This document shows positions 1 to 64,000 of a stretch of 64,000 nucleotides of DNA, piece after piece. Numbering within the stretch: position 1 is the first letter of the stretch; each line of letters opens with the position of its first letter. Origin of the DNA: Anaeromyxobacter dehalogenans 2CP-1 (GTDB taxonomy: Bacteria; Myxococcota; Myxococcia; Myxococcales; Anaeromyxobacteraceae); the NCBI RefSeq assembly GCF_000022145.1, contig NC_011891.1, forward strand, positions 1,562,001-1,626,000, given 5' to 3'. The notes beneath the pieces were generated by a model. It was not told the origin of the DNA, did no database searches, and worked only from the letters and a program-made list of their open reading frames with translations. The translations under genes were made by a program, and so were the position numbers.

Positions 1-52
1 GGTCGTGCGCGCGGCCGGGCGGAGACGCCCGGCCGTCGTGTTCTCCGGCCCG

Positions 53-940
53 TCAGGCCTCCACGCGCAGCAGCTGGGCGCCGAGCAGGAGCTGATCGCC
101 GGGCGCGATCTCGGTCGGCGCCGAGATGCGCACGAACGTCCCGTTGGAGCTGCCCAGGTCCACCAGCGTGACCGCGTCGCCGCGCACGTCGATGCGCGCG
201 TGGCGGGCCGAGACGTAGCGGTCGGACGGGAAGCTGATGCGCCCGGCCTCGCGCCCGATCGCGTTCTCGCCCTCGTGCAGCGGGACGACCTCGCCCTGCC
301 CGCCGCCCTCCAGGAGCTGCGACAGGCGGAAGCGGCAGCCCGGATCCGGGGCCCCCCAGCTCCGGACGCCGTGCACCGCGGCGGGCGGGCGCGGGAGCGG
401 CTCGAGCCGGAGGAGCTGGCGCCCGACCCGGATCTCCTCGCCGACCGCCAGCCGGTGCGGGCGGCGGATGCGGACGAACGTGCCGTTCACGCTGCCCAGG
501 TCCTCCACCCGCAGCGCGGTGCCCTGCACGCGGAAGCAGGCGTGGCGCGGCGAGACGCTCGGGTCGTCCGGGATCCGGATCTCGCCCTCGGTGCGCCCGC
601 ACACCGCCTCCGGCGCCGGCACCCCGTACTCGGCGCCGGGGAGCCCGTCGGTGCGGACCGCGGCGAGCCGGAAGGACGGCGGCGGCGGGCCGGCGATGCC
701 GGAGGCGGTGGGCGCCGCGTGCGGATCGTCGGGCCGGGCCGCGGCGGCGGCCCCGCAGCGCGCGCAGAACCGGTCCACCGGCTCGAGCCCGGCGCCGCAG
801 CCGCCGCAGCGCCGGCCCGGCGCGGCGGGCGGCTCGGCCGCCGGCCCGGGGGCGCGCAGCGACAGCCCGCACTGCTGGCAGAACGCCGCCGCCGCCCCGT
901 TCTCACGTCCGCACCGCGGGCACGCCGCGTCCCTCGCCAT
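53..940 (-). CDS. Zinc-ribbon and tandem FHA domain protein
   Basis: Predicted cytoplasmic phosphopeptide-binding adaptor of 295 residues. Two zinc ribbons come first (Cys7, 10, 21, 24 and Cys45, 48, 59, 62), then two forkhead-associated domains at about 105-180 and 215-295. Both FHA domains keep the phosphothreonine-pocket signature: GR, S-x-R/x-H (SPRHA at 130-134, SARHA at 244-248) and a DLGS-[VS]-NGTF loop. FHA domains bind phosphothreonine, so a Ser/Thr kinase partner elsewhere is likely; none is encoded here. The start at 940 puts the first zinc ribbon at the N-terminus; an upstream in-frame ATG at 1036 would add 32 low-complexity residues. A related protein lies at 1526-2668 on the same strand. 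The domain call is firm, the partner unknown. Confidence 0.85.
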   Translation of the reverse strand: MARDAACPRCGRENGAAAAFCQQCGLSLRAPGPAAEPPAAPGRRCGGCGAGLEPVDRFCARCGAAAAARPDDPHAAPTASGIAGPPPPSFRLAAVRTDGLPGAEYGVPAPEAVCGRTEGEIRIPDDPSVSPRHACFRVQGTALRVEDLGSVNGTFVRIRRPHRLAVGEEIRVGRQLLRLEPLPRPPAAVHGVRSWGAPDPGCRFRLSQLLEGGGQGEVVPLHEGENAIGREAGRISFPSDRYVSARHARIDVRGDAVTLVDLGSSNGTFVRISAPTEIAPGDQLLLGAQLLRVEA

Positions 941-1030
941 GCGGCGCATTCCGCCACGCCCATCGCCATGGGTCAACGCGGGTACCGGGAACGCGGGACG
1001 CGTGGACGTGCGGCGCGGTGCGCGCCGGGC

Positions 1031-1036
1031 TACCAT
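1031..1036 (+). promoter_or_regulatory. -10 element abutting a start codon
   Basis: TACCAT lies 6 nt before the GTG at 1043. No good -35 is seen. The spacing would put the transcription start on or next to the start codon (inference). Confidence 0.4.
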
Positions 1037-1042
1037 CCGGCG

Positions 1043-1198
1043 GTGCCCACCCGCCGCCGCGGTCCGTTCTGGTTCTTCGTGCTGGCGATGGCGGTCGCGC
1101 TCGCCGGCGGCCTCGCCATCGTCGTCCTGGCGCGCCGGAGCGCGGCGGAGCGCCAGCTCCGGTACCGCGCGCCGGCGCCCGCGGAGCCGGCGCGCTGA
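1043..1198 (+). CDS. Small single-pass membrane protein
   Basis: A 51-residue frame with a GTG start. A basic N-terminus (PTRRR) is followed by one strongly hydrophobic segment at about residues 8-30 and a charged tail ending in Ala/Pro. It occupies the gap between two minus-strand genes and ends one base before the stop of the thiamine-binding-family gene. There is no Shine-Dalgarno sequence; a TACCAT hexamer sits 6 nt upstream, suggesting a leaderless mRNA. The family is not recognised. The frame could be chance in such GC-rich DNA, but hydrophobic topology plus promoter makes a real gene more likely than not. Confidence 0.5.
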   Translation: MPTRRRGPFWFFVLAMAVALAGGLAIVVLARRSAAERQLRYRAPAPAEPAR

Positions 1199-1199
1199 G

Positions 1200-1502
1200 C
1201 TACTTCAGCTTCTCCTCCACCGACCGCACCTTCCCCGCGATGCTGTGGTCCGGCCGGTCCCGCCGGTCGTCGATCTGGATCGACGTCGAGACCCGGACGG
1301 CCCCCTCGGTGAACGGGTGCTCGTGCATCCGGCGCACGACCGCCAGGATCTCGTCGAGGTCGCCCTCGATGAGCGTTCCCATGGCGGTGAGCTGGCTGGT
1401 GAGCCGGGTGCCGCGGAGGATCCGCTCCACCCCGGCGACCCAGCGCGACACGCTCGGCGTCGCGGTGCCGAGCGGGGTGATCGCGACGAACACGACGGCC
1501 AT
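1200..1502 (-). CDS. MTH1187/DUF77 family (thiamine-binding-like) protein
   Basis: A 100-residue protein of the MTH1187/YkoF-like family (Pfam Thiamine_BP). It has the family's short ferredoxin-like pattern: N-terminal strand MAVVFVAITPLG, the central TAMGTLIEGDLDEILAVVRRMHE segment (a TxMGT-type motif at about 46-51), and a C-terminal strand with 'VSTSIQIDDR'. Members bind thiamine or related compounds, but the cellular role is unclear. The start is supported by a GAGGAG ribosome site 7 nt upstream. It lies 23 bp downstream of the FHA gene at 1526-2668 and may be cotranscribed with it; thiamine genes in this window are 40 kb away. Confidence 0.8.
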   Translation of the reverse strand: MAVVFVAITPLGTATPSVSRWVAGVERILRGTRLTSQLTAMGTLIEGDLDEILAVVRRMHEHPFTEGAVRVSTSIQIDDRRDRPDHSIAGKVRSVEEKLK

Positions 1503-1525
1503 GGTTCGCTCCTCCTCGGCGGCCC

Positions 1526-2668
1526 TCAGGGATCCGCGACCGCGCTCACGCGCAGCACCGTCCGGCCCAGGCGCACCGCGTCGCCCTCGCGGAGCTCGCG
1601 CTCGCCGTGCGGCGGGACGCGCGCGAACGTCCCGGTGGCGGAGCCGAGGTCGCGCAGGCGAGCGGTCCCGTCCGCCTCGATGCGCAGCTCGGCGTGCGCC
1701 GGCGCGATCGACGGGTCGTCGCCCAGCGACACCGCCGCGCCGGCCCGGCCCACGGTGATCGACGGCCCGCTGCGCACCCAGGTGCGCCCGGGCACGCCGC
1801 CCTCCAGCAGCTCCTCCACGGCCACCGCCGGCGGCGGCGGGCGCGGAGAGCCGATGCGCCGGGTGCCGTCGGCCGCGGGCAGCGGCGGCGGCGGCAGCGG
1901 CCCGGCGTAGCGGAGCAGCCGGCCGCCCACCGCGAACGGATCGCCGGGGCGGAGCGAGGCGGGGTGGCCGCGCAGTCGCACCAGCACGCCGCCCGGCGCG
2001 CCCTCGTCGCGGACCAGCAGCGCGCCGTCGCGGAACAGGAACGTGGCGTGGCGGTCGCCGATCGACGGGTCGTCGGCGAGGCGGAGCGCGCCCTCGCTGC
2101 GGCCGGCCACGGTGGTGGGGCGGGCCAGGCGGAACGGCGCGCGCGCCGGCCCGGGGCTCGGCTCGGGCACCAGCTCCACGCGGCCGGGCGCGAGCGGGGG
2201 CACCGCCGGGGACGGCGGAGGCGGGGCCGCGGCGGGGCGCGGGTCGGGCCGGAGCGCGGCCCGGATGGCGGAGGCCGGAATGAAGCGGGTGGCGGCGGCG
2301 CCGGCGCGACCGAGGGCGTGCACGAGCGGTGAACCGGGCGCGGGCGGCGCGGGGGCGGGCGGGGCGCTCGCCCGCGCAGGGGCCGGGGCCGCCGGCGCGG
2401 GGGCGGGTGCGGCGGTCCGCGCCCGAGGGGCCGGGGCGACCGGAGCCGGCGCCGGCGGGTTCGGGCCGCCGGTCGGCGGCGGCTCGCCCGCCCCGAGCGG
2501 CTTGCCGCAGGCGGAGCAGGCCCGGGCGCCCGGCTCGTTGTACGCGTCGCAGGCGCGGCAGACCACGCCGAGGATGCCGGTGAGCCGGCCGAACTCGAGC
2601 TCGCGGCCGCACGCCGGGCACCGGTCCATGGTGGCGTCGAGCGCCGCGCCGCAGCCTTCGCAGGTCAT
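1526..2668 (-). CDS. Zinc-ribbon protein with two degenerate FHA domains
   Basis: A 380-residue protein. Cys3/6/17/20 form one zinc ribbon and a second set (VCRACD...CSACG) follows near residues 36-55. A long Pro/Ala linker (about 60-170) leads to two FHA-like domains. The first (about 185-255) keeps GR and a DRHA segment but has GGVLVR where FHA domains carry NGT. The second (about 300-380) has APAHA and SATGTF, so the pocket Ser and Asn are replaced. Phosphothreonine binding may therefore be weak or lost (inference). The start is set by a GGAGAGG ribosome site. It shares architecture with the protein at 53-940 and probably arose by duplication. Confidence 0.8.
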   Translation of the reverse strand: MTCEGCGAALDATMDRCPACGRELEFGRLTGILGVVCRACDAYNEPGARACSACGKPLGAGEPPPTGGPNPPAPAPVAPAPRARTAAPAPAPAAPAPARASAPPAPAPPAPGSPLVHALGRAGAAATRFIPASAIRAALRPDPRPAAAPPPPSPAVPPLAPGRVELVPEPSPGPARAPFRLARPTTVAGRSEGALRLADDPSIGDRHATFLFRDGALLVRDEGAPGGVLVRLRGHPASLRPGDPFAVGGRLLRYAGPLPPPPLPAADGTRRIGSPRPPPPAVAVEELLEGGVPGRTWVRSGPSITVGRAGAAVSLGDDPSIAPAHAELRIEADGTARLRDLGSATGTFARVPPHGERELREGDAVRLGRTVLRVSAVADP

Positions 2669-2921
2669 CCCGTCGCCTCTCCTGGCCCGGCGCGACGTTA
2701 CCGCGCGCTGCCGGGGGACCTCAACGTCCGGTGCAGGCCGGGCCCGGGTCCAGACCACGCTGCCGCCCGCCTCCGCCGGGCCGGACGGCCCGCCGGGCGC
2801 CTCCCGCCGTCGCCCAGGGGGGACGCCCGCGACCCATCCCGGCGCCCGGTGCGTCCGCGGGTCATGGCACCGGGTGGCGCGCCGCGTTACGGGATCTGAG
2901 ATGATGGGCAGGCTCACAGGC

Positions 2922-2951
2922 TTGCCGCACTCCGACGCGACCCGTTACGCT
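2922..2951 (+). promoter_or_regulatory. Sigma70-type promoter of rel
   Basis: TTGCCG (2922-2927), an 18-bp spacer and TACGCT (2946-2951). Transcription would begin about 5 nt before the TTG at 2964, giving an almost leaderless message. Confidence 0.55.
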
Positions 2952-2963
2952 GGCCCTTCGACC

Positions 2964-5141
2964 TTGCTCAGGCTCAACGACATCCTGGACCGGGTATCCG
3001 GCTACCACCCCGATCCCGATCTCGACCTGATCAAGAAGGCCTACGTCTACAGCGCCAAGGTCCACCAGGGGCAGATCCGCAAATCGGGCGAGCCGTACCT
3101 GGTGCATCCGCTGGAGGTCGCGGGCATCCTCGCCGAGCTGAAGCTGGACGAGTCGTCGGTGGTGACCGGGCTGCTGCACGACACCATCGAGGACACCCTC
3201 GCCACGAAGAAGGAGATCTCCGAGCTGTTCGGCCCGGAGATCGCCGACCTGGTGGACGGGGTCACCAAGCTCTCGCAGTTCACCGCCGCCAACACCCAGG
3301 AGGAGAAGCAGGCGGAGAACTTCCGCAAGATGGTGGTGGCGATGGCGAAGGACATCCGCGTGCTGCTGGTGAAGCTCGCGGACCGCACCCACAACATGCG
3401 GACGCTCGACGCGATGAAGCCGGAGTCGCAGGAGCGCATCGCCCGCGAGACGCTGGACATCTACGCGCCGCTCGCGAACCGGCTCGGCATCCAGTGGATC
3501 AAGACCGAGCTGGAGGAGCTGTCGTTCAAGTACCTGCGCCCGGGCGACTACTCCGAGCTGAACGAGAAGGTCTCGGTGCGCGCCCGCGAGAAGGAGCGGT
3601 TCGTCGCGGAGGTGGTGGAGATCATCCGCCGCCGGCTGGCCGAGGCCGGCATGCAGGCCGACGTCTCCGGGCGCGTGAAGCACGTCTACTCGATCTACCG
3701 GAAGATGCGGCAGCTCGACGTGGACTTCGAGCAGATCCAGGACGTGGTCGGGTTCCGCGTCATCGTGGACACGGTGGCGGAGTGCTACGAGTCGCTCGGG
3801 TTCGTGCACTCGCTGTGGAAGCCGGTGCCGGGCCGCTTCAAGGACTACATCGCCATCCCGAAGCCCAACCTGTACCAGTCGCTCCACACCACCGTGGTCG
3901 GCCCGGCGGGCGAGCGCATCGAGGTGCAGATCCGCACCCGCGAGATGCACCGCATCGCCGAGGAGGGCGTGGCGGCGCACTGGGCCTACAAGGAGAAGGG
4001 GCGCGACGGGAAGGGCGCGGAGCTGTCGCGCAAGGACGCGGCGTCGTTCGGCTGGCTCCGCCAGCTGGTGGAGTTCCAGCGCGACCTCGCCGACCCGCGC
4101 GAGTTCCTGGAGACCGTCAAGGTCGACCTGTTCTCCGACGAGGTGTTCGTCTTCACGCCGAAGGGCGCGGTGAAGAGCCTGCCGCGCGGCGCCACGCCGG
4201 TGGACTTCGCCTACACCATCCACTCGGAGATCGGCGAGCACACCGTCGGCGCCAAGGTGAACGGCAAGCTCGTCCCGCTCCGCTACACGCTCAAGAACGG
4301 CGACACGATCGAGATCCTCACCAGCCCGAACGCGCACCCGTCCAAGGACTGGCTCACCTTCGTCAAGACCAGCCGCGCCCAGGCCCGCATCCGCCAGTTC
4401 ATCCGGCAGGCCGAGCACCGGCGCTCGGTGGAGATCGGGCGCGACATCGCCGAGCGCGAGCTGCGCCGCTTCGGCGTCACGCTCAACAAGCTGCAGAAGG
4501 GCGGCGAGCTGGAGAAGGCGGCGCAGGCGCTCGGGTACCGGGTGGCGGACGACGTGCTCGCCGCGGTCGGCTACGGCAAGGTGTCGCCGGGGCAGCTCCT
4601 GCAGCAGGTGCTCCCGCCCGACCGGCTCGCCGAGCCGCCGCCGCCCGCCGAGGCGGCGCCCACCAGCCGCATCACCGAGCTGTTCCGGAAGATGGCGCGC
4701 CGCCCGACCGAGGGCGTCCGCATCAACGGCATCGACGACGTGCTGGTCCGCTACGGCAAGTGCTGCAACCCGGTGCCCGGCGACGCCATCGTGGGCTTCA
4801 TCACCCGCGGGCGCGGCGTGACCGTGCACACCGCCTCGTGCGACAAGGTGCTGGGCATCGACCCGGAGCGGCGCGTGGACGTGGCCTGGGACGTGCGCGG
4901 CGACTTCAAGCGCCCGGTCTCGCTGCGGGTCATCACCACCGATCGCCCCGGCATCCTCGCCAAGATCTCGCAGACGTTCAGCGAGGCCGGCGTGAACATC
5001 TCGCAGGCGAGCTGCCGCACCACGCCGGGCGAGCGCGCGGTGAACGACTTCGAGGTCACCATCGGCGACCTGAAGCAGCTCAACTCGGTGATCCGCAGCA
5101 TCGAACGGATCGAGGGCGTGCAGTCGGTCCAGCGCGTCTGA
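2964..5141 (+). CDS. rel: Bifunctional (p)ppGpp synthetase/hydrolase (Rel/SpoT)
   Basis: A 725-residue cytoplasmic stringent-response enzyme that makes (p)ppGpp from ATP and GDP/GTP and hydrolyses it. The N-terminal HD hydrolase domain is intact (HPLEVAGIL, then HDTIEDT with His72-Asp73). The synthetase domain carries R291-F-K-D294 followed by YIAIPKPNLYQSLHT; the RxKD form, rather than ExDD, is typical of bifunctional enzymes. A TGS domain follows at about 387-448, a Cys-containing regulatory segment (YGKCCNPVPGD) near 597, and an ACT domain at about 650-720. The TTG start is chosen because it gives the usual family N-terminus (LRLNDILDRVSGYHPDPDLD) and sits just after a promoter; an in-frame ATG at 2901 lies upstream of that promoter. 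Single gene with its own promoter. Confidence 0.95.
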   Translation: MLRLNDILDRVSGYHPDPDLDLIKKAYVYSAKVHQGQIRKSGEPYLVHPLEVAGILAELKLDESSVVTGLLHDTIEDTLATKKEISELFGPEIADLVDGVTKLSQFTAANTQEEKQAENFRKMVVAMAKDIRVLLVKLADRTHNMRTLDAMKPESQERIARETLDIYAPLANRLGIQWIKTELEELSFKYLRPGDYSELNEKVSVRAREKERFVAEVVEIIRRRLAEAGMQADVSGRVKHVYSIYRKMRQLDVDFEQIQDVVGFRVIVDTVAECYESLGFVHSLWKPVPGRFKDYIAIPKPNLYQSLHTTVVGPAGERIEVQIRTREMHRIAEEGVAAHWAYKEKGRDGKGAELSRKDAASFGWLRQLVEFQRDLADPREFLETVKVDLFSDEVFVFTPKGAVKSLPRGATPVDFAYTIHSEIGEHTVGAKVNGKLVPLRYTLKNGDTIEILTSPNAHPSKDWLTFVKTSRAQARIRQFIRQAEHRRSVEIGRDIAERELRRFGVTLNKLQKGGELEKAAQALGYRVADDVLAAVGYGKVSPGQLLQQVLPPDRLAEPPPPAEAAPTSRITELFRKMARRPTEGVRINGIDDVLVRYGKCCNPVPGDAIVGFITRGRGVTVHTASCDKVLGIDPERRVDVAWDVRGDFKRPVSLRVITTDRPGILAKISQTFSEAGVNISQASCRTTPGERAVNDFEVTIGDLKQLNSVIRSIERIEGVQSVQRV

Positions 5142-5160
5142 GGTGGCCCCCGCCGGCGCG

Positions 5161-5189
5161 TTGCCGGGGCCGCCGCGCGCGGGTAGGGT
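5161..5189 (+). promoter_or_regulatory. Sigma70-type promoter of ridA
   Basis: TTGCCG (5161-5166), a 17-bp spacer and TAGGGT (5184-5189), with only 7 nt before the ATG. This is the clearest leaderless promoter in the window. Confidence 0.65.
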
Positions 5190-5196
5190 GCCGCGC

Positions 5197-5583
5197 ATGA
5201 AGACCCCCATCGCGACGGACGGCGCCCCGAAGGCCATCGGCCCCTACAGCCAGGGCGTCGAGGCGCGCGGCAACCGCACGCTCTACTTCTCCGGTCAGAT
5301 CCCGCTCGACCCGGCCACCGGCGAGCTGGTGAAGGGCACCATCGAGGAGGAGACGGCGCGCGCGCTCGGGAACCTGCGCGCGGCGCTCGCCGCCGCCGGC
5401 GCCGGCCCGGAGCACGTGGTGAAGACCACCGTGTTCCTCGCCGACCTCGGGGACTTCGCGAGGATGAACGCCGAGTACGCGAAGCACTTCCCCGCGCCGG
5501 CGCCGGCCCGCTCCACCGTGCAGGTGGCCGGGCTCCCCCGCGGCGCGCGCGTGGAGATCGAGGCGATCGCGGTCGTCGACTGA
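5197..5583 (+). CDS. ridA: RidA family enamine/imine deaminase
   Basis: A 128-residue YjgF/YER057c/UK114 protein that hydrolyses reactive 2-aminoacrylate and other enamines/imines produced by PLP enzymes. It shows the family start (KAIGPYSQGVEA), the YFSGQIPLDPATGE motif, and PARSTVQVAGLPRGARVEIEA with Arg105, the substrate-carboxylate ligand, and Glu120. Length is exactly typical for the trimeric family. It has its own promoter 7 nt from the start codon and no Shine-Dalgarno sequence. It ends 9 bp before the stop codon of the convergent kamA gene. Confidence 0.93.
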   Translation: MKTPIATDGAPKAIGPYSQGVEARGNRTLYFSGQIPLDPATGELVKGTIEEETARALGNLRAALAAAGAGPEHVVKTTVFLADLGDFARMNAEYAKHFPAPAPARSTVQVAGLPRGARVEIEAIAVVD

Positions 5584-5592
5584 CGGCGCGGG

Positions 5593-6840
5593 CTACGGCT
5601 CGACGTACTCGAACTGCTTGCCGGCGAAGTTGCGGAGCACCCAGCGCTTCCCCTCGTGGGAGACCACGTACTCGGGGTTCACCGGGATCTTTCCGCCGCC
5701 GTTCGGCGCGTCCACCACGAACTGCGGCACCGCCAGCCCGGAGGTGTGGCCGCGGAGCGCCTCGATGATGCGGATGCCGGCCTCGACCGGCGTGCGGAAG
5801 TGGCTGATGCCGCGCGCCAGGTCGCACTGGTAGATGTAGTAGGGCCGGATCCGCATGAGCAGGAGCTTGTGGTTCAGCTCCTTCACCACCGCCGGATCGT
5901 CGTTCACGCCCTTCAGCAGCACCATCTGGTTGCCGATGACGCAGCCGGCGTCGGCGAGGCGGCGGGCCGCCTCGAACGCCTCGGCGGTGCACTCCTTCGG
6001 ATGGTTGAAGTGCGTGTTCACGTAGACCGGGTGGTGCCGGCGCAGCATGTACACGAAGTCGTCGGTCACGCGCTGCGGCAGCGTGACGAGGTTGCGCGTT
6101 CCGAGCCGGAAGATCTCCACGTGCGGGATGGCCCGGAGCCGGCCGAGGATGTGGTCGAGCCGGTCGTCGGAGAGCGACAGCGGGTCGCCGCCGGAGATCA
6201 CCACGTCGCGGATCTCGGTGTGCTGCGCGATGTACGCGAGCGACTCCTCGATCTGCCGCTTGGCCGCGGCGCTGGTCGGGTCGGAGACCTTCCGCTTGCG
6301 GGTGCAGTGGCGGCAGTACACCGGGCAGTTGTGCGTCGTGTAGAACAGCACTCGGTCCGGGTAGCGGTGCGTGATGCCGGGCACCGGCATGTCCCGCTCC
6401 TCCGCGAGCGGGTCCTCGAGATCGGAGGCGAGGATGTTGAGCTCGCCCATCGTCGGCACCGACTGGAGGCGGATGGGGCAGGTCGGGTCCTCGGGGTCCA
6501 TCAGCGCCGCGTAGTACGGCGTGATGCCCATGTGGAACTCGGCCTCGGTCTTCACCGCCGCCTCGCGCTCCTCGGGCGTGACGCGCAGGACGCGCTCGAG
6601 CTGCTCGAGCCGGATGACCCGCTCGCGCTGCTGCCAGTGCCAGTCGTTCCAGAGCGCGTCGGGCACGCCGGCCCAGATCGAGCGCGGGCCGGGCTTGAAC
6701 CGGGACAGCACGTTCGCCACCGGGCGGGGCGCGTCCTCGTGCCGCACCGCCGGGGCCTTCGCCTCCCCGTTCGTCCGGCCGCCGCCGGCCAGCTCCTCGG
6801 TCACCCCGCCGACGTCGCCCATCACCGGAAGATTCGCCAT
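5593..6840 (-). CDS. kamA: L-lysine 2,3-aminomutase (KamA)
   Basis: A 415-residue radical-SAM, PLP-dependent aminomutase converting L-lysine to L-beta-lysine. The [4Fe-4S]/SAM motif CPVYCRHC has Cys172, Cys176 and Cys179. The SGGDPLSLSD glycine-rich motif follows, then THFNHPKECT. The two aspartates that bind the lysine epsilon-amino group in clostridial KamA are present (YQCDLARG and FVVDAPNGGGK), and the GGGK lysine is the expected PLP Schiff-base residue. Length matches the family. The start follows a CTCCTGGAG region, and the gene is divergent from a second KamA homologue at 7084. No beta-lysine acetyltransferase or lysine 5,6-aminomutase lies nearby, so the product's fate is unknown. Confidence 0.92.
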   Translation of the reverse strand: MANLPVMGDVGGVTEELAGGGRTNGEAKAPAVRHEDAPRPVANVLSRFKPGPRSIWAGVPDALWNDWHWQQRERVIRLEQLERVLRVTPEEREAAVKTEAEFHMGITPYYAALMDPEDPTCPIRLQSVPTMGELNILASDLEDPLAEERDMPVPGITHRYPDRVLFYTTHNCPVYCRHCTRKRKVSDPTSAAAKRQIEESLAYIAQHTEIRDVVISGGDPLSLSDDRLDHILGRLRAIPHVEIFRLGTRNLVTLPQRVTDDFVYMLRRHHPVYVNTHFNHPKECTAEAFEAARRLADAGCVIGNQMVLLKGVNDDPAVVKELNHKLLLMRIRPYYIYQCDLARGISHFRTPVEAGIRIIEALRGHTSGLAVPQFVVDAPNGGGKIPVNPEYVVSHEGKRWVLRNFAGKQFEYVEP

Positions 6841-7000
6841 GTCGTGCTCGCTCCAGGAGGCCCGGTCCGGCGGCCCGTTGCCCGCATTGCTTAACAGAGA
6901 GGGCCGCCATTGACATCTGCGACCGCGCCCCGGCGGTGTAGCCGAAAGGGGAGCCCTCGGCCGGAGGGCCGGTCTGGAACCCTGCAGGGCCTCTGGAGGT

Positions 7001-7029
7001 TTGACTCGGCTGCCTGCTGCCGTTACCTT
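7001..7029 (+). promoter_or_regulatory. Promoter of the kamA-like/dedA operon
   Basis: TTGACT (7001-7006), a 17-bp spacer and TACCTT (7024-7029). The expected start near 7036 gives a leader of about 48 nt before the ATG at 7084. The 6841-7083 gap separates the two divergent aminomutase genes. Confidence 0.55.
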
Positions 7030-7083
7030 CCGCGCCTCGCGTGCGCTCCCCCCCGGTCTCCTGAGGCCTGCGCCGCACCCGCG

Positions 7084-8292
7084 ATGACCTGGCGAGAGCT
7101 CTTCCCCGGCACCACCGAGGCCGAGTGGCGCGACTGGCGCTGGCAGCAGCGCCATGCGCTCACCACGGCCGCCGACTTCGAGCGGTTGTTCCCGCTCACC
7201 GACGCCGAGCGCCGCGGCTTCGCGCTCGCCGCCGGCCACACCCGCGTGGCCGCGACGCCGTACTACGCCTCGCTCGTCGACCGCGACCACCCGGCCTGCC
7301 CGATCCGGCTGCAGGTCATGCCGTCGGCGGCCGAGGCGGTGCCCGCGCCGGGCGACCTCGACGATCCCATCGGCGAGGAGCCGCACCGCCCGGTGCGCGC
7401 CATCGTCCACAAGTACCCGGACCGCGCGCTCTTCCTGGCGGTGGACCGCTGCGCGGTCTACTGCCGCCACTGCACCCGCCGGCGCATCACCTTCAGCGAC
7501 GACGAGGGCGGCTTCGACCGCGCCGCGGTGGAGGAGGGGATCGCCTGGGTGCGCGCGCACCGCGAGGTGCGCGACGTGATCGTCTCCGGCGGCGACCCGC
7601 TCTCGCTCTCCGATCAGAAGCTCGACGGGATCCTGGCGGGGCTCCGGGCCATCCCGCACGTGCAGGTGCTCCGCGTCGCCACGCGCGCGCCGGTCACGAA
7701 CCCCATGCGCGTCACCGACGCGCTCGCGGCCGCGCTGCGCCGCCACGCGCCGCTGTTCGTGGTGACGCACTTCAACCATCCGAAGGAGTGCACGCCCGAG
7801 GCGCGCGAGGCCTGCGAGCGGCTGGTGGACCACGGCGTGCCGGTCGAGAACCAGTCGGTGCTGCTGCGCGGCCTGAACTCCTCGGCGCGCATCCTCACCG
7901 ACCTGAACGAGCGCCTGCTCACGTTCCGCGTCCGCCCGTACTACCTGCACCAGGGCGACCTCGCCGCCGGCACCGGACACCTGCGCACGCCGCTCGCGGC
8001 GGGCGTGGCGATCCTCGAGGCGATGCGCGGGCGCACCAGCGGGCTCGCCATCCCGCACCTGGCGGTGGACCTCCCGGGCGGCGGCGGCAAGGTCACGCTG
8101 CAGCCGCAGTACCTCGCGGGGGAAGGCGAGGAGGGCGCGCGGGGCCACTGGCTCCGCAACGGGCGCGGCGAGCGCTACTTCTATCCGGAGCCGCCGGAGC
8201 AGGATTGCACCTGCCCCTACGAGGCGGTCTACTACCCCGCCGACGCGGCCGCGCGAGGCGGCCCGGCGGGCGGGGACGGCGAGGGCGAATGA
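7084..8292 (+). CDS. KamA-family radical-SAM aminomutase (paralogue)
   Basis: A 402-residue relative of the adjacent KamA. It has Cys123-x3-Cys127-x2-Cys130 (CAVYCRHC), SGGDPLSLSD, THFNHPKECT, and GGGGK for PLP. Both substrate-aspartate positions are kept (HQGDLAAG and LAVDLPGGGGK). In glutamate 2,3-aminomutases these positions are Lys and Asn, so a basic amino acid is the expected substrate. The N-terminus is shorter than its neighbour's, and the C-terminus has an extra tail with a CTCPYEAVYYP motif, whose two cysteines could bind metal. It overlaps the DedA gene by ATGA, so the two are translationally coupled. The exact substrate is not determinable here. Confidence 0.85.
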   Translation: MTWRELFPGTTEAEWRDWRWQQRHALTTAADFERLFPLTDAERRGFALAAGHTRVAATPYYASLVDRDHPACPIRLQVMPSAAEAVPAPGDLDDPIGEEPHRPVRAIVHKYPDRALFLAVDRCAVYCRHCTRRRITFSDDEGGFDRAAVEEGIAWVRAHREVRDVIVSGGDPLSLSDQKLDGILAGLRAIPHVQVLRVATRAPVTNPMRVTDALAAALRRHAPLFVVTHFNHPKECTPEAREACERLVDHGVPVENQSVLLRGLNSSARILTDLNERLLTFRVRPYYLHQGDLAAGTGHLRTPLAAGVAILEAMRGRTSGLAIPHLAVDLPGGGGKVTLQPQYLAGEGEEGARGHWLRNGRGERYFYPEPPEQDCTCPYEAVYYPADAAARGGPAGGDGEGE

Positions 8293-8945
8293 TCTCCAAG
8301 GTGATCGAGGCGCTGGCGGTGTTCACCACGTCGGTGATCTCGTCGATGGGCTACGGCGGCATCGTGCTGCTGATGGCCATCGAGAGCGCGTGCATCCCGC
8401 TGCCCTCCGAGATCATCATGCCGTTCGCCGGGTACCTCGTGTACCGGGGCGAGATGACGCTGCACGGCGCGGCGCTGGCCGGCGCCATCGGCTGCGTGGT
8501 CGGCTCCATCCCGGCCTACTACCTGGGCCAGTTCGGCGGCCGGCCGCTCATCGAGAAGTACGGCCGCTACGTGCTCCTCTCGCACAAGGAGCTCGACCTC
8601 GCCGACCGGCTGTTCCAGCGCTGGGGCCAGTGGGTGGTGTTCGCGGGCCGGCTGCTCCCGGTGATCCGCACGTTCATCGCGTTCCCCGCCGGCGTGTCGC
8701 GCATGCCGATGGGCAAGTTCGTCCTCTACACGTTCGTGGGCTCGTACCCCTGGTGCTACGCGCTCGCGTGGGTGGGCGAGTGGGCCGGCGAGGCGTGGCA
8801 CACCGATCCGCGGGTCAAGGCGATCTACCACCGCTTCGAGCTCGTCATCGTCGTGGCCGGCGTGCTCGCCGTCGCCTGGTTCGTCTGGCACAAGGTGAAG
8901 GAGGCGCGCCGCGCCCGCGTGCCGGCCGCCGCCGACGAGGGCTGA
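8289..8945 (+). CDS. DedA family membrane protein
   Basis: A 218-residue inner-membrane protein of the DedA/SNARE-associated family, thought to be a proton-driven lipid (undecaprenyl or phospholipid) flippase. It carries the N-terminal E-[ST]-ACIPLPSEIIMPFAGYL motif (about 33-50), the central FAGRLLPVIRTFIAFPAGVSRM motif, and hydrophobic segments at both ends. It starts inside the stop codon of the aminomutase gene (ATGA), implying coupled translation; the functional reason is unclear. An alternative is an isolated housekeeping DedA that shares the operon by chance. Confidence 0.9.
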   Translation: MISKVIEALAVFTTSVISSMGYGGIVLLMAIESACIPLPSEIIMPFAGYLVYRGEMTLHGAALAGAIGCVVGSIPAYYLGQFGGRPLIEKYGRYVLLSHKELDLADRLFQRWGQWVVFAGRLLPVIRTFIAFPAGVSRMPMGKFVLYTFVGSYPWCYALAWVGEWAGEAWHTDPRVKAIYHRFELVIVVAGVLAVAWFVWHKVKEARRARVPAAADEG

Positions 8946-8953
8946 CGACCGCC

Positions 8954-9829
8954 GTGCGCCGCCCGCTCGCCACCGCCGCGGCGCTGGCCGCCGCGCTCGC
9001 CGCGGCCGCGGTCCCCGCGCGCGCCGAGGAGCTGATCCGCGTCCAGGTCCGGGCGCAGCCCGAGGAGATCCAGGAGCTGCGGCTCGAGGACTACGTGGCG
9101 GGCGTGGTGGCGGGCGAGATGCCGGGGAGCTTCCCGCCCGAGGCGCTCAAGGCGCAGGCGGTGGCCGCGCGCAGCTACGCGCTCACGCGCAAGGTGGAGG
9201 CGCAGGCGGCCAACCGGCGCTGGGACATCGCGAGCGGCGTCATCGCCCAGGTGTTCGCGGCGGGGCGCGCCAGCCCGCAGGCGCGCGCGGCGGTGGACGC
9301 GACGCACGGCGAGGTGCTGGTGCAGGGGATGGAGCCGGTGGAGGCGTACTTCCACGCGGCCTGCGGCGGGCGGACCGAGGCCGGCATGCCGGCGCTGGGG
9401 CGCGACCTGCCGTACCTCGCCTCGGTGGAGTGCGGGCGCTGCGATCGCGCGCCGCGCGTGCGCTGGTCGCTCGAGGTCGGCGCGGCGGAGCTGGGGCGGC
9501 TGGCCGGGCTGGGCGGGGCGGCCACGGCGGCGCGGGTGGTGGCGCGGAGCGCGAGCGGCCGCGCGGAGAAGGTGGAGGTGGCCGGGCGGGGGCGGCGGGT
9601 CACGCTCGCCGCCACCGACCTCCGGCAGCGGCTCGGCTGGGCGCGGCTGCCCTCGCTCGCGTTCGCCGTCCGCGAGGTGCGGCGCGGGTTCGCGTTCGAC
9701 GGGCGCGGCCAGGGCCACGGCGCCGGGCTGTGCCAGTGGGGCGCGGCCGGGATGGCGCGCGAGGGGAGGGACTACCGCGAGATCCTCCGCCACTACTACC
9801 CGGGCACCGACGTGCTGCGCATGTACTGA
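8954..9829 (+). CDS. SpoIID/LytB-type peptidoglycan lytic protein
   Basis: A 291-residue exported protein. A GTG start is followed by a typical signal peptide (RRPLATAAALAAALAAAAVPARA, about 1-24). The mature part is a SpoIID/LytB domain: LEDYVAGVVAGEMP (the catalytic Glu is expected in AGEMP), FPPEALKAQAVAARSYAL, YFHAACGGRTE, and the C-terminal GRGQGHGAGLCQWGAAGMA signature. SpoIID family enzymes cleave glycan strands lacking stem peptides. The organism has no evident endospore context here, so a cell-wall remodelling or myxospore-type role is only a guess. It sits 8 bp after dedA and 7 bp before queA. Confidence 0.88.
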   Translation: MRRPLATAAALAAALAAAAVPARAEELIRVQVRAQPEEIQELRLEDYVAGVVAGEMPGSFPPEALKAQAVAARSYALTRKVEAQAANRRWDIASGVIAQVFAAGRASPQARAAVDATHGEVLVQGMEPVEAYFHAACGGRTEAGMPALGRDLPYLASVECGRCDRAPRVRWSLEVGAAELGRLAGLGGAATAARVVARSASGRAEKVEVAGRGRRVTLAATDLRQRLGWARLPSLAFAVREVRRGFAFDGRGQGHGAGLCQWGAAGMAREGRDYREILRHYYPGTDVLRMY

Positions 9830-9836
9830 CCCGACC

Positions 9837-10874
9837 GTGCGCCTCTCCGACTTCGACTTCGCCCTGCCCGAGGGGCTGGTGGCCCAGGCGCCGGTCACGC
9901 CGCGCGACGCCTCGCGCCTCATGGTGCTCGCGCCGGAGGAGGGCTCGCCCGCGCACCGCGGCTTCGCCGACCTGCCGGAGCTGCTCGCGCCGGGCGACCT
10001 GCTCGTCTTCAACGACACGCGCGTCATCCCGGCGCGGCTGCTCGGCCACAAGGCGTCGGGCGGCAAGGTGGAGCTGCTCCTGTGCGAGCCGCTGGAGGGC
10101 GGGCTGGGCCGGCGCTGGCGGGCCATGGGGCAGGCCTCGAAGCCCATCCGCGAGGGCGCGGTGCTCACCTTCGACGGCCTCGAGGCGCGCGTCGACGACG
10201 TGGAGGGCGAGGGCTTCTACCGGGTCACGCTGGACCGCCAGGGCCCCGAGCTGGAGGCGGCGCTGGGCCGCGCCGGGCGCATCCCGCTGCCGCCGTACAT
10301 CCGCCGCGCGCCGGACGCCGAGGACGCGGCGCGCTACCAGACCATCTGGGCGCGGGCGCCCGGCTCCGCCGCCGCGCCGACCGCCGGCCTGCACTTCACC
10401 GAGCCGCTGCTGGCGCGCCTCGCGGCGCGCGGGATCCGGCGCACCGCGGTCACGCTGCACGTCGGCCCGGGCACGTTCCTGCCCATCCGCGGCGACGACC
10501 TCGACCTGCACCGCATGCACGGCGAGCGCTACGAGGTGTCGCCCGCCGCCGCGGCGGAGCTCGCCGCGACCCGCGCGCGCGGCGGACGCATCGTGGCGGT
10601 GGGCACCACCTCGGTGCGCACGCTGGAGAGCGCCTGGCGCGACGGCGCCGTCGCCGCCGGCCCGGGCCGCACCGAGCTGTTCATCCGCCCCGGCCACCCG
10701 TTCCACGCGGTGGACGCGATGGTCACGAACTTCCACCTCCCCCGTTCCACGCTGCTGGTGCTGGTCTGCGCGTTCGGCGGCCAGGGCCGGGTGCTGGCCG
10801 CCTACCGCGAGGCGGTCGCGCGCGGCTACCGCTTCTTCAGCTACGGGGACGCGATGCTCCTGCTCCGCCGCTGA
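9837..10874 (+). CDS. queA: S-adenosylmethionine:tRNA ribosyltransferase-isomerase (QueA)
   Basis: A 345-residue cytoplasmic enzyme that transfers and isomerises the ribosyl moiety of SAM to preQ1 on tRNA, making epoxyqueuosine. It has family signatures from the N-terminus (MRLSDFDFALPEGLVAQ), through LVFNDTRVIPARL, PTAGLHFT, HVGPGTFLPI and GTTSVRTLE, to TNFHLPRSTLL near the C-terminus. Length is normal. The GTG start lies 7 bp after the SpoIID-like gene. It precedes tgt in the common queA-tgt-yajC-secDF order, with one PilZ gene inserted between queA and tgt. Confidence 0.96.
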   Translation: MRLSDFDFALPEGLVAQAPVTPRDASRLMVLAPEEGSPAHRGFADLPELLAPGDLLVFNDTRVIPARLLGHKASGGKVELLLCEPLEGGLGRRWRAMGQASKPIREGAVLTFDGLEARVDDVEGEGFYRVTLDRQGPELEAALGRAGRIPLPPYIRRAPDAEDAARYQTIWARAPGSAAAPTAGLHFTEPLLARLAARGIRRTAVTLHVGPGTFLPIRGDDLDLHRMHGERYEVSPAAAAELAATRARGGRIVAVGTTSVRTLESAWRDGAVAAGPGRTELFIRPGHPFHAVDAMVTNFHLPRSTLLVLVCAFGGQGRVLAAYREAVARGYRFFSYGDAMLLLRR

Positions 10875-10947
10875 GCCCGGCGCGTCCCGTCCGGCGCGCC
10901 GTGAGGTGCGCCGGTGTGTGCTATACGGGCGGCGAGGAGCGGGGGGT

Positions 10948-11568
10948 TTGCACAGCGTCTCGGTCAACGTGGAGCCGGGTCAGTACCTGGCCGGCTGGCG
11001 GCCGGAGGCGGGGCAGATCTTCGTGCCGGCGCTCTCCGACTCGCGGGTGGGCGATCGCGTCGCGGTGCGGGTCGGGATCTACGGGCAGGCCATCCGGGCC
11101 ACCCTCTACGGGAAGGTCGCCATGGTCCGGCGGATGGGGCGCCCGGCGCTGCCGCCCGGCGTGGACCTCGCGCTCGACCGCGCCTCGCTCCCGGCGGCCG
11201 GCTTCCTCGCCACCGCCGCGCGTGGCGAGCCGGTCTCGTTCCAGGAGCGGGCGCCGCGCTTCCCCTGCGACCTGCCGCTGCGGGTCGAGCACGCCGGGGG
11301 CGCGTTCGACACCGGCGCGCTCAACGTCTCGGACGGCGGCTGCGCGGTGCGCTGGCCCGGCCAGCTCCCGCTGGTCGGCGACCTGGTCGTGCTGCGGCTC
11401 GGCCGCGGGGTGTTCGCGCCGGCCGCGCGCGCGGTGGTGTGCTGGAACCAGCCCGGCGGCGCGATGGAGCGGAGCGCCGGGCTGCGGCTCGTCCTCGAGG
11501 GGCGCGCGGGCCGGGCCTGGCGCGGCGTGGTGGCCGGGGTGGCGCGCGTGGGGCGGCGCCCGGCTTGA
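10948..11568 (+). CDS. PilZ-domain protein
   Basis: A 206-residue protein. The C-terminal half (about 95-195) resembles a PilZ c-di-GMP-binding domain: an Arg-rich entry (ERAPRFPCDLPL) and the NVSDGG signature of the N/D-x-S-x-x-G motif. The Arg motif is shorter than the usual RxxxR, so nucleotide binding is uncertain. The N-terminal half (about 5-75) has a similar beta-rich pattern and could be a second, degenerate PilZ fold. A GAGGAG ribosome site lies 8 nt before the TTG at 10948; a GTG at 10918 in the same frame is the alternative. A TATACG hexamer at 10922 may be its promoter. It interrupts the conserved queA-tgt pair. Confidence 0.7.
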   Translation: MHSVSVNVEPGQYLAGWRPEAGQIFVPALSDSRVGDRVAVRVGIYGQAIRATLYGKVAMVRRMGRPALPPGVDLALDRASLPAAGFLATAARGEPVSFQERAPRFPCDLPLRVEHAGGAFDTGALNVSDGGCAVRWPGQLPLVGDLVVLRLGRGVFAPAARAVVCWNQPGGAMERSAGLRLVLEGRAGRAWRGVVAGVARVGRRPA

Positions 11569-11599
11569 CAGGCCCGGCGGCGCGGGCGACACCGGCCCG

Positions 11600-12763
11600 G
11601 TGATCCGCTTCCAGCTCCTCGCCGAGGACGCCGCCGCCCGCCGCGGCCGGCTCGAGACCGCGCACGGCACCATCGAGACGCCGGTGTTCATGCCGGTGGG
11701 CACCGCCGCCACGGTGAAGACGCTCGAGCCGCGCGACCTCCAGGCGCTGGGCGCCGGCATCGTGCTCGCGAACACGTACCACCTGTACCTGCGCCCCGGG
11801 CACGAGCGGATCCAGCGCCTCGGCCGGCTGCACCGCTTCATGTCCTGGCCGGGCGCGGTGCTCACCGACTCGGGCGGCTTCCAGGTCTTCAGCCTGGGCG
11901 AGAAGGGCGCCGGCCGCGAGCGCGGCGGGCCCGGCCTGGTCGAGATCGCGGAGGAGGGCGTCACCTTCCGCAGCCACCTCGACGGCTCGCGCCACTTCCT
12001 CTCGCCGGAGCGGGCGATCGAGGTCCAGGAGGCGCTCGGCGCCGACGTGATCATGGCGTTCGACGAGTGCCCGCCGGCGCTCGCCGACCGCGCCTACCAC
12101 GAGCTGTCGCTGGCGCGGACGCAGCGCTGGCTGGTGCGGTGCCGCGAGGCCTGGCGCGAGATCGAGGCGCGCGAGGGGCCGCGCTGCGCGCTGTTCGGCA
12201 TCGCGCAGGGCGGGCTGTTCGGAGACCTGCGGGCGCGGGCCATCGAGGAGGCGGCCGCGCTGGACCTGCCCGGCTACGCGCTGGGCGGCTACGCGGTGGG
12301 CGAGACGCCGGCCGAGATGTGGGACGGCGTGGCCCGGGACGCGCCGCGGCTGCCGCGCGAGAAGCCGCGCTACCTCATGGGCGTGGGCACGCCGGAGGAC
12401 CTGCTGGCGGGGATCGCCGCCGGCGTGGACCTGTTCGACTGCGTGCTCCCCACCCGCACCGCGCGCAACGGCCTGCTGTTCACGAGCCGCGGCAAGCTCG
12501 TGATCCGCAACGCGCGCTACGCGGACGACGAGCGGCCGGCCGATCCGGAGTGCGGGTGCTACGCCTGCCGGACGTTCACCCGCGCCTACCTCCGCCACCT
12601 GTTCAAGGCCGGCGAGATCCTGGCGCTCCGCGCGAACACCCTGCACAACCTGCACTTCTACCTGTCGCTCATGGCCGACGCCCGGCGCGCCATCGAGGAG
12701 GGCCGGTTCGCGGCGTTCCGCGCCGAGCGGCTGGCCGCCTGGCGCGCGGACGGCGACGGCTGA
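11600..12763 (+). CDS. tgt: Queuine/preQ1 tRNA-guanine transglycosylase (Tgt)
   Basis: A 387-residue enzyme that exchanges guanine-34 of GUN-anticodon tRNAs for preQ1. It has TDSGGFQVFSLG with the active-site Asp, FDECPP, the GGYAVGE substrate loop, the nucleophile region FDCVLPTRTARNG, and a zinc site (CGCYACRTFTRAYLRHL followed by a downstream His). Length is typical. The GTG start at 11600 gives VIRFQLLAEDAAARRG, the usual N-terminus. It follows the PilZ gene by 31 bp and precedes yajC, which has its own promoter. Confidence 0.96.
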   Translation: MIRFQLLAEDAAARRGRLETAHGTIETPVFMPVGTAATVKTLEPRDLQALGAGIVLANTYHLYLRPGHERIQRLGRLHRFMSWPGAVLTDSGGFQVFSLGEKGAGRERGGPGLVEIAEEGVTFRSHLDGSRHFLSPERAIEVQEALGADVIMAFDECPPALADRAYHELSLARTQRWLVRCREAWREIEAREGPRCALFGIAQGGLFGDLRARAIEEAAALDLPGYALGGYAVGETPAEMWDGVARDAPRLPREKPRYLMGVGTPEDLLAGIAAGVDLFDCVLPTRTARNGLLFTSRGKLVIRNARYADDERPADPECGCYACRTFTRAYLRHLFKAGEILALRANTLHNLHFYLSLMADARRAIEEGRFAAFRAERLAAWRADGDG

Positions 12764-12828
12764 CGGGGCCCGCCGGCCGGGTGCGCGCGGCCGCGCACGC
12801 CCGGGGGCCCCGGCGGGGAACAAAGGGG

Positions 12829-12858
12829 TTGCGGCCCTCGTCGAAATCACGCTAGAAC
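12829..12858 (+). promoter_or_regulatory. Promoter of yajC-secD-secF
   Basis: TTGCGG (12829-12834), an 18-bp spacer and TAGAAC (12853-12858). The predicted start near 12865 leaves a leader of about 40 nt with GGAG at 12894-12897. Confidence 0.55.
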
Positions 12859-12904
12859 ACAGCGCTTTTTCTCACCCAAGCGGATCGAGCTCCGGAGCAC
12901 ATCC

Positions 12905-13252
12905 ATGCATCCCGTCCTGCACGCCTTCCTGTCGCAGACCGCCGACGGTCAGGCGCAGAACCCCATCGTCGCCTTCCTGCCGTTCATCGCGATCGCGGTG
13001 GTCTTCTACTTCGTCTTCTTCCGCCCGCAGGCGAAGCAGGCGAAGGCGCACCAGGCGTTCGTGACCGCCCTGAAGAAGGGCGACGAGGTGGTGACGCAGA
13101 GCGGGATCATCGGCACGGTGGTGCTGGTGGAGGACCGCACGGTGACCATCGACGTCGGCGCGGGGACCAAGCTCCGCGTGCTCAAGGGCCAGGTCGCCGG
13201 CCAGTGGAAGCAGGTGGAGGCCCAGCCGGCCAAGGCGGAGGGGAAGAAGTAG
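12905..13252 (+). CDS. yajC: Preprotein translocase accessory subunit YajC
   Basis: A 115-residue inner-membrane protein with one transmembrane segment (about 20-38, ending VFYFVFFRPQAKQAK, the family signature) and a cytoplasmic KKGDEVVTQSGIIGTV domain. It associates with SecD-SecF and the Sec translocon. A GGAG ribosome site precedes the ATG. The stop codon is immediately followed by the secD start (no gap), indicating a single operon. Confidence 0.96.
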   Translation: MHPVLHAFLSQTADGQAQNPIVAFLPFIAIAVVFYFVFFRPQAKQAKAHQAFVTALKKGDEVVTQSGIIGTVVLVEDRTVTIDVGAGTKLRVLKGQVAGQWKQVEAQPAKAEGKK

Positions 13253-15094
13253 ATGGAACGCTCCTGGTACTGGCGCGTCGCGCTCGTCGTGGCGGTCGCG
13301 ATCCTGTCGATCTACCAGCTCGTCCCGAGCTGGTTCTACTTCAAGCTCCCGCCCGACCAGCGGAACACCGAGGCGTACGACACCTCGGTGCCGGGCTGGG
13401 CGCCGGACGCGAAGCACCACCTCAACCTCGGCCTGGACCTCCAGGGCGGCATCCTGCTCTCCATGGGCGTGGACGTCGACCGGGCGGTGAAGACCAAGGT
13501 CGCCCGCCGCGCCGACGAGATCGGCGAGTTCCTGAAGGGCAAGAACGTCGCGTTCACCGGCACGCAGGTGGTCGGCGGCGGCGCGCAAGTCGAGGTGGCC
13601 GCCGCGAACCCGGGCGAGGTGAAGGACGCGGTGCTCGGCTCCTCCGGCTACGCGGAGGAGATGTACTCGCCGGGCGGCGCGCCGGAGGGCGCGGTCCGCT
13701 TCGCGTTCAAGGACTCGGTGCTCCGCGACTTCCGCGAGAAGGCGGTGAAGCAGGCGGAGAAGGTCATCCGCAACCGCGTGGACAAGTGGGGCGTCACCGA
13801 GCCCGACATCAAGACCAAGGCGAACAACCAGATCCAGGTCCAGCTCCCGGGCTTCAAGGATCCGGAGAAGGCCAAGGAGCTGCTGGGCCGCACCGCGCAG
13901 CTCGAGTTCAAGATCGCCGACGACGAGAACCCGGCGCTCGACCCGGTCCGCGGGCAGCTCCCGCAGTGCCAGGGCGACCGCCAGGGCCTGTCCCTGCCGC
14001 TCCCCGAGACCGGCTGCTGGACGGTGGAGCCGGTCGAGCTGCCGAACGGCGGCACGCGCGCGGCCACCATGGTCGCGGCGAACACCCGCACCGAGCTGGA
14101 GAAGGTCATCGCGGAGAAGCTGAACCCGCTGCTCGACCCGCAGAAGAACGCGGTCGGCATCGGCGAGGGCCAGGTCGGCCAGGGCCCCATCAAGACCACC
14201 TACTACCGGACCTACCTGCTCCGCGCGAAGACCGAGCTGACCGGCGACTACATCGCCGACGCGGCGGTGGCCGTGGACCAGTCCGACACGCTCCAGCGCG
14301 GGCGCCCGGTGGTCTCCTTCAAGATGTCGCCCGAGGGGGCGCGCCTGATGGAGAAGCTCACCACCGAGAACATGCGGCGCCGGATGGCGACGGTGCTCGA
14401 CGACAAGGTCGAGACCGCGCCGTACATCCAGGGCCGCATCTCCTCCAACGGCCAGATCACGCTCGGCTCGGGCCGCAACCAGCAGGACATGTTCGACGAG
14501 GCGAACGGCATCGCGCTGGTGCTGAAGGCTGGCGCGCTCCCCGCGCCGGTGACCATCACCGAGGAGCGCACCGTGGGCGCCACCCTCGGGCCGGAGCTGG
14601 TGCGCAAGGGCACGCTCGCGGCGCTGGTCGGCCTCGCGCTGGTGGTGGTGTTCATGGTCGTCTACTACCGCGGCACCGGCCTGGTGGCGGACGTGGCGCT
14701 GGCGCTGAACGGCCTGCTGGTGCTGGCGGTCATGTCGATGATCGGCACCACGCTGACGCTGCCGGGCATCGCCGGGTTCGTGCTCACGCTCGGCATGGCG
14801 GTGGACGCGAACGTGCTCATCAACGAGCGCATCCGCGAGGAGATGCGCGCCGGGCGCAACGTGCGGCAGTCGGTGCAGCTCGGCTACGACCGCGTGTTCT
14901 GGACCATCGTGGACTCGCACGTGACCACGCTGGTCGCCGGCGTGGTGCTGTTCCAGTACGGGTCGGGGCCGATCCGCGGCTTCGCGGTGACGCTGATCAT
15001 CGGCCTGGTCGCCTCGATGTTCACGTCGATCGTGGTGACCCGGGTGATCATGGAGTACTTCACGCGCCACGACACGGCGCGCCTGAGCGTCTGA
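13253..15094 (+). CDS. secD: Protein translocase subunit SecD
   Basis: A 613-residue RND-family membrane protein that, with SecF, uses the proton-motive force to help release exported proteins on the periplasmic side. It has an N-terminal membrane segment (about 8-26), the LGLDLQGGILLSMGVD motif, a large periplasmic domain, and a C-terminal five-helix membrane domain with LTLPGIAGFVLTLGMAVDANVLINERIREE. An insert around residues 220-265 contains a cysteine pair (near 241 and 257) in a loop, which may form a disulfide in the periplasm. The start is contiguous with yajC; the secF ATG overlaps its stop by one base. Confidence 0.96.
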   Translation: MERSWYWRVALVVAVAILSIYQLVPSWFYFKLPPDQRNTEAYDTSVPGWAPDAKHHLNLGLDLQGGILLSMGVDVDRAVKTKVARRADEIGEFLKGKNVAFTGTQVVGGGAQVEVAAANPGEVKDAVLGSSGYAEEMYSPGGAPEGAVRFAFKDSVLRDFREKAVKQAEKVIRNRVDKWGVTEPDIKTKANNQIQVQLPGFKDPEKAKELLGRTAQLEFKIADDENPALDPVRGQLPQCQGDRQGLSLPLPETGCWTVEPVELPNGGTRAATMVAANTRTELEKVIAEKLNPLLDPQKNAVGIGEGQVGQGPIKTTYYRTYLLRAKTELTGDYIADAAVAVDQSDTLQRGRPVVSFKMSPEGARLMEKLTTENMRRRMATVLDDKVETAPYIQGRISSNGQITLGSGRNQQDMFDEANGIALVLKAGALPAPVTITEERTVGATLGPELVRKGTLAALVGLALVVVFMVVYYRGTGLVADVALALNGLLVLAVMSMIGTTLTLPGIAGFVLTLGMAVDANVLINERIREEMRAGRNVRQSVQLGYDRVFWTIVDSHVTTLVAGVVLFQYGSGPIRGFAVTLIIGLVASMFTSIVVTRVIMEYFTRHDTARLSV

Positions 15095-16302
15095 TGCAAT
15101 TCAAGACCTTCGACATCATCCCCCACGACACGAAGTTCGACTTCGTGGGCAAGCGCCACATCGCCGTGGCGCTCTCGCTGGTCGTGAACCTGGCGATCAT
15201 CCTGTGGTCGCTCCCGTTCGTCCACGGCCTGAACATGGGCGTGGACTTCGCGGGCGGCACCGAGATGGAGGTCCAGTTCGGCAAGCCCGTCGATCCGGCC
15301 GACATCCGCAAGACGGTCGAGGACCTGGGCTTCAAGGGCGCCTCGGTCCAGACCTACGGCGCCGAGGCCGAGCACACGTTCCTCATCCGCGTGGAGCGCA
15401 TCTCGCTGCTCACCGAGGCGGACGTGGCCCGGGTGGCCGACGCGGTGAAGACGAAGCTGCCGGTGGCGGGCTTCGCGTTCAACCCGGAGTTCGGCGACAA
15501 GATCGACTTCCAGTTCTCGGGCGCGGTCGACGCCGCCGCGGTCCGGGCGGCGGTCGAGGCGGCCGGCGTGAAGGTGCGCGACGTCCGGGAGGAGCAGGGC
15601 CTCACCGCCGGCACGCGCTCCTACGCGGTCATCACCCAGGGCATCCAGGAGAACGTCCAGGCCGGCCTGAAGGCGCAGCTGGGCGACTCGCAGCCGAACG
15701 TGCGCCGCGTCGAGTACGTCGGCCCGGCCGCCGGCCGCGAGCTCCAGGCGCAGGGCCTGAAGGCCATCCTGTACGCCATCGGCCTCATCGTGGTGTACAT
15801 CGGCCTGCGGTTCGACTTCCGCTTCAGCCCGGGCGTGGTCATCGCGATGCTGCACGACGCGATCATGACCATGGGCTATTTCACCATCAGCGGCCGCGAG
15901 TTCAACCTGACCTCGATCGCGGTGATCCTGACGGTGGTCGGCTACTCGGTGAACGACACGGTGGTCATCTACGACCGCATCCGCGAGAACCAGGCCAAGC
16001 TGCGCGGCCGGAGCCTCTCGGACATCGTGAACCTCTCCATCAACGAGGTGCTGGGCCGCACGTTCCTCACCTCGTTCGCCACCGCGCTCTCGCTCATCGG
16101 CCTGCTCGTCTACGGCGTGGGCACGATCTTCGACTTCTCGATGGCGATGCTGTTCGGCATCGTCTCGGGCACCTACTCCACCTGGTTCATCGCCGCCCCG
16201 ATGACCATCTGGCTGGAGGAGCGCGCCGAGAAGAAGCGGGCGAAGGCGAAGGGCGCGGCCGCCGCGGCCGCGGCCCAGCCGCAGGCGCGCACCGCGAAGT
16301 AG
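15094..16302 (+). CDS. secF: Protein translocase subunit SecF
   Basis: A 402-residue partner of SecD. It shows an N-terminal membrane segment, the GVDFAGGTEMEVQF motif, a periplasmic domain, and the C-terminal membrane domain with GVVIAMLHDAIMTMGYF and VGYSVNDTVVIYDRIREN, the SecF signature. The C-terminal tail is Lys/Ala-rich. Coupled to secD through a TGATG overlap. A 10-bp hairpin 20 bp after the stop probably ends the operon. Confidence 0.96.
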   Translation: MQFKTFDIIPHDTKFDFVGKRHIAVALSLVVNLAIILWSLPFVHGLNMGVDFAGGTEMEVQFGKPVDPADIRKTVEDLGFKGASVQTYGAEAEHTFLIRVERISLLTEADVARVADAVKTKLPVAGFAFNPEFGDKIDFQFSGAVDAAAVRAAVEAAGVKVRDVREEQGLTAGTRSYAVITQGIQENVQAGLKAQLGDSQPNVRRVEYVGPAAGRELQAQGLKAILYAIGLIVVYIGLRFDFRFSPGVVIAMLHDAIMTMGYFTISGREFNLTSIAVILTVVGYSVNDTVVIYDRIRENQAKLRGRSLSDIVNLSINEVLGRTFLTSFATALSLIGLLVYGVGTIFDFSMAMLFGIVSGTYSTWFIAAPMTIWLEERAEKKRAKAKGAAAAAAAQPQARTAK

Positions 16303-16322
16303 CCGCGCGCCGGCAGCGGTTC

Positions 16323-16356
16323 CGGAGGGCCCTTCGCGCCAGCGGGGGGCCCTCCG
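16323..16356. terminator. Hairpin between convergent transcription units
   Basis: Inverted repeat CGGAGGGCCC (16323-16332) and GGGCCCTCCG (16347-16356) with a 14-nt loop. No U-tract follows, so termination strength is uncertain. It lies between secF and the minus-strand receptor remnant and could serve both. Confidence 0.45.
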
Positions 16357-16371
16357 CCGTTCCGGGGCGCC

Positions 16372-17601
16372 TCACTCGCCGCCCATCCGCACCCGCAGCC
16401 CCGCCCGCACCATCCGCGGCGCGCCGATCGTGTCCACGCCGGCGCGGCCGACCAGGTACCGCCGGTCGAGCACGTTCTCGGCCGCCGCGAACGCCTCCAG
16501 CCCACCGCGCAGCGGCACCGAGGCGGCGAGGTCGAGCAGCACGTAGCCGCCCATGGGCAGCGCGTTCCGGTCGTCCTCGTACTGGCGCGAGACCGCGCGC
16601 AGCTCGGCGCCGAGGCGGCCGAGGCCGGCGCGCCAGGCGGCGAGCGAGACCGCGGCGCGGTGGCGCGGGTCCTGCGGCAGCGCGCGCCCGGAGAGCTCGG
16701 GGTGGCCGGGCGCGGACGCGACCCGGGCGTCCACGAACGTCCAGGCGGCCCGGGCCTCGAGCCACGGCAACGGCGCCCAGGCGGCGGCGGCCTCCAGCCC
16801 GCGGATGCGCGCGGCGCCCAGGTTGGCGCGGCGCCGGGTGGCGCCGTCGGGCAGCGGCGCGTCCAGCGTCACGACGGTGATCGGGTCGCGCAGCACGCTC
16901 CAGAAGCCGGTGACGCGCAGGCGGAGCGCGCCGCCCCGGACGGCGAGCTCCGGCCCGGCCTCGGCGCCGAGCAGCGTCTCGGCGCGGAGCGACGGATCGG
17001 GCGCGGTCACGATCGTGCCGACCTGGAACGTCCGGTACAGCTCGTTCAGCGTGGGCGCGCGGAACGCCCGGTAGGCCGACGCGCGCAGCGCGAGCGGGCC
17101 CTGGCCCGGGCGCCAGCGCAGGGCGACGCGGGGCGAGACCTGGGCGTCGCTGCGCGGCGCGTACCGGGTCCGGTCCTCGCCGCCGCCGGCGGCGCGCCGC
17201 AGCCCGGTGGCCTCGCCGTTCCGCCACAGGTCCACCCGCAGCGCGGCCGAGAGCTCGAGGCCTGGCGCCACCGCGGCGCCGCCCTCGGCGAACACGCCGC
17301 CGAGCAGCTGCGAGCCGTCCGCCTCCCGCGCCACCGCCGCGTCCGGCGCCGCGGTCGCCGGGAACAGCGTCTCGCGCGCCGCGCCGGCGACCCGCCGCAG
17401 GTCGCCGCCGGCGGTGAGCCGGAGCGCGCCGCGCGCCGGGGCCGACCAGACCAGCGAGCCGCCCAGGTCGCTGGAGGGCACGCGCTGCCGCGCCGCGAGC
17501 GCCTCGGTGGCGCGCTCCGGGCCGAAGCGGGCGCGATCCGGGTCGAAGCGCCGCGCCCCGGCGTACAGCACCGCCTCGAGCCGCCCCAGCCCGCCCTCGG
17601 C
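16372..17601 (-). pseudogene. TonB-dependent receptor, 3' remnant
   Basis: About 410 codons of the C-terminal beta-barrel of a TonB-dependent outer-membrane receptor. Recognisable elements are repeated aromatic beta-strands, the YRAFRAPTLNELYR segment typical of vitamin B12/siderophore receptors, AENVLDRRYLVGRAGVDTIGAPRMV and a terminal strand LRVRMGG. The plug domain, TonB box, signal peptide and early strands are missing. The frame can be read upstream to AEGGLGRLEAVLYAG at about 17601, where homology stops and a YVTN beta-propeller in another frame begins. The nearest ATG (17571) is internal. The gene has lost its 5' half by deletion and is unlikely to make a working receptor. Confidence 0.75.
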
Positions 17602-17606
17602 CTCTC

Positions 17607-17828
17607 CCCGAGCGGCGAGCCGCTCACGGCGACGTAGAGCCGCCCGCGGGCCGCGTCCAGGCGCAGGCCGCGAGGCCGCGGGCCGACCTCGATCCTCGCC
17701 ACCTCGGCGCCGCTGCCCGCGTCGAGCACGACCACGTGCCGGGAGCCCTCGTCGCTCACGTAGACGCGCGGGCCCGCACCGGAGGTGGATGCGGCGGCGA
17801 GCCAGAGCGCGAGGGCGGGCGCGTGCAC
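17607..17828 (-). pseudogene. YVTN beta-propeller protein, 5' remnant
   Basis: A GTG at 17828 opens a signal peptide (VHAPALALWLAAASTSGA) followed by one to two blades of a YVTN-type beta-propeller: RVYVSDEGSRHVVVLDAGSG, ARIEVGPRPRGLRLDAARGRLYVAVSGSPLG. Homology stops at about 17607, where the TonB receptor remnant takes over in a different frame. Read through, the chimeric frame runs to a stop at 17046 and would give 260 residues, most of them from the wrong frame of the receptor. YVTN proteins and TonB receptors often sit together in myxobacterial metal-uptake clusters (general knowledge), so one deletion could have removed everything between. Confidence 0.65.
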
Positions 17829-18127
17829 CGGCGCAAGGTGCGGTCTCGCGCGTGCGCAGAGGAGCGGCCGCCAGGGGATCGACCCGTCGCCCGGGCTACC
17901 CGGGCGCCGCGACGCGTCGCCGGGGCGACGCCCCCGTAGGCGGGACCCGCTCGACGCGGCCGGCGGCGAGCGCAGGCGCGGCGCGGCGGCGGGTCGCATA
18001 CCCACCGTGAAGTCGCGCCGGCGACCCGGTCGCACCGTGAACTCGGCGCAGCACCGATTGCGCAATCACCAGGAGCGACCCCGCGCGGGGGGTTCGCGTA
18101 TCGGTGGGGAGCGCGCATCCATGCGGC

Positions 18128-18526
18128 ATGGGGGCGAGCGGTTCCACGGCGGGATTGCGCATCGTCGTCATCGATGATGACGCGGACCTGCGCGAGCTGC
18201 TGGTGGACGTCCTCCGGCGGCTCGGTCACGCGGTGATCGGACTGCCCGCGCAGGCCGGCGTGTTCCAGCTCGCCGATCTCCCGCCGGCGGACGTCTGGGT
18301 GGTCGATCACCGCCTCCCGGGGCGCCTCGGGGGCGAGGTGATCCGCGCGGTCCACGACGCGCCCAGCCGGCACCACCCGGTGCTCGTCGGCATGTCCGGC
18401 GACGAGCACGCGGAGGAGGCGTTCCGCCGGGCGGGCGCGGACGTGTTCCTGCAGAAGCCCTTCGACCCGGCGCGCCTGGTCGCCGCGATCGAGGCCGCCC
18501 TGGCCCGCCGGCGCACGGCGTCGTGA
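18128..18526 (+). CDS. Single-domain response regulator
   Basis: A 132-residue CheY-like receiver with no output domain. Acidic pocket Asp-Asp (VVIDDDADL), phosphoacceptor Asp in VWVVDHRLPG, the Ser in VLVGMSG and the conserved Lys in LQKPFD are all present, so it should be phosphorylatable. The ATG at 18128 starts directly before the receiver; an in-frame GTG at 18104 would add eight residues. No histidine kinase is adjacent. About 300 bp upstream (17829-18127) carry no recognisable gene. Confidence 0.88.
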   Translation: MGASGSTAGLRIVVIDDDADLRELLVDVLRRLGHAVIGLPAQAGVFQLADLPPADVWVVDHRLPGRLGGEVIRAVHDAPSRHHPVLVGMSGDEHAEEAFRRAGADVFLQKPFDPARLVAAIEAALARRRTAS

Positions 18527-18591
18527 TCCGCGCGCGACCGCGGCCACCCCCGTTCACGGAGCGTCATGGAGGCAGCCGCGGCGCGGCGCGG

Positions 18592-19296
18592 TCAGCGCTG
18601 GACGCCGCCGCCGGTGCCGGTGCCCGGCGCGCCGGTGCCGGCGCTCCCGGTCCCGGCGCCGCCGGTGGTGCCTGCGTCGTTCGTGTCGGTCCCGGTGCCG
18701 GCGGGCGGCGGATAGGTGCCCGTGTCGGTGGTTCCGCTCGTGCCGGTCCCGCTGGTCCCCGCTCCCGTCGCGTCCGTGCCGGTGCCGGCTGGCGGTGGGT
18801 AGGTGCCGGTGCCGGAGGTCCCGTTCGTCCCGGTCCCCGGGGTCCCGGTTCCCGTCGTGTCCGTGCCGGTGCCGGTGCCGGCGGGCGGCGGAGCCATGTC
18901 GGTGCCGCCGGTTCCGGTGCCCGTGCCTGGCGTTCCGGTGGTGTCGGTCCCGGCGGGTGGCGGGTACGTGCCCGCGCCGTCCGTGCCGCTCCCGGTGCCC
19001 GTGCCGCCGGGCGGCGGATAGGTGCCGGTGCCGTTGGTCCCGGCGCCGGTGGTGTCGGTGCCGGCGGGCGGCGGGTACGCGCCCGTGCCATCGGTGGTCC
19101 CGGTCGCGCCCGTGCCGGTCGTGTCCGTCCCTGCGGCGCCGGCGCCGGTCCCGGCGGTGCCGGGCGCGCCGGCCGTGCCCGCCGTGCCGGCAGCCCCGCT
19201 CCCGGTGCCACCCGCGCCGCCGCTCTGCGCGTAGGCGCCGCCCATCCCCGCGGCGGCCAGCGCGCCGGCCAGGATCCATCTCGTTGCGTGCCTCAT
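18592..19296 (-). CDS. Secreted Gly/Thr/Pro-rich repeat protein
   Basis: A 234-residue protein with a clear signal peptide ([23 protein letters not shown], cleavage near 23). The mature part is almost only Gly, Thr, Ala, Pro, Ser, Asp and Asn. A YPPPAGT-like motif recurs at residues 74, 93, 111, 135 (as APPPAGT), 166 and 195, separated by Gly-Thr dipeptide runs such as [10 protein letters not shown]. No cysteine or long hydrophobic stretch occurs in the mature protein. It may be an extended surface or matrix protein; the Thr-rich runs could be O-glycosylated (inference). A GGGAGG ribosome site lies before the ATG. The family is not recognised, and the repeats invite slipped-strand length variation. 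Confidence 0.7.
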
Positions 19297-19435
19297 CCAG
19301 CCTCCCGTCTCGCGCGCGCGTCCTGCGCGGCGGCCCGAAACCTGCGCACGGCCCCGCTCGCGGCCCGGAGCGCGCGCCGCAGCGCCTGCGGGCGCGCGAG
19401 CCCTCGCGCCCGCGGCCCCGCCCCTGCGCCCGGCC

Positions 19436-19464
19436 GCCGCCCTGTCAGGGCGGCGTGCTACCGA
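19436..19464 (+). promoter_or_regulatory. Palindrome and -10 element upstream of recJ
   Basis: A perfect 9-bp inverted repeat, GCCGCCCTG-T-CAGGGCGGC (19436-19454), ends 4 bp before TACCGA (19459-19464), which lies 7 nt before the recJ GTG. The palindrome covers the -35 area and could be an operator; no regulator is identified. Confidence 0.4.
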
Positions 19465-19471
19465 GCGGACC

Positions 19472-21193
19472 GTGTCGGGCGCGACCGGGAAGCGGTGGGT
19501 GGAGGCGGCGGTGGACGCGGCGCGGGCGGCGCAGCTGGCCGGCGCCCTGGACCTGCACCCGCTGGCCGCGCGCGTGCTGGCCGCGCGCGGCCACGCCGAT
19601 CCGGCCGAGGCCGAGGCGTTCCTGGCCGCGCGCCTCGCCGACCTGCCCGACCCGTTCCGCATGAAGGGCATGGACGCCGCCGTCGAGCGGATCGTGCGCG
19701 CGCTGGAGGGCGGCGAGCGCATCGCCTGCTACGGCGACTACGACGTGGACGGCGTCACCTCGACCGCGCTCCTCTGCGGCTTCCTGCGCGCGGCGGGGGC
19801 CGACGTCGTCACGTACACCCCGCACCGGCTGGTGGAGGGCTACGGCCTCAACGGCGACGCGGTCCGCAGCCTGGCCGCGCAGGGCGTCCGCCTGCTGGTG
19901 ACGCTCGACTGCGGCATCACGAGCGTGGACGAGGTGCGCGTCGCCGCCGGGCTGGGCGTGGACACGGTGGTGGTGGACCACCACACCGTGCCGGTGGAGC
20001 TGCCCGCGGCCGCCGCCATCCTCAACCCCCACCAGCCCGGCTGCGCCTACCCGTCGAAGGACCTGGCCGCGGTGGGCGTGACGTTCGCGCTGGCCATGGC
20101 GCTCCGGCGCCGGCTCCGCGAGCGGGGCCGCTTCGGCCCGGCCCGGCCCGAGCCGAACCTGAAGGAGGTGCTCGACCTCGTCGCGCTCGGCACGGTCGCC
20201 GACGTGGTGCCGCTCGTCGGCGCGAACCGGATCCTGGTGCGCTGGGGGCTCGAGCAGCTCGCGACCAGCCGGCGCCCCGGCGTGCGCGCGCTGAAGCGCG
20301 TGGCCGGCATCGCGGACGGGACGCCCGTGACGGCCGGCCAGGTGGGGTTCCGGCTCGCGCCGCGCATCAACGCCGCGGGCCGGCTCGACGACGCGGGGCG
20401 CGGGGTGCGCCTGCTGCTCTCCGGCGACGCGGCGGCCGCGCAGGCGCTCGCGGACGAGCTGGATCGGGAGAACCAGGCCAGGCAGGAGATCGAGCGGCGC
20501 ATCCTGGAGCAGGCGCTCGCGGACGCGGCGGCGCGGGTGGCCGCCGGCGCGCGCGGGCTGGTGCTGGCCCGCGACGGCTGGCACGCCGGCGTGGTGGGCA
20601 TCGTCGCGTCGCGCGTGGTCGAGCGCTTCCACCGCCCCGCGGTGCTGGTGGCGCTGGAGGACGGCGCCGGGAAGGGCAGCGGGCGATCGATCGAGGGCTT
20701 CCACCTCTACGACGCGCTCGCCGCGTGCTCCGGCCACCTGGCGCGCTTCGGCGGCCACCGGCACGCCGCCGGCGTCACGGTGGAGCGGGCCCAGGTCGAG
20801 CCGTTCCGGGCCGCGTTCGAGGCGCACGCCGCCGCCACCATCGCCGACGAGGACCTGGTGCCGCGCTGCCGGATCGACGGCTGGGTGGGCGACGCCGAGG
20901 TGACCGAGGACGCCGCCGAGGCGCTGGGACGGCTCGGGCCGTTCGGCGCCGGCCACCCCGAGCCGGTGTTCGCGCTGCGCGGCGCCGCGGCGCGCGCGCG
21001 GACGGTCGGGGCGGGCGGCGCGCACCTGAAGCTCGCGCTCGGCCGCGGCCTCGATGCCATCGGCTTCGGCATGGGCGACCGCGCGCCGGCGTGCGGCGGG
21101 CCGGTGGACGCCGCGTTCACCATCGGCTTCGACGAGTGGGACGGCACCCGCCGACTGCAGCTGAAGCTCAAGGACCTGCGACCGGCGCGCTGA
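19472..21193 (+). CDS. recJ: Single-stranded-DNA-specific 5'-3' exonuclease RecJ
   Basis: A 573-residue DHH/DHHA1 exonuclease for recombination and mismatch repair. Metal-binding motifs appear in order: [12 protein letters not shown] (about 90-101), [15 protein letters not shown] (the DHH motif), then [13 protein letters not shown] and PRINAAGRL. The DHHA1 signature follows ([16 protein letters not shown] and [12 protein letters not shown]), with a C-terminal OB-like domain. Length matches RecJ. The GTG start has no Shine-Dalgarno and lies 7 nt after a -10-like hexamer. It faces the minus-strand oxidoreductase gene across a highly structured gap. Confidence 0.94.
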
Positions 21194-21230
21194 GGCGCGG
21201 CACCGCACGATCGATCGGCGAGCGCAGCGA

Positions 21231-21318
21231 GCCCGCCGGGACGCCGCCGCGTCCGCGGCGAAGCCGCCCGCGGCGGCGCAAGGGACCCGGCGAGCAGGGT
21301 GGGGGCGGGGCGCAGCCC
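21231..21318. repeat. Nested GC-rich inverted repeats between convergent genes
   Basis: Outer arms GCCCGCCGGG (21231-21240) and CCCGGCGAGC (21287-21296) pair with one mismatch. Inner arms CCGCCGCG (21244-21251) and CGCGGCGG (21269-21276) pair perfectly. A short GGGGC/GCCCC hairpin follows at about 21304-21318. The 135-bp gap lies between the recJ and oxidoreductase stop codons and probably acts as a bidirectional terminator. No other copy was seen in the window. Confidence 0.45.
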
Positions 21319-21328
21319 CGTCAGATCC

Positions 21329-22339
21329 TCACGGCGCGACCGCGACCACCGCGCGCCCGCGCACCTGCCCGGCCAGGATCCGCTCGCTCCAGGCAGGGAC
21401 CTCCGCGAGCGGGATCTCGGTCGTGAGCGCGTCGATCCGGTCGGCGGTGAGGTCGCGCGCGATGCGGCCCCAGGCGCGCGCGCGCGGCGCCGCGGGCGCC
21501 ATCACCGAGTCCACGCCCTGGAGGCGCACGCCGCGGAGCACGAACGGGAGCACCGTGACCGGCAGGTCGGTGCCGCCGGCCAGGCCGCAGGCGGCCACCG
21601 CGCCGCGGTAGGCGGTCTGGCGGAGCACGCTCGCCAGCACCGCGCCGCCCACGGCGTCCACGCCGCCCGCCCAGGTCTCCGACTCGAGCGGCCGCGTGCC
21701 CGGCCGGGCCAGCTCCTCGCGCGGCACGATGCGCGTGGCGCCCAGGGACTCCAGGAAGGCACGCTCCGAGGGGCGGCCGGTGGAGGCGGCGACCTCGTAG
21801 CCCGCGCGCGCCAGCAGCGCGACGGCCACGCTGCCCACGCCGCCGGCCGCGCCGGTGACGATCACCGGCCGGCCGCCGGGGCGCACGCCGGCGTCCTCGA
21901 GCGCGTCCACGCACAGCGCCGCGGTGAAGCCGGCGGTGCCGACGGCCATGGCGCGCCGGGCGGTCAGGCCACGCGGCAGCGGCAAGGCCCACGCGGCGCG
22001 AACGCGCGCCAGGCCGGCGTAGCCGCCGAACGTGGCCTCGCCGATGCCCCAGCCCGTCACCAGCACCTCGTCGCCCGGCTGGAACGACGCATCGCGGGAC
22101 TCGAGCACCGTGCCGGCGAGGTCGATGCCCGGGACCATGGGGAACTTCCGGATCACCTTGCCCTTGCCGGTGACCGCGAGCGCGTCCTTGTAGTTGAGGC
22201 TGGAGTAGCGGACCGCGACCGTCAGCTCGCCCTCGGGCAGCGCGGAGGCGGGCAGCTCCTCGAACCCGGCGGAGCGGGCGCCGTCGCCCTCCCGGACGAC
22301 GAAGGCACGGAAGCGCTGCGGCAGCGAAGGCGCGGGCAT
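21329..22339 (-). CDS. MDR-family reductase, AcuI/YhdH-like
   Basis: A 336-residue zinc-independent medium-chain dehydrogenase/reductase. Signatures are SSLNYKDALAVTGKGKVIRKFPMVPGIDLAGTV, GWGIGEATFGGYAG, and the nucleotide-binding VTGAAGGVGSVAVALLARAGYEV. These match the AcuI/YhdH group of NADPH-dependent acrylyl-CoA reductases/quinone oxidoreductases. No zinc-ligand cysteine cluster is present. The ATG is preceded by a GGAG ribosome site. It is a single gene; acrylyl-CoA reductase is the best guess, but a general quinone or enone reductase cannot be excluded. Confidence 0.85.
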   Translation of the reverse strand: MPAPSLPQRFRAFVVREGDGARSAGFEELPASALPEGELTVAVRYSSLNYKDALAVTGKGKVIRKFPMVPGIDLAGTVLESRDASFQPGDEVLVTGWGIGEATFGGYAGLARVRAAWALPLPRGLTARRAMAVGTAGFTAALCVDALEDAGVRPGGRPVIVTGAAGGVGSVAVALLARAGYEVAASTGRPSERAFLESLGATRIVPREELARPGTRPLESETWAGGVDAVGGAVLASVLRQTAYRGAVAACGLAGGTDLPVTVLPFVLRGVRLQGVDSVMAPAAPRARAWGRIARDLTADRIDALTTEIPLAEVPAWSERILAGQVRGRAVVAVAP

Positions 22340-22492
22340 GGGCGGATCTCCGGGGGCGAGGGGAGGGCGATGGAAGGCGAGGGACCGCCATCCTGCGTCC
22401 AGCCCACCGGAGGGGTCCAGTGCCCGGATCAGGGAGGTCCGCGCCGCCCGGCGCATGCGCCCGTCATCCCGGGGAATCCGGCCACGCGCCGG

Positions 22493-22714
22493 TCAGGCGA
22501 CCCCCCAGCGATCGCGGCGCTCCCCGAACAGCGCGCCCATCCTGGCGAGCTCGCCCACGTGGAGCCGCTCGGCGTGCCGCTCGAAGCGCTCCCGGCACCG
22601 GCGCGAGCAGAAGAAGTACCGGCGCTTCTTGTACTCGAACGACTCGGAGTCCTCCTCGAGCACCGGCCGCCCGCACACCGGATCGATCCCGACGCCGTCC
22701 TGGTCCGCGTCCAT
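22493..22714 (-). CDS. Small YHS-domain protein
   Basis: A 73-residue protein with the YHS metal-binding pattern: DPVCGRPV near residue 11, then EYKKRRYFFCSRRCRERFE with the C-x3-C pair. YHS domains occur in copper/heavy-metal-related proteins and probably bind a metal through these cysteines. A GGGAGGG ribosome site supports the ATG at 22714. It stands alone, divergent from aspS. Confidence 0.75.
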   Translation of the reverse strand: MDADQDGVGIDPVCGRPVLEEDSESFEYKKRRYFFCSRRCRERFERHAERLHVGELARMGALFGERRDRWGVA

Positions 22715-22906
22715 GTGATGCCTCCCTCCCCGGGGATCCGGGACTGCAACGACGGGGCCACCGGCGGGCGCGCCGCCGGCCGGGCCCGCGTCCGCTCCGC
22801 GGCGCGGGGCCCTGCAGGAATTCCAGGGTCCGGGCTGCAACTTCCACATGCCCGAGCGGCCGGGGAGACCCGGCGGCGGCGCGCACCGGAAGGGCTGCGG
22901 TCGTCC

Positions 22907-22936
22907 TTGACGCCTGAGGTTCCGCAGTGTTAGCTG
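22907..22936 (+). promoter_or_regulatory. Promoter of aspS
   Basis: TTGACG (22907-22912), an 18-bp spacer and TTAGCT (22931-22936). GGAGG about 10 nt before the TTG start shows a conventional leadered message. Confidence 0.5.
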
Positions 22937-22964
22937 CCTTTCCCCACGTCCGGAGGCCCTTCCC

Positions 22965-24776
22965 TTGCCGCGCTTCATCACCGAGCTCAAGCGTACCCAC
23001 TCCTGCGGTGAACTCACCAAGGCCGACATCGGCAAGGAGGTCGTGCTGTTCGGCTGGGTGAACAACCGGCGGGACCACGGCGGCGCGGTGTTCATCGACC
23101 TGCGCGACCGCGCCGGCCTGACCCAGGTGGTGTTCGAGGAGGACGTCCGCCCCGACGTGCACGAGCTCGCCGGGCAGCTCCGGCTCGAGTACTGCGTCGG
23201 CGTGCGCGGCAAGGTGGTCTCGCGCGGCGGCAACGTGAACCCGAAGCTCCGCACCGGCGAGATCGAGGTCCACGCGTCGGACCTCGAGATCTTCAACCGC
23301 TCCGAGCCGGCGCCGTTCCAGATCGAGGACGAGATCGACACCGGCGAGGAGAAGCGGCTCCAGTACCGCTACCTCGACCTGCGCCGCGCCCCGCTGCAGC
23401 GGACGCTCATGACCCGCGCGAAGGTGAACCACCTCACCCGCAACTACTTCACCGACAAGGGCTTCCTCGAGCTCGAGACGCCGTTCATGGTGAAGTACAC
23501 CCCGGGCGGCGCCCGCAACTTCCTCGTCCCCTCGCGCCTCAACCCCGGCAAGTTCTACGCGCTCGCCGAGAGCCCGCAGCTGTTCAAGCAGCTCTACATG
23601 ATGGCGGGCTTCGACCGGTACTTCCAGATCGTCCGCTGCTTCCGCGACGAGGACCTCCGGCTCGACCGGCAGCCCGAGTTCACGCAGATCGACGTCGAGA
23701 TGTCGTTCGTGGAGCAGAACGACGTGTTCGACGTGATGGAGGGGCTGGTGGTGAAGCTCTGGAAGGAGGTGCTCGGGATCGAGATCCCGCGCCCGTTCCA
23801 GCGCATGCCGTTCGAGGAGTCGATGGCGAAGTACGGGAACGACAAGCCCGACCTCCGCTTCGACATGCCGCACGTGGTGCTCACCGACCTGGTGCGCCAG
23901 CACGACGGCGGCGGCGTCCCGCTCATGCACGAGGCGGTGAAGGCCAAGGGCATCGTGAAGGCGATGCGCGTGCCCGCCTCGGCGAACTTCTCGCGCACCG
24001 AGATCGACAAGCTCGAGGAGTACGTGAAGGGCATGGGCGCGAAGGGGCTCGCCCGCGCCAAGGTCGGCGAGGGCGGCGAGTGGACCCAGTCGCCGCTCGC
24101 GAAGACGATCACCCCCGCGCTGCGCCAGGCGATCAACGAGGCCTGCGAGGCGAAGCCCGGCGACCTGCTCCTGTTCCAGTTCGGCAAGGAGTCGGTGGTC
24201 CACACGGTGATGGCGAACCTGCGCGTGCACCTCGCCAAGCGCATGGGCCTCATCCCCGAGTACGGGTCGGGCGGCGCCTGGCGCTTCCTGTGGGTGGTGA
24301 ACCCGCCGCTGTTCGAGTACGACGAGGAGTCCGGCCAGTGGGCCGCCGCGCACCACGCGTTCACGCGGCCGCACGACTCCGATCTCCAGTTCCTCGAGAG
24401 CGATCCGGGCAAGGTGAACTGCTACCGGTACGACCTGGTGCTGAACGGGTTCGAGATCGGCGGCGGATCCATCCGCCTCCACGACCCCGAGGTCCAGGCC
24501 CGGGTGTTCAAGGCCATGGGCATCACCGACGAGGAGGCCCGCAGCAAGTTCGGCTTCCTGCTCGACGCGCTCAAGATGGGCGCGCCGCCGCACGGCGGCA
24601 TCGCGCTCGGCATGGACCGCCTGGTCATGCTCCTCACCGGCGCCGAGTCGCTCCGCGACGTGGTGGCCTGGCCCAAGACGCAGAAGGGCACCGACCTCAT
24701 GACCGGCGCCCCCGGCGACGTGGACGCGCGCCAGCTCCGCGAGCTGTACGTGAAGAGCACGTACGAGCCGAAGTAG
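22965..24776 (+). CDS. aspS: Aspartyl-tRNA synthetase
   Basis: A 603-residue class IIb synthetase charging tRNA-Asp (or Asp/Asn in the non-discriminating form). An N-terminal OB-fold anticodon domain (GWVNNRRDHGGAVFIDLRDR) is followed by class II motif 1, motif 2 (FRDEDLRLDRQPEFTQIDVEMSF, about 225-247), the bacterial GAD insert (about 300-420) and motif 3 (GIALGMDRLVMLL, about 545-558). The TTG start is placed by an upstream GGAGG and by the family N-terminus PRFITELKRTHSCGEL. Whether it is discriminating cannot be told from this window. Confidence 0.96.
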   Translation: MPRFITELKRTHSCGELTKADIGKEVVLFGWVNNRRDHGGAVFIDLRDRAGLTQVVFEEDVRPDVHELAGQLRLEYCVGVRGKVVSRGGNVNPKLRTGEIEVHASDLEIFNRSEPAPFQIEDEIDTGEEKRLQYRYLDLRRAPLQRTLMTRAKVNHLTRNYFTDKGFLELETPFMVKYTPGGARNFLVPSRLNPGKFYALAESPQLFKQLYMMAGFDRYFQIVRCFRDEDLRLDRQPEFTQIDVEMSFVEQNDVFDVMEGLVVKLWKEVLGIEIPRPFQRMPFEESMAKYGNDKPDLRFDMPHVVLTDLVRQHDGGGVPLMHEAVKAKGIVKAMRVPASANFSRTEIDKLEEYVKGMGAKGLARAKVGEGGEWTQSPLAKTITPALRQAINEACEAKPGDLLLFQFGKESVVHTVMANLRVHLAKRMGLIPEYGSGGAWRFLWVVNPPLFEYDEESGQWAAAHHAFTRPHDSDLQFLESDPGKVNCYRYDLVLNGFEIGGGSIRLHDPEVQARVFKAMGITDEEARSKFGFLLDALKMGAPPHGGIALGMDRLVMLLTGAESLRDVVAWPKTQKGTDLMTGAPGDVDARQLRELYVKSTYEPK

Positions 24777-24890
24777 CGGCGCCGCGCCTGCCCGCGGCGC
24801 GCCGCCGCGGCCCCGCGCCCGGAGGCGCCTCACCTTTCGCGCGACCGCGCCCCCGGTCCGGGCTACGCTTCGGAGCCGGGGGCGCGCGCG

Positions 24891-26528
24891 ATGGGCGAGC
24901 ACGACGTCATCATCGTCGGCGGCGGCGTGAACGGGACCGGCACCGCCCGCGACTGCGCCATGCGCGGGCTGCGGGTGCTGCTGCTGGAGAGGTCGGACTT
25001 CGGCGTCGGCGCGAGCGGCAACAGCTCGGGCATGATCCACGGCGGCATCCGGTACATGCTCTCCGACCGGAAGGTCACCGAGCTGGCCTGCCGGGACTCC
25101 GGGTTCATCCAGCGGATCGCCCCGCACCTGCTGTTCCGCATCCCGTTCCTGATGCCGTTCGGCTCGCGCGCCGAGGCCGCCACGCTCGCCGAGCGCGCCG
25201 CCTGGTACGCCACCGAGGTCTACGTCGGCACCTACGACCAGTACCAGCCGCTGAAGCGCGGGAGGCCCTCCACCCGGCTGACCGCCGAGGAGCTGTACCG
25301 CCTCGAGCCCGGCCTGCGCCCCGGCCTGCACGGCGCGGTGACGCTGGACGAGTGGGGCATCGACGCGTTCCGGCTCTGCGTGCTGAACGCGCTCTCCGCC
25401 CGCACGCACGGCGCCGAGCTGCGCACCTGGACGGAGGTCCGCCAGCTCCTCGTCGAGGGCGGCCGGGTGCGCGGCGTCCGGTGGCGCGACGCGCTCACCG
25501 GCGAGGAGGGCGAGGCGCGCGCGCCGGTGGTGTTCAACGCGGCCGGCGCGTGGTCCCCGGCGCTGGCGCGGGCGAGCGGCGTGCGGGTGCCGATGCGCCC
25601 GGGCAAGGGCGTGCACCTCACGCTCGACCGCCGCTGGTCCAGCTACGGCGTGATCTGCACCGCGGTCGACGGGCGGCAGATGTTCCTCATGCCGCACGAG
25701 AACGAGTCGATCGTCGGCACCACCGACGACGACTGGTACGGCGACCCGGACGACCTCGAGGCGACCCAGGACGAGGTGGAGTACCTGCTGGAGGGCGCCG
25801 CCTCCCTGGTCCCCGGCGTGCGGCGGGCGCGGATCACCCGGGCCTGGTGCGGCCTGCGCACCACCCTGTACGCGTACGGGCCGAACGAGGACGCGCTCTC
25901 GCGCGAGCACCAGTTGCTCGACGGCGCCGCGGACGGCGCGGCCGGGCTGCTCTCCATCGTGGGCGGGAAGCTCGCCTCGTACCGCGCCCAGTCCGAGGAG
26001 GCCGCCGACCGGATCGAGGCGCTGCTCGGCCGGCCGGTCACGCCCTGCCGCACGCACCAGGAGCCGCTGCCCGGCGGCGACGAGGTGCCCGACCCGGCCG
26101 CGCTGGCGCGCGAGTTCCCGGTGGCCGCGGCGGTGGCTGCGCGGCTGGTGTACCGGCACGGCGGCCGCGCGCGGGAGATCTGCGCCATGATCCGCGACGA
26201 CCGGCGCCTGGGCCTGGTGCTGTGCCGCGACGAGGCGATCCTCGCCGCCGAGGTGGTCTACTGCGCGCGCCACGAGCAGGTGCGCCGCCTCCAGGACCTG
26301 CGGCGCCGCTGCCGGCTCTCGGTGGGCGCCTGCGGCGGCCTCGACTGCGCGCGGGTGGGCGCGCAGCTCGTCGGGCGCGAGCTGTCCTGGCCGCCGGAGC
26401 GCGTGCGCGCCGAGCTCTCCGACCTGCTCGACCAGGGCTGGCGCGAGCGGCGGCCGGTGCTGGACGGCGCCCAGCTCGCCGCCGAGGAGCTGCTGCGCGG
26501 CGGGTGCGGCCCGTGGGAGGCGCCGTGA
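24891..26528 (+). CDS. glpA: FAD-dependent glycerol-3-phosphate dehydrogenase, GlpA/GlpD type
   Basis: A 545-residue flavoprotein oxidising sn-glycerol-3-phosphate to dihydroxyacetone phosphate. The N-terminal FAD motif is VGGGVNGTGTARDCAMRGL, then NSSGMIHGGIRYM, the substrate-domain PHENESIVGTTDDDW, and a C-terminal helical domain. A Cys-containing SVGACGGLDCARVG segment near the C-terminus resembles anaerobic GlpA more than aerobic GlpD. It overlaps the next gene, glpB, by GTGA, which supports the anaerobic GlpA assignment. A TACGCT hexamer at 24864-24869 is a possible -10 element. Confidence 0.9.
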   Translation: MGEHDVIIVGGGVNGTGTARDCAMRGLRVLLLERSDFGVGASGNSSGMIHGGIRYMLSDRKVTELACRDSGFIQRIAPHLLFRIPFLMPFGSRAEAATLAERAAWYATEVYVGTYDQYQPLKRGRPSTRLTAEELYRLEPGLRPGLHGAVTLDEWGIDAFRLCVLNALSARTHGAELRTWTEVRQLLVEGGRVRGVRWRDALTGEEGEARAPVVFNAAGAWSPALARASGVRVPMRPGKGVHLTLDRRWSSYGVICTAVDGRQMFLMPHENESIVGTTDDDWYGDPDDLEATQDEVEYLLEGAASLVPGVRRARITRAWCGLRTTLYAYGPNEDALSREHQLLDGAADGAAGLLSIVGGKLASYRAQSEEAADRIEALLGRPVTPCRTHQEPLPGGDEVPDPAALAREFPVAAAVAARLVYRHGGRAREICAMIRDDRRLGLVLCRDEAILAAEVVYCARHEQVRRLQDLRRRCRLSVGACGGLDCARVGAQLVGRELSWPPERVRAELSDLLDQGWRERRPVLDGAQLAAEELLRGGCGPWEAP

Positions 26529-27835
26529 CCGCGTCGCGCACGGTGCGGGCCGACGTGCTGGTGGTGGGCGGCGGCATGGCCGGGGCGATGGCGGCGCTCT
26601 CGGCGCGGGCGGCAGGCTGCGAGGTCGCGCTGGTGCGTTGCGCGCCCGGGGCGACGGCGCTCTCCTCGGGCGCCGTGGGCGTGGCGCCGGACCTGTCCGC
26701 GCTCCCCGGCGATCCGCTCTCGTGGCGGCGCGGGCCGGTCGAGTCGGCGCGGCGCCTGGCGCGGCAGCGCCCGGGTCACCCGTACGCGGCGGTGGGCGAG
26801 GGGCTGGTGCTGCTCCCGGACGCGCTCGACTTCGCGGTGCGCGCGCTCGACCCGCTGCTCGCGCCGGTGCTGGAGCGCCCGCGCTTCCTCGCGACGGCGA
26901 CCGGCGAGGTGGTCGCGGCGGCCACCTGCCAGCGCGCGGCCGAGCCGGGCGACCTGCTCGCGGTGGCGGGGCCGCTCGCGGTGGCCGGGCTCCGCGGGCA
27001 CCTGGGCTTCGACGCGGCGCTGGTCGCGGACGGGCTCGGCCGCCACGCCGGCCGCGGCGGGCCGGAGGTGCGGGAGCTCGAGGTGGACCTGCCCGGCCTC
27101 GATCCCTGGGCGCGCCCGCACGAGCTGGCGCGCGCGCTGGAGCCGCCCGGCGAGGCGGAGCGGCTGGGCGAGCGGCTGCGGGCGGCGCTCGCGAACGGCG
27201 CGCGCGGCGCCGCGGCGGTGCTGCTCCCGCCGGTGCTGGGGCTCTCGCCCGCGGCGCGGGTCCCCGAGCGCGTGGCGGCGGCGGCGGGCGTGCCGGTGGC
27301 GGAGACGCTCTCCGACGTCCCGAGCGTCCCTGGGCTCCGGCTCCAGGCGGCGCTCGAGGCGCGGCTGGCGCGCGCCGGGGTGACCGTGCTCGCCGGCGAG
27401 CTCCGGGCCGCGGGCGGCGCGCCGGGCGACCGGGTCGAGGTGGGCGAGGCGGTGATCCTGGCCGGGAGCTGGGTGCTCGCCACCGGCCGGTTCGTGGGCG
27501 GCGGGCTGGTGCGCCACGGGGCGCTCGCGGAGCGCGCCATGGGGCTGCCGGTGGAGGCCGCCGAGGGGCGCGACGCGGGGGTGCACCTGTCCGGCCGGCC
27601 CGCCACCTCGCTGACGGTGCGCGACCGGCGCGCGCCCCAGCCGCTGCTCTCCGCCGGGCTGCGCGTGGATCCGTCGCTGCGGCCGCTCGATGGTCGCGGC
27701 CGCCCCGTCCACCCGAGGCTGTTCGCGGCGGGCGCGCTGGTGGGCGGTCACGAGCACGCGAGCGACGGAACAGGCCTGGGCGTGGCCATCCTCACCGGCT
27801 GGCTGGCCGGGCGCGCGGCGGCGGCCCGCGGGTAG
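26525..27835 (+). CDS. glpB: Anaerobic glycerol-3-phosphate dehydrogenase subunit B
   Basis: A 436-residue flavoprotein subunit. It has an N-terminal dinucleotide-binding motif (ADVLVVGGGMAGAMAALSARAAG), ALSSGAV, a central PVLGL segment, ATGRFVGGGL, and the C-terminal flavin-closing motif FAAGALVGGHEHASDGTGLGVAILTGWLAG. It is translationally coupled to glpA (GTGA). In enteric bacteria GlpB acts with GlpA and the Fe-S subunit GlpC to feed electrons to menaquinone; no full-length GlpC follows, only a short Fe-S protein at 28849. Confidence 0.88.
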   Translation: MTASRTVRADVLVVGGGMAGAMAALSARAAGCEVALVRCAPGATALSSGAVGVAPDLSALPGDPLSWRRGPVESARRLARQRPGHPYAAVGEGLVLLPDALDFAVRALDPLLAPVLERPRFLATATGEVVAAATCQRAAEPGDLLAVAGPLAVAGLRGHLGFDAALVADGLGRHAGRGGPEVRELEVDLPGLDPWARPHELARALEPPGEAERLGERLRAALANGARGAAAVLLPPVLGLSPAARVPERVAAAAGVPVAETLSDVPSVPGLRLQAALEARLARAGVTVLAGELRAAGGAPGDRVEVGEAVILAGSWVLATGRFVGGGLVRHGALAERAMGLPVEAAEGRDAGVHLSGRPATSLTVRDRRAPQPLLSAGLRVDPSLRPLDGRGRPVHPRLFAAGALVGGHEHASDGTGLGVAILTGWLAGRAAAARG

Positions 27836-27933
27836 CGCCGCCGCCCCGCGCGTCACGTCCCTGGCGCGCGCGCGGAACCCCGCGGGATCGCGGCGGGCGG
27901 TCGGAGGGCGCGCCGCGTGCATCCGCCGCCGGC

Positions 27934-28839
27934 ATGGCGCGCTACGCGATCTCCGTCGTCTCTCCCCCCGGATACGTCCACAGCGCCGCGTTCCGAGAGG
28001 TCGCCGAGACGCTCCACGCGGCGCTCGGCGCGCTCGGGCACGACGCGGTCCTCGGCACCGACCCCGCGCCGCGCGGGCGCCGCGCCATCGTGCTCGGCGC
28101 GAACCTGCTGCCGCACGTCCGCCAGCCGCTCGCGAAGGACGCCATCCTCTACAACCTCGAGCAGGTGGACTCCGGGTCGCCCTGGCTGACCGCGCCGGTG
28201 CGCGCGCTGCTCGCCGCGCACGAGGTGTGGGACTACAGCCCGCGCAACGCCGCCCGGTACGCGATGCTCGGGCTTCCGGCGCCACGCGTGGTGCCCATCG
28301 GCTTCGTGCCGGGGCTGTGCCGGATCCCGCCCGCGCCGGAGGACGTGGACGTGCTCTTCTACGGCTCGATGAACCCGCGGCGGGCGCGGGTGATCGAGGC
28401 CCTGCGCGCGCGCGGCCTCTCGGTCGAGACCGCCTTCGGCCTGTACGGCGCCGCGCGCGACGCGCGGATCGCGCGCGCGCGGGTGGTGCTGAACGTGCAC
28501 TTCTACGAGGCGAAGGTGTTCGAGATCGTCCGGGTGTCCTACCTGCTCGCGAACCGCCGCTGCGTGGTGTCGGAGCGCGGCGCCGACGCCGCGGAGGAGC
28601 GCGCGCTGGAGGAGGGCGTGGCGTTCGCGGAGTACGGGCGCCTGGTCGAGGCGTGCGAGGCGCTGGCCCGCGATCCGGCGGCGCGCGCCCGCCTGGCGGA
28701 GGCCGGCTTCCGGCTCATGTCCGCGCGCGACGAGGTGGCGATCCTGCGCGCCGCGCTCGCCGGGGACGCCCCGCCGCGGGGGGCCGCGCGCCTCGTCCTG
28801 GACGGCGCGCCGCAGGCGCCCGGCACGCCCGGCTGCTAG
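27934..28839 (+). CDS. Glycosyltransferase-like protein
   Basis: A 301-residue protein with a glycosyltransferase group 1 C-terminal half: VDVLFYGSMNPRRARVIEALRARG, RARVVLNVHFYEAKVFEIVRVSYLLANRRCVVSE, and a terminal helix region. The pattern matches the small CgeB-like group also seen in the N-terminus of the protein at 29286-31505. The sugar donor and acceptor are unknown. It splits the glp genes from the Fe-S gene; its TAG stop overlaps the -10 element of that gene. Confidence 0.65.
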   Translation: MARYAISVVSPPGYVHSAAFREVAETLHAALGALGHDAVLGTDPAPRGRRAIVLGANLLPHVRQPLAKDAILYNLEQVDSGSPWLTAPVRALLAAHEVWDYSPRNAARYAMLGLPAPRVVPIGFVPGLCRIPPAPEDVDVLFYGSMNPRRARVIEALRARGLSVETAFGLYGAARDARIARARVVLNVHFYEAKVFEIVRVSYLLANRRCVVSERGADAAEERALEEGVAFAEYGRLVEACEALARDPAARARLAEAGFRLMSARDEVAILRAALAGDAPPRGAARLVLDGAPQAPGTPGC

Positions 28840-28842
28840 ACT
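28837..28842 (+). promoter_or_regulatory. -10 element abutting the Fe-S gene start
   Basis: TAGACT overlaps the stop codon of the preceding gene and ends 6 nt before the GTG at 28849, predicting a leaderless message. Confidence 0.4.
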
Positions 28843-28848
28843 CGACGC

Positions 28849-29352
28849 GTGGCCTCGCCGCGCGCGCTCGCCTACCTCGCCTACCGCGCCCTGGTCGCGC
28901 ACCCGCTGAAGCGGCTGCGCGCCCGCGGGCCTGGGCTGGAGCGGTTCCGGGCGGCGTACGTCTCCGAGGGGCTGCTCCCGACGCTCCTCGGGGATCGCGA
29001 GGTGGACGAGGCCGCGTCCGCGTGCATCTCGTGCGGCCTGTGCGAGCCCGGCTGCGACCTCGCGCGGGCCGCGCCGGCGGTGCGCGCGCTCGGGCTGCAC
29101 GCGGCCTTCCGGCTGTACGGCCGGGCCGGGCCGGAGCTGGCCCTCGCCGCGGGCGCGCTCGGCGCCTGCGACGGCTGCGGCGACTGCGAGGCGCGCTGCC
29201 CGGTGGGCGTGCCCATCTCGCGCGTGGTCCGGGCGCTGCACGCGCGGGCCGAGGTGGGCGCGACGCTGCGGGGCGCGCGCTCCGGTCAGGCCGTGGCGGG
29301 CGCCGCGAACGCGATCGTCTCCCAGGCGCCCGGCGTGAAGTGGTCGAGGTAG
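28849..29352 (+). CDS. Short 2[4Fe-4S] iron-sulfur protein
   Basis: A 167-residue protein with two cysteine clusters: CISCGLCEPGC near residue 62 and CDGCGDCEARCPVGVPI near residue 106, the pattern of a dicluster ferredoxin domain like the N-terminus of GlpC/HdrC. The CCG domains of GlpC are absent, so it is less than half GlpC length. Proximity to glpAB suggests it carries electrons from that dehydrogenase (inference). The last 67 bases overlap, on the other strand, the 3' end of the next gene. GTG start with a -10 element 6 nt upstream and no ribosome site. Confidence 0.7.
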   Translation: MASPRALAYLAYRALVAHPLKRLRARGPGLERFRAAYVSEGLLPTLLGDREVDEAASACISCGLCEPGCDLARAAPAVRALGLHAAFRLYGRAGPELALAAGALGACDGCGDCEARCPVGVPISRVVRALHARAEVGATLRGARSGQAVAGAANAIVSQAPGVKWSR

Positions 29353-31505
29353 ATCCGGTACCCGAGGCCGAGGGCGTCGATCCAGGCGGGCAGGGCGCCG
29401 AGGTCCTCCGGCCGGTGGTACGCGGCGATGGCGAGCCGGGGCCGGTGCCGGCGGATGGTCCGCTCGGCGCCGCGCAGGGCGGCGAGCTCCGCGCCCTCGA
29501 CGTCCAGCTTCAGGAAGTCCACCCGGGGGAGCCCGCGCGCCTCGACCAGATCGTCCACGCTGCGCGTGCGCGCCGCGGCCGCCCCGGCGCCCGGCGCCGC
29601 GCCGAGGTGCGTGGCCGGGCCGTGCTCGGTGAACGGGATCTCCTCGCCGCTGCGGTCCCAGAGCGCCTCCGGCACGATCTCCACCCGCCCGGCCAGCGCC
29701 GGGTTGAGCGCCAGGTTCGCGCGGAACACCTCGAGGTGCGCGGGCAGGAACTCGAAGCTGAGCACGCGCCCCGCCGGGCCGACCTGGTGCGCGAAGTGGA
29801 GCGCGGTCTCGCCGAAGCAGCCGCCGCCGTCCACGACCACGTCGCCCTCCGCCGGCGCCACCCGGACGCCGGCGCGGTCGAGCTGGTACTGGCGCAGGAA
29901 GAACGTCGCGACCACGTACTCGGCGGTGGAGAGCAGCTCGAGCGGGAGGCCGGCCGGCCGGAGATCGTAGCGGTCCAGCCGCCAGCCCTGGAACGCCTGC
30001 GACCCGCCGCGCGTGGCCGAGGCCGGCACGGCGCCGCGCTCGCGGAGCATCCGCGCCTCCACGTCCTCCTCGAGCGAGCGCGCGCGGTCCGCGTCGAAGC
30101 GCACCGGGACGCGCCCCGGCCCGAGCGCGCGGTGCGCGCACAGCTCCAGCATCCAGCGGCGCGAGTCGGCGTCGGCGAGCGCGGCCCAGGCGCGCTCGAA
30201 CTCCGCGTGGCGCCCCAGCACCGCCGCCGCCGCGTGCGCGGCCGCCTCGAGCGAGGGCCCGGCGTCGCCGGCCGGTGCCTCGGAGGCGAGGTCGAGCACC
30301 CGCAGGAACGCGCGGGTGAACGCCGCGCCCGGCATCCCGCCGCCGGCCGCCGCGCGGTCGAGCATGCCGACGAACGTGCGGAACGCCTCGCCGGACGCCG
30401 GCGAGAGCTCCAGCTCGCGGAGCAGCGCGGCCGCGGCGTCCGCCGGGCGGCCCAGCCCGGCGAGCGCGAGCGCGCGGGCGCGGTGCGCCTGCGGGCGCGC
30501 GCCGTCGAGCTGCGCGGCACGATCCGCGAGCCGCAGCGCGTCGGCGGGCGACCCCGCCTCGAGCCGGGCGACGGCGTCCGAGACCAGCGCCGCCGCGTCC
30601 TCCGCCGGAGAGGCCGGGGCCGGGCGAGGGCGCGCGAGCGGGCCCGCCTCGATCCCGGCGAGCAGCTGGCGCATGCGCTGCGCGTAGGTGTGGCGCCCCG
30701 CGACCGCGCGCTGCTGCTCGGCGGCGAGCACGGCGCGCCCCTCGGCGTCGGCGAGCCAGCGCTCCACGAGCGCGGGCAGCTCGGCGGGATCGTCGAACCG
30801 AACCAGCCCGTCCACCAGCTCGTCCTCGCCGTTGTGCACCGCGCCGCCGATCAGCAGCCCGCCCGCGCCGAGCGCCTCGAAGAAGCGCATGTTCACGTCG
30901 TTGCCCACCGGCAGGTTCAGGATGATCCGGCTCTGCTGGTAGATGCGCAGCGCGGCCTCGCCGTAGGCCTGGCCGAACACGCAGCTCGGGAACCGCCGCG
31001 CCAGGTCGCGACAGATGCGCGGCCGGTCGCCGAGCGGTGTCCCGAGGAAGCACCAGTCGATCTGCTTCGGCTGGGCCGGGTCGGGCGCGAGGCGCGCCGG
31101 GTCGTACGCGAGCGGCAGCCAGCGCGCGGCGATCCCGCGGCGCGCCAGCAGGTCCACCCCGTCGCGCTGCGCGCTGAAGACGTGGTCGAAGTCCCGCGCC
31201 TTCTCCGGGCGCAGCAGCGTCCCGCCCGCGAGCGGCGCGCCGAGCCGGTGCGTGTCGATGCAGTAGTAGGCCGACGGGGCCCCCAGGCCCACAGGCCCGG
31301 GGTAGGCGAGGTCGTCGTCCACCTGCAGGTAGAGGTCGGCGGACGGCAGGGCCTCGTAGCCGACGAGCTCGACGCCGCCGCCAGGCGTCCGCCGCAGCGG
31401 CTCGTGGTGGAACGCATCGCAGCCGATCTCGTGCAGCGCGCGGAGCACGTGCACCCCCGTCGTGTCCTCGCGGGGGAGGGTGCTGAAGACGACGCCGATC
31501 CTCAT
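29286..31505 (-). CDS. Glycosyltransferase-TPR-FkbM methyltransferase fusion
   Basis: A 739-residue multidomain protein. Residues about 1-280 are a CgeB-like glycosyltransferase (DWCFLGTPLGDRPRICRDLA, IYQQSRIILNLP, RFFEALGAGGLLIGG). A helical, TPR-like region follows (about 300-470). The C-terminus (about 540-739) is an FkbM-family SAM methyltransferase with DGGGCFGETALHFA as the SAM loop and PRVDFLKLDVEGAELAALRGAE. Such fusions are plausible for building and methylating surface glycans. The ATG is preceded by a GGAGG-like site. The stop lies within the convergent Fe-S gene. The domain calls are good; the substrate is unknown. Confidence 0.8.
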   Translation of the reverse strand: MRIGVVFSTLPREDTTGVHVLRALHEIGCDAFHHEPLRRTPGGGVELVGYEALPSADLYLQVDDDLAYPGPVGLGAPSAYYCIDTHRLGAPLAGGTLLRPEKARDFDHVFSAQRDGVDLLARRGIAARWLPLAYDPARLAPDPAQPKQIDWCFLGTPLGDRPRICRDLARRFPSCVFGQAYGEAALRIYQQSRIILNLPVGNDVNMRFFEALGAGGLLIGGAVHNGEDELVDGLVRFDDPAELPALVERWLADAEGRAVLAAEQQRAVAGRHTYAQRMRQLLAGIEAGPLARPRPAPASPAEDAAALVSDAVARLEAGSPADALRLADRAAQLDGARPQAHRARALALAGLGRPADAAAALLRELELSPASGEAFRTFVGMLDRAAAGGGMPGAAFTRAFLRVLDLASEAPAGDAGPSLEAAAHAAAAVLGRHAEFERAWAALADADSRRWMLELCAHRALGPGRVPVRFDADRARSLEEDVEARMLRERGAVPASATRGGSQAFQGWRLDRYDLRPAGLPLELLSTAEYVVATFFLRQYQLDRAGVRVAPAEGDVVVDGGGCFGETALHFAHQVGPAGRVLSFEFLPAHLEVFRANLALNPALAGRVEIVPEALWDRSGEEIPFTEHGPATHLGAAPGAGAAAARTRSVDDLVEARGLPRVDFLKLDVEGAELAALRGAERTIRRHRPRLAIAAYHRPEDLGALPAWIDALGLGYRIYLDHFTPGAWETIAFAAPATA

Positions 31506-31640
31506 CCGGCCTCCGGTCGCGCCGTGTGCGTGGCGCCGCCGGAGGCCCTTGCCTGGCCCGTGCCAGGAGGGGCGCCGCGGAAGGCGTGCCGCGCGACAGG
31601 TTCGTGACGCGGCAGGACGCCGCGGGGACCCGTCCCGGGA

Positions 31641-31646
31641 TATGAT
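31641..31646 (+). promoter_or_regulatory. -10 element abutting the lipid kinase start
   Basis: TATGAT, five of six bases matching the sigma70 consensus, 8 nt before the GTG at 31655. No ribosome site and no clear -35. Confidence 0.5.
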
Positions 31647-31654
31647 CCGGTCCG

Positions 31655-32584
31655 GTGAAGCCCTTCCTGATCGTCAACCCCGCCAGCGCCTCCGGCCGCA
31701 CCGGCCGCCACTTCGACCGGATCGCCCGCGCGGTGCGCGCCTCCATCGGCGACTTCGAGTGCGCCTTCACCCGCGCCCGCGGCGACGGCGTGCGCCTGGC
31801 GCGCGAGGCGCTCGCCTCGGGCGGCAAGCTGGTGGTGGCGGTCGGCGGCGACGGCACCGCCAGCGAGGTCATCGACGGGCTCACCGGCGAGACCGGCCCG
31901 CGCGATCCCGAGGCGCACTTCGGGTTCATCCCCCGCGGCACCGGCGGCGACCTGTGCCGCACGCTCGGCATCGACCCCGACGTGGACTCGGCGGCGCGCA
32001 CGCTCGCCTCGCGCGACGTGGCGGTGCTCGATCTGGGGAGGCTGGAGCTGGCGGGCCCCGACGGCGCGCCGGTCACGCGTCACTTCGCCAACGTGGCCGG
32101 CTTCGGCGTGTCGGGCGAGGTGAGCGCGCTCGTGAACCGCGGGCTGAAGCTCCCCAGCGGGAAGCTGTCCTACATGCTCGCCTCCGCGCGCGCGCTCATG
32201 AGCTGGTCGGACCAGCCGGTGCGGTGGCGCGTGGACGGCGGGGCGTGGAAGGAGGAGCGGATCACCGCCGTCTCGGTCTGCAACGGGCGCTACTTCGGGG
32301 GCGGCATGAAGGTGGCGCCGGACGCCCGCATGGACGACGGCCTGTTCGACGTCGTGCTGTGGAAGGCGTTCGGCATGGGCGACTTCATCGCCAAGCGCCC
32401 CATGCTCTACGACGGCACCCACGTGCGCCTCGAGAACACCCGGGTGCTGCGCGCGCGCACGCTGGAGGCCGAGCCGCTGGAGGGGGCGCGGGTGCGCATC
32501 GACTCCGACGGCGAGTCGCCGGGGCGCCTCCCGGCGCGGTTCACGATCCTCCCGGGTGCGCTCCGGATCCGCGTGGGGCGTTGA
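31655..32584 (+). CDS. Diacylglycerol kinase-family lipid kinase
   Basis: A 309-residue DAGK-catalytic-domain protein (YegS/DgkB/BmrU group). It begins with the typical LIVNPASASGRTGR, carries the nucleotide-binding VVAVGGDGTASEVIDGL, and GFIPRGTGGDLCRTLGI where the family has GTxND. The C-terminal domain has CNGRYFGGGMKVAPDARMDDG. Likely phosphorylates diacylglycerol or a related lipid at the membrane surface. The GTG start follows a strong TATGAT element with no Shine-Dalgarno sequence. Confidence 0.9.
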   Translation: MKPFLIVNPASASGRTGRHFDRIARAVRASIGDFECAFTRARGDGVRLAREALASGGKLVVAVGGDGTASEVIDGLTGETGPRDPEAHFGFIPRGTGGDLCRTLGIDPDVDSAARTLASRDVAVLDLGRLELAGPDGAPVTRHFANVAGFGVSGEVSALVNRGLKLPSGKLSYMLASARALMSWSDQPVRWRVDGGAWKEERITAVSVCNGRYFGGGMKVAPDARMDDGLFDVVLWKAFGMGDFIAKRPMLYDGTHVRLENTRVLRARTLEAEPLEGARVRIDSDGESPGRLPARFTILPGALRIRVGR

Positions 32585-32610
32585 CCTCGCCGCCGGGGCT
32601 GCACGGTCCT

Positions 32611-32616
32611 TACCCT
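32611..32616 (+). promoter_or_regulatory. -10 element abutting the AgmX-like gene start
   Basis: TACCCT, 8 nt before the ATG at 32625. A TTGACC at 32581 is 24 bp away, too far for a normal -35. Confidence 0.35.
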
Positions 32617-32624
32617 CCAGCATC

Positions 32625-33590
32625 ATGACGCTCGCCCTCGTCGTCGCCGTGCTCACCGCCGCAACCCCCGCAGGCGGGAAGGCCGCAATCCCCGCCGTCC
32701 GGCACGCCGGGGCGCCCGGGCCCGCGCCGCGGGCCATCCGCTCGGCGGAGGACCTGGCCGCGCTGTGCCGCGCGCTCACGCCGCCGGAGCGGCTCCGTCC
32801 GCGCGGCGACGCGGTGGAGCGGGGCGAGGCCGAGGCCCGCCACGACGCGGACCGCGACGCCGCCATCGTGGCGCGCTACGCCATCACGCTCCCCGCGGCC
32901 CGCCTGGCGTTCGCGCCGTACGACGCGAGCGAGCGGCGCCTGGCGCTGGCCGAGCCCGGCGTGCTGCCGGTCGCGGAGGGCGGGTCGCGGCTGTGGCCGA
33001 GCGAGGAGCGCGGGCTGCCGGTCGACGCCGACGCGGCCGCCGCGCGGCGCGTGCTCGAGGCGCAGCGCGCCGGCCGGCTCTCGCTCGAGCTGACGTTCGA
33101 CCTCCCCGACGACGCCACCTGCGGCGCCGATCCCCGCGGCAAGACGTTCACGCTGCCGGTCGAGCCGGTGGAGTGGGCCTGGACCGACGGCGGCGCGGCG
33201 CTGGCCCGCGGCGGGGCCGGCGCGGGTCGCCCGCTCGCGACCGCGGCGCAGGGCGCCACGCCCAGGGTGGACGTGGGCGAGCCCATCGCCGGGCCGTCGG
33301 AGGCGAAGCGCGCCGTGCTGACCCGCGCCGGCGATCTGCAGGCCTGCTACGCGGAGGCGCTGCGCCGGGATCCGGCGGTCGACGGGGTGCTGGTGGTCGA
33401 GCTGGGCGGCGGCCGCATCGGCGTGGCCGCCGACTCCACCGGCACGCCCGAGCTGTCGACCTGCGTGCAGCGCGCGCTCGCCACGCTCGCCCCGCCCGGC
33501 GGCGGCCGGGTGGCGGTGCCCATCCGCTTCGAGCTGGTCGCGCCGGCAACCGCCGCGGCCGGCACCGGGTCGGCGCCGGCGACGCGCTGA
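32625..33590 (+). CDS. Myxobacterial AgmX/TonB-C-like secreted protein
   Basis: A 321-residue protein. A hydrophobic N-terminus (TLALVVAVLTAATPAGG) suggests export. The C-terminal 90 residues have the pattern seen in AgmX/PglI-type myxobacterial proteins: RAGDLQACYAEALRRDPAVDGVLVVEL, a Cys-containing LSTCVQRALATL, and a final strand VAVPIRFEL. The two cysteines may form a disulfide in the periplasm. The middle region (about 50-200) is not recognised. AgmX-like proteins relate to gliding/adhesion in Myxococcus, but this domain is widespread and the role here is unknown. Confidence 0.65.
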   Translation: MTLALVVAVLTAATPAGGKAAIPAVRHAGAPGPAPRAIRSAEDLAALCRALTPPERLRPRGDAVERGEAEARHDADRDAAIVARYAITLPAARLAFAPYDASERRLALAEPGVLPVAEGGSRLWPSEERGLPVDADAAAARRVLEAQRAGRLSLELTFDLPDDATCGADPRGKTFTLPVEPVEWAWTDGGAALARGGAGAGRPLATAAQGATPRVDVGEPIAGPSEAKRAVLTRAGDLQACYAEALRRDPAVDGVLVVELGGGRIGVAADSTGTPELSTCVQRALATLAPPGGGRVAVPIRFELVAPATAAAGTGSAPATR

Positions 33591-33594
33591 CGGC

Positions 33595-36342
33595 TCAGAC
33601 GCAGCGCCAGTACGCGGTCGCGACCAGCGTCCGGCGCTCCTTCACCTCGGAGCGCTTCTTGAGGTCGGCGATGGCGCGGTCCTTCTCGGCGTAGCGCTGC
33701 GCCTCGACGGCGCGCAGGTCGTCGAGCTTGCGCCGGTACTCGCGCTCGGCGCGCTCCAGCAGCGCCCGTCGATCCCGCAGCGGCAGGTCGGAGCGGTCGC
33801 CCAGCGCGGCGCGCGCCCGACCCCAGGCGGCGCGCGCGTCCTCGGCCGCCTTCCGCGGCGAGGCGAGCGCGTCCTCCACCGCCCGGTCCCAGCGGTCGCG
33901 CGAGGCGTCGTAGGCGGCGCCGATCCGCTCCTGCAGGTCGGCGACCAGCGCCGCGTGGAACGCCTCCAGCGCCTGCTCCTGGGCCTCGCCGATCGACACC
34001 GTGGCGCCGCGCGGTCCGGCCTGCGTCTCCTCCGCCGGGAGCGCCGCGAACGCGTCGGCGTCCTCCGGGGAGAGCGCGTGGAACCGCTCCCCGTCGAACC
34101 AGAGGACCAGGTGCACCACGCGCTCCTCCGAGACGAGCGCGTCGAACGCGTACTTGTAGGCGAACCACCAGCCCTCGCGCCCGGCCAGCTTGCCCAGCGA
34201 GGCCGGCAGGAGGCGGTTGGGGAGCTCCAGGAACGAGACCGCGTCCTGCGGCCGGGCGCGGATCCGCTCCGCCGCGGCCTGGATCAGCTTCGCGCGGCGG
34301 GTGCGGCCGCGGGCCGGCTCCTCCGGCGGCGCCGCCGCCTCCTCCTCGAACGCGGCCGCGACCAGCGCCTCCTCGTCGGCCTCGCGCCGGGCCACCGCCT
34401 CCTTCGCGTTCTTCTCCGCCACCCGCAGCCGGCCGCGCACCTCGCCGTCGAACCGCTCGAACAGGAGCGCGCGGGCCGCCGCGAAGCGGGCCGAGATCCG
34501 GTCGTCCAGCTCGCCGCGCAGCTTCGAGAAGGCGCGGTCGATCTCCTCGCCGGAGCGGCAGGCCTGGTAGATGTCCAGCACCCGCTTCTCGAAGTCGATG
34601 CCGGTGCCGAGCGCGCCCAGGATCTCGTCCGACGAGCCGAACACGCCGTCGAACAGCGCCAGCTTCTGCGAGAGCAGGTCGAACAGGCGGGCGTCGGCGG
34701 CGTTGGACCGGTTCAGGAAGTTCAGCACCAGCACGTCGCGCTGCTGGCCGTAGCGGTGGCAGCGGCCGATGCGCTGCTCCACGCGCTGCGGGTTCCAGGG
34801 CAGGTCGTAGTTGACCACCAGGTTGCAGAACTGGAGGTTCAGCCCCTCGGCGCCGGCCTCGGTCATCAGCAGGATCTGGGTGCGGTCGCGGAACTCCTCC
34901 ACCAGCGCGGCGCGCTTCTCGGTGCCGCCCACGTCGCCGGAGAGGCAGGTGACGCTGTAGCCCTTCGACTCGAGCAGCCGCCGGAGGTAGTCCTGCGTGC
35001 GCCGGAACTCGGTGAACACCACCGCCTTCTCCGGCCACCCGCACGCCTTCGCGACGGTGAAGCAGCGGTCGAGCCCGCGCACCAGCGCGTCGCCCTTCGC
35101 GTTCACCTTGATCTCGCGCGCCAGCCTGGCGCAGGCGCGCAGCTCGGTGAGCTCGTCGTTCATGCGCCGGAGCGCGAGCTGGCCCTTCGGCTTCTGGGGC
35201 GCGCCCTCGTCGTCGAAGAGCTCCTCCACCTCCTCGGCGAACCCGTCCATCTCCAGCAGGAGGTCGGCCTGGGCGGTGCACTCGACCCCGGCGATCTTCT
35301 GGTCGAGCGTGTCGGCGAGGCGGTCCAGCGTGGCCGCGAGCGCGAACGACGAGGACGCCAGGATCTTGCGGTACACCAGCACGAACAGCGCGCGCCGGGC
35401 CATGGGGATGGCGTAGGCGTCCTCGCGCCGCAGGTACTCGGAGACGCGGTCGTACAGCTCCTGCTCCTGCGCGGTGGGGGCGAAGTCCTCCACGATGGAG
35501 CGGCGGGCCGTGTACTTGACGTACTCCTTCACCTGCCGGCGGAGGGTGCGCACCACCACCGGCGCCAGCCGCGCCTTCAGGTCGGCGGCCTTGTCCTCGG
35601 TGAGCTCGCCGGACGCGTACTGGAGCCGGAACGTCTCCTCGTTGCCGAGCAGCGCGTCGTCGATGAACGCGGCCAGCCCGAGCAGCTCCATCAGGTCGTT
35701 CTGCAGCGGGGTGGCGGTGAGCAGGAGCTTCGGTGAGCGCCGCAGCGCCCGGCGCAGCGCCTGGCCGGTGCGGTGGTCCTTGCGGTAGGCGTTGCGGAGC
35801 CGGTGCGCCTCGTCGATGACCGCCACGTCCCAGTGGACGCGCTCCACCTCGGCGACGCGCAGCGCGGCGAACGGGTGCGAGCAGATCACGATCCCGCCGG
35901 TGTCGAACGGGTTCGTCTTCAGCCCCTGGCGCTCGCGCTCGCGGCAGGTGTCGCCGTCCACCACGTCCGCCTCGAGGCCGAACTTCGAGCGCAGCTCCTC
36001 CCGCCACTGCGCGCGCAGCGAGGCCGGCACCAGGATGACGGCGCGCGGCTTCCCCTCGGCGGCGAGCTGCGCCAGCACCAGGCCCGCCTCGACGGTCTTC
36101 CCCAGGCCGACCTCGTCGGCCAGCACCGCGCCGCCGGTGGGGAGCGCCGCCAGCGCGAACGCGGCCGCCTCGATCTGGTGGGGGTTCAGGTCCACCGCGG
36201 AGTGGGCCAGCGCGGGCGCGAGCCGGGACGTGCCGCCCCCGCCGCGCGCGGTCAGCGCCTCCGCCGCAACCCGCTGGTGGAACCGCGTCAGCTGCGGCCG
36301 GGCCGAGCCCGCGCGCGACGCAACCTGAGACACCCCGCCCAT
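33595..36342 (-). CDS. SNF2-family helicase/translocase (HepA/RapA-like)
   Basis: A 915-residue superfamily 2 ATPase. The SNF2 N-terminal core has DEVGLGKT (residues 76-83), VIDEAHRLRNAYRKDHRTG (motif II), LLLTATPLQND (motif III), and the C-terminal helicase core has VVFTEFRRTQDYLRR, SGDVGG, TEAGAEGLNLQ and EQRIGRCHRYGQ (motif VI). The last 300 residues are coiled-coil-rich. It resembles stand-alone RapA/HepA-like ATPases that remodel RNA polymerase or nucleoprotein; distant similarity to the DrmD-type helicase of DISARM defence is possible, but no methylase, PLD or DUF1998 partner is near. The ATG at 36342 is the furthest plausible start. About 275 bp upstream (36343-36617) hold no recognisable gene. 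Confidence 0.85.
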   Translation of the reverse strand: MGGVSQVASRAGSARPQLTRFHQRVAAEALTARGGGGTSRLAPALAHSAVDLNPHQIEAAAFALAALPTGGAVLADEVGLGKTVEAGLVLAQLAAEGKPRAVILVPASLRAQWREELRSKFGLEADVVDGDTCRERERQGLKTNPFDTGGIVICSHPFAALRVAEVERVHWDVAVIDEAHRLRNAYRKDHRTGQALRRALRRSPKLLLTATPLQNDLMELLGLAAFIDDALLGNEETFRLQYASGELTEDKAADLKARLAPVVVRTLRRQVKEYVKYTARRSIVEDFAPTAQEQELYDRVSEYLRREDAYAIPMARRALFVLVYRKILASSSFALAATLDRLADTLDQKIAGVECTAQADLLLEMDGFAEEVEELFDDEGAPQKPKGQLALRRMNDELTELRACARLAREIKVNAKGDALVRGLDRCFTVAKACGWPEKAVVFTEFRRTQDYLRRLLESKGYSVTCLSGDVGGTEKRAALVEEFRDRTQILLMTEAGAEGLNLQFCNLVVNYDLPWNPQRVEQRIGRCHRYGQQRDVLVLNFLNRSNAADARLFDLLSQKLALFDGVFGSSDEILGALGTGIDFEKRVLDIYQACRSGEEIDRAFSKLRGELDDRISARFAAARALLFERFDGEVRGRLRVAEKNAKEAVARREADEEALVAAAFEEEAAAPPEEPARGRTRRAKLIQAAAERIRARPQDAVSFLELPNRLLPASLGKLAGREGWWFAYKYAFDALVSEERVVHLVLWFDGERFHALSPEDADAFAALPAEETQAGPRGATVSIGEAQEQALEAFHAALVADLQERIGAAYDASRDRWDRAVEDALASPRKAAEDARAAWGRARAALGDRSDLPLRDRRALLERAEREYRRKLDDLRAVEAQRYAEKDRAIADLKKRSEVKERRTLVATAYWRCV

Positions 36343-36617
36343 CCGCACCGCCTCCGCCACCCCGGGGCGCCCACGCGCCCGCCCACGCCGCAGCGCGCGC
36401 GGAGGTTCCCGCGGCGCCGCCCGGTATCCCGCGATACCGGAGCGGCCACTGTACCAGCATCCGGATCCCGGCGGCAGCCGCTCGTGCGCCCGCGTCGGGG
36501 CTGGCGTGTGCGCGCCGACCCCACGCGCGCGGCGGGACGGCGAGGCGGCGGTCGCTGCGCCCGCGGCGGCCGCACCGGGCGGCGCGCCGCGGGACCGGCT
36601 CCGGGACGGCGGCGCCG

Positions 36618-39479
<2,862 letters not shown>

Positions 39480-39685
39480 GCGGCGGATCTCCCTCGGGTG
39501 AACGAGAAAGGGACGAAAGCACGGGGTGGGGCGACCGGCAAGCGGCGCCTCCCCCGGCGCCACGCCGTCGCTTCTCCGAGGCGCGGCGGCCCGGTCCGTG
39601 ACCCCCGCGGCCAGGAGGGTCGCGCGCCGTCGCGTCGAAATAGCCCCGGCCTCCCTCCCGTAGGAAAGGCCATCGGAGGTTGGAC

Positions 39686-39841
39686 ATGAAGGCCCTCGCA
39701 ATCGTCGCTCTCGCCGTCGCCCTCGAAGCAGGCTTCCTCTTCACGCTCGCGGTCCCCGCCCGCGCCGCCGTCGCCCAGGACGGCCGCGCCGCCCAGGTCG
39801 AGCTGGCGCGCGCTCCGGCGCCCGTCCCGGCCCGCTCGTAG
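39686..39841 (+). CDS. Small exported peptide
   Basis: A 51-residue frame: a Lys-led hydrophobic N-terminus (MKALAIVALAVALEAGFLFTLAVPARAAVA) that looks like a complete signal peptide with cleavage near AxA, then a short Ala/Arg-rich mature end of about 20 residues. A GGAGG lies 6-7 nt before the ATG. It is divergent from the M16 peptidase and 37 bp upstream of the nucleosidase-like gene. The family is not recognised; the good ribosome site and signal-peptide pattern support it as real. Confidence 0.55.
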   Translation: MKALAIVALAVALEAGFLFTLAVPARAAVAQDGRAAQVELARAPAPVPARS

Positions 39842-39867
39842 CCCGCACGCGGCACCCCGCGGTGGAC

Positions 39868-39873
39868 TACGAT
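39868..39873 (+). promoter_or_regulatory. -10 element abutting the nucleosidase-like gene start
   Basis: TACGAT, 5 nt before the ATG at 39879; predicts a leaderless message. Confidence 0.4.
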
Positions 39874-39878
39874 GCGCC

Positions 39879-40490
39879 ATGGCCGAACGCCCCTGCCTGC
39901 TCCTCGCCGCCTTCCCGCCCGAGCTGGCGGGCCTCGACGCGGCGCCGCCGCCCGGCTGGATCGCGGGCGTCACCGGGGTGGGCGCCGTCGCGGCGGCGAT
40001 CGAGACGGCGCGGCTCGTCGCCCGCCACGCGCCGGCGCGGGTGCTGTTCGTCGGGACCTGCGGCGCCTACGACGCGCGGCTCGCGCCCGGCGACCTGCTC
40101 GCCGCGTCCGAGGTGGTCGCGACCTCGCTCGACGAGGTGGAGGGCCGGGCGTACCGGCCGGCGATCGAGCGGGTGCGCTGGCCGGCGGGCTGGGACCTGC
40201 CGCTCCCGGCGCATTGGGTGGCGGTGCCGCCCGCCATCACCCGCACCGAGGCGGGTGCCCGCGCGCTCGCCGCGGTGGCCGCGGCGGAGCACCTCGAGCT
40301 GACCGGCGTCTTCGCCGCGTGCCACGCCGCGGGCGTGCCGGCGGCCGCGGCGCTGGCGGTCGCGAACCGGGTCGGCCCGGACGCGCACGCAGAGTGGAAG
40401 GCCACGCACGCCGCCGCGAGCGCGGCGCTCCGCGCGGCGCTGGAGGCGCGCGGCGTGCTGCCGACGTCCGCCGCCGGCCGGTCCCGCTGA
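39879..40490 (+). CDS. PNP/UDP phosphorylase-superfamily nucleosidase (MqnB-like?)
   Basis: A 203-residue protein of the purine nucleoside phosphorylase/nucleosidase superfamily. It has the N-terminal GVTGVGAVAAA and the phosphate/ribose-site FVGTCGAYDARLAPGDLL, and ends with the GPDAHAEWKA segment. It is slightly short for the family. Size and pattern fit futalosine hydrolase (MqnB) or a 5'-methylthioadenosine/SAH nucleosidase; no other futalosine-pathway gene is nearby, so the substrate is open. No ribosome site; a TACGAT hexamer lies 5 nt before the ATG. Confidence 0.65.
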   Translation: MAERPCLLLAAFPPELAGLDAAPPPGWIAGVTGVGAVAAAIETARLVARHAPARVLFVGTCGAYDARLAPGDLLAASEVVATSLDEVEGRAYRPAIERVRWPAGWDLPLPAHWVAVPPAITRTEAGARALAAVAAAEHLELTGVFAACHAAGVPAAAALAVANRVGPDAHAEWKATHAAASAALRAALEARGVLPTSAAGRSR

Positions 40491-40509
40491 TCGGCGCGAG
40501 CCGCGCGCG

Positions 40510-40674
40510 CTCAGAGCGCGTGAATCCATCCCCGGACCGAGCCAGGCGGTCGAGACGCGAGCAGCGCGAGGCGCGACGACCGAGCATGCCCCGAGGCATG
40601 TGAGGGAGGAGCAACGACGCGATGCGACGCGGATCGGCCGCCGCGGCGACGGGAGGGGGGGCACGTGCTCTCAG
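40510..40674. mobile_element. MITE-like element, copy 1
   Basis: A 165-bp non-coding element nearly identical to the one at 57085-57253. Left end CTCAGAGCGCGTG; right end CACGTGCTCTCAG. Relative to copy 2 the inner part of the right inverted repeat is altered and 4 bp shorter (a run of Gs replaces GGATGGGTT). A CATGCC-CCGA-GGCATG hairpin lies at 40585-40600. CGCG flanks both ends (40506-40509 and 40675-40678), as expected for a 4-bp target duplication. The right end overlaps the stop codon of the gene at 40671-41402. Confidence 0.7.
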
Positions 40675-41402
40675 CGCGGAGGGGGCGTGGGGCGGGCGGC
40701 CGACGCGGCGGCGAGCGATCGCCGAAGGACCCAGGCGATGGCGAGAAGGACGGCGCCCGTCCCGAGCGCCGGCAGGATCAGCGCGCCGGCGCCGCCGCGG
40801 CCGGCCGCCAGCGTGGCGCGGAGCGCGGTGACGTCCGCGGCGAGCGACCCGACGTACACCGAGACGACGAGGCCCGGGAGGCTCCCGAGCAGCGACGCGA
40901 GCGCGAAGGCGCGGAGCGGCACCGGCGTCGCGCCGAGCAGGTAGTTGAGGACGGTGAACGGCGCGAACGGCGCGAGCCGCAGCAGCAGCACCACGCGGAA
41001 GCCGGAGGCGCCCAGCGCGGCGTCGAGGCCCGCGAGGGCGGGGGAGCGCGCGGCCAGCCGGGCGGCGCGCTCCCGCACCAGCCAGCGGCCGGCGCCGAAC
41101 GCGGCGCAGGCGCCGGCGGTGCTGGCCGGGATGGCGAGGAGCGAGCCGGTCACCGGCCCGAGCGCGAACCCGGCGGCGAGGTGCAGCAGCGGAGCGGGCA
41201 CGAGGAGCGGGCCGCTCGCGACGTAGGCCGCCGCCAGCGCGGCGGCGGCGGCGGGCGCGCTCTGCCGCAGCGCCTCGAGCGCGCGGGTGGCGGGGCCCGG
41301 GGCGAGCGCGGCGAGCGCGGCCGCGACCGCGACGACCAGCAGGGCGGCGGCGGGCCGGGCGAGCCGGGCCAGCCGGCCCGGCGGAGGGGAGGAGGGGAGC
41401 AC
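40671..41402 (-). CDS. TVP38/TMEM64-family membrane protein
   Basis: A 243-residue inner-membrane protein related to the SNARE-associated/VTT (DedA-like) family. Hydrophobic helices at about 15-35, 50-90, 150-165 and 200-225 surround the characteristic FRVVLLLRLAPFAPFTVLNYLLGATPVPLRAFALASLLGSLPG motif region (about 135-180). Probable lipid-transport or membrane-homeostasis role. The GTG start is 6 nt after a TACACT element with no ribosome site. The TGA stop, and hence the C-terminus, lies inside the terminal repeat of the adjacent MITE-like element, so the tail may have been reshaped by insertion. Confidence 0.8.
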   Translation of the reverse strand: MLPSSPPPGRLARLARPAAALLVVAVAAALAALAPGPATRALEALRQSAPAAAAALAAAYVASGPLLVPAPLLHLAAGFALGPVTGSLLAIPASTAGACAAFGAGRWLVRERAARLAARSPALAGLDAALGASGFRVVLLLRLAPFAPFTVLNYLLGATPVPLRAFALASLLGSLPGLVVSVYVGSLAADVTALRATLAAGRGGAGALILPALGTGAVLLAIAWVLRRSLAAASAARPTPPPR

Positions 41403-41408
41403 GCGCGC

Positions 41409-41414
41409 AGTGTA
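41409..41414 (-). promoter_or_regulatory. -10 element abutting the TVP38-like gene start
   Basis: TACACT on the minus strand (AGTGTA on the plus strand), 6 nt before the GTG at 41402; a minus-strand example of the leaderless arrangement. Confidence 0.4.
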
Positions 41415-41455
41415 GCGCCCCTCGGTCCCATCCGCCCGGCCGCGCCGCCCGCGGG

Positions 41456-41992
41456 TCACTCGCCGAGGGTGGCGCGCAGGAACCAGCCGTGCTTCTCCAC
41501 GCCGGCGATGACGCCGGTGAGCAGGTCCACCGTCTCGGGGTCGCCGTGCTCGTCGGCGAGCGCCTGCGCGGCGCGGAGGCTGCCCAGGTACGCCTCCACC
41601 CGGTCGGCGAGCAGCCCGACCAGCTCGAGGTCGCGGACGGCGCCCGCGGGCAGCTCGGGCACGCGGCTCGTCGCGGCGACCTCGCGCGCGGTCCCGGCGG
41701 CGCGGCCGCCCAGCGTCACGGCCCGCTCGGCGAGGTCGTCGGAGTGGCGGGCGAGCGCGGTGGCGAGCTCCTCGAACAGCGCGTGGAGCGGGGCGAAGCC
41801 GGGCCCCTTCACGTTCCAGTGCGCGACCTTCGCCTGCGTCTGCAGGTCGAGGCCGTCGGCGAGGGCGGCGACGAGCGCGTCGGCGACGCGGCGGCGGTCG
41901 GGCTCGGCGAGCGCGCTGGGGCTGCGGAACAGGTCGCGGCGGGGGCGGGGGGGCTGGGGGGTGGCGGTCGGGGTTCGGGTCGTGGTCGTCAT
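41456..41992 (-). CDS. dps: Dps-family ferritin-like DNA-protecting protein
   Basis: A 178-residue Dps/ferritin-like protein that would form a 12-mer storing iron and using peroxide as oxidant. The intersubunit ferroxidase pattern is seen: AKVAHWNVKGPGF (His), LHALFEELATALARHSDDLAERA (Asp and Glu), followed by the C-terminal helix with VEKHGWFLRATLGE. The N-terminus (MTTTTRTPTATPQPPRPRR) is Thr/Pro/Arg-rich and could contact DNA. A GAGGAGG ribosome site precedes the ATG. Divergent from thiS across 173 bp. Confidence 0.9.
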   Translation of the reverse strand: MTTTTRTPTATPQPPRPRRDLFRSPSALAEPDRRRVADALVAALADGLDLQTQAKVAHWNVKGPGFAPLHALFEELATALARHSDDLAERAVTLGGRAAGTAREVAATSRVPELPAGAVRDLELVGLLADRVEAYLGSLRAAQALADEHGDPETVDLLTGVIAGVEKHGWFLRATLGE

Positions 41993-42126
41993 GTTCAGGT
42001 CCTCCTCTCGGACGCGAAGGAGGATGCCGCCCGGCCGCTGATAACTCCAAGACATCGTCTCGATGGCACTGATATCCGAAAGCTGTCACGGGCGGAAGCA
42101 GTCCGGCGCCGGCGCGCCCGCGGCGT

Positions 42127-42156
42127 TTGACGCCGCGGCGCCGCCGTTGCTAGATC
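42127..42156 (+). promoter_or_regulatory. Promoter of thiS-thiG
   Basis: TTGACG (42127-42132), an 18-bp spacer and TAGATC (42151-42156), then 9 nt to the thiS ATG. The message is nearly leaderless, which leaves no room for a TPP riboswitch. Confidence 0.55.
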
Positions 42157-42165
42157 CCCCGCACC

Positions 42166-42366
42166 ATGCAGGTGAGGCTCAACGGAGAGCTCCGCGACAT
42201 CCCCGACGGACTGACCGTCGCCGGTCTCCTCGCGCACCTCGGCGTCAAGGCGCCGCGGGTGGCCGTCGAGGTCAACGAGGCGGTCGTCACCAAGGACCGC
42301 TACGAGGCCCACCGGATCGGTCCGGGCGACTCGGTCGAGATCGTCGCCTTCGTCGGAGGAGGGTAG
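42166..42366 (+). CDS. thiS: Thiamine biosynthesis sulfur carrier ThiS
   Basis: A 66-residue ubiquitin-fold sulfur carrier. It is adenylated and thiocarboxylated at its C-terminal glycine and donates sulfur to thiazole synthase. It begins MQVRLNGELRDIPDGLTVAGLL, contains VAVEVNEAVV and ends VEIVAFVGGG; the terminal Gly-Gly is required. Length is typical. The thiG ATG starts 3 bp after the stop, so they form an operon. The adenylyltransferase ThiF is not in the window. Confidence 0.93.
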   Translation: MQVRLNGELRDIPDGLTVAGLLAHLGVKAPRVAVEVNEAVVTKDRYEAHRIGPGDSVEIVAFVGGG

Positions 42367-42369
42367 GCC

Positions 42370-43143
42370 ATGGCGGACACCTGGAGCATCGGCGCGCACG
42401 CGTTCACCAGCCGCCTGCTGGTGGGCACGGGCAAGTACCCCGACTTCCCCACCATGCAGCGGGCGCTCGCCGCCTCGGGCGCGGAGGTCGTCACCGTCGC
42501 GGTCCGCCGGCTCGACCTGTCGAAGAAGGGCGAGGAGTCGCTGCTCGCCTGGATCCCGAAGGGCATGAAGCTCCTGCCCAACACCGCCGCCTGCTTCACC
42601 GCCGAGGAGGCCATCCGCACCGCAAGGCTCGGCCGCGAGCTGGAGATGGGCGATCTGGTGAAGCTGGAGGTGATCGGCGACCGCCGGACGCTGTTCCCCG
42701 ACGTGGAGGGGCTGATCCAGGCGGCGAAGGTGCTGGTGAAGGAGGGCTTCACCGTCCTGCCGTACACGAACGACGACCCGGTCACCGCGAAGAAGCTCGA
42801 GGACGCGGGCTGCGCCGCGGTGATGCCGCTCGGGGCTCCCATCGGCTCCGGCCTCGGCCTCCGCAACCCGTACAACCTCCGCATCATCATGGAGACGGTG
42901 CAGGTGCCGGTGCTGGTGGACGCGGGCGTGGGCACGGCCAGCGACGCGGCGCTCGCGATGGAGCTGGGCGCGGTCGCGGTGCTCATGAACACCGCCATCG
43001 CCGAGGCGAAGGATCCGGTGCTCATGGCCGAGGCCATGCGCGCCGGCGTGGAGGGCGGCCGCAAGGCGTTCCTCGCCGGCCGGATCCCGATGAAGCTGCA
43101 CGCCGCGGCGTCCTCGCCGATGAGCGGGCTCATCGGGAGCTGA
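42370..43143 (+). CDS. thiG: Thiazole synthase ThiG
   Basis: A 257-residue TIM-barrel enzyme that builds the thiazole phosphate of thiamine from 1-deoxy-xylulose-5-phosphate, dehydroglycine and ThiS thiocarboxylate. The [12 protein letters not shown] start, [12 protein letters not shown] with the Schiff-base Lys, [17 protein letters not shown], and [33 protein letters not shown] are all present. Length is normal. It follows thiS directly. A 110-bp gap to the next (convergent) gene holds nothing recognisable. Confidence 0.96.
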
Positions 43144-43252
43144 CGGCCGGGCGCTCCCTCGCCTCCTCTCGACGGTGCGCCGCCGAGGCGACGCCGCGCT
43201 CCGGGCGAGCGCGGGCGAGCCGGAGGCGGTCGCCTGGATCGAGGCGGTCCGG

Positions 43253-44059
43253 CTACCCGGCGGGCTCGAGCGTCGCGACGTCGTCGATGACCGAGCGGAA
43301 GACGCGCGAGGGCTTGCCCCATCCACCCGCCGTGTACCCGCGGCAGATCCGGTCGTACGCCTCGGGGTGCTGGTGCGGCGCGAACTCCTCCACCGTGCCG
43401 CGCAGCGCGTAGCCGCGGTAGGTGTCGAGGTCGATCACGGTCCGGGTCTCGAGCCGGTTCGACTTGAGGTTCATGTACGTCTTCAGCGCGAGCCCGTCGC
43501 CGTGGAACAGGGTGAGGCGGCCGTCGCGGACCTCGTGGTGGAAGATGAACCGCGGCGAGATGTTCGCGGTCTCGCCCACGCCGACCAGCGCGTAGCGGAC
43601 GCTCCCCACGATCTGCACCAGCTCCTCGAACGGCACGTTCTCGAAGAACTTGAGCGTGTACGGGCTGTGGTGGACGGTGAAGATCGACGCGCCCTTCACC
43701 ACCAGGCCGTCGCGGTCCTCCTCCAGGAGGTCGGTCGCCACCGAGTTCACCGACAGCGCGCGGGTCTTCACCTGGAAGCCCTGGTACTGCTCGACGCGCG
43801 TCAGGTGGACGGTGATGCACTCGCCGCGGGCCGGCGTGCGCGCCAGCGGTCCGGCGAGGCGGAGGCGCAGCTCGCGGCCGGTCGGACCGGGCTCGATCCC
43901 GAGCACGCGGTTGACCGACACCGCGTTGTAGGTGCCGCCGAGGCTGGTGGTGCCCATGAAGGACAGCACCTTGTCGAACTTCACCGATGGGAAACGGGGG
44001 GCCTGCTTCGCCTTCTGCGCTTCCAGGAAGGCGAGGAAGCTCTGGAGATCGCTCGACAC
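43253..44059 (-). CDS. Pyridoxamine 5'-phosphate oxidase-like protein
   Basis: A 268-residue protein with a possible FMN-binding split-barrel domain, suggested by GDGLALKTYMNLKSNRLETRTVIDLDTYRGYALRGTVEEF near 190-235. An earlier region (about 60-160, LRLRLAGPLARTPARGECITVHLT) has a similar beta-rich pattern and may be a second half-barrel. Flavin versus heme or F420 binding cannot be told. GTG start with a GAGGAGAG ribosome site. It is divergent from thiE, with only 45 bp between starts, so shared regulation is possible. Confidence 0.55.
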   Translation of the reverse strand: MSSDLQSFLAFLEAQKAKQAPRFPSVKFDKVLSFMGTTSLGGTYNAVSVNRVLGIEPGPTGRELRLRLAGPLARTPARGECITVHLTRVEQYQGFQVKTRALSVNSVATDLLEEDRDGLVVKGASIFTVHHSPYTLKFFENVPFEELVQIVGSVRYALVGVGETANISPRFIFHHEVRDGRLTLFHGDGLALKTYMNLKSNRLETRTVIDLDTYRGYALRGTVEEFAPHQHPEAYDRICRGYTAGGWGKPSRVFRSVIDDVATLEPAG

Positions 44060-44104
44060 GGATGCTCTCCTCGCGCAGGATGTTGCCGGAGGCGGAGATT
44101 ACGG

Positions 44105-44716
44105 ATGGAGGTCCCCGTTGTCCACCTGATCACGGACCGTCGGCTCGCTTCCTCGCTGCCGGCGCGCGCCGCCGCCGCCCTGCGCGGGCTGCCCCCCGGG
44201 ATCGCCGCGATCCACCTGCGAGAGAAGGACCTTTGCGGTCTGGATTTGCTCCGGCTCGCGCGCGCGCTCGCCGCGGTCTGCCGCGACGCGGGCCAGCGGC
44301 TGCTCGTGAACGATCGGCTGGACGTGGCGCTCGCAGCCGGGGCCGACGGCGTCCACCTCCCGTCCGCGGGCATCTCGCCGGTGGACGCGCGGCGGCTGCT
44401 CGGCCCCGCGGCCCTGCTGGGCGTCTCGTGCCACTCGGAGGCGGACGTGGTCCGCGCCCGCGCGGGCGGGGCGAGCTTCGCCACGTTCGGGCCCGTCTAC
44501 GACACGCCCTCGAAGCGCCCCTACGGCGCGCCGGTGGGCGTCGGCGCGCTGCGCGAGGCGGCGCGGCTCGGGCTCCCGCTGGTCGCGCTCGGCGGGGTGG
44601 ACCCCTCGCGCGTCGCCGAGGTGCGCGCCGCGGGCGCGCGCGGGGTCGCGGCCATCCGCGCCTGGCTCACCGGCGACGATCCCGCCGGCGCGGTGCGCGC
44701 GCTCCTCGGCCGCTGA
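44105..44716 (+). CDS. thiE: Thiamine-phosphate synthase ThiE-like
   Basis: A 203-residue TIM-barrel enzyme joining the pyrimidine (HMP-PP) and thiazole phosphates. It has LITDRRL at the start, IHLREKDL, LLVNDRLDVALAAGADGVHLPSAGI, LGVSCHSEADV, FATFGPVYDTPSKRPYG and LVALGGVDPSRVAEV, all standard ThiE motifs. TenI-type regulators share this fold, but the intact REKDL, ND and GPVYDT motifs favour a real enzyme. The ATG is preceded by a GGAGG-containing sequence. It is separated from thiSG by the PNPOx-like gene. Confidence 0.88.
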   Translation: MEVPVVHLITDRRLASSLPARAAAALRGLPPGIAAIHLREKDLCGLDLLRLARALAAVCRDAGQRLLVNDRLDVALAAGADGVHLPSAGISPVDARRLLGPAALLGVSCHSEADVVRARAGGASFATFGPVYDTPSKRPYGAPVGVGALREAARLGLPLVALGGVDPSRVAEVRAAGARGVAAIRAWLTGDDPAGAVRALLGR

Positions 44717-44734
44717 TCCCGGCGCGCGGCGGGC

Positions 44735-45430
44735 TCAGCCGGCGCGCCGCAGCGACAGGAAGTACTGGTACGGCAGGAACGCGTGCTCCTCTGCCAGCTC
44801 CAGCCCGGCCTGGTGCGCCGCGGCGAGGAAGTCCTCGCGCGACACCTTGTGGTCCGGCGGCGGGCCGACCGGGAGCTCGCCCGGCTGGAAGTCCACGTTC
44901 ACCAGCCGTCCCCCGGGCTTGAGGCGCGAGGCGAGCCGGCGCAGGTCGGCGGCGCCGTCGTGGAAGTGGTGGAACGTGTTGACGACGAGGATCGCGTCGC
45001 ACGGCTCCGGCGGCAGGGCCGGCGCGCCGTCGGTGGAGAGGAGCGGGTGCACGTTGTCGACGCCGGCGTCGCGGGCCCGCTCGCGCAGCAGCGCGATCAT
45101 CCGCGGCTCGACGTCGATGGCGTACACGCGCCCGCGCGGCCCCACCGCGCGCGCCATGCGCAGCGAGAAGTAGCCGGGGCCGGCGCCCGCGTCGCACGCC
45201 ACGCCGCCGTCCGGCAGCCGCAGCGCCTCCACCACCGCATCCGGCTTCTGCCACGCGGCGCGGTCCGCGCCCTCGAGCTTGGCGAGGTACGCGGCGAGAT
45301 CCTCCGGGTTCCCGTGCCGGTCCCGGCCCGGCGCGTGATCGCCGTGGCCCTGCCCGTGCCGGTGCCCGCCCGCGCCGTGCGCTCCGTGCCCGTGTCCGCC
45401 GCCGTCGCCGTGGTGTCCGTGTCCGCTCAT
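44735..45430 (-). CDS. SAM-dependent methyltransferase with His-rich N-terminus
   Basis: A 231-residue class I methyltransferase. The SAM-binding motif is ACDAGAGPGYFSLRMARAVG with a following YAIDVEPRMI acidic position; motif IV is AILVVNTFHHFHD. Residues 2-40 are a remarkable His/Gly-rich stretch (about twelve histidines, with repeated GHGH and GHRHGQGHGDH), suggesting metal (Ni, Zn, Cu) binding or storage. The substrate is unknown; UbiE- and ArsM-like small-molecule methyltransferases share the motifs. Starts 102 bp from and divergent to queD. Confidence 0.75.
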   Translation of the reverse strand: MSGHGHHGDGGGHGHGAHGAGGHRHGQGHGDHAPGRDRHGNPEDLAAYLAKLEGADRAAWQKPDAVVEALRLPDGGVACDAGAGPGYFSLRMARAVGPRGRVYAIDVEPRMIALLRERARDAGVDNVHPLLSTDGAPALPPEPCDAILVVNTFHHFHDGAADLRRLASRLKPGGRLVNVDFQPGELPVGPPPDHKVSREDFLAAAHQAGLELAEEHAFLPYQYFLSLRRAG

Positions 45431-45516
45431 GGTCGCTGGGAGCCCTTTCCCGGCCGGGCGGTTCACCCCCCGGCGCGTCCGGCCCGAACCGGGGTGCACG
45501 CCGGCCGGTGGCCGGG

Positions 45517-45522
45517 TATATT
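45517..45522 (+). promoter_or_regulatory. -10 element abutting queD start
   Basis: TATATT, five of six bases matching the consensus, 9 nt before the ATG at 45532; TGCACG upstream is a weak -35 at 16 bp spacing. Confidence 0.5.
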
Positions 45523-45531
45523 GCCGCGCGC

Positions 45532-45924
45532 ATGGGCAGTCCCGTCTACGAGATCTCCAAGGACTTCGTCTTCAGCGCCGCGCACCAGATCCGCTTCCAC
45601 GGCGGCAAGTGCGAGCGGCTGCACGGCCACAACTGGCGCGTCCGGGTGCACGCGCGCGCCTCGACGCTGAACCGCATCGGGATGGTGATCGACTTCGCCG
45701 ACCTGCAGCGGCTGGTCGCCGAGGTCGGGTCCCGCTTCGATCACCAGAACGTCAACGAGGTGGCTCCGTTCGACCAGGAGAACACCACCGCCGAGCTCCT
45801 CGCCCGGTTCTTCTACCAGGAGATGTCCCGGCGCCTCGCCGATCTGGAGGGAGGGCGCGTGACGGTGTCGCGCGTGGACGTCTGGGAGAACGAGGGCTCG
45901 CTGGCGGTCTACCGCGAGGAGTGA
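45532..45924 (+). CDS. queD: 6-carboxy-tetrahydropterin synthase-like (QueD/PTPS)
   Basis: A 130-residue PTPS-fold enzyme, probably converting 7,8-dihydroneopterin triphosphate to 6-carboxy-tetrahydropterin for queuosine. Zinc ligands His18 (FSAAHQIRF), His31 and His33 (LHGHNW), and the catalytic Cys27 (GGKCERLHGHN) are present; IDFADLQRLV and FDHQNVNE, plus a late Glu in WENEGSLAVY, complete the pattern. Length fits QueD rather than longer PTPS. Together with queA and tgt it points to an active queuosine pathway. Confidence 0.88.
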   Translation: MGSPVYEISKDFVFSAAHQIRFHGGKCERLHGHNWRVRVHARASTLNRIGMVIDFADLQRLVAEVGSRFDHQNVNEVAPFDQENTTAELLARFFYQEMSRRLADLEGGRVTVSRVDVWENEGSLAVYREE

Positions 45925-45956
45925 CGGCGGCGCCTTCGGGCGTCAGCCGCGCGCGG

Positions 45957-45962
45957 TAGGGT
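45957..45962 (+). promoter_or_regulatory. -10 element abutting addB start
   Basis: TAGGGT, identical to the ridA -10 element, 5 nt before the GTG at 45968. Confidence 0.4.
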
Positions 45963-45967
45963 CGGCC

Positions 45968-48900
45968 GTGCCCGTCCTCTGCCTGGTCCCCACGCCGCTC
46001 GCGGCGGCCCGTGCCGCACGCCGGCTGTGCGACGCGCAGGGCGGGCTCCTGTTCGGACCCTCGGTCTCCACGCTGGAGCGGCTGGTGCCGGGCATGCTCG
46101 CCGCCGCGGGCGACCGCCGCGCGGTGCTGCCGCCGCTCGCCGAGCGGTTGCTCGCGGCGGGGGCGGGGGCGGACGCGGGCGGTCCGTTCGCCGGGATGCA
46201 GGCCTCGAGCGGCCTCGCCGGCGCGCTCGCGGCGGCCATCGCGGAGCTCCGGCGCGCCGAGGTGACCGCGGCCGACGCGCGCGCCACCGCCGACGAGGGC
46301 GGCCTGCCCGGCGCGGCCGCGGCCCGGCTCCGCGCGCTCGCGGACGCGCTGGCCGCCTACGAGGCGCGGCTCGACGGCCTCGGGGCCCTCGATCGCGCCG
46401 GGGCGGCGCGCACCGCCGCGGGGGCTGCCGCGCGCGGGGCCGCCTCGGCCGAGACCGCCGGCCTCGACCTGCTCCTGCTCGACGGCCACGTCGCGCTCGC
46501 CCCGGCGGAGTGGGACCTGTTCGCCGCGCTCATGGCGCGCGCCCGGCGGACCCGCGTCCACCTGCCGTACTTCCCGGAGCGGCCCGACCTGTGCGCGCCC
46601 GCGGAGCCGCTGCTCCGGCGGCTCGAGGCGCTGCACGAGGTGGCCGCCCGCCGCGACGTGGAGGTGGTCCTCCCGCACGTGGACGGCGCCGATCGCGCCG
46701 TGCGGCCCTCGGCGCTGCTGGCCGCGTTCGCCGGCGGGCCGGGGGCCGGGCGGGCCGCCGGGCCGGAGGGCCAGGTGCTGGCGCTCCCGGGCGCGGGCGA
46801 GGCGGGGGAGGCCGAGGCCGTCGCGGAGGCGGTGGAGCGGCTCCTCGCGAGCGGGCTCGCGCCGGAGGACGTGGCGGTGGTCTCGCCGGCGCCGCGCCGG
46901 GCCGGTCCCGCGCTCGCGCGCGCGCTCGCCGCGCGCGGCCTCCCCTTCGCCTCCGGGCGCGGCCCGGCGCTCGCCGAGGTGCCGCTGGCGCGCTGGGTCC
47001 GCGAGGCGCTCGCGGCGGCCGGGGACCTGGGTCGCGCGGCCGCCGAGCGGCTGCTCGCGAGCGGCTGGCTCGCGGCGCCCGGCGGCGGCGCGGTCGGGCC
47101 GGTCCTGGACCGCGCCGGCGCGCTCGACGGCCGGGGATCGCCGGGGGCGGCGCTGCGGCGCCGGCTGGCGGCGCTCGGGGGCGCCGCCGGTCGCGAGCGC
47201 GCCGCGGTGGCGCGCGCCGCCGGGGCGGTCGAGGCGCTGGAGGCCGCGATCCGCCCGCTCGCGTCCCCCGGCACGGCCCGCGCCCACGCCGCGCGGCTGT
47301 CCGCGTTCCTCGACGCGTCCGGCGTCCGGCGGCGCGCCGCGCGCGGCCCGCGCGCCGAGGTAGCGCGCGATCTGGCCGCGCTCGCCGGCCTGGAGGAGGC
47401 GGCGGAGGCGGTGGTGCGCGCGTCCGCGCTGCTCGGCGAGGCCGGCGCGGCGCTGGCGCCGGCGGCGTTCCTGGAGCGCCTCGGGCTGGCCGTCGACCAG
47501 GCCGCGCTGCCGCCCGGCCCGGAGGCGGCGGCCGGCGCCGTCGAGCTGTCCGGCCTGGACGAGGCGCCCGGCCTGTCGGCCCGGGCGGTCGTGGTCACCG
47601 GCGCCCGCCACGGCGCCTTCCCCGCCGCACCGCCGCCCGAGCCGCTCCTGCGCGATCCCGAGCGGCTGGCGCTGAACCGCCGGCTGCGCCGCGCCGCCCT
47701 CCCGCCCACCGGCGCGCGGCGCGCCGAGGCGACCTACCGCGCCTTCGCGGCGCTCGCGGCGGGCCGCGAGGCGGTCGCGATCACCTGGGCGGCCCCCGGC
47801 CCGGGCGGCGACGGCGGTCCGGTCGCGCCGCTCGCGGCCGAGGCGCTGGTCGCCGCCGGCGCGGAGGTCGCCGGCGCGGCGGTCGCGCCGGAGCCGCCGC
47901 TCTCTCGGGCGCGCACGGTCCGCGCGGCGCTGCGGGCCGCGGCGCGCGCCGGGGACGCCGGCGCGGCGGCGCTGGCCGGCACCGTGCTCGCGCCGCGCGC
48001 GGCGGACGCGCTCCGGCGCGGCGCCATCGAGTCGGCCCGGCGCGACGCGGTGCTGGCGCGGCGGCCGGCGCCGTTCGCGGGGCAGGTGGAGGCGCCCGCG
48101 CTCGCCGCGCTCGCGGCCGCGCTCCCGGAGGAGTGGGCGCCCACGCGGCTCGAGGGCTTCGCGCGCTGCCCGTTCCGCGGCTTCCTGGCCCAGGTGCTGC
48201 GGCTCCCGGACCGCGCCGCCGCCGACCTCGACATCGACCCGCGCGACGAGGGCAGCCTGCTGCACGCGGTGCTGGAGCGCTTCGTGCGCGGCCGGATGGA
48301 GCGGCGCGCCTGGCCGCCCGACGGCGGCGAGGCCGACCTGGCGGAGATGCGGGCCGCGGCGGCCGAGGCGTTCGCGCGGTTCGAGCGCGAGGGGCGGACT
48401 GGCGATCCCGCCGCCTGGGCGGCGCGGCGCGAGGCGGTGCTGGCGCGGCTCGATCGCGTGGTGCGCGCCGAGGCGCGCGACCACGGCGGCCTCGCGCCCG
48501 CGGCGGTGGAGCTGCGCTTCGGCCGCGGCGGCCTGCTGCCGGCGCTGGAGCTGGCGTGGGACGGCGAGCGGGTCCGGCTGGAGGGGCGGGTGGACCGGAT
48601 CGACGCCGGCCCGGGGCGCCTGCTGGTCGTCGACTACAAGAACGCGCGGAACGGCGACGCGTACGCGGACGGGCTCGACCCGGAGGCGTTCGGCGACGCG
48701 GCGTTCCAGATCCCCGCCTACCTGATGGCGGCGGCGCGCGCGTTCCCGGGGCGGCCGCGGCTGGAGGCCACCTACGCGCTGCTCCGCCGCGCCGAGCGGC
48801 TGGAGCCGGTCGCGCTCGACGCGGACGCCCCGCTGATCGCGGCCCAGCCCGCGCCGCCACCGCCGGGCGGGCCGGAGGCGCCGCGCCCGTTCGCGGCGGC

Positions 48901-49057
48901 GGTGGTGGAGCGGGTCCGGCAGATCCGGGCCGGCGCGTTCGCCATCGCCTCGCGCGGCTGCGATGGCTGCCCGTTCGGCGCCGTCTGCCGGTTCCAGGGC
49001 ACCGCCGCGCTGGCGGAGCGGGTCGGCGGGGCCGCGGGGAAGGGCGCGTCGCCGTGA
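45968..49057 (+). CDS. addB: AddB-like helicase-nuclease subunit
   Basis: A 1029-residue protein with the AddB layout: an N-terminal helicase-like region without a Walker A lysine motif, and a C-terminal PD-(D/E)xK (RecB-type) nuclease: GSLLHAVLERFV, LEGRVDRIDAGPGRLLVVDYKNAR and FQIPAYLMAAA. Cysteines in FARCPFRGFL (about 734) and CDGCPFGAVC (about 998-1007) match the four that bind the AddB iron-sulfur cluster. With AddA it resects double-strand breaks to load RecA. The GTG start lies 5 nt after a -10-like hexamer. Coupled to addA by GTGA. Confidence 0.85.
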   Translation: MPVLCLVPTPLAAARAARRLCDAQGGLLFGPSVSTLERLVPGMLAAAGDRRAVLPPLAERLLAAGAGADAGGPFAGMQASSGLAGALAAAIAELRRAEVTAADARATADEGGLPGAAAARLRALADALAAYEARLDGLGALDRAGAARTAAGAAARGAASAETAGLDLLLLDGHVALAPAEWDLFAALMARARRTRVHLPYFPERPDLCAPAEPLLRRLEALHEVAARRDVEVVLPHVDGADRAVRPSALLAAFAGGPGAGRAAGPEGQVLALPGAGEAGEAEAVAEAVERLLASGLAPEDVAVVSPAPRRAGPALARALAARGLPFASGRGPALAEVPLARWVREALAAAGDLGRAAAERLLASGWLAAPGGGAVGPVLDRAGALDGRGSPGAALRRRLAALGGAAGRERAAVARAAGAVEALEAAIRPLASPGTARAHAARLSAFLDASGVRRRAARGPRAEVARDLAALAGLEEAAEAVVRASALLGEAGAALAPAAFLERLGLAVDQAALPPGPEAAAGAVELSGLDEAPGLSARAVVVTGARHGAFPAAPPPEPLLRDPERLALNRRLRRAALPPTGARRAEATYRAFAALAAGREAVAITWAAPGPGGDGGPVAPLAAEALVAAGAEVAGAAVAPEPPLSRARTVRAALRAAARAGDAGAAALAGTVLAPRAADALRRGAIESARRDAVLARRPAPFAGQVEAPALAALAAALPEEWAPTRLEGFARCPFRGFLAQVLRLPDRAAADLDIDPRDEGSLLHAVLERFVRGRMERRAWPPDGGEADLAEMRAAAAEAFARFEREGRTGDPAAWAARREAVLARLDRVVRAEARDHGGLAPAAVELRFGRGGLLPALELAWDGERVRLEGRVDRIDAGPGRLLVVDYKNARNGDAYADGLDPEAFGDAAFQIPAYLMAAARAFPGRPRLEATYALLRRAERLEPVALDADAPLIAAQPAPPPPGGPEAPRPFAAAVVERVRQIRAGAFAIASRGCDGCPFGAVCRFQGTAALAERVGGAAGKGASP

Positions 49058-52000
49058 GCGGCAAGGTGACGTTCGGCCCGGCCGCGCAGGCGCTGTTCCG
49101 CCTGGAGGCGGCGACGGCGGTCTCGGCCGGCGCCGGCTCGGGCAAGACCACCGCGCTGGTGGAGCTGTGCGTGCGGCTCCTGGAGGGCTCCGCGCTGGGC
49201 TCGCCCTGCGAGCCGCGCGCGCTCGCCGCCATCACCTTCACCGAGAAGGCGGCCGAGGAGCTGGAGGAGCGGCTCCGCGCGGCGGTGACGGCGCGCGCGC
49301 GCGCGGCGCGCGAGGCCGACCCGGGGTCGCCGGAGGCGCGCGCCTGGCTGGAGCGGCTGCACGCCCTCGACGCGATGGCGGTGGGAACCATCCACGGCTT
49401 CTGCGGCCGCCTGCTGCGCGAGCACGCCCCCGAGGCCGGGCTCGACCCGGAGGCGGCGGTGCTCGACGAGGACCGCGCGTCGGCGTGGATCGGCGCGTCG
49501 GCGCAGGCCGCGGTGGTGGCGGCGCTGGACGCCGGCCGCCCCGCGGCGCGGGCGCTCGCCGCCGGGCTCGGCGCGGCGCGCGGCGGCCTCCCGGCGCTGG
49601 TGGGCGGGCTCCTGCGCGAGCGCGCCACCCGCGGCGACGGCGGGCCGCTCGCGCTCGCCCCCGCCGACGAGCCGGCCGCGCTCGCCGCGCGCGCGCGGCT
49701 CGATGACGCCGCGCGTGCGCTGCTCGGCGCCCGGGCCGAGGCCTCGACCGCCGGGGCGCGGGCGCTGGTCGAGGCGGTGGGGCGCGCGCGCGAGGCGCTC
49801 CGGCCCGGCGACCTCGACGGCGCGCTCTGCGCGGACGCGCTGGCGCGGCTCGGCGGCCTCGCCGAGGCGCTGCGCGGCAGGCGCGTCCTCAAGGCGGACG
49901 GCCCGGCGCTGCGCGAGGCGCGGGAGGCGCTCGCGGCCGCGTGGGAGGCGCTGGAGCCGCTCGCGGCGGGCGTGCTGGCCGCGCCGCAGCAGGCCGAGCT
50001 GGCGCGGCTGGTGGAGGACGCGGAGGCGCGCTACGCCGCGCGCAAGGCCTCGGCGCGGGCGGTGGACTTCGACGACCTCCTGCTCCGCGCGCGCGACCTG
50101 CTCCGCGCGGACCCCGGGGTCCGGGCCGAGCTGCGCGGGCGGCTGCGCGCGCTGCTCGTGGACGAGTACCAGGACGTGAACCCGGTGCAGCAGGAGGTGT
50201 TCGAGCTCGTGGCCGGGCCGGACGGCGGGCCCGCCGGGCCGGTGCTGGTCGCCGTGGGCGACCTCAAGCAGTCCATCTACCGGTTCCGCGGCGCCGACGT
50301 GGCGGTGTTCGCGCGCCTCATCCGCCGCCTCGGCGCGGGGCAGGGGCGGGTGCTGCACCTCTCCGAGAACCACCGCTCCGCGCCGGCGGTGCTCGAGCTC
50401 GTGAACGAGGTCTCCGCCCGCGCGTTCCGCCCGCCGCCCGGCGAGCCGCCGCGCGACGACGAGCTCGCGTTCGGCGAGCACGACCGGCTGGTGGCCACCC
50501 GCCCCGAGGCGCTCCGGCCCGCGTGCGAGGTGCTGGAGGACGGCGCGGAGGGGAACGCCGCCGAGCGGCGCGAGCGCGAGGCCGAGGCCATCGCGGCGCG
50601 CATCCGGGCGCTCGTGTCCGGCGCCGCCGGGGTCGAGGTGCGGGAGCGCGACGGCGTCACCGCGCGGCGCCCGCGCTTCGGCGACGTCGCCATCCTGTTC
50701 CGGCGGCTCACGCAGATCGCGCCGTACGAGCGGGCGCTGCGCGCCGCCGGCATCCCGTATCGGCTGGCGCGCGGCGGCGGCTTTTACCAGGCGCCGGAGG
50801 TGCGGGATCTCGGCGAGCTGCTGGCGGCCCTCGCCGACCCGTCCGACGCGGTGGCCTGGGCGGCGCTGCTCCGGTCGCCGGCGTGCGCGGTGTCCGACGG
50901 GTCGCTGCTCCTGCTCGCCCGCGCCGGGCTCGGCCGGCTGCCCTGGCTCGCGCCGGCGGAGCTGGCCGCCGAGGTCGATCGCGCCGCCGCGGGCGCCCAG
51001 CCCGGCGCGGGCGTGGTCGCGGCCGGGCCGGGCGCGGGCCCGCCCGCAGCCGTCGCGCCGCGTGCGATCCCCGCGGACGAGTGGGCCCGCCTGCTCCGGC
51101 TGCTCGCCGCCTATCGCACGCTCCACGCGCTCCGCGACCGGGTGCCGGTCGGCGAGCTGCTCTCGCGCGCCGTGGAGGCGCTGGACCTCGACGCCGCGCT
51201 GCTCGCCGGCCCCGACGGCGAGCGCCGCGCCGTGAACCTCGAGAAGGCGCTCGCGCTCGCCGCGCGCTTCGGCGAGGACGGGGGTACGCCCGCCGAGCTG
51301 GCCGCGCACCTCCGGGCCCAGGCGGCGCGGCCGCCGCGCGAGCCCGAGGCCGAGCTGGAGGCCGCCGACGCGGTGTCGCTCCTGTCGGTGCACCAGGCGA
51401 AGGGGCTCGAGTGGCCGGTCGCGTTCGTGCCCGACCTGGGCGCGCGGGCCCGCGCCGACCTGCGGCGCGCGCTGCTCGATCGCGAGGGCAGGCTGTGCGT
51501 GGCGCTCTTCGACCCCGCCCGCGAGGCGTTCGTCGAGACCGCGGCGCTCGCCCGCGCGCGCGACGACGACCGGCGCTCCGCCGCCGCCGAGTCGCGGCGG
51601 CTGCTGTACGTGGCGCTCACCCGCGCCCGCGACCTGCTGGTGCTCTCCGGCGAGGGCTCCGGTGCGGAGACCTGGCGCGGGCTGGTGGAGGCCGGGCTGG
51701 CCGAGCGGCCCGACCTCGCCCGACGGATCCCCGTGGCCGAGGACGCCGCCGCCGCAGCCCACGCGCCGCCCGCGCCCGCGCCCGCCGCCGCATCGACCAC
51801 GGAGCCCCTCGCCCCGCCCCCGCTCGCGCCCCCTGCGCCGCCCGCCGCCACGCGCGCCGCCGTCACCGAGCTCGCCGAGTACGCCCGCTGCCCGCGCCGC
51901 CACCTGCTCGGGCGCGTGCTCGGGATCCCCGAGCCGCGCGGCGCCCCCGGCGTCCCGCCCGGCGACGACCCCGGCCGCGCCACCGCCCGCGGCACGCTCG

Positions 52001-52641
52001 CGCACGCCATGCTGGCCGAGACCGATCTCGGCGCGCCGCCGCTCGAGCGCCGGGCCCAGCTCGCCGCCGCCGCCGCGCGGCGCGGTTACGACCCCGCCAG
52101 CCCCGGCGTGCGGCGGATCCTGCTCGAGGTGGCGCGGTTCGCCGAGGCGCCCGGCGGGCGCGAGCTCGCGCTCGCCGCGCGCGAGGGCCGGCTCCTGCGC
52201 GAGGTCCCGTTCCTGCTCCGCCTCGGCCCCGGCGACGGCGCGCCCGCGGTGTACCTCGTCGGCGCGCTCGACGCGCTGGTGCAGGAGCGGCGCGGCGGCG
52301 GGCTCACCGTGGTGGACTACAAGTACGCGACCCCGAGGGCCGGCGCCGCGGAGCGCTACCGGCTCCAGCTGCTCGCCTACGTGCTCGCCGCCGCCCGCGC
52401 CCACCCCGGCGCGCGCGTCCGCGCCCGGCTCCAGTTCCTGCGCGGCGACCACCGCGCCGTGGACGTGACCCCCAGCGCCCGGGAGCTGGAGCGCTTCGAG
52501 CAGGACGCGCCGCGCCTCGCCGCCGAGGCGCGCAAGGGCGCCGAGCCTTCCCCCGCCGAGCTCGGCCGCGACGAGGCCCGCTGCCGCGCCGAGGGCTGCG
52601 GTTACGTCCCGCGCTGCTTCCCGAGGCGGCACGGGGATTGA
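49054..52641 (+). CDS. addA: AddA-like UvrD helicase-nuclease subunit
   Basis: A 1195-residue superfamily 1 helicase with a nuclease domain. Motif I is SAGAGSGKTT (Lys31); motif Ia ITFTEKAAEELEERL; motif II DEYQDVNPVQQ; motif III VGDLKQSIYRFRGAD; motif V LLSVHQAKGLEWPVAFV; motif VI LLYVALTRARDLLVLSG. The C-terminal RecB-like nuclease has GALDAL and LTVVDYKY with the following QLLAYVLA. A Pro/Ala-rich linker (about 905-930) separates helicase and nuclease. A four-base overlap with addB indicates one operon. The motifs also fit AdnAB-type enzymes; the single-motor AddA plus helicase-dead partner favours AddAB. Confidence 0.9.
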   Translation: MSGKVTFGPAAQALFRLEAATAVSAGAGSGKTTALVELCVRLLEGSALGSPCEPRALAAITFTEKAAEELEERLRAAVTARARAAREADPGSPEARAWLERLHALDAMAVGTIHGFCGRLLREHAPEAGLDPEAAVLDEDRASAWIGASAQAAVVAALDAGRPAARALAAGLGAARGGLPALVGGLLRERATRGDGGPLALAPADEPAALAARARLDDAARALLGARAEASTAGARALVEAVGRAREALRPGDLDGALCADALARLGGLAEALRGRRVLKADGPALREAREALAAAWEALEPLAAGVLAAPQQAELARLVEDAEARYAARKASARAVDFDDLLLRARDLLRADPGVRAELRGRLRALLVDEYQDVNPVQQEVFELVAGPDGGPAGPVLVAVGDLKQSIYRFRGADVAVFARLIRRLGAGQGRVLHLSENHRSAPAVLELVNEVSARAFRPPPGEPPRDDELAFGEHDRLVATRPEALRPACEVLEDGAEGNAAERREREAEAIAARIRALVSGAAGVEVRERDGVTARRPRFGDVAILFRRLTQIAPYERALRAAGIPYRLARGGGFYQAPEVRDLGELLAALADPSDAVAWAALLRSPACAVSDGSLLLLARAGLGRLPWLAPAELAAEVDRAAAGAQPGAGVVAAGPGAGPPAAVAPRAIPADEWARLLRLLAAYRTLHALRDRVPVGELLSRAVEALDLDAALLAGPDGERRAVNLEKALALAARFGEDGGTPAELAAHLRAQAARPPREPEAELEAADAVSLLSVHQAKGLEWPVAFVPDLGARARADLRRALLDREGRLCVALFDPAREAFVETAALARARDDDRRSAAAESRRLLYVALTRARDLLVLSGEGSGAETWRGLVEAGLAERPDLARRIPVAEDAAAAAHAPPAPAPAAASTTEPLAPPPLAPPAPPAATRAAVTELAEYARCPRRHLLGRVLGIPEPRGAPGVPPGDDPGRATARGTLAHAMLAETDLGAPPLERRAQLAAAAARRGYDPASPGVRRILLEVARFAEAPGGRELALAAREGRLLREVPFLLRLGPGDGAPAVYLVGALDALVQERRGGGLTVVDYKYATPRAGAAERYRLQLLAYVLAAARAHPGARVRARLQFLRGDHRAVDVTPSARELERFEQDAPRLAAEARKGAEPSPAELGRDEARCRAEGCGYVPRCFPRRHGD

Positions 52642-52716
52642 GCGAACGTTCACCCCGTGCCCGTGCCCGTGCCGGTGCCCGAACGCTCGGCGCGAGCGCC
52701 GCCGTGCCCCCCGCCG

Positions 52717-52976
52717 CGACGTCCCCGCGCGTACGCGTCGATGAGCGCATCGCCCAGCACCCGCCGCGCCAGAAGCTCGACGCCGAACGCGACGCGCTGT
52801 CCCACGCCATGCCGGGCGCCACCCGCGAGAACGTGCTCGAGGCCGCGCTCGACCAGTTCCTTGCCGAGCGCGCGCGGCGGAAGGGGCTCACGGCGAAGCC
52901 GCAGAAGCCCCTCCGGCCTTCCGGGTCGGCGCACATCCCTGCGCACGTGCGCCGCGACGTCTGGGAGCGCGACGAG
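52717..52976 (+). pseudogene. HNH endonuclease gene, 3' fragment
   Basis: An open frame encoding KLDAERDALSHAMPGATRE, NVLEAALDQFLAERARRKG and AHIPAHVRRDVWERDE. This matches the segment just before the HNH motif in a family of HNH endonuclease-like proteins common in myxobacterial genomes (recognised from memory). The frame loses similarity immediately after WERDE, where GGRCxW would be expected, so the HNH motif itself is gone. It follows addA by 75 bp. No start or ribosome site of its own. Fragment only. Confidence 0.55.
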
Positions 52977-53029
52977 GCTCCCCCCGAGCGGCATCGCCAC
53001 GACCCGCGGGCTCGATCCGGCCGGGCGGA

Positions 53030-53380
53030 GGCGGTTCGGGCGCCCGAAATAGAACCGGCGCCGCAGCGCTCGACGCCATCGACGGCGCGGCGACCGCCCG
53101 GATCGGCACGATGACCTCGCGACGCGGCGGATTCTCGACGGGCCGGATCGAGGCCGCCACCGCCGCCGCGTCCCGGCTCGACAGCCCGAAGAACCGCGGC
53201 AGGATCTCGGCGCAGTTCTCGGTGGTCACCACCTTCGACAGCTCGCAGACGAGAGGCCCGGGCCCTGTACAGCCCGCGCCGGTCGAACTCCGCCAGCGCG
53301 ACCAGGAACTCCGCCATGGCGTGGCGCTCAGAGCGGAGGAGGGCAACCAGACGGTTCGTGAACTCGAGCGCGGTGTCCAT
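53030..53380 (-). pseudogene. HNH endonuclease gene, 5' and central fragments
   Basis: The N-terminus is intact in one frame from the ATG at 53380 (MDTALEFTNRLVALLRSER, then HAMAEFLVALAEFDRRGLY). After about 38 codons it shifts to another frame with LVCELSKVVTTENCAEILPRFFG and LSSRDAAAVAASIRPVENPP. The intervening family segment of several dozen residues is missing, so a deletion with a frameshift broke the gene. The 3' fragment of apparently the same family lies nearby in the opposite orientation (52717-52976), implying an inversion or two separate wrecks. Confidence 0.55.
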
Positions 53381-53533
53381 GGAGGAAGCATCGCACGCGA
53401 ATTTCGCCGACCCCTCGTCGCCGAACACCGCTCAGCGCCGATACGCGCGCCCCCGCCGCCGACCGCTCGCCGCCCGTCGGTGCCGCACGCATGACGCGCA
53501 GCAACCGTCCCGCCCCACTCCGCCCCGCCCGCC

Positions 53534-53833
53534 CTACGGATGCCTCGTCGGATTCGCCCCCGTCTCCACCGCTTCCTTCCCGAGATCCTCCCGGTGCCGC
53601 ACGTCCGTCCGGTGCATCCCGAAGCGCGCGCTCCCCTCGCCGAACTCCCGGAGCACGTCCGATGGGCTCGTGTACGTCCGGTCGGGCAGCGACCGGAGGA
53701 AGTTGATGGCGTCCGCCGGCGCGCCGGCCTCGGCCGCCGCGGACGACAGCTCGTCGCGCGTGATCGGGTACTCGACCTCGGACAGGATCGCCGAGGGGCT
53801 CCGCTCCGGACGCTCTCCCACTCCACGGGCCAT
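53534..53833 (-). CDS. DUF2795-domain small protein
   Basis: A 99-residue protein. The central part (ILSEVEYPITRDELSSAAAEAGAPADAINFLRSLPDRTYTSPSDVLREFG) matches the DUF2795 pattern. The conserved segment is about 50 residues, with a variable tail (GKEAVETGANPTRHP). An AAGGAAGG ribosome site precedes the ATG. The function of the domain is unknown; it is found in many myxobacteria and actinobacteria. Divergent from the aldolase gene. Confidence 0.7.
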   Translation of the reverse strand: MARGVGERPERSPSAILSEVEYPITRDELSSAAAEAGAPADAINFLRSLPDRTYTSPSDVLREFGEGSARFGMHRTDVRHREDLGKEAVETGANPTRHP

Positions 53834-53922
53834 TGGTGCCTTCCTTTCGGGTGGACCACGGAAACCTGCGCAGCCCGCGGCGCGACGGCGAGGCGCGGCC
53901 CGGCGGCCGCCGGCTTTTCCCC

Positions 53923-53952
53923 TTGCCTCGTTCGGGCGCGGGTCCGTAGATT
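53923..53952 (+). promoter_or_regulatory. Promoter of the class I aldolase gene
   Basis: TTGCCT (53923-53928), an 18-bp spacer and TAGATT (53947-53952). A leader of about 63 nt ends in GGAGAGAGAG before the ATG. Confidence 0.55.
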
Positions 53953-54022
53953 GCGGGCGGAAATCATTCAGGCACCGCCCCCGAGCCACCGACACCGCCA
54001 ACCGAAATCGCTGGAGAGAGAG

Positions 54023-54952
54023 ATGCCCGAGCACACGACCGAGCGCGTGAAGCAGATCCTGTCCTGGTACGGATCGGACAACCCCGGGACGCTCGCGAAC
54101 CTGCACCGCATGCTCATGCACGGGAAGCTGGGCGGCACCGGCAAGATGGTGATCCTCCCGGTGGACCAGGGCTTCGAGCACGGACCGGCGCGGTCGTTCG
54201 CGAAGAACCCCGACGGCTACGATCCCGACTACCACTTCCAGCTCGCGATCGACGCGGGCTGCAACGCCTACGCGGCGCCGCTCGGCTTCATCGAGGCGGG
54301 CGCGGCGAAGTTCGCGGGCCAGATCCCGCTCATCCTCAAGCTGAACAACTCCGACTCGCTCTCGAAGACGGGCGGCGCGCCCTGCTCGGCGGTGACGGCG
54401 TCGGTGAAGGAGGCCGTCCGCCTGGGCTGCTCCGCGGTCGGCTTCACCATCTACCCGGCCTCCGACGCGCGGAACACGCAGCTCGAGGAGCTCCGCGAGA
54501 TCACCCAGGAGGCGAAGTCGATGGGCCTCGCGGTGGTGGTGTGGAGCTACCCGCGCGGCTCCGGCGTCTCCAAGGACGGCGAGACCGCGGTGGACATCAG
54601 CGCGTACGCCGCGCAGATCGCCGCGCAGATGGGCGCCCACGTCATCAAGGTGAAGCCGCCCAAGGACCTGGTCGAGCTGGACGCGGCGAAGAAGGTCTAC
54701 GAGGAGCAGAAGATCCCGACGAAGACCCTGGCCGAGCGCGTGCGCCACGTGGTGCAGAGCGCGTTCAACGGCAAGCGCATCGTCATCTTCTCCGGCGGCG
54801 AGGCGAAGGGCACCGACGCGGTGCTCGAGGAGATCCGCGGCCTGAAGGAGGGCGGCGCGTTCGGCTCGATCATGGGCCGCAACGCGTTCCAGCGCCCGAA
54901 GGCCGAGGCGCTGAAGCTGCTGTCCGAGGTGATGAAGATCTACGCCAGCTAG
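54023..54952 (+). CDS. fbaB: Class I fructose-bisphosphate aldolase (archaeal/FbaB type)
   Basis: A 309-residue DhnA/FbaB-family aldolase cleaving fructose-1,6-bisphosphate to dihydroxyacetone phosphate and glyceraldehyde-3-phosphate through a Lys Schiff base. Recognised by ILPVDQGFEHGPARSF, VGFTIYPAS, WSYPRGSGVSKDG, AHVIKVKPPKD (the active Lys is in VIKVKPP), and the phosphate-binding IFSGGEAKG and FGSIMGRNAFQRP. Such enzymes can also carry fructose-bisphosphatase activity in archaea, but the length here (309 rather than about 370) indicates aldolase only. It has its own promoter and a hairpin terminator. Confidence 0.92.
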   Translation: MPEHTTERVKQILSWYGSDNPGTLANLHRMLMHGKLGGTGKMVILPVDQGFEHGPARSFAKNPDGYDPDYHFQLAIDAGCNAYAAPLGFIEAGAAKFAGQIPLILKLNNSDSLSKTGGAPCSAVTASVKEAVRLGCSAVGFTIYPASDARNTQLEELREITQEAKSMGLAVVVWSYPRGSGVSKDGETAVDISAYAAQIAAQMGAHVIKVKPPKDLVELDAAKKVYEEQKIPTKTLAERVRHVVQSAFNGKRIVIFSGGEAKGTDAVLEEIRGLKEGGAFGSIMGRNAFQRPKAEALKLLSEVMKIYAS

Positions 54953-54977
54953 GCGCGCGCTCCGGCGCGGGTCCAGG

Positions 54978-55001
54978 GGGCGGCGCCGCCGGGCGCCGCC
55001 C
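54978..55001 (+). terminator. Terminator after the aldolase gene
   Basis: GGGCGGCGCC (54978-54987), loop GCCG, GGCGCCGCCC (54992-55001), then TCGCCGTTTCC. The T-run is weak. The stretch 54953-55306 (354 bp) holds this hairpin, a G10 run near 55013-55022, and the next gene's promoter; no coding gene is seen. Confidence 0.5.
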
Positions 55002-55195
55002 TCGCCGTTTCCGGGGGGGGGGCGCCGCGCGGCGTTGCGCCCGAGCGCGGCCGCCGCCGCGACGCCTGGGCGCGCGCCAGCCGCCCGCCTGCCGTACGCT
55101 CCGTGAATCCTCCGGGCCCGCGCGGGGCCGGGCCCACGGGGGCCGATGCGCGCCCGTCCCGCGGCATGGAACATGCCAGAAGCCGCTGTTTTCTC

Positions 55196-55225
55196 TTGCC
55201 TATGAAGGCAGGCGGGGTTTATACG
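55196..55225 (+). promoter_or_regulatory. Promoter of the DUF507 gene
   Basis: TTGCCT (55196-55201), an 18-bp spacer and TATACG (55220-55225), or 17 bp to TTATAC. The surroundings (55187-55245) are unusually AT-rich for this genome. Leader of about 75 nt. Confidence 0.55.
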
Positions 55226-55306
55226 GCTTTACCTTTTGTTTCGCGGTCTTCGCACCGGCATCCGGCCCGCGGCGCGGACCGCGGCGTCGAGGCAAGGACA
55301 CACTCC

Positions 55307-55825
55307 ATGCGGCTTTACCCGAAGGTCATCCCGACGATCGCCCGCGAGGTCGTACAGACCCTCATGCAGGACGGCGACGTGGAGGTGGAGACCCTGCGCA
55401 TCGCCGACGCCGAGATGGACATGGCGGCGATCATGAAGGAGTACCTCGCCGCGGAGGAGCGGGTGAACGCCGCCACGCGCGAGGCGCTGGAGCGCCGCGG
55501 CTACGATCACTCGCGGTTCAACCAGGTGAAGCGCGAGATGGCGGACGTCCGCGGCTTCAAGATGGGCGACGAGGGGATCGAGTACGTCATCGGTCAGATG
55601 ATCGAGTTCCTGCTCATCTCCCGCAACGTGGAGGAGGTCTTCTCCGAGGATCACGTCCTCCGCAAGAAGGTCTTCAACATCTTCAAGAAGCACCTCGACG
55701 TGGACGAGGAGATCGACCGCGAGGCGCGCGCCCGGCTGAAGCACCTGCAGGAGGGCACCGCCGCCTGGGACATCGAGTACCAGAAGACGGTCGAGCTGCT
55801 CCGGCGCTCGCGCGGGCTCATCTAG
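55307..55825 (+). CDS. DUF507 family protein
   Basis: A 172-residue soluble protein of the DUF507 family, found in delta-proteobacteria and Aquificae. It starts MRLYPKVIPTIAREVVQTLMQDGDVEVE, has a highly charged helical middle (EYLAAEERVNAATREALERRG), and two related halves: the second repeats with FSEDHVLRKKVFNIFKKHLDVDEEIDREARARLKHLQEGTAAW. An AAGGAC ribosome-like site lies 9 nt upstream. Cotranscribed with nothing; promoter and terminator bracket it. No function is known. Confidence 0.85.
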   Translation: MRLYPKVIPTIAREVVQTLMQDGDVEVETLRIADAEMDMAAIMKEYLAAEERVNAATREALERRGYDHSRFNQVKREMADVRGFKMGDEGIEYVIGQMIEFLLISRNVEEVFSEDHVLRKKVFNIFKKHLDVDEEIDREARARLKHLQEGTAAWDIEYQKTVELLRRSRGLI

Positions 55826-55851
55826 CCCCTCGGCGACACCCCGCGTCACCC

Positions 55852-55874
55852 ACGGCCCGCCCTCGGCGGGCCGT
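55852..55874 (+). terminator. Terminator after the DUF507 gene
   Basis: Perfect 10-bp stem ACGGCCCGCC (55852-55861), 3-nt loop, GGCGGGCCGT (55865-55874), followed by CCCGTCTCC; the downstream T-run is weak. Confidence 0.55.
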
Positions 55875-55907
55875 CCCGTCTCCGGACCCGGCGCCGCCGC
55901 CGGAAAG

Positions 55908-55935
55908 TTGACCTTCGATATCGCCCGATTACCGT
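55908..55935 (+). promoter_or_regulatory. Promoter of the HTH/unknown gene pair
   Basis: TTGACC (55908-55913), a 16-bp spacer and TACCGT (55930-55935); the leader is about 20 nt with GGCGGAG just before the ATG at 55963. Confidence 0.45.
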
Positions 55936-55962
55936 GGACCCTCGGTGCGGAGGGCGGCGGAG

Positions 55963-56712
55963 ATGGCGCGGGCGGATCGGTTCTACCGTGGGGTCCGCGG
56001 GAGCGCGGCGCTGGCCACGCGCCCGCTCGCCGCCGGCGCGATCGCCGCCGAGGCGCTCGAGCCCGGCGAGATGCGTCGCCTGCCGTTCGAGGGCGAGCTG
56101 CTCGGCGCTGCGCGGGTGCGGTCCGGGTTCGTCGCCATCCCGCTCGACGCGTTCGACGCCGCGGCCCTGGCGCTGGAGGCCGAGGAGCAGGCCGCGTACC
56201 TGCACCTGCTGCGGCTCTCGTTCGGCGAGGGGCGCAACTGGTGCCGCGCCGCCAAGCGCGACCTCATGGCGCGCCTGCGCCTGTCCGAGCGCCGGCTGCT
56301 GCGCGTCCTCGACGCACTGGTGGAGAAGCGCTTCGCGCGCCCGCTCCACCGCGACAACCGCGGCACGCTCTGGCGCGTGTACCTGCCCCGCGAGGCCGCC
56401 GGCCGGGCGCCCGGGGACGAGGTGCTGCTGGGTCGCGCCATGCCCGCCGCGCTCCCGGTCCGGGCCCCCGACGTCCCCGCGCCGGTCCGCGCGCCCGCCC
56501 CGCCGCCGCCGCCCGCCGCGACGGGCCCCGAGGCCGCGCTCGCCTGCGCGCTCCGCGACGCGCGGGGCGAGGACGGGCCGGACGCGCTCGGCCGCGCCCT
56601 CCGCGACGTGCGCGACCTGCTCGCCGAGGGGCACAGCGCCTCGCGCATCGCGGCCGCGATCGACACCGTCCGCCGCCGCGCCGTGCGCGCGGCGCAGAAA
56701 GGCCAGCCATGA
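55963..56712 (+). CDS. Winged-helix-like DNA-binding protein, unknown
   Basis: A 249-residue protein. Residues about 60-130 resemble a winged helix (EEQAAYLHLLRLSFGEGRNW, DLMARLRLSERRLLRVLDALVEKRFARPLHRDNRGTLWRVYLP), as in MarR-like or replication-initiator-like proteins. A Pro/Ala linker (about 150-185) leads to a C-terminal helical segment (ALRDVRDLLAEGHSASRIAAAIDTVRRRAVRAA) like the last domain of DnaD/replication-associated proteins. It overlaps the next gene by ATGA. Regulatory or replication-related role is inference only. Confidence 0.55.
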   Translation: MARADRFYRGVRGSAALATRPLAAGAIAAEALEPGEMRRLPFEGELLGAARVRSGFVAIPLDAFDAAALALEAEEQAAYLHLLRLSFGEGRNWCRAAKRDLMARLRLSERRLLRVLDALVEKRFARPLHRDNRGTLWRVYLPREAAGRAPGDEVLLGRAMPAALPVRAPDVPAPVRAPAPPPPPAATGPEAALACALRDARGEDGPDALGRALRDVRDLLAEGHSASRIAAAIDTVRRRAVRAAQKGQP

Positions 56713-57080
56713 GCCGCCTGCCCGCCGTCGCGCTCGTCGAGTCGCTCGATCCCGACGCCGTCGAGGTCTCACCCGAGGCGCCGGCCGCACCGGGGGCGGG
56801 GGCGGTCGACGCGCTCCGCCGCCGGCTGTCCGGCTCCACCGCGCGCGAGCACGTGGTGCTCGACTTCCTGGAGGACGACCTGCGCGAGGCGCGCGCGGCG
56901 CTCTCCGCGGTGGCCGCGTACGTGGCGAACGTCGAGGCCGCGCTCTCCGACGGCGAGCCGAGCCAGCAGCGCCTGCTCTCGCTCGCGCTGGGCGGGGCGC
57001 CCGCCGAACGGCTCGACTACCTCTCGGGCGTGCTCGGGAGCGTGCGCCGCCGGCTGGCGCAGGTCGCCGCGCGCATGTGA
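56709..57080 (+). CDS. Small helical protein coupled to the HTH gene
   Basis: A 123-residue, mostly helical protein with no recognised family. It is acidic in the middle (REHVVLDFLEDDLREARAALSAVAAYVANVEAALSDGEPS) and ends with a basic helix (LSGVLGSVRRRLAQVAARM). Its start overlaps the stop of the wHTH gene (ATGA), and its stop lies 4 bp before the MITE-like element. Probably a partner of the upstream protein. Confidence 0.5.
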   Translation: MSRLPAVALVESLDPDAVEVSPEAPAAPGAGAVDALRRRLSGSTAREHVVLDFLEDDLREARAALSAVAAYVANVEAALSDGEPSQQRLLSLALGGAPAERLDYLSGVLGSVRRRLAQVAARM

Positions 57081-57084
57081 GGCG

Positions 57085-57253
57085 CTCAGAGCGCGTGAAT
57101 CCATCCCCGGACCGAGCCAGGCGGTCGAGACGCGAGCAGCGCGAGGCGCGACGACCGAGCATGCCCCGAGGCATGTGAGGGAGGAGCAACGACGCGATGC
57201 GACGCGGATCGGCCGCCGCGGCGACGGGAGGGGATGGGTTCACGTGCTCTCAG
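57085..57253. mobile_element. MITE-like element, copy 2 (intact ends)
   Basis: A 169-bp non-coding element with 24-bp terminal inverted repeats (57085-57108 and 57230-57253) that match at 21 of 24 positions; the left begins CTCAGAGCGCGTGAATCC, and the right reads CTGAGAGCACGTGAACCC on the other strand. GGCG flanks both ends (57081-57084 and 57254-57257). The internal 120 bp appear identical to copy 1, including a CATGCC-CCGA-GGCATG hairpin at 57160-57175. No transposase frame. The family was not matched to a named IS; a Tpase in trans is implied. Confidence 0.75.
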
Positions 57254-58038
57254 GGCGCGCGCGCGCCGCGCACGCTCGCCAGCATCGCGCGCACCGGCCC
57301 CAGGTCGATCTCGCTCACCGCCGCGACCAGCAGGCGGCGCCCGTCGTTCGAGAACCACAGGTGCAGCGGGCGCGCCCGCGCCGCCGGGTCGTCGGCGCGG
57401 CGCGCCACCGCGTCCACGCGCAGCGTCTGGAACCGGCCGGCGGGCGTGTCCACCGGCTCGATCTTCCGCGCGACCGTCCCCTCCAGCCGCCAGAAGCGCC
57501 GGTTCGCCACCAGCTCGAAGCAGAACGCCTCCCCTGGCGCGAGGCGCGCGGCGCGCAGCAGGTAGACCGCCGAGAGCGCGTCCAGCACCGGGCCCTGGCG
57601 CGGGTACGACGTCTTCCCCTCGCGGTCGCCGTAGCGGTATGCGACCACCACCTCGCCGGCCGGCGGCGCGAGCCGGGTGTCGCTCACCTTGCGGACGCCG
57701 TTCTCCAGCGCCTCGTCGCGGTACCGCTCGGGCAGGAGCGTGTCCGCGTCGATCCAGGAGAACCCCACCGCGGTGACGTTCTTGAGCGCGGCGAGGGAGG
57801 CGTCGGTGCGCGCGCGGGCGCGCAGCGGGATGACGCGCCCGCGGGACATGGGGCGCTCCACCGAGAGCTGGAGCGTGCCGGTGCGCACCATGCCGAGCAG
57901 GTCGAGATCGAAGGTGAGCGTCTCGCCGGGGCCCCAGGGGCGGGCGCCGGCGGCGAGCGGCGGCGGGCCGCAGGCCGGGGCGGCCGGAGCGGCGGATGGG
58001 GCGAGCAGGGCGAGCACGAGCAGCGCGGCGGAGGTCAT
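57250..58038 (-). CDS. DUF3108-domain exported protein
   Basis: A 262-residue protein with a signal peptide (TSAALLVLALLAPSAAPAAPA) and a DUF3108-like fold: WGPGETLTFDLDLLGMVRTGTLQLSVE, FSWIDADTLLPERYRDEALENG, and a C-terminal LHLWFSNDGRRLLVAAVSEIDLGPVRAML. DUF3108 proteins are beta-rich, periplasmic or lipoprotein-like, and of unknown function. Its final codon and stop lie in the MITE-like element's right repeat. A related but diverged copy is at 59808-60557, with a DUF4091 protein between. Confidence 0.75.
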   Translation of the reverse strand: MTSAALLVLALLAPSAAPAAPACGPPPLAAGARPWGPGETLTFDLDLLGMVRTGTLQLSVERPMSRGRVIPLRARARTDASLAALKNVTAVGFSWIDADTLLPERYRDEALENGVRKVSDTRLAPPAGEVVVAYRYGDREGKTSYPRQGPVLDALSAVYLLRAARLAPGEAFCFELVANRRFWRLEGTVARKIEPVDTPAGRFQTLRVDAVARRADDPAARARPLHLWFSNDGRRLLVAAVSEIDLGPVRAMLASVRGARAP

Positions 58039-58066
58039 CTGCGGCGCCCCGGCCGCGCCCGGGCGC

Positions 58067-59758
58067 TCAGCGCGCCGCCAGCCGCCGGGCGAGCGCGTCC
58101 CCCAGCCGCCGGCGCGCCGCGAGCCAGCGGGCCGGGTCGCGCTCCCACCCGCGGGCCGAGGGCACCAGCGCCTCCGCCGTCGTCGCGGCGAGGCCGCCGA
58201 GGCCCGCGGCGGACGCGAGCCGCAGCAGCTCCACGTCCTCCAGCGCGTCGCGCACGATCTTGAGCCGGATGGACTCGACCGGGAACGGGCGCGTCCCCCC
58301 GAGCATGGCCGGCCGCCCCGGGTAGAGCAGCGTCCCGTCGCCATTCCCCGCGAACGCGCGCACGTCGGTCCATGGGTCGCCTCGCCAGGCCTGGAGCATA
58401 TCGTAGTAGAGCTCGCCGGAGAGGCCGCGCCGCCAGCCCAGCCAGGCCACCGCGCGCGCGGCCGCGCCCGGCCGGTCCACCTCGTAGCCCGGCCAGCCGG
58501 TGAACGTGCGGCGCATCTCGGCGTGGAGCGGGCCTTCCCCGGGCAGCTCCGCGCACCCGTGCGACATGCAGGACGCGTAGGAGAAGGCCACGCGCGGCGG
58601 CGCGCGCCCGTCCGGCAGCGCGTTCAGCACCGGCGCGTAGGCGTCGACCAGCCCGTCCAGCGCGGGCTGCGGGAGCGTGGTGGCGAACACGCGGATGCCC
58701 GCGGCGCGGGCGAGGCGGGCGCGGCGCGCCAGCTCGGTGACCTGGTCCGGCCGCGGCTCGTCGAGCGTGTACAGCCAGAGCCGGTCCGCCCATCCGCGCG
58801 CCTCGAAGTGCGTCCGCCACGCGCGCAGCGTGGCGGCGAGGTCCGCCTCCGGCCCGTTCCAGACGCGTCCGGCGATGCGCACCTCGGCGAACGCGCCGCG
58901 CACGCCCGGCACGAGCGTCCCGTCCAGCACCGGCCCGACCTCGGCGTCGTAGCGCGTCCAGTCGAGCGCGCAGCGCGCCGCCGTGCAGGTGCCGTCGGGC
59001 GGATCGGCCGACAGCGTGTACGGCGTCACCCGGTGCCGCAGCGCCGCCGCGGCGAGCGCGCGGGCCACCTCGGGATCGTCGGGGACGCCGAGCGCGCGGG
59101 TGCCGAGCCGGGTGGAGAGGCCGAACGGCGCGGCGAACGTGCCGGTGCGCGGGATCGCGAACGGCCACACCCGCAGCCGGACCGGGACGGCGGCCGCGCG
59201 CCGTCCGCCGTCCGAGAGCCGCACCACGCCCGCGTAGCCGCCGGGCGCGGCGTCCGCCGGCACGCAGACCTCCACCCAGATCGCCTGGAGCCGGCCGGTC
59301 GGGACCTCCACCGGGAACGCGCGCCGCGCCTCGCGGAACCAGGGGTCGCGCGCCGGGACGAGCGGGTCCGGCCACTCGCCGGCGGCGCCGTCCGGCCCGC
59401 TCGGCCGCGCCAGGCGCACCGTCGCCACGCGGTAGAGCGCGACCGGGATCCGGCGCCCGCGCCGGCGCTCGTCCGGGGCGAGCGGCGCGGCCTCGGCCGC
59501 GAGCGCCACAGGGACGCCGCGGGGCCGCACCGCGACCTGCGCCGACTCGCACTCGCCCTGCGCCGCGACCAGGTCCACCGCGCGGCCGGGCGGGAGCGGA
59601 TCGGTGGGCCTGAGCTTGTCGAGGCCGCTCGCCACCGCCCACTCGAGCGCCTCCGGCGCGGCCCGAGGGACCGGGCCGGGGCGGGCGAGCGCGAGCAGGG
59701 CGAGCAGGATCGCGGGAGCGGCCACGCCGCGAAGGTGGGCGCCCGGGCCCTCGGGCAC
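58067..59758 (-). CDS. DUF4091-domain exported glycoside-hydrolase-like protein
   Basis: A 563-residue protein with a hydrophobic N-terminus (VAAPAILLALLALARPGPV). The C-terminal half (LWLYTLDEPRPDQVTELARRARLARAAGIRVFATTLPQ to WTDVRAFAGNGDGTLLYPG) matches the DUF4091 pattern of putative secreted glycosidases; DEP in LDEP is the likely catalytic or binding site. The N-terminal half is beta-rich (ECESAQVAVRPRGVPVALAAEA) like a carbohydrate-binding sandwich. Start is GTG at 59758 or 59725. Together with the two DUF3108 genes it may be an envelope-glycan operon. Confidence 0.7.
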   Translation of the reverse strand: MPEGPGAHLRGVAAPAILLALLALARPGPVPRAAPEALEWAVASGLDKLRPTDPLPPGRAVDLVAAQGECESAQVAVRPRGVPVALAAEAAPLAPDERRRGRRIPVALYRVATVRLARPSGPDGAAGEWPDPLVPARDPWFREARRAFPVEVPTGRLQAIWVEVCVPADAAPGGYAGVVRLSDGGRRAAAVPVRLRVWPFAIPRTGTFAAPFGLSTRLGTRALGVPDDPEVARALAAAALRHRVTPYTLSADPPDGTCTAARCALDWTRYDAEVGPVLDGTLVPGVRGAFAEVRIAGRVWNGPEADLAATLRAWRTHFEARGWADRLWLYTLDEPRPDQVTELARRARLARAAGIRVFATTLPQPALDGLVDAYAPVLNALPDGRAPPRVAFSYASCMSHGCAELPGEGPLHAEMRRTFTGWPGYEVDRPGAAARAVAWLGWRRGLSGELYYDMLQAWRGDPWTDVRAFAGNGDGTLLYPGRPAMLGGTRPFPVESIRLKIVRDALEDVELLRLASAAGLGGLAATTAEALVPSARGWERDPARWLAARRRLGDALARRLAAR

Positions 59759-59785
59759 AAGCGAGCGCGAGGGCTCGCCCCGCGC

Positions 59786-59807
59786 GCGCCGCCCTGGAGG
59801 GCGGCGC
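59786..59807 (-). terminator. Hairpin directly after a DUF3108 stop codon
   Basis: GCGCCGCCC (59786-59794), loop TGGA, GGGCGGCGC (59799-59807), abutting the TGA of the minus-strand gene at 59808. No T-run; it may terminate or attenuate between the two minus-strand genes. Confidence 0.4.
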
Positions 59808-60557
59808 TCAGCGGACCGTCGCGACCTCGCCGCCGGGCCGGTAGCTCTTCAGCGTCGCGACGATGCTGCCCACCGCGAAGTCGGCGGAGGCGCGGACCAG
59901 GATGTGGCGCGGATCGTCGGACAGCCACATGTACGAGTCGCGGCTGGTCGAGAACTTCCCCTCGAGCGCGGTGCGGACCTTCACCTTCAGGGTCGGGAAC
60001 GTCCCGGCCGGCGTCTCGACCCGCTCCTGGCCGATCACCTCGGCCACGAGGGTGAACTGCTTCGAGCCGGAGACCACGGGCAGCTCGTAGCGGTGCCCGA
60101 CCGTGAGCGGCTGCAGCCGGATCCACATGAACGCGCCGGTCAGGTCGTGCGCGTCGACCGGGATGGGGAACGTCTTCTCCTTGCGCTTCCCCTTCCGCTG
60201 CACGACCACGGTCGCCTGCCCGTTCGCCCGGTCGAAGCGCGCCGAGTCCACGTGGTAGTCGCCGACCTCGTAGGCCTTCAGGTCGGAGCCGCGGCTCATC
60301 CGCGCGGTCGAGTCCCAGTACGAGACCAGGTGCTCGCGGATGTCGATGAAGCCCGCCACGCCCTCGGTCTTGGCCTGGAAGATCACCGGCCAGACGTCAC
60401 CCTCCGGCTGGCCGACCACGATGCGGCCCTCGCCCGTGGGGAGGTTGAGGTACCGGACGCTGAACACCGTCTCCTCGCCCGGCGCGAAGGCGTCGGCGCG
60501 CGAGGCGGGGACCGCGGCGAGCAGTGCGGCGAGGGCGAGCGTCCAGGTCTTGGTCAT
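59808..60557 (-). CDS. DUF3108-domain exported protein
   Basis: A 249-residue protein with a signal peptide (MTKTWTLALAALLAAVPASRADA) and DUF3108 features: GEETVFSVRYLNLPTGEGRIVVGQ, the HLVSYWDSTARMSRGS strand region, and SRDSYMWLSDDPRHILVRASADFAVGSIVATL. A GGAGAA ribosome site precedes the ATG. Predicted periplasmic beta-barrel-like protein of unknown role. It is the first of three minus-strand envelope genes; whether they form one operon is unclear because of the hairpin between them. Confidence 0.75.
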   Translation of the reverse strand: MTKTWTLALAALLAAVPASRADAFAPGEETVFSVRYLNLPTGEGRIVVGQPEGDVWPVIFQAKTEGVAGFIDIREHLVSYWDSTARMSRGSDLKAYEVGDYHVDSARFDRANGQATVVVQRKGKRKEKTFPIPVDAHDLTGAFMWIRLQPLTVGHRYELPVVSGSKQFTLVAEVIGQERVETPAGTFPTLKVKVRTALEGKFSTSRDSYMWLSDDPRHILVRASADFAVGSIVATLKSYRPGGEVATVR

Positions 60558-60906
60558 TGCGGCGGTTCTCCAGTCGCTTCTTCGAGCCATGCCGCGCGCG
60601 AAGCGGTGCGCGGTCGCCCCGAGGTAGAGCAAGGCCGGTGCCATCACCACGACAGCCGGACATTCTTCGGGATTCGAAGGCCGCCGCGCAATCACTGATG
60701 CGGGAGCGCGACAGCCGTGTCGCGCGTCCGACACGCCCCTGCGGCCTCCGGGGGTGGTCCCTTCGACCAGAATGGACGGGAGGGGCCCCCGCATTCCCAC
60801 CCCCGCGCGCGAGGGACGCGACCGGTCGCCCGCTCGCTCGCGCCTCACCCCGAACTGGTCTAGGCTCGCGCCCAGCCGCGCCCGGCGCGGCGGAGGGAGC
60901 AGCGCG
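60558..60906. other. Intergenic region, 349 bp
   Basis: Lies between divergent genes. The only signal seen is TAGGCT at 60861-60866, a possible -10 element for the zinc-ribbon gene. A longer frame from 60754 runs into that gene but has low-complexity Arg/Pro content and is not supported as coding. Confidence 0.5.
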
Positions 60907-61122
60907 GTGCCGATCGATCGCGGGTACGAGGACGACGACGACGTCGATCAGGACGAAGGGAGCGGCCGGCGGTTCCAGGACTTCGACTGCCCGGACTGCT
61001 CGGCCAACAACCCGTACGACGACGGCTTCGGCGACGGAGACGAGGTCCGCTGCTTCTACTGCGGGCAGGACTTCGCGGTGGTGGTGACCGAGGCCGGCCG
61101 CCTGCGCCTCAAGACGCTGTAG
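60907..61122 (+). CDS. Small acidic zinc-ribbon protein
   Basis: A 71-residue protein: a very acidic N-terminus (GYEDDDDVDQDEGSG), then one zinc ribbon with CPDC near residue 29 and CFYC near residue 50, and a basic C-terminal strand ([14 protein letters not shown]). GTG start with a GGAGGGAG ribosome site. The last 14 bases overlap the end of yggS on the other strand. Family not named; similar one-ribbon proteins often contact RNA polymerase or ribosomes, but that is not shown here. Confidence 0.65.
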   Translation: MPIDRGYEDDDDVDQDEGSGRRFQDFDCPDCSANNPYDDGFGDGDEVRCFYCGQDFAVVVTEAGRLRLKTL

Positions 61123-61780
61123 CCGGGCCGGCGCCGCCCCGCGCCCCGTGCGGCGGCCGCGCGCCGAAGATGGCGCTGCCGACGCGGACCAGGGTGGCGC
61201 CCTCCTCGACCGCGATCCGCCAGTCGGCGCTCATCCCCATCGACAGCTCGCGCAGGCCGAGCCGGTCGCGGAGCGCCCGGAGCGCGCGGAAGTGCGGGCG
61301 CGGGTCGTCCTCCGGCGGCGGGATGCACATGAGCCCGGCGAGCTCGATCGACGGCAGCGCGCGGACGGCCGCCGCCAGCGCCTCGACGCGGTCCGGCGGG
61401 CAGCCCTCCTTCGACGCCTCTCCGCCGACGTTCACCTCGAGCAGCACGCGCGCGGTGGCGCCCTTCTGCCCGAAGCGGCGCGAGAGCTCGGCCGCCAGCT
61501 CCTCGCGGTCCACGGCGTGGACCAGCGCCACCCGGCCGGCCAGGTACTTCGCCTTGTTCGTCTGCAGGCCGCCGATGAAGTGCCAGCGCAGGCCGGGGAG
61601 GTCGGCGAGCGCGTCGGCCTTGGCGCGCCACTCCTGCGCGTAGTTCTCGCCGAAGTCGCGCTGGCCGGCCGCGTAGGCCTCGCGGATCGCCTCGGGCGGC
61701 TGCGTCTTCGAGACGGCGACCAGGGTCACGCCGGCCGGCAGGTCGGCGCGGATCGCGGCGAGCCGGTCGGCGATGGTCAC
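61109..61780 (-). CDS. yggS: PLP homeostasis protein (YggS/PROSC family)
   Basis: A 223-residue single-domain PLP-binding protein, fold type III, with no catalytic activity known; it buffers pyridoxal phosphate. PLP-lysine in [52 protein letters not shown], and the C-terminal [27 protein letters not shown] are all family hallmarks. GTG start overlapping the stop of maf by four bases, indicating coupled translation in a ppiD-maf-yggS operon. Confidence 0.94.
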
Positions 61781-62361
61781 GGGCGCTCCCACGGCAGCGG
61801 GAAGCCGGCGCGGCGGAGCAGCGCGGCCGTCTCGGCGAGCGGCAGGCCCACGACGTTCGACACGCTGCCGCGGACCTCCTCCACGAACGCGCCGCCCGAG
61901 CCCTGGATGGCGTAGGCGCCCGCCTTGTCGAGCGGCTCGCCGGTGCCGACGTACCAGTCGATCTCGGCGTCGCCGAGCCGCGCGAAGGCGACCTCGGTCG
62001 CGACCACGGCGTCGAGCTCGACCCCGAGCGCGCTCGCGTTCCGGCGGACGCACACGGCGGTGAGGACCTCGTGCCGCGTCCCGGAGAGCGCGCGCAGCAT
62101 CCGCCGGGCGTCGTCCGCGTCGCGCGGCTTGCCGAGCACCTCGCCGCCGAGGACCACCGCGGTGTCCGCCGCGAGCACCAGGTCCCCGGGCACCGCGCGC
62201 GCCTTCTCCCGCGCCACCCGGAGCACGTAGTCCCTGGGCGGCTCGCCGGGCAGCACGCGCTCGTCGGTGTCGGCCGGGCGGATCTCCAGCGCGAGCCCGA
62301 GCTGCGCGAGCAGCTCGCGCCGGCGGGGGCTCTGCGACGCGAGGACGAGCCGGGGCGCCAC
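61777..62361 (-). CDS. maf: Maf-family nucleoside triphosphate pyrophosphatase
   Basis: A 194-residue Maf/YhdE-like enzyme that hydrolyses non-canonical or dTTP/UTP nucleotides. Motifs: [18 protein letters not shown] at the N-terminus, [41 protein letters not shown], and the C-terminal [21 protein letters not shown] start, one base after the stop of the upstream foldase gene, and four-base overlap with yggS: tight operon. Confidence 0.92.
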
Positions 62362-62362
62362 G

Positions 62363-63934
62363 TCAGGGCTGCGGCGCAGCCGGCTGGGCCGCGCCCAGCA
62401 GCGCCACGTTCTCCTCGATCTTCGCCTTGCCGCGCAGCTCCTCGAGCCAGGCGCGGCGCACCTGCTCCGCCTTCATGCCCTGGAGCCGCGCCTCGATGCC
62501 CGCGCGCTCCGCCTCGAACCTCGCGGGATCCGGCGACTCGCGCAGCTTGACCACGGCGATCACCGGGCCGCTCGGCGTGTCGAAGACCTTCGGGAGCACC
62601 TCGCCCGCCTTCGCGGAGAGCGCGGCCTGCGCCAGCTCCGGCGCGGCGCCGACGCGCGGCACCACCGGCGAGCCGGCGCCGAACGGCCCGGTCTCCTCGG
62701 CGGCGAGGGCGGTGCCGCCCAGCGTCACCTTGCCCTTGCCGGCGGGCGGGAACAGCTCGTCGAGCGCCTTGCCCTTGCGCGCCGCGTCCAGCGCGGCCTG
62801 CGCCTTCTCGCGGGCCAGCGCCTGCGCGCGGTCGCGGGCCAGCAGCTCGCGGGCGATGTCGAGGCGTGCCGCCTCGAGCGTCACCTTGCGCGCGGGGACG
62901 ACCTCGTCGGCGCGGATGAGGTGCCAGCCGGCGGGGGTGCGCACCGGCTCCGAGACCTCTCCGGCCTTCAGGGCGAGCGCGGCCTTGGCGAACGCGGCGT
63001 CGGCGAGCCCCTCGGAGACGAAGCCGAGGTCGCCGCCCCGATCCTTGGTGTTCGGGTCGTCGGACAGCGCCGCAGCCACCTTGGCGAAGTCCTCGCCCTT
63101 CTTCACCCGTGCCGCCGCCTCGTCGATCTTCTTCCGCGCGGCCGCCTCCTCGTCGGCGGAGGCGCCCGGCGCCACGCGCGCCAGCACGTGCCGGACGTGG
63201 GCCTTGGCCCTCTGGTCGTAGCGATCGGCGTTCTCCTTGTAGAACGCCTCGACGCGCGCGCCCTCCTTGTCCGCGAACGCCTTCGCTTCCGCGTCGGGCA
63301 CCTTCACCTCGGCCTGCGCCGCGGCGACCGGGAACCGCACGAACTGCAGCGAGGCGCGGTCGGCCGAGGCCGCCCACTGCGCGCGCACCTCGGTGGCGGG
63401 CACCTTCACGGTCTCGACGAGCGCGCCGAGGATCTTCTGGTAGAGCAGGTCGTCGCGGACCGCCGCCTCGAAGTTGCCGGGCGAGCCGTAGTTCGCGCGG
63501 ACCGCCTCGAGGTAGGTCTCGTAGCGGAACTGGCCGTTCTCCTGGAACGCCGGCATCTGGTGGACCGCCTCGGACACCTCGCGGTCGGTCACCACCACGC
63601 CGCGGCGCCGCGCCTCCTGCAGCGCCAGCTCGCGATCCTCCAGCACGCCCAGCGCCTGGCGCCCGAGGCCGAGCTGCGCCGCGAGCTCGCGGGTGAAGCC
63701 CTCACCGGCCTGCTGCTGGTAGAAGCGGAGCAGGTTCTCGTACTGCCGCTCGAAGTCGGCGGCCGAGATGCTCTTCCCGTTGACCCGGGCGGCGTAGGCC
63801 GGGGCGCCGCCGCAGCCCGCGCCCCCCTTGGACAGCGAACCGGGACCGAAGTTGATGGCGAACACCACCACGATCCCGAGGACGATGAGCCAGGAGAAAA
63901 TGCCCTTCTTGTTGGCCCGGACGATATCGAGCAT
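62363..63934 (-). CDS. PpiD/SurA-like peptidyl-prolyl isomerase, membrane-anchored
   Basis: A 523-residue inner-membrane-anchored periplasmic foldase. An N-terminal signal anchor (about 13-31, [18 protein letters not shown]) is followed by a SurA_N-like chaperone domain ([25 protein letters not shown]) and a parvulin-type PPIase domain ([40 protein letters not shown], about 240-350), then a helical C-terminus. A second, degenerate PPIase-like segment may follow. Helps outer-membrane protein folding next to the Sec system. ATG at 63934 with no strong ribosome site in view; the region upstream is cut by the window end. Confidence 0.88.
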
Positions 63935-64000
63935 GAAGCGATGCTCCGAGTTGTTGTAAGACGAACGCCCTGGAAAGGGGTGGGCGCCGCGAAGTTGAAC

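Follow-up and report, generated by a model that had tools for sequence, protein, structure and literature searches.

TonB-dependent receptors, YVTN/PQQ-associated beta-propeller proteins (TIGR02276, TIGR03866) and the gene clusters of XoxF-type PQQ methanol dehydrogenases are the described systems closest to the locus analysed here. For methylotrophs, lanthanide uptake via a siderophore-like substance has been published, according to abstract-level records (e.g. PMC9301485). A literature search at the level of listings and abstract openings returned no published account of a remnant such as the one described below, and the sole paper found to join Anaeromyxobacter, a TonB-dependent receptor and a pseudogene is, by its listing, on Geobacter lovleyi (PMC3403914).

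The remnant lies in a window of 64,000 nucleotides (the whole stretch of DNA analysed), which covers bases 1562001-1626000 of the Anaeromyxobacter dehalogenans 2CP-1 genome, a single closed contig of 5,029,329 bp. Here, a segment carrying the start of a YVTN gene and the end of a receptor gene is very probably a pseudogene made by a deletion that joined two neighbours.

Two partial genes in different frames

The fused segment lies on the minus strand between secF (15094..16302, plus strand), its conserved right-hand neighbour, and a single-domain response regulator (18104..18526, plus strand; PF00072, E 3.7e-14), which is the conserved left-hand neighbour in the sister species. Its first component is the 5' part of a YVTN beta-propeller gene (17613..17828, minus strand; 72 codons), assigned by homology to receptor-linked YVTN genes and comprising a plausible signal peptide and a first blade. 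This frame starts from a GTG at 17828, has its codon starts = 2 mod 3 and gives ...RVYVSDEGSRHVVVLDAGSGAEVARIEVGPRPRGLRLDAARGRLYVAVSGSP; the last residues that match YVTN relatives are SGSP, at base 17613. Within a junction zone at 17601..17613 (minus strand) the YVTN homology ends and the receptor begins in another frame, with codon starts = 0 mod 3; this frame can be recognised from around GEAEGGLGRLEAVLYAG onwards (about 17607-17560). The second component, the 3' part of a TonB-dependent receptor gene (16372..17607, minus strand), is barrel only and runs to its natural C-terminus and a stop codon at 16372-16374, as indicated by PF00593, homologue matches and a GC3 of 0.99. These homology limits and frames agree with an earlier note on this DNA, which had let the YVTN part run to about 17607 and the barrel continue in a different frame from about 17601 to its end at 16372.

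From stop to stop, the receptor frame spans 507 open codons and reaches back to 17895. Its first usable start is the GTG at 17571, which gives a longest ORF with a usable start of 399 aa (16372..17571, minus strand) and no signal peptide. Upstream of 17607 the frame consists of out-of-frame YVTN sequence, and both a signal peptide and a TonB box are absent, the latter as previously noted.

With the YVTN stub as query, 17 of 145 genomes of the order, its own included, gave matches, and YVTN genes were matched at E values down to 2.5e-14; among the best eight foreign YVTN matches, seven are close to a receptor (G069, G066, G067, G089, G044, G035 and G039). Identity to these receptor-linked YVTN genes is 56-67% over 49-52 aligned residues. 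No Pfam family exceeded its cut-off on the stub (NHL 16.7 bits, cut-off 20), and a full-length YVTN relative (L134:13964-14905) scored above the cut-off for TIGR02276 and at E 1.5e-79 for TIGR03866 (267 bits, under the 287 cut-off). The earlier note had read a signal peptide and YVTN blades in this part. The propeller assignment holds, with about one blade and not several; the N-terminus, MHAPALALWLAAASTSGAG, is short and without a positive start, and as a signal peptide it is only plausible.

Pfam identified a TonB barrel in the receptor piece (PF00593, E 7.2e-37, positions 125-436 of a 436-position profile) but no plug domain. The intact receptor of a relative in the genus, G007, has its plug (PF07715) at residues 78-191. 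Aligned to this 720-residue receptor, the piece begins at about residue 312, and its barrel domain is incomplete, about 312 of 720 residues (the plug and the N-terminal half) being missing in comparison with the G007 form. By sequence, the nearest solved relatives of the intact receptor are an enantio-pyochelin receptor and BtuB, which match in the plug half only. Of the 145 genomes of the order, 61 matched the receptor piece including its own, i.e. 60 others, with a best identity of 57%, and the open frame at each of the 60 other loci is at least 652 codons long, that of G040 containing an internal TAG. Six loci of named organisms that were also found with the receptor piece (29-38% identity) were too distant to help and were left unused. 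In a tree of the 61 receptor pieces, the window piece has a long branch and an unusual composition and joins the genus members G007 and G008 (99/94).

Neither missing part was found elsewhere in the own genome. A full YVTN query returned just the stub and a distant match of 23%, and the first 310 residues of the G007 receptor returned generic receptors alone (34% and 35% identity, best E 5.7e-10).

Repeats or a terminator were sought at the junction and nothing convincing was found, and an Rfam search of 16000-19500 gave no match. Directly past secF, a GC-rich hairpin at 16319-16352, read by eye and kept in both sister species, may mark the end of transcription from both sides; a terminator scan found none with a T run. 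The stretch 18616-19191, between the response regulator and recJ, is of low complexity and contains tandem repeat units of 87, 54-57 and 15 bp; its minus strand codes for a protein of biased residue composition. Sequence resembling it is present at the corresponding place in both sister species.

The interval between secF and recJ in sister species and the genus

In both sister species (G001 and G002), secF lies next to the response regulator (97% and 96% identity for the secF stretch, 90% and 90% for the regulator), and the whole segment (16368..17928, minus strand) is missing. Between the matched ends, the 1561 bp of the window are represented by 98 bp in G001 and 61 bp in G002. In the G002 residual, 52 bases align to window positions 16642-16592 (minus strand), inside the receptor, with a score of 32, compared with a best score of 23 among 1108 control slices of the own genome (400 kb plus the remaining window, on both strands) and at most 22 in 500 shuffles. 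The aligned stretch reads AGLGRLG, followed by a frame slip. This alignment firmly supports G002 as keeping another shard of the same receptor gene and, because the shard sits in the gap between secF and the regulator, a receptor would have been present there in the common ancestor. For G001, a weak alignment to 16448-16392 (minus strand), reading GADTIGA, makes a second shard of the receptor doubtful: the whole residual scored 29, a value reached by 34 of the 1108 control slices, and when anchored at its right end it was equalled by 19 of 400 controls. Removal of a GCGGC run by hand left a score of 24, compared with a control maximum of 21 (0/1108).

The content of the secF-recJ interval (window 15094-21193; L077, L079, L080 and L237 with L133) varies among genus members. 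While recJ follows secF in G003 and G005, two other genes stand between them in G007, and the contig of G004 ends there; no intact YVTN-receptor pair was found downstream of secF in G003, G005 or G007. G007 and G008 have their receptor elsewhere and without a YVTN gene. In G006, an intact YVTN gene lies between secF and recJ in the orientation of the stub and is 51% identical to that of G069 (E 1.7e-83), with no equally close YVTN relative in other genus members. The readable sequence of the G006 interval holds 5S and 23S rRNA and no receptor (best E 0.006, not near). The intact YVTN gene at this place speaks for the deletion, its standing there without a visible receptor against it. An intact pair between secF and recJ was seen in no genome compared, which, like the location of the G007 and G008 receptors, also speaks against it. 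Besides the rRNA genes, the G006 interval contains a nickel/cobalt transporter set, NikL-CbiM-(CbiQ)-CbiO-NikR, which the YVTN gene heads; its 189-aa gene, which matched no NCBIfam model, is CbiQ by our own reading.

A piece already fused or truncated elsewhere could instead have arrived by insertion, in the window lineage only, at the place between secF and the response regulator. Both the lack of the segment in two sister species and the differing content of the interval, which marks an insertion-prone place, would suit such an origin, but the 52-bp shard in G002 indicates that the receptor occupied this place before the species separated. The grouping of the receptor piece with receptors of the genus also speaks against insertion, as does the G006 YVTN gene, which shares this interval and its orientation with the stub, and we consider such an origin improbable. 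An assembly or sequencing error at the junction, with both genes present in the real genome, is less probable still. The GC content of about 80% around the fused segment is hard to sequence, but the genome is one closed contig, and an error would have to have removed more than 900 receptor bases together with the rest of the YVTN gene, neither of which was found elsewhere. Moreover, a sister species has the same place eroded further.

Gene order around related receptors and the possible former cargo

The stretches around the receptor in the 60 other genomes were searched with the proteins of the G069 cluster. This revealed a YVTN gene near the receptor in seven genomes and none in the fetched stretch of the remaining 53, an absence that is not firm among the 11 stretches of 13 kb or shorter, 10 of which were without a YVTN match. 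In six of the 60 (G035, G044, G066, G067, G069 and G089), the YVTN gene is upstream of the receptor on the same strand, i.e. the two parent genes are neighbours in the order and strand of the fused segment, and in G035 and G044 it stands directly before the receptor. In one further genome (G039), the two genes are divergent.

A PQQ dehydrogenase is present in the fetched stretch of eight of the 60 receptor loci. In four genomes of family f4 of the order (L134-L137), which we take to be Myxococcaceae, the YVTN gene and the receptor bracket about 9 kb, which contain a PQQ methanol/ethanol-type dehydrogenase (TIGR03075) and MoxJ_2 (TIGR03871), both above cut-off, as well as cytochromes, oxidase subunits and CtaG. 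The cluster dehydrogenase is closest to solved XoxF enzymes (4mae, presumably a XoxF; E 8.8e-202) and has an aspartate where the second aspartate of the DYD motif aligns, a residue that we assume to be the lanthanide-binding one. All four clusters have their own cytochrome oxidase and adjoin a helicase gene read as dinG. No PQQ dehydrogenase of this kind was found in nine genus genomes, and no MoxJ_2 in the family of the window species. In G011, a member of the same family, L042:4399-12143 holds two PQQ-dehydrogenase-like genes in tandem, each followed by a putative TonB receptor gene.

Since a receptor is present, the lost function would be uptake, and the cargo was probably a metal chelate or a cofactor. 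By analogy with the f4 cluster only, this may have been a lanthanide chelate or PQQ; a weaker analogy, from G006, would suggest nickel or cobalt. As a general former role, nickel/cobalt uptake was rejected: relatives of CbiM occur in 20 of 145 genomes besides G006, the own genome included, the CbiM genes of the genus lie at places other than secF, and no close YVTN relative lies next to CbiM in the own genome. A broader proposal, that the YVTN protein and the receptor formed a myxobacterial uptake module which once served a XoxF-type, lanthanide-using methanol dehydrogenase (for a metal chelate or PQQ), with the window and its two sisters as a fossil series of repeated loss, is tentative and on present evidence has perhaps one chance in a few of being right.

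Probable decay by deletion and comparison with known systems

Taken together, the neighbour order in six of 60 relatives, the absence of the missing halves elsewhere in the own genome and the G002 shard support the fusion of two neighbours by deletion that the earlier note had put forward. The comparison with related genomes, which it had recommended, favours this reading and adds the sister shard, and the same junction was seen in none of the relatives. In an ancestor of the window species, the secF-recJ interval would have contained a YVTN beta-propeller gene and then, on the same strand, a TonB-dependent receptor gene, with or without genes between them. What we infer to be one deletion event would have taken the end of the YVTN gene, about the first 310 receptor codons and whatever lay between the two, with an out-of-frame join. 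Its length would be roughly 1.5 kb if the gene order was as in G035/G044, or roughly 10 kb if it was as in G069/Myxococcaceae. A transcript of the segment would yield a YVTN stub of 72 residues and then missense as far as a stop at 17046, and no receptor would be made because the barrel lacks a start that carries a signal sequence. An uptake locus would thus be lost with the stub of its first gene and the tail of its last gene remaining. Separate deletions could have occurred in the window species and in each of its two sisters.

In order to judge the age of the decay, we compared positions that are conserved in 85% or more of 20 relatives. Such well-conserved positions were changed at 11 of 123 in the window piece (8.9%), 14 of 122 in G007 (11.5%), 17 of 126 in G008 (13.5%) and 13.7% in G011. 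Three of 48 fully invariant positions are broken in the window piece, equal to the intact relatives G039 and G128, and the worst score for conserved positions belongs to G040, because a stop cuts its frame. GC by codon position in the receptor piece is 0.825/0.617/0.990. Because both this codon signature and the conserved residues have been kept, the deletion looks recent, and the receptor gene would appear to have been out of use since not long ago. Continued production and use of the barrel piece via GTG 17571 or a frameshift, e.g. as a plugless pore, is the least credible alternative, since the 507 open codons and the kept residues that might suggest it have to be set against the spontaneous occurrence of long open frames at such GC, the lack of a signal peptide, of a plug and of part of the barrel, the loss of nearly all of the segment in the sisters and the absence of a similar short form from all 60 other loci.

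The deletion pseudogene is a case of ordinary gene decay, unusually well documented. One gap provides a worked example of the decay of an uptake locus, with a 1.56-kb fused remnant, a 52-base shard in one sister and a doubtful one in another. Across the myxobacteria, it also links a YVTN family with one family of receptors, so that a shared uptake role becomes testable where the pair is intact. Annotators should not take the barrel ORF at 16372-17571 for a receptor.

Compared with intact TonB-dependent receptors (G007 L040:8368-10530, G008 L041:1202-3316), the window piece has the barrel and C-terminus in common at 54-57% identity, whereas the plug, the N-terminal half and a start with a signal peptide are lacking. 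The likeness to YVTN/PQQ-associated beta-propeller proteins is confined to the N-terminus and first blade, the stub being down to 72 codons. The XoxF-type PQQ methanol dehydrogenase cluster of L134-L137 has the same kind of YVTN gene first and the same receptor last, whereas the window is without any of its inner genes. With deletion pseudogenes, in which two partial neighbours are fused, the locus shares truncated neighbours joined with their inner parts gone, and here a further shard in a sister; we see no essential difference from this class.

Follow-up and report, generated by a model that had tools for sequence, protein, structure and literature searches.

MITEs, with the Correia, RUP, ERIC and Nezha-type elements as bacterial examples, are commonly regarded as passive remnants of a single transposon. 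The element described here occurs in two copies within a 64,000-nucleotide stretch of the genome of Anaeromyxobacter dehalogenans 2CP-1 (the window), and it resembles bacterial MITEs in being short, multicopy and devoid of open reading frames (ORFs), in carrying terminal inverted repeats and in probably being mobilised in trans by an IS whose ends resemble its own. However, it departs from them in having a covarying, structured core that is found phylum-wide and combined with many unrelated ends, and in concentrating its insertions on stop codons. REP and REPIN elements are, like the present one, extragenic, hairpin-forming, non-autonomous and of high copy number, whereas REPs are not as long and are not known to carry long terminal inverted repeats. 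A structured, RNA-like sequence spread by mobile elements is also known from the HEARO/IsrB omega RNA, but the element has no match in Rfam even at E=10, so that no known RNA family was identified (the window as a whole has no match either), it is bounded by terminal inverted repeats, and no IsrB-type gene was seen in association with it.

With the IS1182 family, the element shares ends of the type GAGNCYGTGAA, a TGA or TCA immediately outside these ends and insertion at CTCAG/CTGAG. Unlike members of this family, it encodes no transposase, and its core is absent from 80 IS1182-family loci. IS1272, a member of the same family, is reported to replace inverted-repeat targets without duplication (PMC5678879), whereas the clean insertion sites of the present element lose nothing and gain a TCA, the sites with rearranged left flanks being ambiguous in this respect. 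In the open literature, no description of the element family or of stop-codon insertion by an IS1182-type system was found; the family, which is spread across the myxobacterial phylum, is thus apparently undescribed.

Copies, boundaries and empty sites

A preliminary description of the window had reported two near-identical copies with long terminal inverted repeats at 57085–57253 (copy 2) and 40510–40674 (copy 1), and both are present at these places. Judging from the 46 copies of the home genome and from empty sites, the boundaries have to be moved inwards, the element proper occupying 57089–57249 on the + strand in copy 2 (161 bp) and 40514–40670 on the + strand in copy 1 (157 bp, with a 4-bp deletion in the right arm). 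In nearly all copies of the genome, the direct repeat on both sides is TCA, inside CTCAG. At copies in which a base other than G follows the right TCA (TCAA, TCAC), TCAG is generally retained on the left and, therefore, the G is assigned to the element, which is 161 bp long and runs GAGCGCG...GTGCTC. The outer CTCA/TCAG of the inverted repeats as first proposed is target sequence or a carried trimer.

In copy 2, the flanking TCA trimers lie at 57086–57088 and 57250–57252, the latter being the TGA stop of the right-hand gene on the minus strand (57250–58344), which is also present at the orthologous empty site of a sister genome; the frame ending there comprises 100 open codons with a GC3 of 0.99. 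The terminal inverted repeats, about 20 bp each, are found at 57089–57108 (GAGCGCGTGAATCCATCCCC, + strand) and 57230–57249 (− strand, reverse complement GAGCACGTGAACCCATCCCC), and both resemble IS1182-family ends. Between them, a structured, RNA-like core extends over 57106–57232 (+ strand), supported by the fold z-score of the whole copy, by covariation and by a match to the covariance model R1. Copy 1 is organised in the same manner, with TCA at 40511–40513 and at 40671–40673, the TGA stop of a right-hand minus-strand gene (40671–42089) whose frame has 100 open codons and a GC3 of 0.96, and with the structured core at 40531–40657 (+ strand; covariance model match of 128.4 bits).

Further copies are numerous. 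The genome, a single contig of 5,029,329 bp, yields 43 BLAST matches to the 169-bp query, four of them identical to copy 2 (copy 2 itself and identical versions at three other places), and 95 matches to the 24-bp end pattern against 0 for a control pattern. Compiled without duplicates, these amount to 46 near-full-length copies plus fragments. Deletion derivatives also occur, for example two abutting ends at 91826–91873 and a 127-bp form at 1051744–1051870. The multiple copies, the existence of empty sites and the lack of any ORF of its own, transposase or other, bear out the earlier view of a MITE-like, non-autonomous element.

Empty orthologous sites, which the preliminary description had proposed to look for, were located by synteny in the sister genome (G002, 5,013,479 bp), where the covariance model finds no match to the core. 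About 20 sites could be aligned and about six of them are clean (4323525, 117970, 4712531, 4786496, 3998846 and, nearly, 3185), having one TCA when empty and two when filled; nothing is lost and a TCA is gained. The insertion sites are lineage-specific, being empty in the sister species, and some left flanks differ from the empty site beyond the insertion alone. In six copies, which mostly share one haplotype, the left trimer is TCG while the right one is TCA, so that the element may bring its left trimer along instead of duplicating the target, a reading with which the mismatched flanks of copies in another genome (G183) also agree.

The 4-bp target duplications of the preliminary description, GGCG at copy 2 and CGCG at copy 1, do not hold, as the four bases outside the CTCAG ends differ between the two sides at most other copies. 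For copy 2, in which GGCG had been read as such a duplication, the empty site of the sister genome reads TGAGGCATGGCGCCTCCCGTCAGGGCGCG, in which the left GGC and the right GGCG are already in place, and both are thus older than the insertion. The left flank ends in GCG in 20 of the 46 copies, compared with about 16% of the stop-codon CTCAG sites of the sister genome, an excess that could reflect a target preference or carried sequence. Given this recurrence, the GGCG repeat at copy 2 is a recurrent left context combined with a coincidence.

Stop-codon insertion and a candidate helper

At 38 of the 43 non-stacked copies, including both copies of the window, the right-end TCA is the in-frame TGA stop of a coding frame, which was required to have coding-type GC3 and to be free of other stops for a minimum of 60 codons (in nearly all cases, 100); this count was made by hand and becomes 39 when copy 3407772 is scored by its second TCA. 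The same definition applies to 29.5% of the CTCAG sites found in 1.1 Mb of the sister genome, and to about 41% of those lying outside genes according to a crude gene caller. The corresponding binomial probabilities are about 1e-15 and 1e-10, values that depend on the crude gene caller; even against a more generous background of about 50%, the excess would still be clear. CTCAG itself is rare in the regions of the sister genome surveyed (L153–L212), with 410 sites in 1.1 Mb on both strands. The orientation relative to the target strand is fixed in the home genome, where copies lie in the arrangement TCA..TCA with the structured strand antisense to the target gene, whereas copies with type B ends in two other genomes (G003 and G007) have the arrangement TGA..TGA. 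By a crude test, 21 of 45 copies lie between convergent genes. In CTAG-type genomes, 24 of 70 ends fall at stop codons under a crude rule, a weaker tendency than in the home genome.

In five cases, the same 1.5-kb sequence directly follows the right end of the element, one of these copies being internally deleted. It encodes a 427-aa transposase with DUF772 and DDE_Tnp_1 domains that matches the IS1182 model of NCBIfam (NF033551) with 370 bits against a cut-off of 270. This IS1182-family element is present in ten copies in the genome, all bounded by CTCAG/CTCAG apart from one with GTCAG on the left, and five of the ten sit exactly on the right-end CTCAG of a copy of the 169-bp element. Its ends (GGGACCGTGAAG / GAGAGCGTGAAG) resemble those of the element (GAGCGCGTGAA / GAGCACGTGAA), and IS1182 relatives in other phyla have GAGNCYGTGAA ends with TGA/TCA outside. 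Moreover, head-to-tail stacks sharing a CTCAG are found at 304054/304217, 393183/393229 and 2200710/2200748, an arrangement to be expected if the target site is restored at each insertion.

The expectation of the preliminary description that an enzyme acts in trans is supported by this IS1182-family element, which shares the sites of the repeat. As for the full-length IS with the same 24-bp ends that it had suggested seeking, the ends of the IS1182 element are similar to those of the repeat and not identical. Judging from these ends and sites, the IS is the probable helper that moves the element. Outside the home genome, the IS1182 element is absent from the other core-bearing genomes; a search for its transposase in 40 relatives gave nothing but one distant partial match, and tblastn against loci L233–L328 gave no match. 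A derivation of the core from the IS1182 element was also considered and rejected, the best match among the 80 family loci having an E-value of 0.066.

The structured core and its different ends

The core comprises about 127 nt and forms, on one strand, a long hairpin with many G.A-type internal loops; for the whole 169-bp copy 2, the fold z-score is −11.5 for the + strand as against −5.2 for the − strand. Between GGACCGAGC and GCGACGGGAG, relatives from other genera can be aligned well. Among 25 sequences, compensatory changes are present in 15 of 35 pairs, a signal far outside the range of shuffles and slid controls. Among 41 distinct sequences, compensatory double changes affect 30 of the 35 pairs, with 291 double-change cells against 78 in shuffles, in an alignment fitted to the covariance model, which favours the structure, and with many sequences lying outside the model-building set. 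In each of the 25 sequences, the better fold is that of the + strand, partly because G-U pairs are common on the + strand. Within the order, the covariance model detects the core in 31 of 145 genomes, and within the phylum in 39 of 195 genomes, or 27 of 90 genera. This covariation argues that the core is under selection for its fold across the phylum. Base pairing does not discriminate between RNA and folded single-stranded DNA.

In turn, the 20 bp adjoining the core differ between genera and yet remain inverted repeats of each other. The end types include GAGCGCGTGAATCC, GAGGTCGTGAATC, GAGCCTGTGAGG and GGGTTGTTCAGAATG, as well as AGAGCRCCGAWCAGGTTGRC, AGAGCACATCTCATAACCCC, GCACTGCTGCGTCAGATCCC, CAGGGTGCTGAAAATCCC and others. 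Within G007, cores with type B and type D ends are 84–88% identical while the ends are only about 48–57% identical; within G010, the cores of types C and D are 89% identical and the ends 48–59%. About 15 further end types exist, and long terminal inverted repeats abut the core in nearly all. Near-identical cores with unrelated terminal repeats point to the core as a heritable unit whose ends have changed. The best reading of these comparisons is that ends have been exchanged many times on a conserved core, even within one genome; drift of long-hairpin ends that stay complementary would mimic such an exchange.

Pattern searches for autonomous partners of the other end types in G093, G143, G057, G183, G007, G010, G029, G035, G041, G162 and others yielded isolated ends and whole or fragmentary cores, and the loci inspected contained no transposase; draft assemblies often lose such repeats. 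As an autonomous IS with type B-, C- or E-like ends, the only candidate was a 2.46-kb element in G007 (L488 191-2648; G007:C1:1505490-1507947) whose ends are IS1182-like and which is flanked by TGA at either end, with what appears to be the end of a gene on its left side; it carries an HNH-type ORF in place of a transposase. In G162, which belongs to another class of the phylum, the matches to its end type are exceptionally many (about 200) and the copies include short forms of about 61–114 bp. Four 159-bp elements in G183 (L272, L276, L280 and L284) share one terminal inverted repeat type and have a divergent interior with GGACCGAGCC and GGCGACGGGAG kept at the edges; the two flanks of the G183 copies do not match each other.

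Nature and significance of the element

Copies, sites and covariation are read from the genomes, and the movement itself is what we infer from them. We consider it probable that the locus represents a non-autonomous transposable element of about 161 bp with a heritable folded core and changing ends, likely moved by the IS1182-family element, and with a core active as RNA or single-stranded DNA. A DDE transposase of the IS1182 family would recognise ends of the type GAGNNCGTGAA, move the element in trans and insert it with a fixed orientation into (C)TCA(G), which in most cases is the TGA that terminates a gene. Since TCA would stay on either side, the gene would keep its stop, and the regenerated site could take further copies. 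The folded core would be the unit of inheritance, its ends being replaced as helper transposases changed, and these changes presumably followed the transposases available.

An ordinary MITE, that is, a deletion derivative of the local IS1182 element with functionless inherited hairpin DNA as its interior, would also be multicopy and free of ORFs, would have ends like those of the local IS and would account for the four identical copies, as after a recent burst. Nevertheless, such an interior would not be expected to be missing from the 80 IS1182-family loci, to be kept with compensatory changes over 27 genera, also with unrelated ends, or to fold asymmetrically between strands in all 25 members tested, so that this explanation is already disfavoured and appears unlikely. 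Alternatively, the element could be a structured 3' UTR RNA serving the host as a terminator, stabiliser or binding site and mobile only incidentally, for which the position at stop codons would be the selected function, in line with the 38 of 43 right ends and with the copies between convergent genes. Against this rather improbable alternative stand the lineage-specific sites, empty in the sister species, and the orientation relative to the gene, which is not conserved between the home copies and type B; this difference suggests that the role of the core is not for a particular host gene.

A strand-specific hairpin in intergenic position and in fixed orientation to its target, with some end types lacking an obvious duplication, also recalls REP-like or IS200/IS605-like single-stranded elements moved by an HUH (RAYT-type) enzyme. 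However, long terminal inverted repeats abut the core in nearly every end type, comparison with the empty sites reveals a repeated TCA, and the genome contains an IS with a DDE transposase that shares the insertion sites and has similar ends, which makes this explanation very improbable. Returning to the transposable element with a folded core, the fold has been retained although the ends, the species and the target changed, which suggests a contribution of the core to the spread of the element itself, and we infer that it works as RNA or folded single-stranded DNA promoting that spread. More tentatively, the core RNA could itself take part in transposition, making the family a phylum-wide class of mobile structured RNA genes, a possibility that we regard as somewhat doubtful. 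The core RNA might then recruit a host factor or transposases belonging to several unrelated families; if true, this would explain why the fold is kept, why the repeats are exchanged and why the element follows whichever transposase its genome contains.

The combination of a conserved interior fold with changing ends implies selection on the non-coding part of a bacterial MITE, and the role of RNA or single-stranded DNA structure in trans-mobilisation thereby becomes testable. Insertion at stop codons with TCA kept on either side is a simple 'safe haven' strategy. Moreover, the element would merit an entry as a new RNA family and would supply a model for annotating Myxococcota genomes.
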